Source of the DNA: Clostridia bacterium
GTDB taxonomy: Bacteria; Bacillota; Clostridia; Oscillospirales; CAG-272
Direction of reading: 5' to 3'
Assembly (NCBI GenBank): GCA_017396225.1
Contig: JAFQMP010000023.1
Span: 1 to 40,501 of the forward strand
DNA: 40,501 nucleotides
Shown here: piece after piece, positions 1 through 40,501 of the stretch
Layout: each line of letters starts with the position of its first letter
Position numbering within the stretch: the stretch's first letter is position 1
Notes under the pieces: generated by a model
What the model saw: only the letters and a program-made list of their open reading frames with translations
Databases searched by the model: none
What the model was told of the DNA's origin: nothing
Position numbers and translations under genes: made by a program

Positions 1-37
1 AGCCTTGCTCCAATCAAGTCATATCATAATTGCTTTT

Positions 38-65
38 ATTGTATCACAAAACAGCATTTTTTCAA
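38..65 (-). promoter_or_regulatory. Leftward promoter for a gene beyond the left edge
   Basis: Read on the minus strand, TTGAAA (60-65) and TACAAT (38-43) are separated by 16 bases. Further downstream, at positions 8-11, a GGAG ribosome-binding motif lies just inside the window edge, so a leftward gene probably begins a few bases outside the window. The start codon itself is not visible. Confidence 0.5.
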
Positions 66-185
66 TTGCACCACACCAAGTTCTCTGAAATCATACGCGC
101 GACGCACCTCCACACAAATAAACATACAAAATGGCGTCCTTTGTCACAATTTGACTGCTTTGCACAAGTTGGCCAAATTGCCTAT

Positions 186-214
186 TTGACAAACCCTTCC
201 CGGCGTGCTATAAT
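186..214 (+). promoter_or_regulatory. Sigma-A promoter of the glutamate symporter gene
   Basis: Perfect consensus boxes TTGACA (186-191) and TATAAT (209-214) with a 17-base spacer. The coding start is about 80 bases downstream. The rest of 1-292 holds only this promoter, the leftward promoter and no convincing gene. Confidence 0.85.
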
Positions 215-292
215 GGCAATGCATATAAATCTTTTAATTCTTAATAGGAAGGTTATCAAAGCCTTCACAAGCAAAGAAAAGAGGACGATTTT

Positions 293-1732
293 ATGAACAC
301 ATCAAGTTGGGATTTCACCCTCGCCAATTACGATGCAGTCTGGGCCTTCCTCGTACAGCTTGGTCTCTTGTTAATATTCCTGATGCTCGGCAACGTGCTC
401 AGACGCAAGATTCCCCTGTTCAGGAATTGCCTGGTCCCCTCGGCACTGCTGGGTGGTGCCGCGCTGCTTATTGTCAATGTCATTTGCAAGCAATTCGATT
501 TTTTCCTTGTTGACAATCGCTTGATGCAAGTCATTACCTATCACTGCCTTGCCATTGGCTTTGCTGCGATGTCCCTCAAAACCGAGAGAAGCACGCATAA
601 AACCAAAAAATCTCAGGTTTTTGAGTTCGGCGCACTGCAGGGTGCCACCTATATGCTGCAGGCATTTGTCGGCCTTGGCATCACCATTATCCTCTTTCTC
701 CTTACTCGCTACGGCAGCAACGTCATCTCTTATGTTTGCGGTCTGATTCTGCCGCTTGGCTTCGGTCAGGGTCCCGGCAACGCACTCAGCTGGGATATTA
801 ATTTCACCAACACCCCCGCAGCGCAGTTCGCAGGTAACGGCAGCTTTGGTCTTTCCCTTGCCTCAATTGGATTTGTTGTCGCCTCTGTATTCGGCGTTTT
901 GTATATCAATATCCATAAAAAGCGCAGCGGTCTGTGCGTGCGCGCAGGCAAGCCCTACGAGGAGCCTATGGCATCAGCCAATACCGAGGAGGGTGAGCTG
1001 CCCGACAACGAATCGGTTGATAAATTCTCCCTGCAGGTCGGCTTTGTTGCCATTGCCTACGCCATTTCCTTTGGCTTTATGTGCCTGCTCGGCGTGATTT
1101 CCGACTTTACCAACAGCATTGCCTGGGGCTTCAACTTCCTATGGGCCTCTCTTGCAGCAATACTCATCAGGGTCATTGTCAAAAACCTGCGCAAGAGCAA
1201 GCTGATGCGCCGTCAGTACATCAACAATTATCAGATGGACCGCATCTCGGGCTTCTCCTTTGACCTGATGATTGTAGCAGGTGTTGCCGCTATTGAGATT
1301 AACGATATTAAAAATTACATTCTCCCGATTGTGCTGCTGAGCCTGATTGGCATGATTATCACCTATATCTACGTCCGCCTGGTTGCAAAGCAATGCTTCA
1401 AGGGCTTCGAGCACGAATTTTTCCTGATGAGCTTTGGCACGCTGACGGGCACTGCCTCCAACGGTATGATTCTCATGAAAGAGGTTGACCCCGGCCTGCG
1501 CACCCCCACCTCGAGCCTTTACATTCTCTCAAACTTCCCTGCAATGGTGATGATTGCACCCCTGCTCTTCCTGCTCGGCTTTGCCAGCAAATCGCTTGGA
1601 AACGCCATTATTACCTGCGCCATTTTCTTTACCCTGTGGGTGGTATACTCCATTTTTCTGTTCCGCAGAAGAATTTTCAGAAGGAAGTACAAGGATATCC
1701 CCGAAAACATCTGGACAGATGAAGAATCATAA
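293..1732 (+). CDS. gltS: Sodium/glutamate symporter, GltS family
   Basis: A 479-residue polytopic membrane protein resembling the ESS/GltS family, which imports glutamate with Na+. The signature visible is the glycine-rich loop LPLGFGQGPGNALSW near residue 155, followed by a GNGSFG stretch. Long hydrophobic segments occupy both halves, with a charged cytoplasmic linker (SANTEEGELPDNE) near residues 223-240. It is longer than the roughly 400-residue E. coli GltS because of this linker and extra C-terminal residues. The start at 293 is chosen because GAGGA lies 8 bases upstream and the hydrophobic N-terminus follows; the short upstream open frame is not a gene. It is monocistronic, with its own consensus promoter and a terminator just after the stop. 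Substrate specificity is inferred from the family only. Confidence 0.85.
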   Translation: MNTSSWDFTLANYDAVWAFLVQLGLLLIFLMLGNVLRRKIPLFRNCLVPSALLGGAALLIVNVICKQFDFFLVDNRLMQVITYHCLAIGFAAMSLKTERSTHKTKKSQVFEFGALQGATYMLQAFVGLGITIILFLLTRYGSNVISYVCGLILPLGFGQGPGNALSWDINFTNTPAAQFAGNGSFGLSLASIGFVVASVFGVLYINIHKKRSGLCVRAGKPYEEPMASANTEEGELPDNESVDKFSLQVGFVAIAYAISFGFMCLLGVISDFTNSIAWGFNFLWASLAAILIRVIVKNLRKSKLMRRQYINNYQMDRISGFSFDLMIVAGVAAIEINDIKNYILPIVLLSLIGMIITYIYVRLVAKQCFKGFEHEFFLMSFGTLTGTASNGMILMKEVDPGLRTPTSSLYILSNFPAMVMIAPLLFLLGFASKSLGNAIITCAIFFTLWVVYSIFLFRRRIFRRKYKDIPENIWTDEES

Positions 1733-1735
1733 GCA

Positions 1736-1766
1736 AAAGGGCTGACACGGTCAGCCCTTTATTTTT
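1736..1766. terminator. Bidirectional intrinsic terminator between gltS and ktrA
   Basis: An 11-bp perfect stem (AAAGGGCTGAC / GTCAGCCCTTT) with a 3-base loop, followed by a T-rich run on the plus strand and preceded by an A-run, so it can serve both convergent genes. Its 3' flank abuts the ktrA stop codon. Confidence 0.85.
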
Positions 1767-2416
1767 TATTTCATTTTCGCAAGCTTGGCAGTCTGTGCAA
1801 TCACAATCAGCACTGCATCTGCTGCCAGTACTGCCGCAGGGTCAATTTCCGTATTCACACGCTCGCCCTTGCGAATTGCCACAACATTGACGCCGTACTT
1901 CTTACGCAGATTAAGCTCAATCAGCGTTTTGCCGACCCATTCCTTTTTCACATCAATCTCTACAACGGAAACATCTTTCGACAAAGAAAGCATATCAATG
2001 AATCCGGCACTGAGCATATTCTTTGCCAGGCGAATACCCGATTCGTTTTCGGGGAATACAACCTGGTCAGCGCCCACACGGAGCAAAATCTTACGATGCA
2101 TTTCACTGGCGCACTTCACAATAACAGTCCTGACACCGACCTCCTTACAAAGCGTGGTCGCCAAAACACTTGATTCCAGATTGCTTGCCATACAGATGAT
2201 AACGGTGTCAATTTCAGCAATACCAAGACAATCAATCACCTCTTTGTCGGTCACATCTGCGCACTTGCAAATCGGCAGATAGGCCGCCGCATCATTGACA
2301 ATTCCCTGATTGATATCAACGGCGATAACCTCCATGCCGTTATCCACAAGCTCTTTTGCAACAGCCATACCATATCTGCCAAGGCCAAACACGGCGTATG
2401 TTTTCTTATTATGCAT
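1766..2416 (-). CDS. ktrA: Potassium uptake regulatory subunit, TrkA/KtrA family
   Basis: A 216-residue cytosolic RCK protein that gates the partner K+ channel-like transporter. The N-terminal Rossmann domain shows the nucleotide-binding motif GLGRYG near residues 11-16 and a beta-2 acidic end (VIAVDI) that would bind the adenine ribose. Residues about 135-210 form a TrkA-C domain (VVEIDVKKEWVGKTL onward). The length matches KtrA (about 220) rather than the duplicated TrkA (about 450). The start is supported by AAAGGAG upstream. It lies 12 bases after ktrB, so the two are one leftward operon. Confidence 0.9.
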   Translation of the reverse strand: MHNKKTYAVFGLGRYGMAVAKELVDNGMEVIAVDINQGIVNDAAAYLPICKCADVTDKEVIDCLGIAEIDTVIICMASNLESSVLATTLCKEVGVRTVIVKCASEMHRKILLRVGADQVVFPENESGIRLAKNMLSAGFIDMLSLSKDVSVVEIDVKKEWVGKTLIELNLRKKYGVNVVAIRKGERVNTEIDPAAVLAADAVLIVIAQTAKLAKMK

Positions 2417-2428
2417 ATTTCTTCTCCT

Positions 2429-3790
2429 TTATCCTATACTGATATCCTCGATTGGCTCTGTTACCAAATTTTCACTTTCGCGGCGCTTGCCGAATGCAAC
2501 AGCCATAGAAATGGGGCCGACGCGGCCAAAATACATTGTTGCAATAATAATCAGCTTGCCTGCTGTATTCAGCCCTGCTGTCAGATTTCTCGAAAGTCCG
2601 ACTGTCGCAGCCGCACTCACGGTTTCATACAGCACATCAACCGTAGGTGCATCTGTTACTGCCGTCAGCAATATCGCGGCAGAAAACAAAATCAGCACAA
2701 ACATCACCACAACGGCAACAGCCTTTCGTATTGATGCACCCGATATTGCACGGTGAAAAACCGTAGCCGTGTTTTTATTTCTGACCGTAGCGAGCGCCGA
2801 GCAAAGCAACACCACAACCGTCACGGTTTTAACACCGCCCGCTGTACCCACAGGTGAGCCGCCGATAAACATCAGAATCATCGATACCACTGCAGTGGCA
2901 CCTGTCAGATTTTCCTGCGGCACGGTGGCAAAGCCCGCCGTGCGTGTCGTGACAGACTGAAAAAACGAAGCCTGAATCTTATCAAACAGCGAAAGCTCGC
3001 CAAGGGTCAACGGATTGTTGTATTCCAATACAAAAACAAGCAGCGCACCGCCGAAAATCAAGGCAGCGGTCGCACTCAGTGCGATTTTGGTATGAAGGGA
3101 TAAATGCCTGAAAATATGCTTGTTCCGCGCGCTGCGATTCTTCATCACATGCAAAACGTCCCACCACACAATATAGCCAATACCGCCAAGAACAATCAAA
3201 AGCATCGTAACCGTATTGATAATCGGGTTTGTCGCATACGCACAAAGGCTGCTTTCACCAATAATATCCAGCCCCGCATTACAAAAGGCCGAGACCGCAT
3301 TGAACACAGAAATCCAAATACCCCTTGCACCAAATTGGGGCACGAATACCAGCATATAAAGAAGTGCACCCGTGCCCTCGATAATCAGCGTGCCGAGCAA
3401 AATCTTTTTGACAAAGTCGGCAAGCCCCGACATGGTATTGAGATTAAATGCATCTTGAATCAGCATTCTGTCACCGACGCTCAGCTTGCGGTTCAGCATC
3501 AGCATAAAGCCTGACATAATGGTAATCACGCCAAGGCCGCCCAGCTGTATCAGCAGCAAAATCACAACCTGGCCGAAAAGACTCCATGTCGTCGCCGTGG
3601 GAAGCGTCACAAGACCCGTCACGCAGGTTGATGTTGTCGCAGTAAAAAGTGCATCAACAAAGGAGACCGACTCCCCGCTTTTTGTACTGACAGGCAACGC
3701 AAGCAGCAGCGTACCGAGTAAAATGACGATGAGAAAGCTGAGCAATATAATTTGTGTTGTAGATAAAGATATTTTCTTTTTTTGATTCAT
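2429..3790 (-). CDS. ktrB: Potassium uptake transmembrane subunit, TrkH/KtrB family
   Basis: A 453-residue membrane protein of the SKT superfamily, with four pore-loop repeats that replace the four subunits of a K+ channel. The repeats are recognisable as TSTCVTGL (about residue 52), NAVSAFCNAGLD (about 163), SVTTRTAGF (about 278) and SAAATVGLSRN (about 397); each carries the filter glycine. About eight membrane spans flank the loops. The length fits KtrB. The start at 3790 has GAGGA upstream and a clear promoter (3826-3854). It is first in the operon with ktrA. The system mediates K+ uptake, probably coupled to Na+, under osmotic stress or K+ limitation; the coupling ion is inferred from the family. 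Confidence 0.9.
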   Translation of the reverse strand: MNQKKKISLSTTQIILLSFLIVILLGTLLLALPVSTKSGESVSFVDALFTATTSTCVTGLVTLPTATTWSLFGQVVILLLIQLGGLGVITIMSGFMLMLNRKLSVGDRMLIQDAFNLNTMSGLADFVKKILLGTLIIEGTGALLYMLVFVPQFGARGIWISVFNAVSAFCNAGLDIIGESSLCAYATNPIINTVTMLLIVLGGIGYIVWWDVLHVMKNRSARNKHIFRHLSLHTKIALSATAALIFGGALLVFVLEYNNPLTLGELSLFDKIQASFFQSVTTRTAGFATVPQENLTGATAVVSMILMFIGGSPVGTAGGVKTVTVVVLLCSALATVRNKNTATVFHRAISGASIRKAVAVVVMFVLILFSAAILLTAVTDAPTVDVLYETVSAAATVGLSRNLTAGLNTAGKLIIIATMYFGRVGPISMAVAFGKRRESENLVTEPIEDISIG

Positions 3791-3825
3791 ATTACATTCC
3801 TCATGTAAGTATCACTGTTGTTCTT

Positions 3826-3854
3826 ATTTTATCACGCTTTCCCTATGATTGCAA
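3826..3854 (-). promoter_or_regulatory. Promoter of the ktrB-ktrA operon
   Basis: On the minus strand TTGCAA (3849-3854) and TAAAAT (3826-3831) are 17 bases apart, about 35 bases before the ktrB start. Confidence 0.65.
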
Positions 3855-3872
3855 CTGTTTTTCAAAAACAAG

Positions 3873-3895
3873 CAGGCTGACCGTTGGTCAGCCCT
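3873..3895 (-). terminator. Intrinsic terminator of pyruvate kinase gene
   Basis: An 8-bp perfect stem GGCTGACC / GGTCAGCC with a 3-base loop lies directly after the pyk stop, followed on the minus strand by a T-rich stretch. Its stem resembles the one at 1736-1760 (GGGCTGAC / GTCAGCCC), so the two K+-gene flanks carry similar terminators. Confidence 0.75.
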
Positions 3896-3898
3896 GTT

Positions 3899-5311
3899 TC
3901 ATATTTCATCAATTTTAATCAGATTGGTATTGCCCGAGTGGCCTGTGGTATCGCCACCCGTAATGACAATGCGCTCCTTTTTTGCAAGCCCAAAGGTGCT
4001 TGCCGCAATCTTTTTAGCGGTATAAAAGAGTACCTCGGTAGAGGTAAACTGCTCACACATCGCAGGAATAACACCCCAGGAGAGCGCCAGCTTTCGCCAG
4101 GTGCTTTCGTTGGTGGTAAGACCGATAATCGGCACCGGACCGCGAAAACGCGATACCATTCTTGCTGTCATACCCGACAAAGAGCAGGCAACAATCGCCC
4201 GGGCTTTAATATCAATCGCCATACCGCATGTGGAATGAGAAATGGCATCGGTCATATTACGAATGCGGAAATCAGCATCGTGAAAGCGCTTTTTGTAATC
4301 AATTGTCCCCTCGGTAAATTCCGCAATTCTCGCCATTGCCTCAACTGCCTGTACAGGATATTTTCCCGCCGCGGTTTCCCCCGACAGCATAATGGCGCTG
4401 GTGCCATCATAAACGGCATTGGCAACATCGGAAATCTCAGCTCTCGTGGGTCTTGCATGAACAATCATAGATTCCAGCATCTCGGTAGCGGTAATTACGC
4501 GCTTACCAAGCATACGGCACTTGGTAATCAGCATTTTCTGAATGGCAGGCAGATGCTCAAAGGGTATCTCTACACCCATATCGCCGCGCGCAATCATAAT
4601 ACCGTCACAGCACTCACAGATTTCCTCAATATTATCCACACCCGACTGGTTTTCAATTTTCGCAATCAGTTCAACACTCGGGGCGCCAAGCTCCTGCAAA
4701 TATGCGTGCACGTCCACGAGGTCCTGCTTACAGGAAACAAAGGAGCAGGCGATATAATCCACACCGTTTTCCACGCCAAAGCGAATATCGCGCTTGTCCT
4801 GCTCAGAAAGATAGGGCTGCTTCATCACCTTACCGGGGAAGCTCATACTCTTACGGTCAGAAAGCTCGCCGCCGCAATCCACACGGCAAACAATATCCGT
4901 GCCCTTAATTTCCAAAACGACAAAGGACAGCAGCCCATTGTTAAGCAAAATGGTATCGCCAATCGCCAGCTCCTTGGGAAGCCTTTTATAATTGACAGAA
5001 ACGCGCGCCTGATTGCCCACAATCTCATCTGTGGTAAAGGCGAAAATGTCACCTGCGGAAAGCATAATCTTTCCCTGCTCAAAAACGCCTATACGGTACT
5101 CAGGCCCCTTGGTATCCAGCATAATGGCAACGGGAATTCCCAGCTCCGCACGTACCGCCTTGACGGCATCAATGCGTCTTTGATGATCGGCGTGCGTGCC
5201 ATGGGAAAAATTCATTCTCGCCACGTTCATACCCGCACGGCAAAGTCCTGTGATAATTTCCTTCGTTTCACTGGCGGGACCGAGTGTGCATACGATTTTT
5301 GTCTTACGCAT
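3899..5311 (-). CDS. pyk: Pyruvate kinase
   Basis: A 470-residue cytosolic glycolytic enzyme converting phosphoenolpyruvate and ADP to pyruvate and ATP. Visible family motifs are KTKIVCTLGPAS at the N-terminus, NFSHG (about 34-38), LDTKGPE, the metal-binding KIEN and RGDMGVE stretches, and the substrate loop TATEMLESM with PTRAEISDVANA. The loop reads ATE where most homologues read ATQ, and the DGTSAIMLSGETA form is the one common in Clostridia. The length is that of a standard A/B/C-domain enzyme without the extra C-terminal PEP-utiliser-like domain seen in some Bacilli. The gene is monocistronic with a perfect consensus promoter. It lies upstream of the K+ transporter genes, but with its own terminator. 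Confidence 0.95.
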   Translation of the reverse strand: MRKTKIVCTLGPASETKEIITGLCRAGMNVARMNFSHGTHADHQRRIDAVKAVRAELGIPVAIMLDTKGPEYRIGVFEQGKIMLSAGDIFAFTTDEIVGNQARVSVNYKRLPKELAIGDTILLNNGLLSFVVLEIKGTDIVCRVDCGGELSDRKSMSFPGKVMKQPYLSEQDKRDIRFGVENGVDYIACSFVSCKQDLVDVHAYLQELGAPSVELIAKIENQSGVDNIEEICECCDGIMIARGDMGVEIPFEHLPAIQKMLITKCRMLGKRVITATEMLESMIVHARPTRAEISDVANAVYDGTSAIMLSGETAAGKYPVQAVEAMARIAEFTEGTIDYKKRFHDADFRIRNMTDAISHSTCGMAIDIKARAIVACSLSGMTARMVSRFRGPVPIIGLTTNESTWRKLALSWGVIPAMCEQFTSTEVLFYTAKKIAASTFGLAKKERIVITGGDTTGHSGNTNLIKIDEI

Positions 5312-5361
5312 AGCAATCTCCCAAAAATATTGATATGATATTTTCTGTTAATTCAAGCTGT

Positions 5362-5390
5362 ATTATAACACCCTTTACAGATGCTGTCAA
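5362..5390 (-). promoter_or_regulatory. Consensus promoter of pyk
   Basis: On the minus strand TTGACA (5385-5390) and TATAAT (5362-5367) have a 17-base spacer, a perfect sigma-A match expected for a highly expressed glycolytic gene. It lies in the gap after the beta-galactosidase stop codon. Confidence 0.85.
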
Positions 5391-5448
5391 TCATTTTTCA
5401 GACATAAATCGTACACATTCAGACACACCTGAAATCCGTATATCTCGC

Positions 5449-8055
<2,607 letters not shown>

Positions 8056-8128
8056 TTATCATACCGCAGAATTTTCGCAAATACCATTCACACAACTGTT
8101 CAAAAAATGGACAAAATCGTACTATATA

Positions 8129-8157
8129 TTGATTTTTGCCAAAAATTAATGTATAAT
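8129..8157 (+). promoter_or_regulatory. Promoter of the AraC-family gene
   Basis: TTGATT (8129-8134) and TATAAT (8152-8157) are 17 bases apart. For the divergent beta-galactosidase only a weak set is visible on the minus strand: TATGAT at 8058-8063 with a poor -35 (TGGTAT). That weak set is consistent with a promoter needing an activator. Confidence 0.7.
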
Positions 8158-8188
8158 ATATATACCGCTGTCAAAAGGAGATGACAAA

Positions 8189-9085
8189 TTGTATACAAAC
8201 GTTGCATATCTGGGCAAGGAAAACGAGGATATCGTTGACGAAAGCACCCCCCTGCTTGTCACTGCGGTGGGCTACTACCGTATTCACACCCTTCGGACAC
8301 TGGAAACCAAAAGACCGCACGGACGCGGTGATTATCAGCTGCTTTACGTGAACAACGGCAAGCTCTATCTATACGAAAAGGGTGCGGAACGAGTCATTTC
8401 AAAGGGCAATATGCTCCTGTTCCGCCCGGGCGAGCCGCAAAGCTACGACATCTGCGCCAGGGACAAAACCGAAACCTATTGGGTGCATTTTACAGGCAGC
8501 AAGGCGGACGCACTGCTTGACCGCTACGAAATACCAAAGGGGCAAACGGTATTTTTTACGGGCACCTCTCCCGATTATGGGTGGCTTTTCAGGCAGATGA
8601 TACGTGAGCTGCAGCTTTGCCGCACGAATTACACCGACCTCCTCGGCATCAGTCTCAGGCAAATTCTGCTCATGATAAACCGCTTTCTGGAGGAAAACAC
8701 TGTGCTTGACGTTGATGCCTTAAACGAGGTAGAGCGCGCTATACACCACTTTAACGAAAGCTATTATCTACCCATATCTATCAAGGAATATGCCGTCTCC
8801 CGCCACATCAGCGAATGCTGGTTTAACCGTATTTTCAAACAGATAACAAAGGTTACACCAATGCACTACGTCATCAATCTGCGTATCATCAACGCCACCA
8901 ATCTGCTGGAAAACACAAATTACAGCATTGCAAAAATAGCAAAAACCGTCGGGTATGACGACGCCTATTATTTCAGCCGTTTATTCAAAAAACGCACAGG
9001 GCTCTCCCCCTCCGCATATCGAAAAAACGTGGAAAGCAGGCAGATTGATACCGAATATAAGTCCATTTACAGACATTTCCCGTAA
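8189..9085 (+). CDS. AraC-family transcriptional regulator (likely beta-galactosidase regulator)
   Basis: A 298-residue DNA-binding regulator. Residues about 25-130 form a cupin-type ligand-binding domain (MLLFRPGEPQSYDI). Residues about 185-290 contain the two helix-turn-helix motifs of AraC proteins, with the typical ends ISIKEYAVSRHISECWFNRIFK and the signature IAKTVGYDDAYYFSRLFKK. The start is a TTG codon at 8189: it has AAAAGGAG 8 bases upstream and no in-frame ATG fits, while the ATG at 8181 is out of frame. It is divergent from the GH2 gene, so local control of galactoside use is inferred. A long terminator follows. Confidence 0.88.
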   Translation: MYTNVAYLGKENEDIVDESTPLLVTAVGYYRIHTLRTLETKRPHGRGDYQLLYVNNGKLYLYEKGAERVISKGNMLLFRPGEPQSYDICARDKTETYWVHFTGSKADALLDRYEIPKGQTVFFTGTSPDYGWLFRQMIRELQLCRTNYTDLLGISLRQILLMINRFLEENTVLDVDALNEVERAIHHFNESYYLPISIKEYAVSRHISECWFNRIFKQITKVTPMHYVINLRIINATNLLENTNYSIAKIAKTVGYDDAYYFSRLFKKRTGLSPSAYRKNVESRQIDTEYKSIYRHFP

Positions 9086-9095
9086 AATCACGTCA

Positions 9096-9135
9096 AACGC
9101 GCTACACCGTATCATACGGTGTAGCGCGTTTTCTG
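9096..9135 (+). terminator. Intrinsic terminator after the AraC gene
   Basis: A perfect 15-bp stem (AACGCGCTACACCGT with its complement) and a 5-base loop, then TTTTC. It separates the regulator from glmS. Confidence 0.9.
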
Positions 9136-9186
9136 TTCAGGCCACAAGCAAAACAAGCCCTGCCTCTGCGTGCATTCCTTCACAAA

Positions 9187-9253
9187 TGCAACTAAGGGTT
9201 GCAAAAAATTCCAACTTTGCTTGGTTGCAAACAAAAAAGAAAACCGATACAAT
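9187..9253 (+). promoter_or_regulatory. glmS promoter with a TTGCAA-type inverted repeat upstream
   Basis: TTGCAA (9225-9230) and TACAAT (9248-9253) are 17 bases apart. Upstream, TGCAAC (9187-9192) and GTTGCA (9198-9203) form an inverted repeat, and the -35 itself lies in a second GGTTGCAA. Repeated TTGCAA half-sites make a repressor or activator site plausible. The leader is only about 40 bases and contains no glmS ribozyme core. Confidence 0.6.
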
Positions 9254-9298
9254 GACTTATATAGAAATTTTATATAGAAAATCAAAGGAGAAACTATT

Positions 9299-11131
9299 AT
9301 GTGTGGGATTATCGGTTATACCGGTCAAAAATGTGCCATTCCGATTTTGCTGGAGGGGCTTGCTACACTGGAATACCGCGGATACGACTCAGCCGGAATT
9401 GCCGTACAAAAAAACGGCTTGCAAACCGTCAAGGCAAAGGGGCGCTTGGCACTTTTGGAGGAAAAGCTGTCCGCTTGCGCTTATCTTGCTGATGCCACCT
9501 GTGGCATCGGCCACACGCGCTGGGCAACGCACGGTGAGCCGTCGGACGTCAACTCGCACCCCCATGGCACCGAGCGCTTGGCGTTGGTACATAACGGCAT
9601 TATTGAAAACTATATGGAAATTGCCGCGTTCCTCGCGGAGCAGGGTTACACCTTCTTATCTCAGACCGACACCGAAATTGCCGCCAAGCTGATTGACTAT
9701 CACTACGTCAAAACCGGGAATCCGCAGAAAGCTATTTTCAGTGCACTGGAAATGCTTCGCGGCGCCTACGCCTTTGGTATCTGCTTTGCCGACTATCCCA
9801 ACCGCATCTACGCCGTACGTCGGGATAATCCCCTGATTGTAGCCGTCACAGAGGACGGTGGTCTGATTGCCTCCGACGTCCCTGCAGTGCTGGCACACAC
9901 CAACACCTACTGGCGCCCTGAGGAAAAAATTCTGACCGTGATTGATGGCGCCGAAATCACCTTTTACAACAGCACGGGTGAAATGGTAACACAAGCGTCA
10001 GAAACCGTTGATTGGAATGTCCAACAGGCCAGGAAGGGCGGTTTCCCGCACTTTATGCTCAAGGAAATTCACGAGCAGCCAGCGGCTGTTTCTCACACCG
10101 TTTCAGCATATTTAAGGGACGGACTCCCTTATTTCAACTTGGAAGCATTGGACAGTGAGTTCCTGAAGAAATTCAATGCGATTCACGTCGTTGCCTGTGG
10201 CACCGCTATGCACGCGGGCCTGATTGGCAAGAATATCATCGAACGCATCTGCCGCGTGCCCGTTCATGTGGAAATTGCCAGCGAGTTTCGCTATCGCGAC
10301 CCCATTCTCGATAAAAATGATTTGGTCATTCTCCTGTCGCAATCGGGTGAAACCGCCGACACATTGGCGGCGCTCCGTCATGCAAAGGAAAAGGGCGTCT
10401 ATACCCTCGCCATTGTAAACGTAATCGGCTCTACCGTTGCGCGAGAGGCAGACAGTGTGCTTTATACGCTGGCGGGTCCCGAAATTGCAGTAGCCAGCAC
10501 CAAGGCATACAGCGTACAATGCGCCCTTCTTTATCTGCTTGCACTGCGCCTTGCACTGGTACATAAAAAAATCAGTGCTAAAGAGGCAAGGCAAATCTGC
10601 CAAAAATTACTTTCCGCAGTGCCGAAGGCCATTGAGCAGGCGTTGGCACTGAAAAACGAAATCAGCGCCTATGCCAAAACGCTGGTCGATGCCGAGCATC
10701 TTTTCTATATCGGTCGCGGTATTGACTGCGACCTCTGCACAGAAGCATCGCTAAAATTAAAGGAAATCAGCTATATCCACTCCGAAGCGTATGCCGCAGG
10801 TGAGCTTAAACACGGAACAATCTCACTGGTAGTAGAGAATACGCCCATCATCGCGCTTTGCACGGTATCCTCACTTGCCGAAAAAATGCTTTCGGGTATC
10901 CGCGAGGTCGCCTCGCGCGGCGCGAAGCTCCTGGTTGTTACAAGCAAGGCAGTTGCCGATGCTTATGACTTCCCTGCCGATATACACATTGTTCTGCCCG
11001 AGATTGACGAGCTTTTTGCTCCCTTCCCCGCATGCTGCGTCATGCAATTGCTTGCCTACTACGTGTCTGCCCAAAAAGGTCTTGACGTAGACAAGCCCCG
11101 TAATCTTGCCAAATCCGTAACAGTAGAATAA
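9299..11131 (+). CDS. glmS: Glutamine--fructose-6-phosphate aminotransferase (isomerizing)
   Basis: A 610-residue cytosolic enzyme making glucosamine-6-phosphate, the first step to UDP-GlcNAc for the cell wall. The N-terminus MCGIIGYTG exposes the glutaminase nucleophile Cys2 after Met removal. LEYRGYDSAGIA, HTRWATHG and HNGIIEN are glutaminase-domain motifs (residues about 1-225). Two SIS sugar-isomerase domains follow (about 285-420, containing ACGTAMHA and LLSQSGETADT, and about 455-590), and the C-terminal DVDKPRNLAKSVTVE is the family signature. The length is normal. AAAGGAG precedes the ATG, and the gene has its own promoter and terminator. Confidence 0.97.
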   Translation: MCGIIGYTGQKCAIPILLEGLATLEYRGYDSAGIAVQKNGLQTVKAKGRLALLEEKLSACAYLADATCGIGHTRWATHGEPSDVNSHPHGTERLALVHNGIIENYMEIAAFLAEQGYTFLSQTDTEIAAKLIDYHYVKTGNPQKAIFSALEMLRGAYAFGICFADYPNRIYAVRRDNPLIVAVTEDGGLIASDVPAVLAHTNTYWRPEEKILTVIDGAEITFYNSTGEMVTQASETVDWNVQQARKGGFPHFMLKEIHEQPAAVSHTVSAYLRDGLPYFNLEALDSEFLKKFNAIHVVACGTAMHAGLIGKNIIERICRVPVHVEIASEFRYRDPILDKNDLVILLSQSGETADTLAALRHAKEKGVYTLAIVNVIGSTVAREADSVLYTLAGPEIAVASTKAYSVQCALLYLLALRLALVHKKISAKEARQICQKLLSAVPKAIEQALALKNEISAYAKTLVDAEHLFYIGRGIDCDLCTEASLKLKEISYIHSEAYAAGELKHGTISLVVENTPIIALCTVSSLAEKMLSGIREVASRGAKLLVVTSKAVADAYDFPADIHIVLPEIDELFAPFPACCVMQLLAYYVSAQKGLDVDKPRNLAKSVTVE

Positions 11132-11136
11132 CAATA

Positions 11137-11167
11137 AGAGGGCGCCTCTGCAGGCGCCCTCTCTTTT
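11137..11167 (+). terminator. Intrinsic terminator of glmS
   Basis: An 11-bp perfect stem AGAGGGCGCCT / AGGCGCCCTCT with a 4-base loop, then CTTTTTAT. Confidence 0.9.
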
Positions 11168-11211
11168 TATATCAATGCGCCCCCATCTCAACGGCACAAA
11201 ACAGCCTGCAC

Positions 11212-12510
11212 TTATTGCTTTTTATCATCGGTTGCAGGTCCGTTCAGCAACGTGCCGTCCGTGCTGAAGCGCGAGCCGTGGCAGGGGCAATCCCAGGAAT
11301 GCTCCGCAGCATTGTATTTGAGTGCGCAGCCCAGATGCGGGCATCGCGGTCTTGTCGGCGTCAGCAGCCCCACCGTTGAATGAAAGATGTTTTTGACAAG
11401 CTGCGGTCGCCATATACTGCGAGAGGGAGAGAATAAGTCCTGATATGGGGTGACTTTTCCGCATATCAAGTCAGCAAGCAGCATGGCAGATACCATTGAC
11501 GAGGTCATTCCCCATTTGTTAAAGCCCGTTGCCACGTATGCATCGGACGTGCGCCCGCCGTATCTGCCAATATACGGCATACCGTCCAGAGTCATACAGT
11601 CCTGCGTTGCCCATTTGGCAACAATCCGTGCGTGCGGATAATGCTTGGCGGCAAATTTCTCCAGCTCCTGCCAGCACCCGCCCGATTTTCCCGTACGGTG
11701 ACCGCCGCCGCCAAGGAGCAGCAGCTTGCCGTAATTCCGAAAGGACAGCCCCGCATCGTTTTCGTCTACATACAGTCCGCCAACGTCCGCCGCCCCCTCC
11801 AGCGCCAATACATAGGAGCGATGCTGATACATTTTCAAAAAATACAAACCGTGTTTATTGAAAATCGGGAAATGCGTCGCCACCACAAGCCTTTCGAAAT
11901 TGATTTCTCCCCTTGACGTGATTGCCCTGTTCCCCACAAGCTCCTGCACCTTGGTTTTCTCGTATATCGGCAAGTCTTTTGCCAACGTGTAAAGGAGCTT
12001 CAAGGGATTCAGCTCTGCCTGCTCCCTCACGCGCAGCGCCCCTTTTACGGCAAAGGGCAACCCCTCTGCCGGGACGGATTCCGCCGCCACCCCCAGTAGC
12101 TTTAATGCCGCAATCTCGCGTGCCACCTTCTCCTTGTCGCGCAGCGTATACACAAAAGCATCTCGCTGCCTGTAATCACAGTCTATTTTCTCGCAAAGCC
12201 CTGCATATTCCGACAACGCTTGCTGCTGCGCCTTCAAATAAAGCCCGGCTTGTTCCGCACCAAAGCGCCTGATAAGCGTGTGATAAAGCAAGCCATGTGT
12301 CAGCGTCACCTTAGCTGTGGTATTTCCGCTGACACCCCCACAAATATGGTTTGCCTCAACCAGTATGCAATCCACACCCGCGCGGCACAGCCTGTCCGCA
12401 CACAAAATTCCTGCCATACCGCCACCGATGATTAATACATCAGTGTTTTTATTTCCCTCAAGCGGTGCGAAGGAAACGCGCTCCGTGCTTTTTTGCCAAA
12501 TTGATTCCAT
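11212..12510 (-). CDS. FAD-dependent oxidoreductase with C-terminal Rieske [2Fe-2S] domain
   Basis: A 432-residue two-domain redox protein. The N-terminus has a dinucleotide-binding motif (VLIIGGGMAGILCADRL, about residues 22-38) and a DAO-type FAD domain extending to about residue 350. The C-terminus is a Rieske domain with ligands C390-P-H392 and C408-x2-H411, plus the cysteine pair C395 and C410 that forms the disulfide in canonical Rieske proteins. Homologues are annotated as FAD/Rieske oxidoreductases; no substrate is established and I do not assign one. The start at 12510 is preferred over the longer frame beginning at 12585 because CGGAGG lies 6 bases before it and the extra 25 residues look non-conserved. 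It is divergent from the DUF421 gene. Confidence 0.85.
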   Translation of the reverse strand: MESIWQKSTERVSFAPLEGNKNTDVLIIGGGMAGILCADRLCRAGVDCILVEANHICGGVSGNTTAKVTLTHGLLYHTLIRRFGAEQAGLYLKAQQQALSEYAGLCEKIDCDYRQRDAFVYTLRDKEKVAREIAALKLLGVAAESVPAEGLPFAVKGALRVREQAELNPLKLLYTLAKDLPIYEKTKVQELVGNRAITSRGEINFERLVVATHFPIFNKHGLYFLKMYQHRSYVLALEGAADVGGLYVDENDAGLSFRNYGKLLLLGGGGHRTGKSGGCWQELEKFAAKHYPHARIVAKWATQDCMTLDGMPYIGRYGGRTSDAYVATGFNKWGMTSSMVSAMLLADLICGKVTPYQDLFSPSRSIWRPQLVKNIFHSTVGLLTPTRPRCPHLGCALKYNAAEHSWDCPCHGSRFSTDGTLLNGPATDDKKQ

Positions 12511-12617
12511 AAAACGCCTCCGAGTATTATGATACATTAAAAGTTTTTGCGTGAAATGTGATGAATATACAGCGCAGCAACTCACACACTAACAAGAAAA
12601 AGAAAGGTATATTTTCT

Positions 12618-13295
12618 ATGGACATACTCAAGGTTTTACTCACCACGCTGCTATCTGTTATATCACTCTTTCTCATCACAAAAATCATGGGGCACAAGCA
12701 AGTAGCACAGTTAGACTTTTTTGATTATATCAACGGCATTACAATCGGTTCAATTGCCGCAGAGCTTGCCACCGAATTGGAGGCACCCTACAGGCCCTTG
12801 ATTTCGCTCCTCACTTACGGCGCAGTATCGCTATTCCTCAATCTGCTCACGCGCAAGCTGCCGCGCACCAGAAAATATATCAACGGCACCCCCACCATTC
12901 TGATGAACGAGGGCAAGCTTTACCGCAAAAACCTCCGGCAAGCAAAGCTTGACCTCTCCGAATTTATGCTCTTGTGCCGCGAACAAGGCTATTTTGATTT
13001 GGAAGAAATTCAAACCGCTATTTTTGAGCACAACGGAAAATTATCGGTGCTACCCAAGGCGGCTTGTCGTCCCGTAACACCCGATGACCTCAAAATTCCT
13101 GCAAAAATCACACATATTGGTGCAGAGGTGATTATGGACGGACGCATCATGGGAGAAAATCTCTCACGCATGCATCTCGACACGGCGTGGCTAAATGCAG
13201 AGTTGTCCGCCAGGGGCTACAAAAGCGCTGCGGAAATTTTTCTCGGCATCTACTACAAGGAGGAAAAAAGGCTGACTCTCTACAATCGGATATGA
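12618..13295 (+). CDS. DUF421 (YetF-like) membrane protein
   Basis: A 225-residue protein. About three N-terminal membrane helices (MDILKVLLTTLLSVISLFLI onward) precede a cytoplasmic beta-rich domain with the family features MGHKQVAQLDFFDYINGITIGSIAA, LTRKLP and the GTPTILMNEGK strand. The Bacillus homologues YetF and YdfS are membrane proteins, some linked to spores; the molecular role is not settled. The start at 12618 has AAAGG upstream and matches where homologues begin, so the 20 upstream in-frame residues (charged, MMNIQRSNSH) are dropped. The gene stands alone, and no clear promoter could be picked in the 107-base divergent gap. Confidence 0.82.
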   Translation: MDILKVLLTTLLSVISLFLITKIMGHKQVAQLDFFDYINGITIGSIAAELATELEAPYRPLISLLTYGAVSLFLNLLTRKLPRTRKYINGTPTILMNEGKLYRKNLRQAKLDLSEFMLLCREQGYFDLEEIQTAIFEHNGKLSVLPKAACRPVTPDDLKIPAKITHIGAEVIMDGRIMGENLSRMHLDTAWLNAELSARGYKSAAEIFLGIYYKEEKRLTLYNRI

Positions 13296-13364
13296 CCCCC
13301 GTTCCCCCCAAAAAACGCACAGCCCAAAATATTTTTTCACTACCAAGAAATCGCAAAATACGCC

Positions 13365-13393
13365 TTGACTTTTGTTTTTCTTTGTGCTATAAT
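13365..13393 (+). promoter_or_regulatory. Promoter of tRNA-Val
   Basis: TTGACT (13365-13370) and TATAAT (13388-13393) with 17 bases between; the tRNA begins 21 bases later. Confidence 0.85.
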
Positions 13394-13414
13394 AACTCCG
13401 TTGCCAAAAGGCAC

Positions 13415-13491
13415 GGAGGCGTAGCTCAGTTGGTCAGAGCGCACGGTTCACATCCGTGAGGTCATGGGTTCGAGCCCCCTCGTCTCCACCA
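13415..13491 (+). tRNA. tRNA-Val (anticodon CAC)
   Basis: A 77-base cloverleaf. The acceptor stem GGAGGCG pairs with CGTCTCC (one G-T pair), followed by A and an encoded CCA. The D arm is GCTC/GAGC, and the anticodon stem CACGG/CCGTG carries loop TTCACAT, giving CAC at positions 34-36 (valine, GTG). The T loop is TTCGAGC. The T stem has one mismatch (T opposite C at the second pair), which is unusual and may be a variant or a sequencing issue. Confidence 0.93.
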
Positions 13492-13530
13492 TAACAAAAG
13501 GGCACCCCTCGCGGGTGTCCTTTTTGTTAT
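13491..13530 (+). terminator. Terminator abutting tRNA-Val
   Basis: A long hairpin begins at the base after CCA. The outer stem TAACAAAAGG pairs with CCTTTTTGTTA, and the inner stem contains CACCC/GGGTG. The same outer stem occurs after tRNA-Arg. Confidence 0.85.
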
Positions 13531-13538
13531 GACTTGGC

Positions 13539-13768
13539 GGGCGAGAACCCATTTGCTTTGCCAAAGGCAAAACAAGGGAAGAATGCCGATTTGCTTCAGC
13601 AACGGCGGCGTTCAGACGCCGAGGCATTCTGTTTTATTCGCCGCAGGCGAATTAGACGAGCCCCCTCGTCTCCAGCGGCAAGCTGCCGCTCCCAATTATC
13701 GGGGAAAGTCCGGTGCTATGCCAAGCTTCATACCCCGATGACGGTGTTTGGCATTAAATTTCTCGCCC
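13539..13768. repeat. Hairpin-rich repeat region after tRNA-Val
   Basis: No gene is credible in 13492-13903. The stretch is bounded by the inverted 9-mers GGGCGAGAA (13539-13547) and TTCTCGCCC (13760-13768). It holds consecutive hairpins: TTTGCC/GGCAAA, GAATGCC/GGCATTC with an inner CGGCG/CGCCG, TTCGCCGCAGGCGAA (13637-13651), GACGAG/CTCGTC, AGCGGCA/TGCCGCT and ATCGGGG/CCCCGAT. The TTCGCCGCAGGCGAA unit recurs in opposite orientation at 22910-22924. It looks like a non-coding, mobile-type or structured intergenic repeat. Confidence 0.6.
13657..13674 (+). repeat. 18-bp duplicate of the tRNA-Val 3' end (att-like)
   Basis: CGAGCCCCCTCGTCTCCA here is identical to 13471-13488, which runs from the T loop through the acceptor stem of tRNA-Val. 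The two copies are direct repeats 186 bases apart. Integrases of tRNA-targeting elements create such duplications, but no integrase lies nearby, so a remnant or a local duplication is all that can be claimed. Confidence 0.7.
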
Positions 13769-13841
13769 CCACCTTACAAAAAACGCCACTGTACCCCACC
13801 CTGCCGCTTCACCACATTTCAAAACATTCCGAAAAAATCCA

Positions 13842-13870
13842 TTGACAAGAATATTTATTCGCGATATAAT
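13842..13870 (+). promoter_or_regulatory. Promoter of the 139-aa membrane protein gene
   Basis: TTGACA (13842-13847) and TATAAT (13865-13870) with a 17-base spacer, a perfect consensus. Confidence 0.85.
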
Positions 13871-13903
13871 AAAACCACCCACTAAACTAAAGGAGATGTT
13901 CTT

Positions 13904-14323
13904 ATGAAAAAAGCTGCTAAAGTTTTTATTATTTTAGATATCATCTTTTTCGGATTTTTACTGATTCCCAATCTAATATTTTGCTGTATTGCATTAGGAC
14001 AAATGAACTACAAAAAACCCATCGGTATGGGCATTTGCTTGATTATTTTCGGCACCCCTTTTTTGGGAACTCTTGCCGGCATTTTCCTGCTTTGCTCGCG
14101 TGAATCGGAATACGGCTCTGCACCCATGCCGATGCCTGCTCCTGCTTACGTACCGCCTACAAGCACCCCTTATGCACCTCCCGCATCCTACGCAGCACCC
14201 TCCGATGCAGCACCTGCTAAGGAAAAGAGCTTCGGCGGCGAAAGCGATGCCCCCAAGGGTGGCAGCTCCGCTGAGGACGACCTCGCCGCACAAATGCAGC
14301 GTATGTTTGACTCCCAGAACTGA
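13904..14323 (+). CDS. Small membrane protein with Pro/Ala-rich tail, unknown function
   Basis: A 139-residue protein I do not recognise. Two hydrophobic spans (about residues 5-30 and 43-66) are joined by a short basic loop (MNYKKPIG). After residue 70 the chain is a low-complexity tail rich in Pro, Ala, Ser and Tyr (PMPMPAPAYVPPTSTPY), ending in an acidic and amphipathic stretch (AEDDLAAQMQRMFDSQN). The layout suggests a membrane anchor with a flexible exposed tail. AAAGGAG precedes the ATG, and a perfect consensus promoter and a terminator make it a well-expressed single gene. Confidence 0.75.
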   Translation: MKKAAKVFIILDIIFFGFLLIPNLIFCCIALGQMNYKKPIGMGICLIIFGTPFLGTLAGIFLLCSRESEYGSAPMPMPAPAYVPPTSTPYAPPASYAAPSDAAPAKEKSFGGESDAPKGGSSAEDDLAAQMQRMFDSQN

Positions 14324-14337
14324 TTTCCCTTTTTGAA

Positions 14338-14368
14338 ACGGCACCCTGTTCGGGTGCCGTTTTTCTTT
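14338..14368 (+). terminator. Intrinsic terminator after the 139-aa gene
   Basis: Stem CGGCACCC / GGGTGCCG with a 5-base loop, then TTTTTCTTTTT. Confidence 0.9.
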
Positions 14369-14535
14369 TTTACCCCGCATCAAACATATCTTTTACACAC
14401 ATTACTGTGTCCGTTTTTATAAGTTATGTGTCTGTTTTCACCTTGACTTTGCACTTAAAGATATGATAAAATGACCTTGCGTATATGAATCGCCTTTGGC
14501 AAAGCCCATTTTATCACATCACGGAGGATTTTGAT

Positions 14536-15840
14536 ATGGCACAAAAGAAGATTTCCGCCATTCTGCTTGGCGCAGGAAACCGCGGCAAGGTCTATACCGA
14601 CGATATCGCAAAATATCCCGACCTTTACGAGGTTGTTGGCGTAGCGGAGCCCATTGAGGCACGCCGCGAATACATTGCAAAGCTGCACAATATTCCTGCT
14701 GACCGCGTATTTGCGGATTGGCGCGACCTGCTGGCACTGCCCAAAATTGCAGACGCCTGCATTATCTGCACGATGGACCAGGAGCATACCGAGCCCACCA
14801 TGCGTGCCATTGACCTTGGCTACGAAATTCTGCTGGAAAAGCCCGTTGCAGCCAACCCCGAGGAATGCATGCTGCTTGCCAACTACGCAGAGGAAAAAGG
14901 GGTCAATGTCCTCGTCTGCCACGTGCTGCGCTACACGCCCTTCTTTATGACCTTGAAAAACCTCATTGACGACGGCTACGTCGGGCGCGTAATGCAAATC
15001 CGCCACACTGAGGACGTCGGCCACCTACACCAGAGCCACAGCTTTGTGCGCGGCAACTGGGCAAACTCCGAGCGCTCCACCCCTATGATTCTTCAAAAGT
15101 GCTGCCACGACCTTGATATTCTGCAGTGGCTGATTGGCAGAAAGTGCACGCGCGTGCAGTCCTTTGGCTCTCTTACCTATTTCACCAAGGAAAACTGCCC
15201 CGAGGGCGCACCCCTGCACTGCACCGATGGCTGTCCTGCGGCTGAAACCTGCCACTACCATGTGGAAAAGGTCTACCTTTCAAGCGGCGACCATATGTGG
15301 ATGAAGGAGGCTGTCACCAAGTCCCCCTCTCCTTCTGAGGAAGAGCTGCGCGCGGCGTTTGCAACAAGCGATTTCGGCAAGTGCGTCTTCCAGACCGACA
15401 ACGACGTTGTTGACCATCAGGTCGTCAATATGGAATTTGAGGGTGGTGCTACAGCCAGCCTTTCGATGGCGGCATTCAATGAAGGCGGCCGTGACATTTA
15501 TGTAATGGGCACCGACGGCACACTCCACGGCAGAATGAAGGACCCTTACTTTACCTACTTCTCTTTCAAAACGGGCGAAACCACGCAGGTTCCCGTTGTA
15601 GCAGCTGCCAAAACAAGCGAACATTTCGGCGGCGGTCACGGCGGTGGCGACCAGGGCATCATGACTGCTTTCTTCGCACGCATGAAGGGCACCTACACCG
15701 GCAAATCCATTTCGAGCATTCGCCAGTCGGTTGACAACCACCTCATGGCATTCGCTGCAGAAAAATCCCGCATCGAGGGCACCGTCATTTCTCTTGCGGA
15801 TTACGCAAAAGAGCTGAACGAAAAGCTGAAAAACCGATAA
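14536..15840 (+). CDS. Gfo/Idh/MocA family NAD(P)-dependent oxidoreductase
   Basis: A 434-residue dehydrogenase of the family that oxidises sugars, inositols and related polyols. The N-terminal Rossmann fold shows ILLGAGNRG (about 9-17), and the family motif EKPVA places the catalytic-site lysine at K102. The C-terminal alpha/beta domain is larger than usual and includes a cysteine-rich insertion, CPEGAPLHCTDGC plus a further CH pair (about residues 223-243), that could bind a metal. This insertion occurs in several uncharacterised members. The start at 14536 is preferred over the frame start at 14485 because GGAGG lies 8 bases upstream and the fold begins at once. TTGACT at 14443 with a TAAAAT-like -10 near 14467 is a probable promoter. 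The substrate is unknown, and neighbouring genes give no clue. Confidence 0.85.
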   Translation: MAQKKISAILLGAGNRGKVYTDDIAKYPDLYEVVGVAEPIEARREYIAKLHNIPADRVFADWRDLLALPKIADACIICTMDQEHTEPTMRAIDLGYEILLEKPVAANPEECMLLANYAEEKGVNVLVCHVLRYTPFFMTLKNLIDDGYVGRVMQIRHTEDVGHLHQSHSFVRGNWANSERSTPMILQKCCHDLDILQWLIGRKCTRVQSFGSLTYFTKENCPEGAPLHCTDGCPAAETCHYHVEKVYLSSGDHMWMKEAVTKSPSPSEEELRAAFATSDFGKCVFQTDNDVVDHQVVNMEFEGGATASLSMAAFNEGGRDIYVMGTDGTLHGRMKDPYFTYFSFKTGETTQVPVVAAAKTSEHFGGGHGGGDQGIMTAFFARMKGTYTGKSISSIRQSVDNHLMAFAAEKSRIEGTVISLADYAKELNEKLKNR

Positions 15841-15847
15841 TATCAAG

Positions 15848-15875
15848 AAAGAGTGGGCGATGCCCACTCTTTTTG
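15848..15875 (+). terminator. Intrinsic terminator of the oxidoreductase gene
   Basis: Stem AAAGAGTGGGC / GCCCACTCTTT with a 3-base loop (GAT), followed by further T residues. Confidence 0.9.
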
Positions 15876-15915
15876 CTTTTCAGAGCGATTTTTTGTTTTT
15901 TCGGCAGAAAAACAC

Positions 15916-16081
15916 TTTTTTTGCGACTATTTATGGTTATAAACTTATTTTTATTGTATAATAGGCTTGTCGGACAGGATTTTTTGCACCGCCCGGCAGT
16001 ATTTTTCTTTTTTTGCGACAATTATTGTCGTATAAAAAATAATTTTAGTATTTAGTGGCAGATTTTTATTTTTTTTGCGAC
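15916..16081 (+). promoter_or_regulatory. AT-rich control region with three TTTTTTTGCGAC repeats and a palindrome
   Basis: The 300-base gap before the sigma factor holds three exact copies of TTTTTTTGCGAC at 15916-15927, 16008-16019 and 16070-16081. The second copy runs into CGACAATTATTGTCG (16016-16030), a perfect palindrome around a central T. The first two copies are followed at 10-11 bases by TATAAA (15938 and 16031), and a TATAAT lies at 15957-15962. Repeated motif plus -10-like boxes suggests several promoters or operator sites for the downstream sigma operon. Which box is used cannot be told by eye. Confidence 0.5.
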
Positions 16082-16143
16082 TTGTAGTAGTAGAGGGCCT
16101 GCCAAAAAAACAGGCGCTCAAAAGTTCGCAAAAGGAGCAGCTT

Positions 16144-16743
16144 ATGAAAGAAACGACACGAGAAAAAAGTCGGACAGTGCTTCCTGACAAAGAAATCATA
16201 GACCTTTACTTTGCACGCAACGAGCGAGCAATCAAGGAAACCGATTTCAAATACAGGAAATACCTGTTCACCATCGCGTACAACATCGTACATGACAACC
16301 TTGACTGCGAGGAGTGTCTGAACGACACTTACCTTGACACGTGGAATCAGATTCCACCCACGCGTCCCTCGGTATTCCAAGCCTTTTTATCCAAAATTAT
16401 GCGCAACATTGCCGTAGACAGATACCGTCGCAACACAGCTGACAAGCGCATTCCATCTGAAATGCTTCTCTCGCTTGAGGAGCTTGACAACTGCACACCT
16501 GCCGAAATGAGCATCGACGAGGAAATGGCAATTGCCGAGCTTAGCCGCATTCTCAATGACTACCTGAAGGGTCTTAGCGACCGTGAGCAAATGCTGTTTG
16601 TCTGCCGTTACTATTACGCTGACAAAATTGCCACCCTCGCCAAGATGCTGCAGGCAGGCGAGCGCACCGTTTACCGCGAGCTGTCTGAGCTGCGCGAGGG
16701 CCTGCGCGTACATCTCGAAAAGGAGGGATTTTCCTGTGAGTAA
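16144..16743 (+). CDS. RNA polymerase sigma-70 family (ECF-like) sigma factor
   Basis: A 199-residue sigma factor with region 2 (about 35-100: FKYRKYLFTIAYNIV, then DCEECLNDTYLDTWNQIPP and FLSKIMRNIAVDRYRR) and region 4 (about 135-195, with a helix-turn-helix around ADKIATLAKMLQAGERTVYREL). There is no region 3, as in ECF sigmas. The ATG at 16144 is chosen over the frame start at 16075 because AAAGGAG is 6 bases upstream. Its last 8 bases overlap the GTG start of the next gene, so the two are translationally coupled. That arrangement is typical of a sigma factor and its membrane partner. A palindromic, repeat-bearing control region upstream suggests autoregulation. Confidence 0.9.
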   Translation: MKETTREKSRTVLPDKEIIDLYFARNERAIKETDFKYRKYLFTIAYNIVHDNLDCEECLNDTYLDTWNQIPPTRPSVFQAFLSKIMRNIAVDRYRRNTADKRIPSEMLLSLEELDNCTPAEMSIDEEMAIAELSRILNDYLKGLSDREQMLFVCRYYYADKIATLAKMLQAGERTVYRELSELREGLRVHLEKEGFSCE

Positions 16744-19700
16744 GCAGCAAAAAAGAAATCTCGAGGTTGTTTCGCGCATTGATGACGATATTATTGAAAA
16801 AGCCTCCACAGAACGCGCAAATCTGTTGCTTGCGCTGAAAAAACGCATCAAAAAGACCTGGCTGATACGCGGCGGTGCAATGGCTGCCGGTTTTTTCCTC
16901 ATTGCCGCTACCGTCCTTGTGCTTGTCATCGCACTTGCCAAGGAGGTCCCCGTATATACGGGCATGACGGTGTCAGGCACGGCACCCAATATTACAGCAA
17001 GCGGCACACTCCCCTCCTATCTCACTCCCGGCAACGGAAACGGCAATGCCACGGGCAACAAGCACCTTTCGGGCAATCATACCGATGCGGACACAACGAT
17101 TGGCGACAAGCCCTTTGAAAAGCCGATTGGTGACGCCATCGGCGCACTAACCGTGGAGAGCACCGAGGAGCGCTATTACACGCAGCCCGGTGAGGACGTC
17201 TACATCACGATTCACATTGACAACCCTGACCAGTTTGAGATTCTTTCCTTTACCCTCAACGACAAGAAATATCAGAACCATATGTTTGAATACGGCTCCG
17301 ACCTTGAAAACATTATTCTGAAGGTCAACGTTGGTGAAGCAGAGGGTATCCTGTCCTACACAATCGACGCTATCAAGTATGTTGACGGCACCGAAATCAA
17401 GGACGTTAAGATGGAGGGTGACCGCACGGTTGAGATTGGTGTTTACACCGAAAAGCAGCCCGACGCCGTCTTCTCTTCCACCACCGTCGGCTACAACAGC
17501 ATTTCCTTTGCCGTTGACCTGACCGATACGATGAATCTCTTTGAAACGCTCTCGGGCGACGTGGAGGCAGTCCTTTACGACGGCAATTACATTGTTGCCC
17601 GTCAAAAGCTCTCGCTGAGTGAAAAAACAAGCGTCAGCTTCACAGGATTGAAAACAGGCACGCTTTACGAGTATGCTATCATCGCCACCTATGACGCGCT
17701 TGACGGCAAGGGCATTGCCCGTCACATCATCGCCTCGCACGCAACCTACACCAAGTCTATCGTACTCTTTGACAACGTAGCGGTCGGCACAAATAAGGTG
17801 TCATTCAGCTTCCTGTGGGATGCCGATTTTGCTGCCAAGACCGTCACCTCTCTGTCCCTTTACAGAAACGGCCTTAAGGAGCGCTCGCTTGACGTGACCG
17901 CCACCGAGGTAACAGGCCTTAAAACCGACACGGGCTACACCCTGACCGCCACCTATCAAAACGGCAGTGTCACCGAGGAAATCAGCATCTTCTTTGTCAC
18001 CGATGTGCTGACTGCCACGGTGAACCAGTACTTAGAAAATCTTGACGGCACCTACACCGTCATCAAGACCGAGAGCGAGGTCGTTTCCGAGGGTACGGTC
18101 TACGCGCCCCTGCTCGGCAGCTACGAGGGCTTCCTTACGCCCACCGTACCGCCCGTCACCCTGACCGACAGCTCCCACATCTTTGATTGCTACTTTGAGC
18201 GCATTGTCTACGCCGTCACCTTTGTTGACAACAACGGCAGCATCGTGACAGAAAACATCAAATACGGCAAGCCCCTCTCCACAGAGGTGCCTGCGCGTGA
18301 CGGCTTTACCTTTGGCGGCTGGTACCTTGACGTAAACCTCACCACACAGGCAGACGACACCGTGCCTGCAAACGCACTTACCGTCTACGCCAAGTGGCTG
18401 GTGGAGGCAACTGCTGCCGACCTCTCCTATACCGTGAGCGAGGGCAAGGCTACCATTACGGGGCTTCTGAACCCCGGGCTTACCGACCTTGTTATCCCTG
18501 CCTATATCGGCGGTATCCCTGTTGTCGCCATTGGCGATAGTGCCTTTGCCGACAAAACGGCGCTGCGCACCGTAAAGCTCCCCGACACTGTGACTGAGAT
18601 TAAATATGCGGCCTTTGCCCGCTCGGGGCTTACCGAAATCACGTGGTCGAAAAATCTCCTCACCATTGGCGTGGAAGCATTTAAACTGACCCCCCTCGCC
18701 TCCCTTACCATTCCTGCCTCGGTCGCCGACATCGGCGCCTACGCCTTTGCGGGCTGCGCATGGCTGACCGCTATCACCATTGAGGACCGCACCACCACCC
18801 TCACGGTTGGCGATTTGGCCTTCCGTATGAGTGGGGCAGCAGGCATTGATTCCCAACTTGAAAAGGTCATTGTAGAGGACCTTGCCGACTGGTTTAATAT
18901 TGTCTTTCCTGCAAGCGGCAGTGCAACCAACGCTTTAGGCAATCCCCTTCACCTCGGTGCCGACCTCTACGTGGGCGACACACTTGTAGAGTCACTTACC
19001 ATTCCCGAGGGTGTGACCTCGGTTCGCCCCTGCCTTTTTGCAGGCTGCACCTCCATTACCTCGGTCATCATTCCCGCAAGCGTGACCTCCGTTAACGCAT
19101 ACGCCTTTGCGGACTGCACCAATCTGCAGTACGCACTCTTTGCGGCAGGCAGCCGTGCGGGAATTGGTCGATACGCCTTCCAGGGCTGTACAAGCCTTTC
19201 CTCTGTAACGCTGCCCACCTCGCTTGCAGGAATCCCGCAGGGCGTCTTCTCGGGCTGCACCGCACTTTCGGGCATCACGATTCCCGACACGGTGACAAGT
19301 ATTGATGCATCTGCATTCGAGGGGTGCGCCGTAACGGTTGTAAACGGCATCTCTTACATTGGCAGCTGGGCACTGGGCGGCACGCCCACCGACGGCACCC
19401 TCTCGCTCCGCGCAGGCACTGTCGGTATTGCAGATTACGCATTCAGAGATGTATCCATCACAGGCACGGTGACGCTGCCCGAGGGTCTGAAATACATCGG
19501 CACGGGCGCCTTTTTGAACTTTACCTGCAGCGGCACGCTCACCATTCCCGATTCGGTCATTTCGGTTGGCCGCAGCACCTTTGAGGGCAGCTCCCTTGTT
19601 GACGAGGACACCGAGACGGGGCTTGTATACGTCGACAAGTGGCTAATCAACGCGCTCAATTATTATGGCAGCAGCGAGCTTACCGACCTGCGCGCAGACA

Positions 19701-20512
19701 CCGTCGGTATTGCAGCAGGCGCAGGTTTCTCCATCTATTCAGACGCGGCTCTCATCGCGATTCCCGAGGGCATCAAGCATCTGAACAGCGGCGCAATTCG
19801 AGTGGAATACAACGATCCGTACGTGCTCTCCCTCCCTGCTTCTCTGCTGACATTTAGCGAAGGGTCAATCAGCCTTAACAGCGGATATTGGCAAGCCATT
19901 ACGGTTGACGCCGCCAACACCGTCTTCAGCGGCGCGGGCAGCTGCCTTGTGGAAAGGGCTACGGGTACCCTCGTGCTCGGCTCTGCCACCAGCATCATTC
20001 CCACCGACGGCAGCGTAACGGCGATTGGCGTAAACGCCTTTGAAGGCTGCAAGGGGCTTACCGCCATTCATATCCCTGCCTCCGTGACCGAAATCCGAAC
20101 CAGTGCGTTCTACGGCTGCACCTCCCTTGCCACGCTCACCTTTGCCGAAAACAGCCAGCTTAAGGTCATCTGGGGTAGTGCATTTTATGGCTGCCGTCAG
20201 CTTACGGGCGTTGTTCTGCCCGACAGCCTGACCACGCTTTACCACGGCGCATTTACAACCTACAAAAGCGGCGGCTACATCGTCGTACCCACCAGTGTAA
20301 CCACCGCAGACCTGTCCTTTATGGCTCCTAACGGCATCATTTACTACTGTGGTGAGGCAGGTCCTGCGGCAGATATGATTCTGCCCCCCTCCCGCATCCA
20401 AGAGTATAATATGGCTATCTACTACTACTCCGCCACCAGGCCCGCCGAAAACCACGGCAATTACTGGCATTATGTGGACGGCACTCCCACCGTTTGGAGC
20501 GCAAACGCATAA
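16736..20512 (+). CDS. Membrane-anchored BspA-type LRR protein with anti-sigma-like N-terminus
   Basis: A 1258-residue protein. The GTG start at 16736 (GGAGG 9 bases upstream) is favoured over the longer upstream frame that runs inside the sigma gene. Residues 1-45 are cytoplasmic and contain RIDDDIIEKASTERANLLLA, like the short N-terminal segments of clostridial proteins encoded after ECF sigmas. Residues about 46-67 form one membrane span, so the rest lies outside. Then come a Gly/Asn/Thr linker (about 80-135), two or three immunoglobulin or FN3-like beta domains (about 140-490), one InlB_B/Listeria-Bacteroides repeat (about 490-553, FGGWYLD and TVYAKW) and about 25 LRR_5 BspA repeats (about 575-1230: IPDSVTSI-like strands, AFxGC). 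No LPxTG or other sorting signal is seen. I infer a surface sensor that sequesters the sigma factor; a plain adhesin is the alternative. Confidence 0.85.
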   Translation: MSKQQKRNLEVVSRIDDDIIEKASTERANLLLALKKRIKKTWLIRGGAMAAGFFLIAATVLVLVIALAKEVPVYTGMTVSGTAPNITASGTLPSYLTPGNGNGNATGNKHLSGNHTDADTTIGDKPFEKPIGDAIGALTVESTEERYYTQPGEDVYITIHIDNPDQFEILSFTLNDKKYQNHMFEYGSDLENIILKVNVGEAEGILSYTIDAIKYVDGTEIKDVKMEGDRTVEIGVYTEKQPDAVFSSTTVGYNSISFAVDLTDTMNLFETLSGDVEAVLYDGNYIVARQKLSLSEKTSVSFTGLKTGTLYEYAIIATYDALDGKGIARHIIASHATYTKSIVLFDNVAVGTNKVSFSFLWDADFAAKTVTSLSLYRNGLKERSLDVTATEVTGLKTDTGYTLTATYQNGSVTEEISIFFVTDVLTATVNQYLENLDGTYTVIKTESEVVSEGTVYAPLLGSYEGFLTPTVPPVTLTDSSHIFDCYFERIVYAVTFVDNNGSIVTENIKYGKPLSTEVPARDGFTFGGWYLDVNLTTQADDTVPANALTVYAKWLVEATAADLSYTVSEGKATITGLLNPGLTDLVIPAYIGGIPVVAIGDSAFADKTALRTVKLPDTVTEIKYAAFARSGLTEITWSKNLLTIGVEAFKLTPLASLTIPASVADIGAYAFAGCAWLTAITIEDRTTTLTVGDLAFRMSGAAGIDSQLEKVIVEDLADWFNIVFPASGSATNALGNPLHLGADLYVGDTLVESLTIPEGVTSVRPCLFAGCTSITSVIIPASVTSVNAYAFADCTNLQYALFAAGSRAGIGRYAFQGCTSLSSVTLPTSLAGIPQGVFSGCTALSGITIPDTVTSIDASAFEGCAVTVVNGISYIGSWALGGTPTDGTLSLRAGTVGIADYAFRDVSITGTVTLPEGLKYIGTGAFLNFTCSGTLTIPDSVISVGRSTFEGSSLVDEDTETGLVYVDKWLINALNYYGSSELTDLRADTVGIAAGAGFSIYSDAALIAIPEGIKHLNSGAIRVEYNDPYVLSLPASLLTFSEGSISLNSGYWQAITVDAANTVFSGAGSCLVERATGTLVLGSATSIIPTDGSVTAIGVNAFEGCKGLTAIHIPASVTEIRTSAFYGCTSLATLTFAENSQLKVIWGSAFYGCRQLTGVVLPDSLTTLYHGAFTTYKSGGYIVVPTSVTTADLSFMAPNGIIYYCGEAGPAADMILPPSRIQEYNMAIYYYSATRPAENHGNYWHYVDGTPTVWSANA

Positions 20513-20538
20513 GTAAAAGGACCTGTAGCAAATTTCCT

Positions 20539-20572
20539 GCCGCCCGACACAGTTGTGTCGGGCGGCTTTTCT
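20539..20572 (+). terminator. Terminator of the sigma/LRR operon
   Basis: A 12-bp perfect stem GCCGCCCGACAC / GTGTCGGGCGGC with a 4-base loop, then TTTTC. Confidence 0.92.
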
Positions 20573-20595
20573 GCACCGCACTTCGCAAAAAGCAG

Positions 20596-20624
20596 TTGAC
20601 ATTTTTCCCAATTTAGTATAAAAT
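20596..20624 (+). promoter_or_regulatory. Promoter of the cysteine-synthase-like gene
   Basis: TTGACA (20596-20601) and TAAAAT (20619-20624) with 17 bases between; the start codon is about 30 bases downstream. Confidence 0.75.
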
Positions 20625-20653
20625 ATCAACAGATTGTTTTTTTGAGGTATGCT

Positions 20654-21586
20654 ATGATTTATAATTCTGTTTTAGATGCACTCGGTGGCACACCCCTCAT
20701 TCGCCTGTCACGCATGGCACCCGTGGACGGCGCTGAGATTCTTGTCAAATACGAGGGCTTGAATGTCGGCGGCTCGATTAAAACGCGTACCGCCTACAAT
20801 ATGATTATGGCGGCGGAGCGCGAGGGCAAAATCGGTCCCGATACCATTATTGTAGAGCCGACCAGCGGCAACCAGGGCATTGGCCTGGCACTGGTAGGTG
20901 CTGTGCGCGGCTACCGCACCATTATCATTATGCCCGATTCTGTCAGCGAGGAGCGCCGCAAGCTCGTCAAGCACTATGGTGCCGAGGTTTTGCTGGTGCA
21001 CGATGCGGGCAACATTGGTGATTGCATTGAGGAATGTCTGCAAACCGCCCTGCGTATGCAGCGCGAGAATCCCAACGTCTTCGTACCGCAGCAGTTTGAA
21101 AATCCCAACAACGTGGATATTCAGCGCCGTCAGACCGGTGTGGAAATTCTTGATGCCGTCGGCGGACCCATACACGGTTTCTGCTCGGGTATCGGTACGG
21201 GCGGCACCATTACAGGCATCGGCGAAACGCTGAAGGCCGCCAACCCCGATATGACAATCTGGGCTGTGGAGCCTGAGCACGCTGCCATTCTTTCGGGTGG
21301 CTCCATCGGTACGCACCTGCAAATGGGCATCGGCGACGGTCTGATTCCCGCCATTCTCAATCAGCAGATTTACGATGATATCTGCATCGTCGGTGACGAG
21401 GAGGCACTTTCCACCGCCAAGCGCCTGGCAAGCGAGGAAGGCATTATGTGCGGCATCTCCAGCGGCACCAACGTAGCAGCTGCCATTCGCCTTGCGAAAA
21501 AGCTTGGCAAGGGTAAAACCGTGGTCACCGTGCTCCCAGACACTGCAGAGCGCTACTTCTCTACGCCACTTTTTGAAAACGAATAA
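20654..21586 (+). CDS. Cysteine synthase-like PLP enzyme (O-acetylserine sulfhydrylase family)
   Basis: A 310-residue fold-type II PLP enzyme of the CysK/CysM/CBS family. The PLP lysine is K43 in GGSIKTRTA, the phosphate-binding loop is GTGGTITG (about 177-184), and the C-terminus with PDTAERYFSTPLF is typical of CysK. Two family motifs are altered: the usual GGSVKDR is GGSIKTR, and the substrate-carboxylate loop TSGNTG is TSGNQG (Q74). These mark a clostridial subgroup whose substrate could differ from O-acetylserine plus sulfide. The ATG at 20654 with GAGG 6 bases upstream is preferred over the TTG at 20642. The gene is monocistronic with its own terminator and lies far from any other sulfur gene except the methionine cluster 8 kb away. 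Confidence 0.85.
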   Translation: MIYNSVLDALGGTPLIRLSRMAPVDGAEILVKYEGLNVGGSIKTRTAYNMIMAAEREGKIGPDTIIVEPTSGNQGIGLALVGAVRGYRTIIIMPDSVSEERRKLVKHYGAEVLLVHDAGNIGDCIEECLQTALRMQRENPNVFVPQQFENPNNVDIQRRQTGVEILDAVGGPIHGFCSGIGTGGTITGIGETLKAANPDMTIWAVEPEHAAILSGGSIGTHLQMGIGDGLIPAILNQQIYDDICIVGDEEALSTAKRLASEEGIMCGISSGTNVAAAIRLAKKLGKGKTVVTVLPDTAERYFSTPLFENE

Positions 21587-21593
21587 AATGCAA

Positions 21594-21620
21594 AGGGCAC
21601 GCTGTGGCGTGCCCTCTTTT
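21594..21620 (+). terminator. Terminator of the cysteine-synthase-like gene
   Basis: Stem AGGGCACGC / GCGTGCCCT with loop TGTG, then CTTTTG. Confidence 0.9.
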
Positions 21621-21700
21621 GATATTTACTGCGTTCCTTGTTATGAACAAATAATCATTGCTTATATTGTCAAAAAACGCCCCATATTTTTGTTAAAATT

Positions 21701-21744
21701 TTGACAATTCATCAATTGCAAAAATATATCGTCCGTGATACAAT
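21701..21744 (+). promoter_or_regulatory. Promoter region of the AEC transporter gene
   Basis: Two overlapping solutions are visible: TTGACA (21701-21706) with TATATC 18 bases downstream, or TTGCAA (21717-21722) with TACAAT (21739-21744) at 16 bases. Sequence alone does not decide between them. Confidence 0.55.
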
Positions 21745-21786
21745 ATGCTGGTTGTTTCCTATATGTATTGCGAAAGGACAGACAAT

Positions 21787-22776
21787 ATGGACTCTTTTAT
21801 TTTTGCCATCAGTGCCGTTGCCCCCATCGTGCTGATGGTTGCGCTCGGCTATTTCCTCAAGCGCATCGGCATGATACCCGACTCCTTTGCCACCGCAGGC
21901 AACAAGCTGGTTTTCCGCATCTTTATGCCCGTAATGCTCTTTCTCAAGATATATCGCATTGAAGACCTTTCGGGCATCAACCTCACCTTCATCATCTTTG
22001 CGGCTTGCGCCCTGCTGGTTGTGTTTGCCGCAGCAGTACCGCTTTCCTTCGTCGTGGCACGCAGGAAGGACCGTCGGGGTGTACTGGTACAGGCCTCCTT
22101 CCGTTCGGGCTATTCTCTCATTGGCATTCCCCTTGCACAGTCGCTGTACGGCGAGGAGGGCGCTATGGCCGCCGCGCTCCTTTCCGCTGCGGTGATTCCC
22201 CTCTTTAATGTGCTTGCCGTCGTCAGCCTGTCCGCCCTCGGCAACGATTCGGGTGAGCGCGTCAGCATCAAGCGTATCGTCCTCGGCATCATCAAAAACC
22301 CCCTGATTATCGGTATTTTCTCGGGTCTTGTTGCCATTGGAATCCGTACCGTTCTCGCACATTTCGATATTTCCTTCCGCCTTGCGCAGGTCTCGCCCGT
22401 CATGGAGGTGCTCCAGTATGTCGGCAGCCTTGCCATTCCCCTGGCACTCCTTGTGCTTGGTGCGCAATTTGAGCTTTCCGCCGTATCGGAGCTCAAGCAA
22501 GAGATTTTCTTCGGCGTTGTGATGCGCTGTGCCATTGTGCCAATTCTTGCCCTCGGCATTGCATACATCTTCTTCCGCGGAGACCTTGGCAAAGCGGAAT
22601 TTGCCGCTTATGCCTCTCTGTTTGCCACCCCCGTTGCCGTGCCCAGCGTACCTATGGTACAGGAAATGAACGGTGATGTCACACTGGCAGGTCAGCTTGT
22701 TGTGTGGTCCACACTGGTGGGTGCCCTGTCTATCTTCCTTGCTGCATTCCTGCTCCGTCTCGGCGGTGCGTTATAA
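21787..22776 (+). CDS. AEC-family (auxin efflux carrier-like) transporter
   Basis: A 329-residue membrane protein with ten likely helices in two halves, matching the AEC family (MleP, MdcF, YfdV). The N-terminus IFAISAVAPIVLMVALGYFL and the conserved stretch VLVQASFRSGYSLIGIPLAQ are typical, as is the C-terminal motif FATPVAVPSVPMVQEM. Bacterial members move malate, malonate or other organic anions; the substrate here is unknown. The start at 21787 follows AAAGGA at 8 bases, and the 14 upstream in-frame residues lack support. It has its own promoter and no evident terminator before the repeat region that follows. Confidence 0.85.
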   Translation: MDSFIFAISAVAPIVLMVALGYFLKRIGMIPDSFATAGNKLVFRIFMPVMLFLKIYRIEDLSGINLTFIIFAACALLVVFAAAVPLSFVVARRKDRRGVLVQASFRSGYSLIGIPLAQSLYGEEGAMAAALLSAAVIPLFNVLAVVSLSALGNDSGERVSIKRIVLGIIKNPLIIGIFSGLVAIGIRTVLAHFDISFRLAQVSPVMEVLQYVGSLAIPLALLVLGAQFELSAVSELKQEIFFGVVMRCAIVPILALGIAYIFFRGDLGKAEFAAYASLFATPVAVPSVPMVQEMNGDVTLAGQLVVWSTLVGALSIFLAAFLLRLGGAL

Positions 22777-22874
22777 GAATCAAGGCGAAGGCAAATACAC
22801 GCCGATACGTGATGATATACGCCGCACCGCGTGCGTCAATGATATACCAGGCCTGCGGCTTGGATAAAACAAAA

Positions 22875-23026
22875 GCCCCCACACAAGGTGGGGGAGATGT
22901 TTCGGGATTTTCGCCTGCGGCGAAGATTTTTCGCCTTGCCGCTTACAAGCGAGCTTGACGCGCTCTGCGGCGAAAATGCGCACCCCATTCTGTCACACCT
23001 TGTGTGACAGAGGGGGCTTCGAAGCC
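22875..23026. repeat. MITE-like palindromic intergenic repeat
   Basis: The gap 22777-23078 holds no gene. A 152-base element with GCCCCC at its left end and GGGGGC near its right end starts with the hairpin CCCCCAC/GTGGGGG. It ends with the 9-bp hairpin CTGTCACAC/GTGTGACAG (22990-23010) and the 12-base palindrome GGCTTCGAAGCC (23015-23026). The middle carries TTCGCCTGCGGCGAA (22910-22924), shared in opposite orientation with the tRNA-Val repeat region. Ends of this kind (CTGTCACACAAGGTGTGACAG and runs of C/G) are a style I associate with abundant intergenic repeats of gut Clostridia. Confidence 0.6.
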
Positions 23027-23040
23027 ACCCATACTGTGAC

Positions 23041-23078
23041 ATAACAAAAGGACCGCCACAAGGGCGGTCCTTTTGTTA
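23041..23078 (-). terminator. Terminator abutting tRNA-Arg
   Basis: On the minus strand it starts at the base after CCA: outer stem TAACAAAAGG / CCTTTTGTTA and inner ACCGCC/GGCGGT. The outer stem is the same as after tRNA-Val. Confidence 0.85.
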
Positions 23079-23155
23079 TGGCGCGGCATGAGGGATTCGA
23101 ACCCCCGACCTACTGGTTCGTAGCCAGGCACTCTATCCGGCTGAGCTAATGCCGC
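23079..23155 (-). tRNA. tRNA-Arg (anticodon ACG)
   Basis: A 77-base cloverleaf on the minus strand. Acceptor GCGGCAT pairs with ATGCCGC, followed by G and an encoded CCA. The D arm is GCTC/GAGT. The anticodon loop CTACGAA gives ACG (read as ICG for CGN codons) on the stem CCTGG/CCAGT, whose outermost pair is a C-T mismatch. The T arm is GGGGG-TTCGAAT-CCCTC. Confidence 0.94.
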
Positions 23156-23156
23156 A

Positions 23157-23208
23157 GGTACGTTTTTTCGTACCTTGGTATTATAGCACAGCGGAAAAAG
23201 GTTGTCAA
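23157..23208 (-). promoter_or_regulatory. Promoter of tRNA-Arg with a leader hairpin
   Basis: On the minus strand TTGACA (23203-23208) and TATAAT (23180-23185) have a 17-base spacer, a perfect consensus. Between the -10 and the tRNA lies a perfect 6-bp hairpin, GGTACG with its complement around a 6-base homopolymer loop (23157-23174), ending one base before the mature 5' end. Confidence 0.85.
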
Positions 23209-23308
23209 GAGGTAAAATAAAAATTTTTATATTTTTTTGCGCACTCCGCAAGCCCGCGAATATTACCGCCATTTTCGGCAAAACCTTCCTGAAAGGAGAG
23301 GTGAATTT

Positions 23309-23932
23309 ATGGAAAACACAAGGCTCGGCACAAGGATTTTATCCTATCTTTTTGTTCTTTTGACAGGCTACCTGCTGCTCTGGCAGTGGCTTGACGCACA
23401 AATAAAGCTCCCCACCTATTTTTACGGCAGACTGATTGAGGTGCTTGGATTTTTCACCTTTATTGTACTGGCGCTGTCAGCGCCCCTGCGCTTTGAAAAA
23501 ATGGGCATTGTGTCCCCTCTCGACCACACGGTCGAGTCACTTACATGGGGCGCGTTACTCTCCTCGCTCTTCCTCGCGGCACTGCTGGCATTTCGCCTGC
23601 TTACAGGGCTTCCGCTGACATTTTTCTGGCACATTCAGGGGGATATTTCCCGTTTAACCTATTTCTTGGTCGCGCCGCTTCAGGAGATTCTTTCCAAAAG
23701 CGTGCTGCTTTACGGCTTAGAATTGGCGCTGACAAACCGTCCGCGAACCGCCAATCTTCTGGCGGCGCTCTCCTTTGCCGCCCTACACGTGGTTTACGGC
23801 ATCGGCATGATGCTGGCAGCACTTGCGCTCTCCCTGGTTACAGGCGCACTGTTTCAGAAAACGCGCTCGGTATGGGGCGGTGCCCTGCTCCATTTTGTCT
23901 GCGGATTTTTCCCGACCTGCCTTGGATTTTAA
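23309..23932 (+). CDS. CPBP-family intramembrane protease homologue
   Basis: A 207-residue membrane protein with about six helices. The C-terminal half carries the three CPBP (CAAX protease/Abi) motifs in altered form. The first is APLQEILSK with E126, where most members have EExxxR. The second is SFAALH with H160, and the third is LLHFVCG with H195. The second glutamate and both histidines are kept, but the first Glu is Gln and the Arg is missing, so activity is uncertain. Members of this family process prenylated or small peptides, or confer bacteriocin self-immunity. The start at 23309 follows GGAGAGG, and the upstream in-frame 24 residues are unsupported. No clear promoter was found. Confidence 0.72.
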   Translation: MENTRLGTRILSYLFVLLTGYLLLWQWLDAQIKLPTYFYGRLIEVLGFFTFIVLALSAPLRFEKMGIVSPLDHTVESLTWGALLSSLFLAALLAFRLLTGLPLTFFWHIQGDISRLTYFLVAPLQEILSKSVLLYGLELALTNRPRTANLLAALSFAALHVVYGIGMMLAALALSLVTGALFQKTRSVWGGALLHFVCGFFPTCLGF

Positions 23933-23990
23933 TCTATTGCTTTTTTGCCGTGGGTGTGCTATACTTGTTTTAGCAAAAAGGAGTGATACC

Positions 23991-24185
23991 ATGGCACAGG
24001 ACGCAAAAAAGGCAGCCAACTGCGAAAGCTGCGAATTTTACGATTACGACGAATATTATGAGGAATATTCCTGCATGATGCGCCTTGACGAGGACGAAAT
24101 GGGCCGTTTTCTTGCAGGCAACACCGCCTCCTGCCCCTATTACCGCTTTTATGACGAATACAAAAGTGTACACAAGCAGCTCTGA
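23991..24185 (+). CDS. 64-residue four-cysteine protein (DUF6472-like)
   Basis: A very small acidic soluble protein. C11-x2-C14, C28 and C48 give four cysteines that could hold a zinc ion. The sequence between is rich in Asp, Glu and Tyr (EFYDYDEYYEEYSC) and contains the conserved-looking LDEDEMGRFL and CPYYRFYDEY stretches. From memory it resembles DUF6472, common in Clostridia and without known function. The start at 23991 has AAAAAGGAG 7 bases upstream. TATACT at 23961 is a likely -10 and a terminator follows, so it is an independent gene, not a tail of its neighbour. Confidence 0.78.
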   Translation: MAQDAKKAANCESCEFYDYDEYYEEYSCMMRLDEDEMGRFLAGNTASCPYYRFYDEYKSVHKQL

Positions 24186-24186
24186 A

Positions 24187-24216
24187 AAGCACCGTGCGCC
24201 GCACGGTGCTTTTTAC
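24187..24216 (+). terminator. Terminator of the 64-aa protein gene
   Basis: Stem AAGCACCGTGC / GCACGGTGCTT with loop GCC, then TTTACTTTTT. Confidence 0.92.
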
Positions 24217-24264
24217 TTTTTCGGAAAATTCATGAAATTATCACACAAGGCGCAAAATTTACAG

Positions 24265-24293
24265 TTGATTTTATGTGCGAAATATGTTAAAAT
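24265..24293 (+). promoter_or_regulatory. Promoter of the Gld-like ABC operon
   Basis: TTGATT (24265-24270) and TAAAAT (24288-24293) are 17 bases apart, about 58 bases before the first start codon. An ACGCACGTG(T) palindrome-like stretch lies in the leader. Confidence 0.7.
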
Positions 24294-24351
24294 ATTTTTA
24301 TCTGTATATTACACGCACGTGTATCCACCCGTGCGTATGAAAGGATTTACT

Positions 24352-25422
24352 ATGATAAAGATTGATCATCTGGTCAAAAACTATGGCGCAACCTGCGCGG
24401 TTGACGATATCAGCCTGGAAATCAAAAAGGGCGAAATTGTCGGCTTCCTTGGCCCAAACGGCGCAGGCAAAAGCACAACGATGAACATTCTCACGGGCTA
24501 CCTCTCCTCAACAGCGGGCCGCGTGATGATTGACGGCATCAACGTCCTTGATGACCCCCTCGCGGTCAAGAGCCGTATCGGCTACCTGCCCGAGCAGCCT
24601 CCCCTTTATCTCGATATGACGGTTGAGGAATACCTCATCTTTGTATACAATCTCAAGGGCTGTACCATGAACCGCACCAAGCACCTGGAGGAAATCTGCG
24701 AGGTTGTCAAGCTGACTGACGTATACAAGCGCCTGATTCGCAATCTCTCCAAGGGCTTCCGCCAGCGTGTCGGTATTGCGCAGGCACTGATTGGCAATCC
24801 CCCCGTTGTCATCTTTGACGAGCCGACTGTCGGTCTGGACCCCAAGCAGATTATTGAAATCCGCAATCTGATTCGCACCCTGGGACGCGACCACACCGTT
24901 ATTCTCTCCACGCACATTCTGCAGGAGGTACAGGCTGTCTGTGACCGTATTGTCATTATCAACAAGGGTAAAATTGTTGCGGACGAGCTGACCGAAAACA
25001 TCAACCGCATCGCGGCAAACAGTTTCCGCTATCAGGCCACCATCTGCGGCCCGCAGAAGGAGGTGCTCGCCATGCTGCGTGCGCGCGCAGATGTCACCTA
25101 TGCAGAGGTGCTTTCCGCACGCGACGGCGATGCATATATTTACCACATCGAAAGCACCAAGGGAGTGGATATCCGCAAATCGCTCTTCTTCGCACTCTCG
25201 GCAAAGGGCTGGGCACTCATCGGTCTGGAGATGCTCGGTATGAGCCTTGAGGACATCTTTATCTCGGTTGTCGACAAAACCGACGAAGCCGCGACAGGCA
25301 AAAAGACCGTCAAGGGAAAGCGCACACGCGGCCAGTCCCCCGAGCGTGACCTTGCACAGTCGATTCTCGACGCCACTGCAGAAAAGCAGAAAAGCATCGC
25401 CCCTTATGAGGGTGAGGAATAA
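24352..25422 (+). CDS. ABC transporter ATP-binding protein (GldA-like)
   Basis: A 356-residue ATPase subunit. Motifs in order are Walker A GPNGAGKST (residues 34-42), the Q-loop region GYLPEQPPLY, signature LSKGFRQRVG (about 137), Walker B VVIFDEPTVGLDP and the switch histidine in LSTHIL. About 130 residues follow the ATPase core. They include a DUF4162-like domain and a basic, charged tail (KTVKGKRTRGQSPERD) not seen in the shortest GldA proteins. The start at 24352 follows AAAGGA; an in-frame ATG at 24337 is less well placed. It is first in a four-gene operon with a permease, an auxiliary GldG-like protein and a DUF4340 protein. Confidence 0.9.
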   Translation: MIKIDHLVKNYGATCAVDDISLEIKKGEIVGFLGPNGAGKSTTMNILTGYLSSTAGRVMIDGINVLDDPLAVKSRIGYLPEQPPLYLDMTVEEYLIFVYNLKGCTMNRTKHLEEICEVVKLTDVYKRLIRNLSKGFRQRVGIAQALIGNPPVVIFDEPTVGLDPKQIIEIRNLIRTLGRDHTVILSTHILQEVQAVCDRIVIINKGKIVADELTENINRIAANSFRYQATICGPQKEVLAMLRARADVTYAEVLSARDGDAYIYHIESTKGVDIRKSLFFALSAKGWALIGLEMLGMSLEDIFISVVDKTDEAATGKKTVKGKRTRGQSPERDLAQSILDATAEKQKSIAPYEGEE

Positions 25423-25434
25423 CACCGTCCACGG

Positions 25435-25468
25435 AAAGGAGCGTTGGCACACGCCAACCGTTTGATTC
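25435..25468 (+). promoter_or_regulatory. Displaced ribosome-binding site with intervening hairpin
   Basis: The permease ATG (25469) has no ribosome-binding motif at normal distance. AAAGGAG sits at 25435-25441, 27 bases away. A perfect 6-bp hairpin, GTTGGC (25443-25448), loop ACAC, GCCAAC (25453-25458), lies between. If folded, it leaves about 11 bases between motif and start. An in-frame TGA at 25463 rules out an earlier start. Confidence 0.6.
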
Positions 25469-26212
25469 ATGTTCGCTATTTTCAAAAAGGAGCTGCGCGG
25501 CTATTTCACAACACCTGTGGGATTTGTCTTTGTGGGCATTTTCCTTGCCGCCGCCTCGCTGATTTGCGCCTTCACCACCATTCAGCAGGCCAGCTATAAC
25601 ACCTCCACTTATTTTCAGTACCTGATTTTCACCTTTATCGTTCTCATTCCCCTGCTGACGATGCGCACCTTTGCAGAGGAGCGCAAAACCAGAACCGAGC
25701 AGCTGCTCCTGACCTCGCCCGTGTCATTGACGGGTATGGTGCTGGGCAAATTCTTTGCCGCATACACCCTCTTTGCCTCAAGCGTGCTTGTTTCCTGCAT
25801 CAATCTTTTCCCGCTGCTTGCCTTCTCGATTTCCGAGAGCAGCGCCACCACCGCCGATACACACATCGGCCCTGTGGGCGGTCAGGTTGTGGGGTGCTTG
25901 CTGGGCGTGCTCCTCATCGGCGCCGCCTTCATCGCAATCGGCATCTTTATCTCCTCGCTGACCGAAAGCCAGCTCTCTGCCGCCGTGGTAACCATTGCCA
26001 CCCTTGGCGTTATGGTGCTGATTGGTATTGTATCCTCTGCCATCAATTCCGCCCCCGTGCGCGCGGTGCTGGATTGGATTTCGGTGCTTAACCGCTACGA
26101 CAATTTTGCGTTCGGCCTGTTTGATTTCTCAGCACTGCTTTATTACGTGTCTATCGCAGGTGTATTTGTATTTCTCACGGTGCGTATTTATGACAAGCGC
26201 CGTTGGGGTTAA
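25469..26212 (+). CDS. ABC-2 type permease (GldF-like)
   Basis: A 247-residue membrane subunit with six predicted helices. The N-terminus MFAIFKKELRGYFTTPVGFVFVGIF is the characteristic start of GldF/NosY-type permeases, and TMRTFAEERKTRTEQLLLTSPVSLTGMVLGK follows as the conserved cytoplasmic coupling region. The length matches the family. It pairs with the upstream ATPase (46-base gap) and with the GldG-like protein 12 bases downstream. Translation probably depends on the hairpin-spaced ribosome site described separately. Confidence 0.88.
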   Translation: MFAIFKKELRGYFTTPVGFVFVGIFLAAASLICAFTTIQQASYNTSTYFQYLIFTFIVLIPLLTMRTFAEERKTRTEQLLLTSPVSLTGMVLGKFFAAYTLFASSVLVSCINLFPLLAFSISESSATTADTHIGPVGGQVVGCLLGVLLIGAAFIAIGIFISSLTESQLSAAVVTIATLGVMVLIGIVSSAINSAPVRAVLDWISVLNRYDNFAFGLFDFSALLYYVSIAGVFVFLTVRIYDKRRWG

Positions 26213-26224
26213 GGAGGTGCCACA

Positions 26225-27760
26225 ATGAAGCTTTTACACACCAAAAAGTTCCGTCACGGCAGCCTTTCCCTCGCATTGACCGTCGTGATTATTGCCGCCG
26301 TGATTCTCATCAACGCCATTTTCACGGCGCTCACCGAAAAATACCTTTGGTATATTGATATGACCCCCGAGCCCCGCTTCACCCTCTCCGATGAGGCAAA
26401 GGGATTCCTCGACCAGATGAATACCGATAAAGAGGTGCGCATCATTCTCTGCGATGAGCGCTACGCCTGGGAGGCTGACTCCCTGATGCTGGAGGTCTTC
26501 AAAACCGCCAAAGATATTGAAGGTCACTGCAAAAATGTCAAGGTAGAGTATGTGGATATTTACACCAACCCCTCTGCTGTCAATCCCTACCTCGAGAAAT
26601 CAGGCAAGGCAATCACCTCGCAGAGCGTGATTGTTGTCTGCGGCGATTCCTCCCGCGTTTACGACCTTGAAAACTTCTTTACCGTTGACCAGGACGGCTA
26701 CGTCATCGGCTACAACGGTGAGCAAACCATGGTATCGGGCATTCTCTCTGTTTCTCAGGTTAGCGCGCCCGTTGCCTGCCTTGTCACAAACCACGGCGAG
26801 AAGTACAGCGACTCCTTCGCGACCCTGCTTGCACAGATTGGCTTTGACGTGCAGCTCATCGACCTCTCTGCAAAGCCTCTGCCCGAAAACTGCCGTCTGT
26901 TGGTTATCTGTGACCCGCAGCGCGATTTTGAAGAAAAGAACAGCCTCACCGAGGTAACCGAAATCAGCAAAATTGAAAACTTCCTCTCAGAGAACAAATC
27001 GATGATGGTGCTCTTTGATAAGGACACGCCCAAGCTGCATAATCTTGAGCAATTCCTTGCCGAGTGGGGCATTGAAATTTCCCGCACCGATGACGGAGAA
27101 GACACCGCCACCTGGATTCAGGACCTGAAATCCTCACTCACGGTGAACGGCTATACCAACAAGGCGGAATACGCCCCCGGCGAGAACACCGGCACGGCAA
27201 TCACCAAGCCGCTGCGCCAGAGCTCCTCTTGGCCGACCGTCTGTTTCCCCAACACGACCGCGCTGCGCTTCGCCTCGGATTTCTCGCAAAAAACCTATGA
27301 GGATTTCACTGCCGCACGAAACAAAAGCGGCAACACCAACGTTTATAACGTCTTTGTTTCCTCCAAAACCGCCAAGGCATTTGCAAACGGTGAGGAGGTT
27401 GGAGAGGCAAGCGATGATAACCGCTACTCCTATATGATGCTCTCCTGCCGTTCCACACCGAACAGTGTAACAGGCAGCGTGGCACACGCCTTTATCCTGG
27501 CGACCGCCTCCACCGACTTTGTTTCCGACCTCGCACTCGGCGACCAGTACGGCAACCACTCGGTTCTTGCCTATGCATGCAACACCATGGGCAGCCTGGT
27601 CGTTCCCGTTACGCTTGATTGCAAATACTACGCAAGCATGGAGATTACCTCCATTACCGCCTCCGCCGCCAATCAATACACCATTATCCTCACCGTAGTG
27701 CCTGCCTCGATTGTCTTTATTGCCGGCATCTATGTTATGATAAGGAGAAAGCACGCATGA
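26225..27760 (+). CDS. GldG-like ABC transporter auxiliary protein
   Basis: A 511-residue protein with one N-terminal span (about 14-36), a large exterior domain and a C-terminal span (about 480-503) ending in RRKHA. The segment RFTLSDEAKGFLDQMNTDKEVRI is typical of GldG-like/IFT52-like ABC auxiliary domains. The thioredoxin-like and later Rossmann-like regions (VACLVTNHGEKYSDSF, LLVICDPQRDF) also match. AAGGAGG is ideally placed. Gliding-motility GldG itself is from Bacteroidota; here no other gliding gene is present, so the name is by homology only. Its ATG-TGA overlap with the next gene shows tight coupling. Confidence 0.85.
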   Translation: MKLLHTKKFRHGSLSLALTVVIIAAVILINAIFTALTEKYLWYIDMTPEPRFTLSDEAKGFLDQMNTDKEVRIILCDERYAWEADSLMLEVFKTAKDIEGHCKNVKVEYVDIYTNPSAVNPYLEKSGKAITSQSVIVVCGDSSRVYDLENFFTVDQDGYVIGYNGEQTMVSGILSVSQVSAPVACLVTNHGEKYSDSFATLLAQIGFDVQLIDLSAKPLPENCRLLVICDPQRDFEEKNSLTEVTEISKIENFLSENKSMMVLFDKDTPKLHNLEQFLAEWGIEISRTDDGEDTATWIQDLKSSLTVNGYTNKAEYAPGENTGTAITKPLRQSSSWPTVCFPNTTALRFASDFSQKTYEDFTAARNKSGNTNVYNVFVSSKTAKAFANGEEVGEASDDNRYSYMMLSCRSTPNSVTGSVAHAFILATASTDFVSDLALGDQYGNHSVLAYACNTMGSLVVPVTLDCKYYASMEITSITASAANQYTIILTVVPASIVFIAGIYVMIRRKHA

Positions 27761-29874
27761 ACGCACCCATAAAAAACACGTCGATTCTGCGTGCCAAAAC
27801 AGCACTCGGGAAAAAGCGCCGCGCGCTGCTCATTTCCCTGATAATCGTGCTGTTGCTCGGCGTTGCACTTGGACTGACCCTCTTTTTCACGTCACGTACA
27901 CCCTTTTATGACCCGACCGACGGCACCAAATACATTGTTGCCAAGAAGGACGGCGTGTACGTGCTGAAAACAAAGAAGGGAGACCTCGTCACCGACAGAA
28001 CCGCAGAGGGCAACTATATCACCGAGGCGGGCACGCTGGTTTATGTCAACGAAAAGGACGGCACCTTCAGCACGGTTGCTGCCGTTCTGAAGGAGAGCCA
28101 GGGCGAGGACTATCAGTTTGACGGCCTCAGCCTCAGCTATGAGCTGCTCCTTTACCCGTACGCCGAGCGCGCAAATATTTCCTCTATCACCGTTGTCAAT
28201 GGAAACGGCAGCTTTGCTTTTGTGGCAAAGAACGTGAGAAACGAGGAAACCAAGGAGGACGAGCGCCACTTTTTGATTGAGGAGCGCGCCGACCTTTCGG
28301 TGGACCAGTCGATTCTGTTTGCCAACCTCGTAACCATTACGGGTAAGGCACGCACGATGCTCCGCCTGGACACAAACAAGGTAAAAGAAAAAACCTATGC
28401 CGAATACGGTCTGCCCGAAAACACTGCCGACGCAACCACCTATTTTGAAATCCAGGTCGACCACGACAAGAACGAAAGCACCCCCGACATCACGCACAAG
28501 GTCATCATCGGTGACCAGGTACCCTCCCGTGACGGTTATTTTGTCCGTTATGAGGGACGCGAATCGGTATACGTGCTCAAGGAAATCGGCCAGAGCGATT
28601 ACAGCCGCACCATTAAGGAAACGCTGCTTGGCAAGGTAGAGGACTATGTCACCGCACCCACGGCAAGCCCAAATATGACCTCGGAAAACTACTATGACGT
28701 CACCGATTTCAAGATTTTTGACGGTGCTGCAACCGAACCCCGCGTGCACTTCTCCTACCGCGGCTCGATTGATATGCGTCAGGACACCTATTACGCCACC
28801 ATTCCTTACGAAGCGAAGGGCGAGCTTGCAGCCTACGCCATTGACGATAACCGCGTGGACGAGGCACTGCGCACCCTCTATACCTGGGCCCCCGATTCTG
28901 TGGTAAAGCTGGGCACGGCTGCCAATATGGGCGATAATCTGGACGAATGGTTAAAGGAATTCAAATTGAATAAAGGTGCCTATGCCTACCGCCTCTCCTT
29001 TGTCCTGAATATCAGCCGCACCTATAACGAAAAATCAGGCGAAGATGAAATTGACGAAAAGGACCAGGAGCGTCACGAAATTTTTGTCAGCCCCAAGCAG
29101 CAGGACAAGGACGGCAATTATTTCTACTACGTCTACAACCTCTGCTTGCTTTACGATGCGGAAAAGGGCGCCTTCGAAAAACCTGCCGACGGCTACAATA
29201 TGGTCGTCCGCATGGACCCCGCGCAGCTCAGCTTCCTTTTCTACAACAAGGGAGACTGGACCACGCCCAATCTCTTTACGGGCAGTATCTCCTATATCAC
29301 CGAGGTTGGCATTCAGATTGCCCCCGGCTTTGTCGCAAAGCACCCCGGCGGCTACAAGGAGACCTTCTATCTTGACAACTCCGAAACCCTCAAGGACCTT
29401 TCCGAAAGCCACGACTCCACCACGCTGCTGACCACCGACAAGCTGATTGTACGCGACAGCCGTGCAAAGGCGCTTAACACCATGCAATTCAAGTATTTCT
29501 ACAAGTCCCTGCTGGCTACCCACACCGCGGGCTATGCCTCTCTCTCCGACGCGCAAAAGCAAGCCTTTATTGCATCGGGCAAGGACGGTGCTGCGCTCTC
29601 AATTACCGTGAAATTTGCATTGCGTAAATGGGACGAAGCAGTCAGACAGTATGTGCTGACGGGTGAGACCTTCTCCTACACCTATTGCTTCTATGAGGAC
29701 CCTGCCAACGCGCGTCAATTCTTTACAACCATTACACTGGTGAAGGGTAACGAGACAACAACGGTAGGCGATTTCTATACCATTTCCACCCGTGTGAAAA
29801 AGGTAATGAATGACGCAATGAAGCTTTACGACACCCCCGAAACAAACCCCATTGATGCCGATGCATTGAATTAA
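27757..29874 (+). CDS. DUF4340 membrane-anchored exterior protein
   Basis: A 705-residue protein with a basic cytoplasmic start (KTALGKKRRALL), one span (about 24-46) and a large beta-rich exterior. The N-terminal exterior region resembles DUF4340 (YIVAKKDGVYVLKTKKG, then a TYAEYGL motif and VIIGDQVPSRDGYFVRY), probably repeated in degenerate form. The ATG at 27757 overlaps the previous stop as ATGA. DUF4340 genes usually follow GldG-like genes, which implies a complex with the transporter. The cargo is not known. It is the last gene before a strong terminator. Confidence 0.82.
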   Translation: MNAPIKNTSILRAKTALGKKRRALLISLIIVLLLGVALGLTLFFTSRTPFYDPTDGTKYIVAKKDGVYVLKTKKGDLVTDRTAEGNYITEAGTLVYVNEKDGTFSTVAAVLKESQGEDYQFDGLSLSYELLLYPYAERANISSITVVNGNGSFAFVAKNVRNEETKEDERHFLIEERADLSVDQSILFANLVTITGKARTMLRLDTNKVKEKTYAEYGLPENTADATTYFEIQVDHDKNESTPDITHKVIIGDQVPSRDGYFVRYEGRESVYVLKEIGQSDYSRTIKETLLGKVEDYVTAPTASPNMTSENYYDVTDFKIFDGAATEPRVHFSYRGSIDMRQDTYYATIPYEAKGELAAYAIDDNRVDEALRTLYTWAPDSVVKLGTAANMGDNLDEWLKEFKLNKGAYAYRLSFVLNISRTYNEKSGEDEIDEKDQERHEIFVSPKQQDKDGNYFYYVYNLCLLYDAEKGAFEKPADGYNMVVRMDPAQLSFLFYNKGDWTTPNLFTGSISYITEVGIQIAPGFVAKHPGGYKETFYLDNSETLKDLSESHDSTTLLTTDKLIVRDSRAKALNTMQFKYFYKSLLATHTAGYASLSDAQKQAFIASGKDGAALSITVKFALRKWDEAVRQYVLTGETFSYTYCFYEDPANARQFFTTITLVKGNETTTVGDFYTISTRVKKVMNDAMKLYDTPETNPIDADALN

Positions 29875-29875
29875 A

Positions 29876-29926
29876 AAAAGAAAACCGCTTTACTTATCCT
29901 TACGGATAAAATAAAGCGGTTTTTCT
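29876..29926 (+). terminator. Terminator of the ABC operon
   Basis: Long nested hairpin: outer stem AAAACCGCTTTA / TAAAGCGGTTTT, inner TTATCC/GGATAA, then TTCTATT. On the minus strand it also follows the methionine synthase gene, but the metH stop is about 45 bases away. Confidence 0.88.
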
Positions 29927-29972
29927 ATTCCATTATGCATTTGTGCGTTGCTCTGCGGCAAACACATCTGCC

Positions 29973-32366
29973 TTACATGACGCTTTCGGCGTAGCGCACC
30001 GCCGCCATTGCATCACAAGCATAGTAATCTGCGCCTATCATCTGCGCATATTCAGCGGTCAGGACCGCGCCGCCCACCATCACGCGGCACCACGGTGCTT
30101 TTTCGCGGAGCAGCGAGATTGTTTTTTCCATGGCAGGCACGGTTGTCGTCATCAATGCGCTGAGCGCAACCAACGGTGCGCGCAGAGATACTGCGCATTC
30201 TGCAATTGCCTCGGGTGATACGTCGCGCCCAAGGTCATGCACGTCAAATCCGTAATTCTGCAGCAACAGCTTGACAATATTTTTACCGATATCGTGGATA
30301 TCCCCCGCAACGGTAGCGAGAACAACACTGCCGCGTGTGGCACCCGTTCCTTCACCGAGGGCTTGCTTGATGCGCTCAAAAGCAGCCTTGGCGGCCTCAG
30401 CACTCATCAAAAGCTGGGGCAGATACACGCTCCCCTTTTCAAAGCCAACACCGACGGCGTTCAATGCGGGAATCACCTCATTTTCCACAACCGCAAGCGG
30501 CGGCATGACGTGTAGCAGCTCATCGGCAGCGCGCGCTGCGCGGGCTACCAAGCCCTTGGCAATTGCAGATTGCAACGGGCCTTGAAAAGAGGTTTCCACC
30601 GCTGCTACATGGGTGTTTTTCACACCCGTATCGGCAGATTCGGTCGGCAAAGCCGTTGCAAAGCCGATATATGCGGCGCAGCTCTTATCAAGACCTGCCA
30701 GCGCACGGTAGGCGTGATAGGTTTTCATCATCGGGGTGGAATAGGGATTCATAATCGCTGCCGACAATCCGCGACCAAGGGCAAGCGCAAAGAAGGTGCT
30801 TGTCACCGTATCACGCATCGGCAAACCGAAGGAAACATTGGAAACGCCGAGCGAGGTATGCACACAAAGCTCCTGTCTGATGCTTGCCACCGCCGCAAGA
30901 GTTTCACGCGCGGCATTATCATCGGCGCTGATTGTCAGCGCCAGCGGGTCAATCACAATATCCTTTTTGGAAATCCCGTATTTTGCAGCCTCTGCAATAA
31001 TGCGTTTCGCAATCTCCACACGTGCGGCAGCCGTCGCGGGAATGCCGTTCTCATCAAGTGTCAATGCCACCACAACTCCGCCGTATTTTTTGACAAGCGG
31101 AAAAATGGCAGCCATACTTTCCGCCTTGCCGTTGACCGAATTAATCATCGCTTTACCGTTATAACGGCGAAGTGCTTGCTCCATTGCAACAGCATCAGCG
31201 GTATCAATCTGCAAGGGCAGCGCCGTCACTGCTTGCAAGGTGCTGACAGTGCGCATAAGCATGGCAGGCTCATCAATATCGGGCAAGCCGACGTTGACAT
31301 CAAGAATCTGTGCGCCCTGCTCCTCCTGCCCCAAGGCTTCCGCAAGAATATAATCCATATCATTCGCGCGCAGTGCTTCCTTCAGGCGCTTTTTGCCCGT
31401 GGGATTGATGCGCTCGCCAATCAGAATGGGCGCATTGGCAAAGTTGACTGCGTGTGTGTAAGATGATACGCAGGTAATGCCCTTGTCAGTAACAGGCAGT
31501 GGCTTCTTACCCTGTAAAGCAGCTGCAAGCGCCGCAATATACGCAGGAGTTGTGCCGCAGCAGCCTCCCACGGCGCGCACGCCGAGAGAAACCAATCTTG
31601 CCACCTCGCAGGCAAATGCATCGGGAGCAATATCGTATACCGTCTTGCTCTCTTTTACCTGCGGCAGCCCTGCGTTGGGCTTCAGAATGACAGGAACAGA
31701 GGCAAGAGAGAGGAACTGCTCTACCACGGGTGCGAGTGCGGTGGGCCCAAGCGAGCAGTTGACACCAATCGCATCGGCACCAAGTCCCTCAAAAAGCGCC
31801 ACAACCGCGGCAGGGTCAGCACCCGTCATCAGCTTGCCGTCGGCACCGAAGGCACAGGAGGCAAACACAGGCAGCGTGCTTTGCTCCTTGGCGGCAAGCA
31901 GTGCCGCCTTTGCCTCGTAGGTATCATTCATGGTTTCAATAAAAATCAAATCCGCGCCGTATTTCACACCAAGCGCAACCGTTTGGGCATAGATATTGAC
32001 AGCGTCCTCAAAATCAAGGTCACCCAAAGGGGCGAGAAGCTTGCCTGTGGGACCGATATCAAGCGCCACAAAGTGCTCACCCTCAAGCCCCTCAGCCGCC
32101 CTTCTGGCGCAGGCAATCGCCGCCGCCACAATTTCCTCCAGGCGCTCCTTTGTATATTTTAACACATTCGCGCCAAAGGTGTTGGCACAAACAACCCTGC
32201 TACCCGCCTCAAAATAAGCGCGATGAACGGCGATGACGTCATCGGGGTGTGTGAGGCACCACTCCTCAGGCAGCTCTCCCACCCCAAGGCCGCGCGCCTG
32301 CAGCAGTGTGCCCATGCCGCCGTCGAGCAGCAGAATATTATCCTTAAAAAAATCCAAAACAGTCAT
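29973..32366 (-). CDS. metH: Cobalamin-dependent methionine synthase, lacking the activation domain
   Basis: A 797-residue cytosolic enzyme methylating homocysteine from 5-methyl-THF through cobalamin. The homocysteine domain (about 1-295) shows LLDGGMGTLLQ and the zinc cysteines C204 (GVNCSLGP), C269 and C270 (GGCCGTTP). The pterin domain starts at ILIGERINPTGKKRLKEAL (about 315-570). The cap and cobalamin domains follow, with the Co-ligand H691 in GDIHDIGKN. E. coli MetH (1227 residues) has a further AdoMet-binding activation domain; here it is a separate protein. The start at 32366 has AAAAAGGAG upstream and overlaps the previous stop by ATGA; the longer frame start at 32534 is dropped. 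Confidence 0.95.
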   Translation of the reverse strand: MTVLDFFKDNILLLDGGMGTLLQARGLGVGELPEEWCLTHPDDVIAVHRAYFEAGSRVVCANTFGANVLKYTKERLEEIVAAAIACARRAAEGLEGEHFVALDIGPTGKLLAPLGDLDFEDAVNIYAQTVALGVKYGADLIFIETMNDTYEAKAALLAAKEQSTLPVFASCAFGADGKLMTGADPAAVVALFEGLGADAIGVNCSLGPTALAPVVEQFLSLASVPVILKPNAGLPQVKESKTVYDIAPDAFACEVARLVSLGVRAVGGCCGTTPAYIAALAAALQGKKPLPVTDKGITCVSSYTHAVNFANAPILIGERINPTGKKRLKEALRANDMDYILAEALGQEEQGAQILDVNVGLPDIDEPAMLMRTVSTLQAVTALPLQIDTADAVAMEQALRRYNGKAMINSVNGKAESMAAIFPLVKKYGGVVVALTLDENGIPATAAARVEIAKRIIAEAAKYGISKKDIVIDPLALTISADDNAARETLAAVASIRQELCVHTSLGVSNVSFGLPMRDTVTSTFFALALGRGLSAAIMNPYSTPMMKTYHAYRALAGLDKSCAAYIGFATALPTESADTGVKNTHVAAVETSFQGPLQSAIAKGLVARAARAADELLHVMPPLAVVENEVIPALNAVGVGFEKGSVYLPQLLMSAEAAKAAFERIKQALGEGTGATRGSVVLATVAGDIHDIGKNIVKLLLQNYGFDVHDLGRDVSPEAIAECAVSLRAPLVALSALMTTTVPAMEKTISLLREKAPWCRVMVGGAVLTAEYAQMIGADYYACDAMAAVRYAESVM

Positions 32367-32965
32367 ACTTGCTCCTTTTTGATGCCGACGATGGCAGTCA
32401 CGGACTTTGAGGGAACCATTAAAAGTGAATCGGTTGTTGATACACCAATTAATCTTGCGGGATTGAGTGCGCGAAAAATATCCCCCTGAACGGTGAGAGA
32501 TAAATCCCCATAACCGGGGCTGAAGCGCGGGCAAAGGGATATACCCTGCTCTGCCCGAAGCAGGTCAAGAAATGCATCGCAAAGCGCCTCTATACGCTCT
32601 GCACCAATTGCTTGATGCAAAAGCGCCTTGGTGGGCGCCACCCTGCCGTAGCGTGCAATCATACGGTCAGGCAGGGGGCCGACGGTTGCCACGAAGGTGA
32701 GTGCGCGGTCACAGCCCGAAAGACAACGAGCAAGGTCGGCAGAATCGACCTGCATATAGCCGAAATCAACACCCGTGTCGGTCATTTTCACCCCATGCTC
32801 CAAAAAGCACACACGATAGCAAAGACCGTGGGCCACCTCGGCAAGGCAGCTGTCAAGCAGCGCCGACAGACCGTCATCAGGCGTGCCGCGCATGCCCGCA
32901 TAACGCAAAATCTCCGAAAGATTCAGGGGCGGTGCCCCAAGCTCTCTGACAAAAACCCCCTGCAT
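32363..32965 (-). CDS. Methionine synthase activation-domain protein (stand-alone)
   Basis: A 200-residue protein resembling a vitamin B12-dependent methionine synthase activation domain, the part of MetH that rebinds AdoMet to re-methylate oxidised cobalamin. Recognisable parts are YRVCFLEHGVKMTDTGVDFG near the start, VATVGPLPD, the helix GAERIEALCDAFLDLL and ISLCPRFSPGYGDLSLTVQGDIFRALNPARLIGVSTTDSLLMVPSKSVTAIVGI, matching the R-x-SPGYGD and P-x-KSV features of activation domains. Its TGA-ATG overlap with metF and ATGA overlap with metH fit a coupled unit. It supplies in trans the domain missing from the next protein. Confidence 0.88.
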   Translation of the reverse strand: MQGVFVRELGAPPLNLSEILRYAGMRGTPDDGLSALLDSCLAEVAHGLCYRVCFLEHGVKMTDTGVDFGYMQVDSADLARCLSGCDRALTFVATVGPLPDRMIARYGRVAPTKALLHQAIGAERIEALCDAFLDLLRAEQGISLCPRFSPGYGDLSLTVQGDIFRALNPARLIGVSTTDSLLMVPSKSVTAIVGIKKEQV

Positions 32966-33834
32966 CAGCTGAGAATATCCGAAAGATTGGCGAGAATGGC
33001 GGCGGCGACGTCAGGCTTATTCATGGAATAAACATGTACATTTTTCACACCGTTTGCGAACAAATCAATAATCTGGTCGGTTGCATACGCGATACCTGCC
33101 TGCTTCATCGCGGCGGGCGTATCCCCGAACTTATCCACCAGTGCCTTAAAGCGCTGCGGCATGAGCGACCCTGACAGCTTGATTGCACGCGCCACCTGGT
33201 TGCCGTTGGTAATCGGCATCACACCCGGCACAACGGGTACTACAATGCCCGCCTCACGAATCTTATAGAGAAAATTATAGAACAGATTATTGTCAAAAAA
33301 CATCTGCGTGGTCAGGAAATCACACCCCGCATCCACCTTTTCCTTCAGATGCTTGATATCCTCACGCTGATTGATGCTTTCGGGGTGCACCTCGGGATAG
33401 CAGGCGCCACCGATGCAAAAGCCCTCACTTTTCAGCTCGCGCACAAGGTCGATGGCATAGCGATAGGGCCAGCTTGTGCGGTCTGCGCCCACCAACTCCT
33501 CGGGCAAATCGCCACGCAGCGCCATGACGTTTTCAATGCCCGCCGCGCGCATTTTGAGAATTTTTTCTCTGACCGTTTCGCGGGTAGAGGAAACGCAGGT
33601 CAGGTGTGCAAGCGTGGGAACGCCGTAGCGCTCCTTAATATTTTTCGCAATATCCAGCGTATAACGGCTTGTCCCACCGCCAGCGCCGTAGGTCACACTC
33701 ATAAACGCAGGGCGCAGTGCCGCAATCTCCTCGGTTGCTGTGCGCACGCTCTCAAAATTCATATCTGTTTTCGGCGGAAAGACCTCAAAGGAGAGCGACA
33801 GCCCCTCTCTCCCAAGCAATGCGGACAATTTCAT
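32965..33834 (-). CDS. metF: Methylenetetrahydrofolate reductase
   Basis: A 289-residue flavoprotein of the MetF family making 5-methyl-THF, the methyl donor for the downstream synthase. Family motifs are LSFEVFPPKT near the N-terminus with the general-base Glu, MSVTYGAGGGTSRYT, LAHLTCVSS, NVMALRGDLPEE and the flavin region CDFLTTQMFFDNNLFYNF. The length is typical for bacteria. The start at 33834 follows CGGAGG, and upstream in-frame sequence to 33948 crosses the promoter. It is first in metF-activator-metH. Confidence 0.95.
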   Translation of the reverse strand: MKLSALLGREGLSLSFEVFPPKTDMNFESVRTATEEIAALRPAFMSVTYGAGGGTSRYTLDIAKNIKERYGVPTLAHLTCVSSTRETVREKILKMRAAGIENVMALRGDLPEELVGADRTSWPYRYAIDLVRELKSEGFCIGGACYPEVHPESINQREDIKHLKEKVDAGCDFLTTQMFFDNNLFYNFLYKIREAGIVVPVVPGVMPITNGNQVARAIKLSGSLMPQRFKALVDKFGDTPAAMKQAGIAYATDQIIDLFANGVKNVHVYSMNKPDVAAAILANLSDILS

Positions 33835-33895
33835 AAAAAGCCTCCGTTTTAACCGACTAACCGCACGCAAAGCATTGCTACGGTCCATATTACTC

Positions 33896-33924
33896 ATTAT
33901 AGCACGCGTCAAAATTTTTTTCAA
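33896..33924 (-). promoter_or_regulatory. Promoter of the metF-metH operon
   Basis: On the minus strand TTGAAA (33919-33924) and TATAAT (33896-33901) with a 17-base spacer. The leader is only about 55 bases, too short for a SAM, T-box or cobalamin riboswitch. Confidence 0.8.
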
Positions 33925-34014
33925 GGAATACCACATAATTTGCCACAAAAAGCCATACGTTTCCCTACCTTACCGACCGAAATGCCGCCAAATATTGTTT
34001 TTTGCGTTTTTTTC

Positions 34015-34043
34015 TTGTATTTTTTTGTCGTATATGATAAAAT
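34015..34043 (+). promoter_or_regulatory. Promoter of the DegV-FakA operon
   Basis: TTGTAT (34015-34020) and TAAAAT (34038-34043) with 17 bases between, divergent from metF. The 5' leader is about 60 bases. Confidence 0.65.
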
Positions 34044-34111
34044 ATGATAGATTTAGTTCTCCAACACATAGATTTTACTGACTGCATACTCTCTTTTACA
34101 CGGAGGTTTTT

Positions 34112-35050
34112 ATGGAAAAGTTTATCATTCTGCCCGATGTTACCTGCGATCTCTCGCCCGAAATGCGGGCGCAATTCGGTCTTGTTGACTACGTGCGCGG
34201 CTGGGTGCACATCAACGACAAGCCCCTGCAGACCACACTTGACTGGGAAAACATCTCAAGAGAAGAATTTTACAAAACCTTGGCGGACAAGAAAAGCGCC
34301 GTCAGCTCAGCTGCTGCCAGCCCTGAGGAATATTATCAGATATTCCGCCGCTATATGGAGGAGGGCTATGACATCATCAGTATGTCTATTTCCTCTAAAA
34401 TCAGCGTAACCTTTAACACCGCCGCTGCCGCCGCCGCACGCGTGGCCGCAGAGTTCCCCGAGCGCCGCATTTACGCCTTTGATTCGCTGCGTATGTCGGG
34501 CTCCTTCGGTCTGCTTGTCGCCTATGCACTCGAGCTGCAAAAGGAAGGCAAGAGCTTTGACGAGGTTGTCGCCTGGCTTGAGGAAAACAAGCACCGTGTG
34601 CACCAGATGGGCCCGATTGATGACCTGACCTTTATCGCAAGACGCGGCAAAATTTCCAAGGGCAAGGCCTTTATGGGCAATCTGGTGGGGGTAAAGCCGA
34701 TGGGCGACTCCAACACCGATGGCTACGTCACCGTGCTTGCCAAGGTAAAGGGCATCAAAAAAGCGCTTGAGGCAACGGTGGCATACCTTGCGCGTATGGC
34801 AACCGACCTTGAAAACCAGTATATTTTTATCATGCACAGCGACAGAGAAAAGTACGCCCATGAGCTGAAGGCACTGCTTGCCGAGAAAATCACCTGCAAG
34901 GGTATTCTGATTGGTGATGTATTTAGCGGCTGCGGCACCAATATCGGTCCTGGTATGATCAGCACCTATTTCCTGGGCGCCCCCATTTCGGAGGACTGCG
35001 TCACCGAAAAGGAAATGCTGACCGAGATTGTCGCAGACCTTTCCAAATAA
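34112..35050 (+). CDS. DegV/FakB-like fatty-acid-binding protein
   Basis: A 312-residue EDD-fold protein. FakB proteins hold a fatty acid while FakA phosphorylates its carboxylate. Visible family parts are the N-terminal PDVTCDL, the oxyanion-type loop SMSISSKISVTF, the DSLRMSGS stretch, the segment FIARRGKISKGKAFMGNLVGVKPM and the C-terminal GTNIGPGM. Compared with FakB consensus, TSQPSP is replaced by SAAASP, and the carboxylate-contacting His of GTHxGPG is Asn (N277). GGAGG precedes the ATG. It starts a tight operon with fakA 18 bases downstream, which supports a real FakA partner despite the altered pocket. Confidence 0.86.
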   Translation: MEKFIILPDVTCDLSPEMRAQFGLVDYVRGWVHINDKPLQTTLDWENISREEFYKTLADKKSAVSSAAASPEEYYQIFRRYMEEGYDIISMSISSKISVTFNTAAAAAARVAAEFPERRIYAFDSLRMSGSFGLLVAYALELQKEGKSFDEVVAWLEENKHRVHQMGPIDDLTFIARRGKISKGKAFMGNLVGVKPMGDSNTDGYVTVLAKVKGIKKALEATVAYLARMATDLENQYIFIMHSDREKYAHELKALLAEKITCKGILIGDVFSGCGTNIGPGMISTYFLGAPISEDCVTEKEMLTEIVADLSK

Positions 35051-35068
35051 ACGATAAGGATAGAATCT

Positions 35069-36718
35069 ATGCTGAAGCAATTAAACGGTGCCGCCCTGCT
35101 TGACCTGCTGAAGGGCGGCATTGACAACATTGAAAAGCATCGCTCCTACTTAAACGAGCTGAACGTATTCCCCGTCCCTGACGGTGATACCGGCACCAAT
35201 ATGCTGATGACGCTCCGTTACGGTATGAACGGTGTAAAAGATGCCGAGGCCTCTGCGGGTGTGCTGGCAAAGCAATTTGCCACCGCCGCCGTCTTTGGCG
35301 CACGTGGCAATTCAGGTGTCATTCTCTCGCAGTTCTTCAAGGGCATTGCGGAGGTGCTTGACACCGAAAGCGAGCCTGACACCGCACTCTTTACCCGCGC
35401 CCTGTCGACAGGATACCGCCTTGCCTACGGTGCGGTTGCAAAGCCCGTGGAGGGCACCATACTGACAGTTATGCGCGATGCTGCAAGCGTTACCGAGGCG
35501 GCAGAACCCTTTGCAGATTTTGATGCACTGGTTGCCGTTTACCTTGAGGAGGCACGTGCCTCGCTTGCCCGCACACCGAGCCTTCTGCCCGTGCTGAAAA
35601 AGGCGGGCGTGGTGGACAGCGGCGCATCGGGACTTGTCGCTTTCTTCGAGGGCGTGCAGAAAAGGCTGCGCGGCGAGGAAATTGTCATTGACGAGCCTGC
35701 AGCGGCAGAAACTTCTGCGCCCCAAGCCCCAGACCTCTCGCTCGTCAATAAGGATACCGACTTTTCGCTCGGCTACTGCACTGAGGGGCTGATTCAGCTT
35801 AAAACAGACGCCGCCAATTTTGATGCGCTCGCATTCGGCAAGGGACTTGAACAGCTGGGCAGCTCGATTGTTGCCTCTCTTGAGGGTGACAAGCTCAAGC
35901 TGCACATTCACACCCGCCGCCCCGGTCGTGTGCTTGAATACTGTCAGCAAATTGGCGAAATGCTGACTGTCAAAATTGAAAATATGACCCTCCAACATCT
36001 CGGACGCGAAAAATCCACCAAAAAGGCGGAGAAATTTCTGGTTGCCGAGGGTGCGGGCGCAACCACCTTTGCCGTGGTTGCGGTTGCCACCACGGTACAG
36101 ATGCAGCAGACCTTCCTTGCCATGGGCGCCGATGTGGTGATTCTCGGCGACATCGCCCCCTCCTCCGGTGACTTTATGGAGGCCTTTGCCCTCACCAAGG
36201 CAAAGGATATTCTGGTCTTCCCCAACAGTGCAAACTCCATTCTCTCCTCGATGCAGGCAGGTGGTCTTTACCGCGAAGGGCGTGTCACAGTCTTAAACTG
36301 CCGTTCGATGGGAGAGTGCTATGCCAGCCTGTCGGTCATGGACTTTGACGGCAGCGCCGATGAAGCGGTATCTGCTGCCAAGAGCACCATTGCGGGCCTT
36401 TATGAAATCGGCATTTACCACGCAACGAAGGACGCCACCTACGGCAGCAAGCAGATTGCCAAAAACGCCTTCTTCTCTCTTTCCGACAAAAAAATTCTGC
36501 AAATCGGCACCTCCTTGCGCGAGGTCACCCTTGAAACAGTCAAAAAAACCATGGCAGATGCCGACTATAACGTGCTGACAATCTTCTGCGGCAAGGATAT
36601 GGCAGAGGAATACATCAGCAATCTGATAGAAAAAATCGAAGCATTGGGGCTTGACCTTGAGGTCGCCGCGGTTTACACCGAGGATACACTTTACAGTCTT
36701 TCTCTGCTCTTTGAATAA
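35069..36718 (+). CDS. fakA: Fatty acid kinase catalytic subunit (DhaL/DAK2 domain)
   Basis: A 549-residue kinase. The N-terminal DAK2/DhaL domain (about 1-200) has the Mg-ATP aspartates in PVPDGDTGTNM (D38 and D40) and GARGNSGVILSQ. The C-terminal two thirds match the FakA middle and DegV-like C-domain region (ATTFAVVAVATTVQMQQTF; ILGDIAPSSGDFMEAFA; VFPNSANSI). It phosphorylates FakB-bound fatty acids to acyl phosphate, which PlsX/PlsY then use. The length agrees with S. aureus FakA (548). It sits between the DegV gene and the transporter with short gaps, so it is co-transcribed. Confidence 0.9.
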   Translation: MLKQLNGAALLDLLKGGIDNIEKHRSYLNELNVFPVPDGDTGTNMLMTLRYGMNGVKDAEASAGVLAKQFATAAVFGARGNSGVILSQFFKGIAEVLDTESEPDTALFTRALSTGYRLAYGAVAKPVEGTILTVMRDAASVTEAAEPFADFDALVAVYLEEARASLARTPSLLPVLKKAGVVDSGASGLVAFFEGVQKRLRGEEIVIDEPAAAETSAPQAPDLSLVNKDTDFSLGYCTEGLIQLKTDAANFDALAFGKGLEQLGSSIVASLEGDKLKLHIHTRRPGRVLEYCQQIGEMLTVKIENMTLQHLGREKSTKKAEKFLVAEGAGATTFAVVAVATTVQMQQTFLAMGADVVILGDIAPSSGDFMEAFALTKAKDILVFPNSANSILSSMQAGGLYREGRVTVLNCRSMGECYASLSVMDFDGSADEAVSAAKSTIAGLYEIGIYHATKDATYGSKQIAKNAFFSLSDKKILQIGTSLREVTLETVKKTMADADYNVLTIFCGKDMAEEYISNLIEKIEALGLDLEVAAVYTEDTLYSLSLLFE

Positions 36719-36732
36719 CAAGCGAGGTTATT

Positions 36733-38097
36733 ATGAGAAAAATCAAAAGCAAAAAGCTGCTTGCCCTCTACGGCTGCTCCGGCTTGGGCGTCAATATGCT
36801 CAATATGATTATGGGCTCCTACCTTTGCAGTGCACTGATGACGGGTGGCTTCGTCAAAAATGTGGAAAGCTGGACCTACTTAAACAAAACGCTGGTTGTA
36901 GCAGGACTCTGGGCTGTGCTGCGCTTTATTGCAAAGGCCTTTGACGGCTTGATTGACCTGCCTCTTGCCGCCTTTGCCGACCGCCTGCACACCAAATTCG
37001 GTCGCAGAAAAACCGCCATTCTGATTGGTCTGATTCCCACCGTGATTTCCTATTGCCTCTTTATGGTACCCCTCAATGCTGAGGAAAGCTACCTGAATAC
37101 AATCTGGTTTGGCGCCCTGCTCATCATCTTCTACGCCTGCTACACCTTGACGATGCTGACCTATTACGCCACCTTCTCCGAGATTTGCGAAACAGAGCGC
37201 GATGCGATTTTCCTCTCCAATTCAAAATCCATTTGTGACGTGGTGTATATGAGCCTTTCCTTCGCGCTCGTCCCTGTCTTTGTCGCCTGTGGCATCAACA
37301 TTCGCATCGCGGCACTGGTCTTCCTGCCCCTTGTATTGTCAATGCTGATTCCGATGTTTCTCTTGAAGGAGGACGGCGAAACAGAAGAAGAGGTCGGCGA
37401 GCCCCTGACCCTGCGCCGCTCGCTTGTCGTTTCCTGCAAGTCGAAATCCTTTATGTACTGGATGCTGACCATCTCGATTATGACGGTAGGTCTCCAGCTC
37501 TTTCTCGGCGGCATCAATGAGCTGTTCTCCTCCACGGGTCTGAATATGACTGTGGTTATGGCCTCCTCCTTCGCCCCCGTACCGCTGACAATCATTGCCT
37601 ACAACAGAATTGTCAAAAAGAAGGGCTTGGGTGTCGGTTATAAGTTCATTCTGAGCATTTTCTCGCTCGGTATGGTGATTATGCTCCTTTGCTTCCATCT
37701 CGCAGATGCCGTCAGCGCAGGCACGCTTGCCCCCATTGTCCTGACCCTGATTGCGGTCTTTGGCGGCATTTTCGTCTCCTTCTCGCTCGGCGCCTTCTTC
37801 TCGATTACCTACACCGTTCCCACACATCTTGCCCAGCGCGAGCTCGCGCAAAACGGCAACAGCGTTGCCTCGATGTACTTTGCTGTGCAGGGGCTTTTTG
37901 AGGGAATCGCCGCAGGCATCGCCACCGGTCCCATTCTCACCCTGCTCAAGGACAAGAACGTCATCGCCCTGCTGCCCATTATCGTGATTGCTTGCTGCGC
38001 GATTGCGTTTGCCATGTCCTTCCGTTTCCCGCAGGAAATCAAGGAAATGGGCAAGGAATCTGTCCTGACGGTCGAAACGGCAGGCAATGATTTATAA
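36733..38097 (+). CDS. MFS transporter, GPH/MelB-MFSD2 type
   Basis: A 454-residue 12-helix transporter. AKAFDGLIDLPLAAFADR followed by KFGRRKT resembles helix II and loop 2-3 of the glycoside-pentoside-hexuronide cation symporters. D71 and D75 match in spacing the Na+-binding D55 and D59 of Salmonella MelB. The animal lysolipid carrier MFSD2A belongs to the same Pfam group. No glycosidase lies nearby; the neighbours are lipid genes, so a lipid or lysolipid substrate is inferred. GAGG precedes the ATG, and its stop overlaps the acyltransferase start by 11 bases. A sugar substrate remains possible. Confidence 0.8.
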   Translation: MRKIKSKKLLALYGCSGLGVNMLNMIMGSYLCSALMTGGFVKNVESWTYLNKTLVVAGLWAVLRFIAKAFDGLIDLPLAAFADRLHTKFGRRKTAILIGLIPTVISYCLFMVPLNAEESYLNTIWFGALLIIFYACYTLTMLTYYATFSEICETERDAIFLSNSKSICDVVYMSLSFALVPVFVACGINIRIAALVFLPLVLSMLIPMFLLKEDGETEEEVGEPLTLRRSLVVSCKSKSFMYWMLTISIMTVGLQLFLGGINELFSSTGLNMTVVMASSFAPVPLTIIAYNRIVKKKGLGVGYKFILSIFSLGMVIMLLCFHLADAVSAGTLAPIVLTLIAVFGGIFVSFSLGAFFSITYTVPTHLAQRELAQNGNSVASMYFAVQGLFEGIAAGIATGPILTLLKDKNVIALLPIIVIACCAIAFAMSFRFPQEIKEMGKESVLTVETAGNDL

Positions 38098-38722
38098 CAT
38101 TTTTCGCATCTTCGGCATTGTGCTCGGCTATCCGCTTCAGCTCCTCTTTTTCAAGCGAAAAACCTATTACGAGGACAAAAGGAGCACGCACCTGTACCAT
38201 GGCGGAAAGCTGATTATTTCCAACCATTTCAACATACTGGACTATGTGATGTCCTGCTTTGTTGTTTTTCCGCGCAAGCTGACTGCCATTGCCTCCGAGA
38301 TGCCCTTCAAAAGCAGAATTACCCGCTTTGGCATGAAATTCTTTGGCGCCATCGAGGCAAACCGCGAGACCCGCAGCATGAAATTTATGGACGAGGCTGC
38401 CGCCGTCATTCGAGGGGGCGGACTGGTGCAGATTTTTCCTGAGGGGCGAAACACCCCCGACGGCAAGATACACGATTTCAAGCAAAGCTATCTCGTGATT
38501 GCCCACCGCGCAGGCGCGCCAATTGTGCCAATCGTAACCGACGGCAATTACGGTCTTTTTCGCCGCACGCACGTGATGATTGGGCGCGAAATTGACGTTT
38601 CCCCCTTCTTTGCGGAGAAACGCCCCACCCGCGAGGAGCTGCGTGCCGCAAACGAATTTGTACACGCCAAGGTTCTTGCGCTACGCGCAGAGCTGGAAGC
38701 AAAAAAACAGAAAAAAGGATAA
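38087..38722 (+). CDS. PlsC-like 1-acylglycerol-3-phosphate acyltransferase
   Basis: A 211-residue membrane-associated acyltransferase. The catalytic motif NHxxxxD is N46-H47-FNIL-D52, and the substrate-binding FPEGR contains E119 in QIFPEGRNTPDG. An apolar N-terminal helix (residues about 3-22) would anchor it. Members acylate lysophosphatidate or other lysophospholipids. The gene begins inside the transporter's last codons without a good ribosome-binding motif, so it probably depends on translational coupling. The hydrolase follows after 5 bases. Confidence 0.88.
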   Translation: MIYNIFRIFGIVLGYPLQLLFFKRKTYYEDKRSTHLYHGGKLIISNHFNILDYVMSCFVVFPRKLTAIASEMPFKSRITRFGMKFFGAIEANRETRSMKFMDEAAAVIRGGGLVQIFPEGRNTPDGKIHDFKQSYLVIAHRAGAPIVPIVTDGNYGLFRRTHVMIGREIDVSPFFAEKRPTREELRAANEFVHAKVLALRAELEAKKQKKG

Positions 38723-38727
38723 CACCT

Positions 38728-39687
38728 ATGCCTCATTTTGTTTGGTGGATTCTCGGCGGCTTTGCCGCATCGGGAATCATCTTCTGGATTATTTCCTACA
38801 TTGTCGCGGCAAAGCTGGTCTACAAAAACACCCTGCGCCGCAACACAAGCGACCAATGGAGTCGCGAAATTCCCAGTGACGTTCACCCCGACTCACTCAC
38901 CATGTACCGCATCGGTCAGGAATGGGCAGACGCAAATGCTGCCGCCTGCACCGACGTACATATCGTGAGGGACGGTCTGAACCTCTACGGCGAATTTTAC
39001 AATTTTGGCGGCACACGCTGCGCAATGATTCTTTCGGGCCGCACGGAATGTCTCAAATACGGCTACTATTTTGCCATTCCCTATGCCAAGGCGGGCTACA
39101 ACATTCTGGTGGTTGACCCCCGCGGACACGGCAAAAGCGACGGCACCTTCAACACCGTCGGCTTTGAGGAAAGCAAGGACGCCATCGCCTGGGTACGCCA
39201 CATCGGGGAAGCCTTCAACCAGACCTCGTTTGTCTTTCACGGCATCTGCATCGGCGCGGCTGCGGGCATACTTGCCCTTACCGCCGAGGATTGCCCCGAC
39301 TGTATTGATGCGATTGTCACCGAGGGTATGTTCCCCAACTTTGCCGAATCCATGAAAAATCACCTCATCGAGCGTAAAAAGCCCGTACGCGGGCTGCTCG
39401 GGCTGATTAATCTGGAGATGAAGCGCCATACCGGCCACAGCATGCGCGTGGGTCCCATCAACGTCATTGATAAGCTTGACAAGCCGCTTTTGATGCTGCA
39501 CAGCAAGGAAGACCTTTATTCTACACCCGTTTACGCACAAAAGCTATTTAACAAGGCGGGCTCCAAGGAAAAATCCCTCATTTGGTTTGAAAAGGGGCGC
39601 CACTCGATGCTCCGCATCACCGATACCGCGCGCTATGACAGCGCTATCACCGAATTTTTGGCAAAGAACTTTGCCACCAAGATTTGA
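38728..39687 (+). CDS. Membrane-anchored alpha/beta hydrolase with cysteine nucleophile
   Basis: A 319-residue protein. One N-terminal span (about 3-32, WWILGGFAASGIIFWIISYI) is followed by an alpha/beta hydrolase domain with VVDPRGHGKSDG and the nucleophile elbow GICIGA. The elbow has C174 where serine is usual (GxSxG), as in dienelactone hydrolase. D262 (HSKEDLYSTP) and H292 (GRHSML) complete a Cys-Asp-His triad. AAGGAT precedes the ATG. The domain most likely faces one side of the membrane next to the acyltransferase; a lipase or lysophospholipase role is inferred from neighbours only. Confidence 0.82.
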   Translation: MPHFVWWILGGFAASGIIFWIISYIVAAKLVYKNTLRRNTSDQWSREIPSDVHPDSLTMYRIGQEWADANAAACTDVHIVRDGLNLYGEFYNFGGTRCAMILSGRTECLKYGYYFAIPYAKAGYNILVVDPRGHGKSDGTFNTVGFEESKDAIAWVRHIGEAFNQTSFVFHGICIGAAAGILALTAEDCPDCIDAIVTEGMFPNFAESMKNHLIERKKPVRGLLGLINLEMKRHTGHSMRVGPINVIDKLDKPLLMLHSKEDLYSTPVYAQKLFNKAGSKEKSLIWFEKGRHSMLRITDTARYDSAITEFLAKNFATKI

Positions 39688-39705
39688 TATTAAGGAGGAT
39701 TACTT

Positions 39706-40173
39706 ATGTTTTGTAAGCATTGTGGCAGCGCTCTGCCCGAAGGCGCATCATTTTGCATGACCTGTGGCAAAAAAACCACCGCTGACGCACCCGAAAAGGA
39801 TTTTGATTACGTACCCGCCGACACCGGCTTTGATTTTGAAGCAGGCGGCAACACCGCGTATTCTTACGATTTTGCAGCAGCACCCGCGCCCGCACCGCAG
39901 CCCATGGACGAGGAGCGCAGCGCACACGGCGGCAGAATCCTCTGCTTTGCCATTCTGGCTCTTGCCCTCTCGCTCTCCTTCTACCTCGCCATTGTCGGCA
40001 CGGTATTCTACATTCTCGCCAGGGTTCAGCTTGGCAAATACATCGCCAAGTATGGCGAAACCGAGGGGCGCGCCTCGGTTGGCAAGGCGCTCTCGATTGC
40101 AGCCCTGCCCGTCAACATTGTAATGATTGTCTGCTTTCTGATTGTGATAATTGCCATCGCGCTCACATTATAA
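39706..40173 (+). CDS. Zinc-ribbon membrane protein, unknown function
   Basis: A 155-residue protein. The N-terminal zinc ribbon is C3-x2-C6 (FCKHCGS) and C17-x2-C20 (CMTCGKKT). A linker rich in Asp, Ala and Pro (about 25-75) leads to two membrane spans (about 82-108 and 127-155). The ribbon would face the cytoplasm. The layout (zinc_ribbon_2 then hydrophobic C-terminus) is common in Clostridia, and function is not known. AAGGAGG lies close to the ATG. It is the last gene of the operon, before a terminator. Confidence 0.78.
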   Translation: MFCKHCGSALPEGASFCMTCGKKTTADAPEKDFDYVPADTGFDFEAGGNTAYSYDFAAAPAPAPQPMDEERSAHGGRILCFAILALALSLSFYLAIVGTVFYILARVQLGKYIAKYGETEGRASVGKALSIAALPVNIVMIVCFLIVIIAIALTL

Positions 40174-40183
40174 TGCCGCATAG

Positions 40184-40218
40184 AAAAACAGGCGTGAAGG
40201 ATTCTTCACGCCTGTTTT
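40184..40218. terminator. Bidirectional terminator at the end of the lipid operon
   Basis: Stem AAAACAGGCGTGAAG with its complement around a 4-base loop (GATT), then TTTTCG; the A-run on the other side also lets it serve the convergent DUF4097-like gene. Confidence 0.9.
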
Positions 40219-40225
40219 CGTTTGT

Positions 40226-40501
40226 TCAGTCGTCACCAAGGAAATCAATATTACCTGTATCGGTATGAATCTCAACAAGACCGCCTGCTGTGGTTGGCAC
40301 GCGCACACGTCCTGTATCAGTGGTTGCAAAATATTGCTTATCGCTAAGAAGCTTACCCGTCACGTCGCCTGTGTCAGTGGTAATCTTCGCCGTGCCGACA
40401 TTGGATTCGTCCAGAGAAACATCACCCGTATCGCTCTCAATTTCAAGATGACCGCCAATCAAGCTGTGATCAAGCTCAATATCACCGGTATTGCTCTCCA
40501 C
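40226..40501 (-). CDS. DUF4097-like beta-repeat protein (C-terminal part, cut by the right edge)
   Basis: At least 91 C-terminal residues are visible, and the frame stays open to the window edge, so the true start is outside. The sequence is a run of short parallel-beta units, each with a DTGD or NTGD turn (SNTGDIELDHS, SDTGDVSLDES, TDTGDVTGKL, TDTGRVRVP, TDTGNIDFLGDD). This is the pattern of the DUF4097 (adhesin-like, LiaX/YvlB) repeat domain. Some relatives act in cell-envelope stress; nothing here fixes the role. Confidence 0.72.
   Translation of the reverse strand: MESNTGDIELDHSLIGGHLEIESDTGDVSLDESNVGTAKITTDTGDVTGKLLSDKQYFATTDTGRVRVPTTAGGLVEIHTDTGNIDFLGDD

Follow-up and report, generated by a model that had tools for sequence, protein, structure and literature searches.

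In this study, we analysed a window of 40,501 nucleotides from a Clostridia bacterium (assembly GCA_017396225.1, contig JAFQMP010000023.1), which carries on its plus strand, to which all window coordinates below refer, a pair of overlapping genes, P0001 and P0002. P0001 (16144..16743) encodes an ECF-type sigma factor of 199 aa, and its open reading frame runs from an ATG at 16144 to a TAA stop codon at 16741-16743. The reading frame of P0002 starts with a GTG at 16736, inside the sigma gene, and extends to 20512, coding for a protein of 1258 aa; the resulting 8-nt overlap confirms the arrangement described in an earlier note on this DNA, which was made from the letters alone. As judged by sequence reading, both genes have a good ribosome-binding site, AAAAGGAG at 16130..16137 in the case of the sigma gene and AAGGAGG at 16720..16726, within the sigma gene, in the case of P0002. 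None of the other window genes that were compared had a matching neighbour in the eight closest loci; only P0001 and P0002 share their position there, and hence the pair stands alone. A profile search of the source genome, which is 88.8% complete, returned one sigma factor of the P0001 type.

P0001 has regions 2 and 4 and is without regions 1 and 3, as expected of an ECF sigma factor. It was assigned with Pfam and NCBIfam profiles, scoring 35.8 bits against Sigma70_r2 (cut-off 24), 31.5 bits against Sigma70_ECF (cut-off 21.1) and 63.6 bits against TIGR02937 (cut-off 42.9), and the score against the Pfam region 4 profile lies below its cut-off. In the AF2 model, which is poor outside region 4 (mean pLDDT 66), the region 4 helices are predicted at a pLDDT of 74-91. 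The first two of these, formed by residues 124-142 and 146-157, are encoded at 16513..16614 and include residues 138-153, which are coupled to a motif in P0002 as described below.

P0002 (16736..20512) is, based on its reading frame and Pfam matches, a single-pass, anti-sigma-like leucine-rich repeat (LRR) surface protein. The segment RIDDDIIEKASTERANLLL, quoted in the earlier note as the cytoplasmic start, is present, with at most 47 residues in front of the membrane span. The AF2 model has helices at residues 3-13 and 17-67 followed by beta domains. Residues 9-27 (16760..16816), singled out by alignment and direct coupling analysis (DCA), contain the helix with the ID motif that is predicted to bind sigma region 4. 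The span, assigned from hydrophobicity and the AF2 model, covers residues 48-67 (16877..16936); the hydrophobic peak starts at residue 49 and is preceded by KKRIKK. Right after the span comes a strand of residues 72-80 (PVYTGMTVS, 16949..16975; AF2 and alignment), which is confident in the model at 73-80 and whose residues P72, Y74, G76 and M77 are the same in all 52 alignment rows. It is followed by a linker of residues 81-146 (16976..17173), predicted to be disordered (pLDDT below 50 at 87-139) and 41-98 residues long in the 49 alignment rows, P0002 included. Next is a membrane-proximal FnIII-like domain (residues 147-238, 17174..17449; AF2 and fold comparison), the best conserved part of the ectodomain. 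The fold comparison also identified two more FnIII-like domains (residues 241-425, 17456..18010), and a fold search with the model of residues 1-480 returned FnIII tandem folds. FnIII-tandem structural alignments start at residue 69-72 of the P0002 model in many rows, and they suggest that the post-span strand may belong to the first FnIII-like domain. The sensor domain of Pseudobacteroides RsgI4 matches residues 241-342 (Z 9.5, rmsd 2.6, 92 residues aligned), tied with many FnIII rows, and we took this match as a common fold and not as kinship.

An InlB/List-Bact repeat (Flg_new, 49.5 bits) is found at residues 492-553 (18209..18394), so that the exterior with beta domains and an InlB repeat that had been claimed from the letters is indeed there. 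Further outwards, BspA-type LRRs (LRR_5, 18521..20305) score 273 bits (Pfam cut-off 27.7). The earlier count of about 25 repeats agrees roughly with the length of the LRR region, in which some 600 aa could accommodate about 25 units of 24 aa each; a search with a strict pattern recognised 9. The outer part looks like an adhesin, and P0002 scores 101 bits against the NCBIfam model of the HupY adhesin, short of the equivalog cut-off of 1250. In a direct reading of the C-terminus we found no LPxTG-type anchor, which leaves the N-terminal span as the anchor.

Upstream of the sigma gene, a pattern search found three perfect copies of GGCAG-N9-TTTTTTGCGAC (15903..15927, 15995..16019 and 16057..16081), at intervals of 92 and 62 nt; one or two such copies are seen in the closest relatives. 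If up to 3 mismatches are allowed, the window has 5 matches versus 0.93 expected, a number reached in none of 100 shuffles. It is possible that the three copies are tandem promoters or operator sites. As a genome-wide regulon search (3 mismatches), the pattern was too noisy, with 53 matches versus 27 for the reversed pattern. The third copy overlaps a promoter-like element common to the family (16066..16097), which is the best match in the window at 24.0 bits and was recognised from aligned sequences and not from mapped transcript starts. The underlying EM motif, obtained from 147 sigma upstream regions of the family, reaches 14.7 bits versus 7.0-7.1 in three shuffles, exceeds 8 bits in 129 of the 147 and ends in a GTGAAGGG-like sequence. 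The near-clade pattern of the element (up to 3 mismatches) occurs once in the source genome, 88.8% complete as noted. The simplest reading of this arrangement is that the sigma operon probably regulates itself. In several family members (L043, L041 and L040), the GAAGGG of the element is directly followed by a CCTTTC that could base-pair with the ribosome-binding site (GAAAGGAGG in L043), possibly forming a leader hairpin.

Gene pairs of this kind are widespread. For a first set, 59 relatives were searched and matches obtained in 38, with up to 22 in one genome; of the 108 places taken, 98 had a usable sigma factor with an overlapping or adjacent partner. Downstream of nearly all of these sigma genes lies a gene for a single-pass protein, whose first 4 or 8 nt usually overlap the sigma gene. 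In its cytoplasmic part, the partner N-terminus has a conserved motif built around ID-[DE]-x-[ILY]-[IV]-[ED], after which come basic residues and then the span, and the motif, in short form ID-D-x-[ILY]-[IV]-E, is kept whatever the outer part. A second set of 132 further sigma genes without overlap with the first came from a new draw from the class and the order, where a sigma factor of the P0001 type was detected in 20 of 128 (E up to 1e-15) and 108 of 197 genomes (E up to 1e-25), respectively. Here the partner start fell within -20..+30 in 122 of the 132, a 4-nt ATGA overlap was present in 104, and 126 match an N-terminal HMM built from the first set alone. The neighbourhood search proposed in the earlier note thus finds the adjacent partner in other Clostridia in both sets, in keeping with an anti-sigma gene being placed directly downstream of, and overlapping or adjacent to, its sigma gene. 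The most sigma matches were obtained in genomes G031 (22), G032 (12) and G027 (11), and the presence of a dozen or more such genes in some genomes suggests that many outside signals are sensed in parallel. The N-terminal segment matched no curated anti-sigma family in Pfam or NCBIfam, and its profile gave no convincing match among solved chains; nor was an LRR-bearing anti-sigma factor described in the titles or abstract beginnings covered by our literature search. The family may conceivably already carry a group number in the ECF classification. We consider it likely that the P0001/P0002 pair is a branch of a widespread sigma/anti-sigma family, for which no curated model was found in Pfam or NCBIfam and whose two proteins are predicted to bind each other directly.

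This prediction comes from the coevolution of the two proteins. Mean-field DCA was run on the partner N-terminus joined to the sigma factor, using 139 pairs from set 1, 126 from set 2 and their union of 265. In set 1, most of the strongest links join P0002 residues 15-24 to sigma residues 141-158, the top links including I19-V153, K22-Q149, I15-L141 and D18-K142; the top three in set 2 alone are I15-V153, I19-K142 and I19-N138. Although the two sets have only 1 link in common among the top 15 of each, they point to the same helices. The union yields seven links of 1.73-2.10, as compared with maxima of 0.89-1.28 after random re-pairing, and six of the seven lie between the ID-motif helix and the first two region 4 helices. 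Of its top 30 links, 18 connect residues 1-35 with region 4 (135-190), as against about 4 expected from the column shares. Motif residues 15-23 thus co-vary with sigma residues 138-153 across the 265 pairs. Couplings are strong to region 4 and none is clear to region 2. At the pair 18/142, the residues are acid and base in most pairs and base and acid in others (DR 65, ER 19, KD 13, KE 10, EK 8 and RD 8 of 265). The contact with the sigma factor that is expected of the cytoplasmic part of an anti-sigma factor is predicted here from coevolution.

We put the probability at roughly 0.8 that P0001 and P0002 form a two-gene ECF sigma/anti-sigma system, with the steps of release and self-transcription set out below. 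Adjacency, coevolution and the absence of the segment from homologues without a sigma gene, described below, support the earlier proposal as far as the cytoplasmic start is the predicted partner of the sigma factor, and very probably the short inner tail of P0002 holds the sigma factor silent. The further proposal of the note, that the LRR exterior senses a host or polymer ligand and thereby sets sigma activity, and that the protein may be an adhesin as well, is at present conjecture. An unlikely alternative is that the N-terminus binds the sigma factor as a membrane tether, activator or chaperone and not as an inhibitor, since coevolution indicates contact but not the sign of its effect. Most ECF sigma factors that are co-transcribed with a single-pass partner are controlled by an anti-sigma factor, which counts against this alternative, as does the finding that known anti-sigma factors place a helix on sigma region 4 (PMC7406223).

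Still less probable is that the couplings reflect the common ancestry of neighbouring genes and not contact. The genes are co-inherited, 126-265 pairs are a small number for DCA, and high couplings do occur outside the helix pair, namely V1-L133 in set 1 and V11-L133 in the union; both look ancestral, V1-L133 probably so. However, the columns of the span and the post-span segment, which share the same ancestry, reach couplings of at most 1.06, and re-pairing each partner with a nearest relative of its sigma factor (eight re-pairings, mean identity 0.56-0.58) abolishes the signal, the mean of the ten strongest couplings in the block falling from 1.70 to 0.58-0.73. In addition, two non-overlapping sets give the same helix pair and the charge pairs reverse together.

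The sigma/anti-sigma reading also bears on the relatives of the P0002 ectodomain. When the near-clade alignment was used to scan named bacterial genomes, 62 loci were obtained, all labelled as Clostridia or Oscillospiraceae apart from one Firmicutes bacterium, and many of them from ruminant or deer gut samples. In 50 of the 62, a sigma reading frame lies directly upstream and the motif is present; a further locus, L198, begins 77 nt from a contig edge and has the motif. The remaining 11 have neither the motif nor, within the 0.9 kb or more of upstream sequence that each locus offers, a sigma gene on the plus strand (L177, L178, L180-L182, L187, L192-L195 and L204). Ten of these 11 start with a lipoprotein signal and lipobox and one with a plain span; some exceed 2300 aa and are cut by the contig end. 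As judged from the accession prefix, three assemblies combine a coupled copy with an uncoupled one (L182/L188, L181/L198 and L187/L206). The earlier note had looked to LRR-protein homologues without a sigma gene as evidence against its proposal. Such homologues do exist, yet all 11 lack exactly the anti-sigma segment, and they therefore speak for the anti-sigma reading. The promoter matrix does not single out the sigma-less lipoproteins as targets, their best scores being -0.9 to 10.6 bits. That P0002 is a plain adhesin under its own sigma factor, with an uncleaved signal anchor as N-terminus and an overlap due to ordinary operon packing, would agree with the LRR_5, InlB and FnIII modules common in surface proteins, the similarity to HupY and the existence of lipoprotein homologues without a sigma gene, but is the least probable of the alternatives given that the motif persists in partners whose exteriors are unrelated, is absent exactly where the sigma gene is absent and co-varies with the sigma factor while the span does not.

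While the inner segment is kept, the outer module appears to be exchangeable. Among 101 first-set partners, LRR_5 was found in 9, a beta-propeller in 6, RsgI_M in 3, and a serpin and DUF4349 in 2 each, most having no family match; examples of a sigma-binding-type N-terminus fused to a serpin or a beta-propeller exterior are L090 and L075. Of the 44 full-length sigma-linked relatives of the ectodomain, 24 carry LRR_5, 9 an M23 peptidase, 7 fn3 and 2 GLUG as outer module, so that the LRR is one among several modules built on a common base, and the 8 full-length uncoupled relatives carry GLUG (4), LRR_5 (3) or M23 (1). A Tox-HDC match (7.4e-09) was seen in the outer part of one of the 44. On the sigma tree, the 45 labelled rows require 10 or more changes between LRR and other exteriors, but the starred branches force only 1, so that the outer module may have been swapped repeatedly. 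A distant family member in G031 (L108, on C161), whose sigma factor is 37% identical, has a strong LRR_5 exterior (1.3e-135), possibly an independent gain. At L164 (locus positions 6001-9891), similarity to P0002 continues beyond the end of a 548-aa reading frame, which places the LRR part in another frame, through either a broken gene or an assembly error.

According to the mechanism that we propose, helix 9-27 of P0002 would bind the first and second helices of sigma region 4 (around residues 138-153), and the bound sigma factor would be kept inactive at the membrane. A ligand, surface contact or tension acting on the LRR/FnIII exterior might then lead to the loss or proteolysis of P0002, with a first cut probably close to the outer face of the membrane, in the disordered linker 81-146, and then a second one within the membrane, made by an M50 protease. 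The M50 site-2 protease family was found in the source genome. The freed sigma factor would transcribe its own operon first, via 16066..16097, so that sensing would raise the amounts of sensor and sigma factor together. The C-terminal module would be exchangeable, being an LRR here and an M23 peptidase or another module in relatives. The conserved Asn163-Pro164 (50 of 50 gap-free rows) was considered as a self-cleavage site but is not favoured, as it is kept in the lipoproteins too. By analogy with RsgI (PMC12203970), the post-span strand could keep a cut ectodomain attached. A more elaborate and doubtful version makes P0002 both a surface adhesin and a force-gated anti-sigma factor: strand 72-80 would be part of an FnIII-like domain that the linker splits in two, the linker would be cut constitutively, the strand would then hold the exterior non-covalently, and a pull on the LRR arm would tear the strand out and open the stub to the intramembrane protease, with its own operon as the main target and the lipid-anchored sister proteins as uncoupled versions. 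If true, contact would switch on the surface protein, and the switch would amplify itself.

By analogy, the mechanistic kin of P0001/P0002 would be SigI-RsgI and RsiV, although P0002 matched no SigI-RsgI domain family. In SigI-RsgI of Clostridium thermocellum and Bacillus subtilis, as described in PMC12203970, RsgI contacts its sigma factor on the C-terminal side, that of region 4, and, as predicted for P0002, combines an N-terminal sigma-binding part, one span, a membrane-proximal domain and an exchangeable outer sensor. In contrast, P0001 scores as an ECF sigma factor, and the outer module of P0002 is an LRR and its proximal domain FnIII-like. P0002 matched none of the RsgI domain families in Pfam at E up to 1, and membership of the RsgI/SEAL group is not supported in view of this and of the FnIII-like look of the proximal domain; RsgI_M is present in the 3 of 101 family members mentioned above. 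RsiV (DUF4179, Bacillota) is likewise a single-pass anti-sigma-type protein with a receptor-type exterior, in its case a lysozyme receptor, and is activated by proteolysis (PMC6066255). Its exterior differs from that of P0002, and DUF4179 gave weak matches in 5 of 30 family N-termini (best E 0.017), none of them in P0002. Class II anti-sigma factors of the CnrY type share with P0002 a very short cytoplasmic part whose first helix lies on region 4 (PMC7406223); unlike in these, the P0002 couplings show no second helix on sigma region 2, and no sequence match was found. A class I domain of four helices, with helix 1 on region 4 and helix 4 on region 2, was rejected, as the stretch in front of the P0002 span is no longer than 47 residues, the model has just the helices 3-13 and 17-67, and Pfam lists no such match. 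Finally, BspA/HupY-type adhesins resemble P0002 in their LRR_5 and list-bact repeats, whereas P0002 is N-terminally anchored and has a cytoplasmic segment predicted to bind a sigma factor.

P0002 may therefore make contact with the surroundings and also signal this contact, and its LRR version, if the reading is true, would couple surface touch directly to transcription through one protein. In the wider family, one predicted sigma-silencing tail would be fitted with many different outer modules. The ID motif makes it possible to recognise, by sequence, the many putative sigma/anti-sigma pairs of gut Clostridia for which no curated model was found, and the co-varying pairs 18/142 and 22/149 make the predicted contact directly testable by charge swaps.

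Follow-up and report, generated by a model that had tools for sequence, protein, structure and literature searches.

A candidate lipid-salvage operon in gut Clostridia whose genomes mostly lack FabF and FabH

What might a bacterium do with a DegV/FakB-like protein, a FakA-like protein, an MFS_2/GPH transporter, PlsC, an alpha/beta-hydrolase and a zinc-ribbon membrane protein, all encoded by six adjacent genes (34112-40173)? The window analyzed here, a whole contig of 40,501 bases from a 1.54 Mb assembly that is 89% complete, carries such a series, for which a preliminary description had proposed lipid scavenging and transcription from one promoter to one terminator. All six open reading frames lie where that description placed them, belong to the families it named (Pfam), and follow one another with gaps of 5-18 bases and one 11-base overlap (18, 14, -11, 5 and 18 bases at the five junctions, in gene order). 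An intrinsic terminator closes the series (Table 1), whereas a promoter consensus scan of the + strand found no match just upstream of the operon. On the - strand of the window, at 29973-33948, a methionine synthase-like gene, a stand-alone protein of 200 residues that matches the B12 reactivation domain only weakly, and MTHFR resemble a split MetH arrangement.

Table 1. Features of the putative operon in the window, and an example of a related layout
Feature	Position	Strand	Evidence
DegV-family protein, probable fatty-acid-binding subunit (FakB-like)	34112..35050	+	Pfam DegV 3.5e-55
FakA-like acyl kinase	35069..36718	+	Pfam Dak2 6e-37 plus FakA_M, FakA_C
MFS_2/GPH-type cation symporter, predicted lysolipid-type carrier	36733..38097	+	PF13347 5.8e-23
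PlsC-type acyltransferase	38087..38722	+	PF01553 (Acyltransferase) 1.8e-19
Membrane-anchored alpha/beta-hydrolase, Cys174-Asp262-His292 triad	38728..39687	+	Hydrolase_4 2.1e-14
Zinc-ribbon membrane protein	39706..40173	+	Zn_Ribbon_1, PF13240 1e-6
Intrinsic terminator, 15-pair stem and T-rich tail	40185-40218	+	-26.1 kcal/mol, z -6.3
Layout B example	L120 2667-14431		

We searched 85,000 species genomes for transporter orthologues and read 80 loci. FakA and DegV each share a cluster with the transporter at 72 of these loci, the Cys hydrolase at 69 and PlsC at 64; where the flanks are complete, at 47 loci, these numbers become 44, 44, 45 and 42, respectively. A zinc-ribbon-like gene lies in the cluster at 32/80 loci and a ligase-ACP gene at 41/80. 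Transporters of the loci share 43-76% identity with that of the window, and a grouping that recurs over such a range is far beyond chance. The conserved co-occurrence of transporter and hydrolase with FakA, which had been suggested as a check, is thus borne out over the 80 loci, and the gene order, far from being unique to this genome, recurs in dozens of uncultured gut bacteria; its recurrence across many independent MAGs also rules out an assembly accident. As a control set we took 21 further MFS_2 carriers from the same family, with flanks of about 1.5 kb on each side as far as the contig reaches. None of the 21 has FakA, DegV, PlsC or the Cys hydrolase in these flanks, and melibiases account for 6 of the 10 control neighbors tested. 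A sugar-transport operon was ruled out, given that these control carriers often adjoin a melibiase while the operon has no glycosidase partner; its transporter orthologues, rather than standing mainly beside glycosidases, overwhelmingly adjoin FakA, DegV, PlsC and the hydrolase.

The clusters take three layouts. Layout A, that of the window, reads DegV-FakA-GPH-(ligase-ACP)-PlsC-hydrolase-(zinc ribbon), and layout B reads ligase-ACP, PlsC, PlsC, ligase, ACP, LRAT, Ser hydrolase, DegV, GPH, FakA, Cys hydrolase, zinc ribbon. In layout C, which occurs in different families of the order, there is no transporter, and PlsX adjoins FakA and two DegV genes; some loci thus retain FakA, DegV and the Cys hydrolase but no transporter, and these three are therefore the most constant trio. 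Extra genes in relatives encode an acyl-ligase-ACP (AMP-ligase plus ACP) fusion, a second PlsC, an acyl ligase, an ACP, PlsX and a PLAAT-like LRAT enzyme, and PlsX paralogues lie inside the locus in several genomes. Locus L119 carries at its right end one more group of ligase-ACP, PlsX, DegV and FakA genes, downstream of the main cluster and on the other strand. A phylum-wide scan of 398 genomes at E 1e-70 found no further carrier, and the group is therefore clade-limited; a plasmid collection yielded remote hydrolases only. Host animals, where record titles name one, are hoofed herbivores, the collections being biased that way. Three loci from Bacilli/Erysipelotrichaceae MAGs (L052, L054 and L055) carry a window-type operon and fall within the clade of the window (support 99, quick tree), and this nesting, together with the AT-rich stretch read from one locus so labeled, suggests transfer between classes.

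The DegV/FakA pair of the operon was described earlier as activating fatty acids in the manner of FakA and FakB, a claim that stands for the families and for the catalytic residues of FakA, with both proteins scoring far below the equivalog cut-offs. The FakA-like protein is placed in the YloV subfamily (458 bits, above cut-off), yet reaches only 339.8 of the 975 bits set for the NCBIfam FakA/VfrB equivalog. The ATP-site and catalytic residues of Staphylococcus aureus FakA are N32, D38, D40, T41, N82, D185, C240, H282 and H284 (PMC9136124), and in our alignment the window protein has all nine of these ATP-Mg/catalytic residues, as have 84/84 homologues of the loci. Likewise, the DegV protein is well recognized by Pfam (187.7 bits) and TIGR00762 (192 bits) and matches solved FakB1 chains, with 93.7 of 350 bits, below cut-off, for the FakB1 equivalog. 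A second, ordinary FakA/DegV pair is encoded elsewhere in the window genome (contig C48; its FakA is about 35% identical), so the operon copy is a specialized paralogue. PlsC keeps the His and Asp of its HX4D motif in 85/85 proteins and scores 56.8 of 103 bits, below cut-off, with TIGR00530. No ligase-ACP relative was matched at E 1e-15 in the window genome (89% complete).

Fatty acid synthesis by FASII was tested through FabF and FabH. FabF had no match in the window genome, where controls matched, and both proteins are absent in 19/21 operon-bearing genomes, a loss that is a new observation and makes the hosts look like fatty acid auxotrophs. Across an order-wide sample, FabF is found in 2/17 genomes with the Cys hydrolase and in 201/377 without it (Fisher p 6e-4, uncorrected for phylogeny), and three times sister species within a genus (g48, g24 and g90) contrast in operon versus FabF. 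FabF is also missing in many operon-free genomes, however, including three of the window's genus, so its association with the operon is only partial. A FabF match at 1e-60 is missing in 191 of the 394 sampled genomes of the order (about half), and the genomes suggest that loss of fatty acid synthesis is widespread there. PlsY is present in the window genome, and PlsX was not found in it (again at 89% completeness); a genome of the same genus has PlsX, and its absence as a general trait is ruled out by its presence in all other operon genomes tested.

This locus may well be the lipid-salvage operon of a probable fatty acid auxotroph, serving the salvage and re-acylation of an imported substrate of the lysolipid type. 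A cation-coupled MFS_2 carrier would bring to the inner leaflet an amphiphile with one chain, be it a lysophospholipid, a monoacylglycerol or a lyso-galactolipid, and PlsC would turn the imported lipid into a two-chain lipid. From surplus single-chain lipid, a cytoplasm-facing Cys hydrolase would release acyl chains, or transfer them directly; the DegV/FakB protein would bind the freed fatty acid and FakA would phosphorylate it, and the acyl-phosphate would go to PlsY, or to acyl-ACP via PlsX, which lies in the locus in some relatives. A direct ligase-ACP route is carried by relatives as well. The earlier proposal of lipid scavenging gains from the conserved gene set, the acyl-lipid neighbors, the loss of the galactoside site and the mostly missing FabF and FabH, while we infer the substrate, the import direction, the order of the steps, the hydrolysis and the chemistry of the Cys enzyme. 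It is unlikely, in our view, that feeding is not the main role and that the operon handles the cell's own lysolipids, produced by phospholipases, bile or acyl transfer, as Escherichia coli LplT-Aas does. A transporter with PlsC and an acyl-ACP ligase fits the logic of LplT-Aas (PMC11416262), and layout B has in its own PLAAT-like enzyme a possible generator of lysolipids; but the most constant partners are the FakAB pair and the hydrolase, Fak being a scavenging enzyme, and such repair sits poorly with hosts mostly devoid of FabF and FabH.

The nucleophile of the hydrolase is Cys174, in a GxCxG motif (GICIG), and with Asp262 and His292 it forms a triad that is invariant in 82/82 homologues; this Cys-Asp-His triad is a new observation, missed in the preliminary description. 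The Ser-type hydrolase paralogue of the same loci (layout B) has a Ser nucleophile in 40/40. Profile searches match esterase Pf2001 and monoglyceride lipases, and in the structural model (pLDDT 95.6) the nearest fold is that of the Pf2001 esterase (Z 31.8, rmsd 2.3 over 265 residues), with monoglyceride lipases at Z 22-24. The membrane anchor reported earlier appears in the model as an N-terminal helix at residues 2-36. Mean net charge is -0.45 before the membrane helix and +2.95 after it, and is higher after than before in 39/40 homologues, so the catalytic domain is predicted by the positive-inside rule to face the cytoplasm, and an extracellular lipase is disfavored. Cys nucleophiles are known in the alpha/beta-hydrolase fold from dienelactone hydrolase and PHA synthase, which makes the transfer of acyl chains, instead of their hydrolysis, a live option. 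One form of it, which we hold to be improbable, is that the enzyme is an alpha/beta-fold acyltransferase using Fak-made acyl-phosphate (or acyl-ACP) to finish the lysolipid imported by the MFS_2 symporter, so that an organism lacking FASII would make its membrane from lipid supplied ready-made by the host or the diet. The window genome also encodes a further homologue of the operon hydrolase, a more distant one (G000:C58:12002-12919, E 4e-34).

The accessory enzymes of relatives keep their key residues too, with the ACP attachment Ser present in 55/56 and 44/44 proteins and the Cys and His of the LRAT protein intact in 40/40. This LRAT protein matches human PLAAT2/3 phospholipase A-acyltransferases, and in layout B it is a probable bacterial phospholipase A/acyltransferase; its gene lies between those for ACP and the Ser hydrolase (at 7665-8090 in L120, and in other layout-B loci), with the HYGVYV and NCEHF motif residues intact. 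Ligase-ACP fusions, free ACP, LRAT and a Cys-nucleophile enzyme together resemble an assembly line, on which a special acylated metabolite or lipid would be made from scavenged fatty acids by the Cys enzyme, as acyltransferase, and moved by the transporter, as flippase or exporter. This we find quite doubtful, for the conserved genes of the loci yielded no head-group, glycosyltransferase or amino-acid enzyme, and the cation site retained by the transporter is of the type found in importing symporters.

The transporter itself is a member of Pfam MFS_2 (81.6 bits, cut-off 27), with a sub-threshold match only to MFS_1; with the curated GPH model TIGR00792, the L120 orthologue scores 50.9 of 231 bits and the window protein is unlisted. 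Aligned with E. coli MelB, for which residue roles are known (PMC8329300), 35/35 transporters keep the cation residues D55, D59 and T121, whereas the galactoside residues are replaced in the same 35-protein alignment (D19 by N, D124 by M or L, W128 by Y, R149 mostly by L) and K377 has become G. A galactoside is therefore an unlikely substrate, and cation coupling is plausible. Since MelB orthologues alone are reported to keep the galactoside residues (PMC8329300), their loss in the window transporter is no proof of a lipid substrate; the cation site is conserved in MFSD2A too (PMC8329300). In fold, the kinship with MFSD2A proposed earlier is no nearer than that with MelB. The transporter's profile, run against the sequences of solved structures, returned neither protein at E 1 or better, and fold comparison does not separate MFSD2A from MelB (Foldseek 3.9e-9 versus 4.5e-9; Z 31.9 versus 32.2), so the label "MFSD2A-like" rests on context, not structure. 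A second MFS_2 group, distant at 30-33% identity, has proteins of about 630 residues that are extended by a C-terminal membrane part (L038 8091-9974 and L039-L042); it clusters with ligase-ACP, PlsC genes and a ligase, plus ACP and LRAT in the fully read loci. That the transporter moves a polar product of lipid breakdown, such as galactosylglycerol or a glycerophosphodiester, with only the other genes acting on acyl chains, would accord with its MFS_2/GPH membership, in a superfamily mostly of sugar carriers, and with a fold equally near MelB, but is very unlikely: N, M, Y, L and G have taken the place of polar sugar-binding residues, the genes conserved in the clusters include no glycosidase or phosphodiesterase, and the distant transporter group, too, goes with ligase-ACP, PlsC and LRAT.

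According to one account (PMC11416262), Gram-negative bacteria are the only ones in which LplT-Aas has been identified; lysoPC, it adds, is taken up and acylated by streptococci, with no transporter named for this in the excerpts. The operon offers a concrete, testable candidate set for lysolipid uptake and acylation in Bacillota, and its bacterial MFS_2 group, linked to lipid genes, could be a simple model for transport of the MFSD2A type. It likewise directs attention to the loss of FASII among uncultured Clostridia of herbivore guts and to a possible way of coping with it. If lipid salvage is indeed its role, the hosts would be obligate lipid consumers, which would bear on the effects of dietary lipids in rumen and hindgut communities and would give a hint for culturing, namely to supply fatty acids or lysolipids.

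The literature searched, of partial coverage, held no specific account of a bacterial locus with this gene set, of the LRAT clusters or of FASII loss in gut Clostridia, in keeping with the earlier remark that no described system of this kind was known to its author. Among known systems, the MFSD2A lysophosphatidylcholine symporter shares with the operon transporter the MFS_2 fold and a MelB-type cation site (PMC8329300), but the operon protein has no detectable sequence match to MFSD2A chains and a fold no nearer to them than to MelB. The hydrolase shares its fold with the Pf2001-type esterase and monoglyceride lipases, yet in it Cys replaces the Ser nucleophile without exception. With the FakAB-PlsX-PlsY pathway of S. 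aureus and Enterococcus faecalis, the operon has in common a FakA with all catalytic residues, an adjacent DegV and, in some loci, a PlsX paralogue; it differs as a dedicated second copy with its own transporter, acyltransferase and hydrolase, and scores far below the FakA/FakB1 equivalog cut-offs. Like LplT-Aas, it encodes an MFS carrier with a PlsC-type acyltransferase (at 64/80 loci), to which relatives add an acyl-ACP ligase, and re-acylation would take place on the cytoplasmic face. Unlike LplT, which flips its substrate without energy (PMC11416262), the operon carrier is an MFS_2 protein with a cation site; the parts are unfused, FakA/FakB and the Cys hydrolase are added, and the hosts are Bacillota. 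We have not filed the operon as LplT-Aas because no ligase-ACP relative was matched in the window genome. On our analysis, the best reading is that the operon works like LplT-Aas combined with Fak, assembled from unrelated parts.
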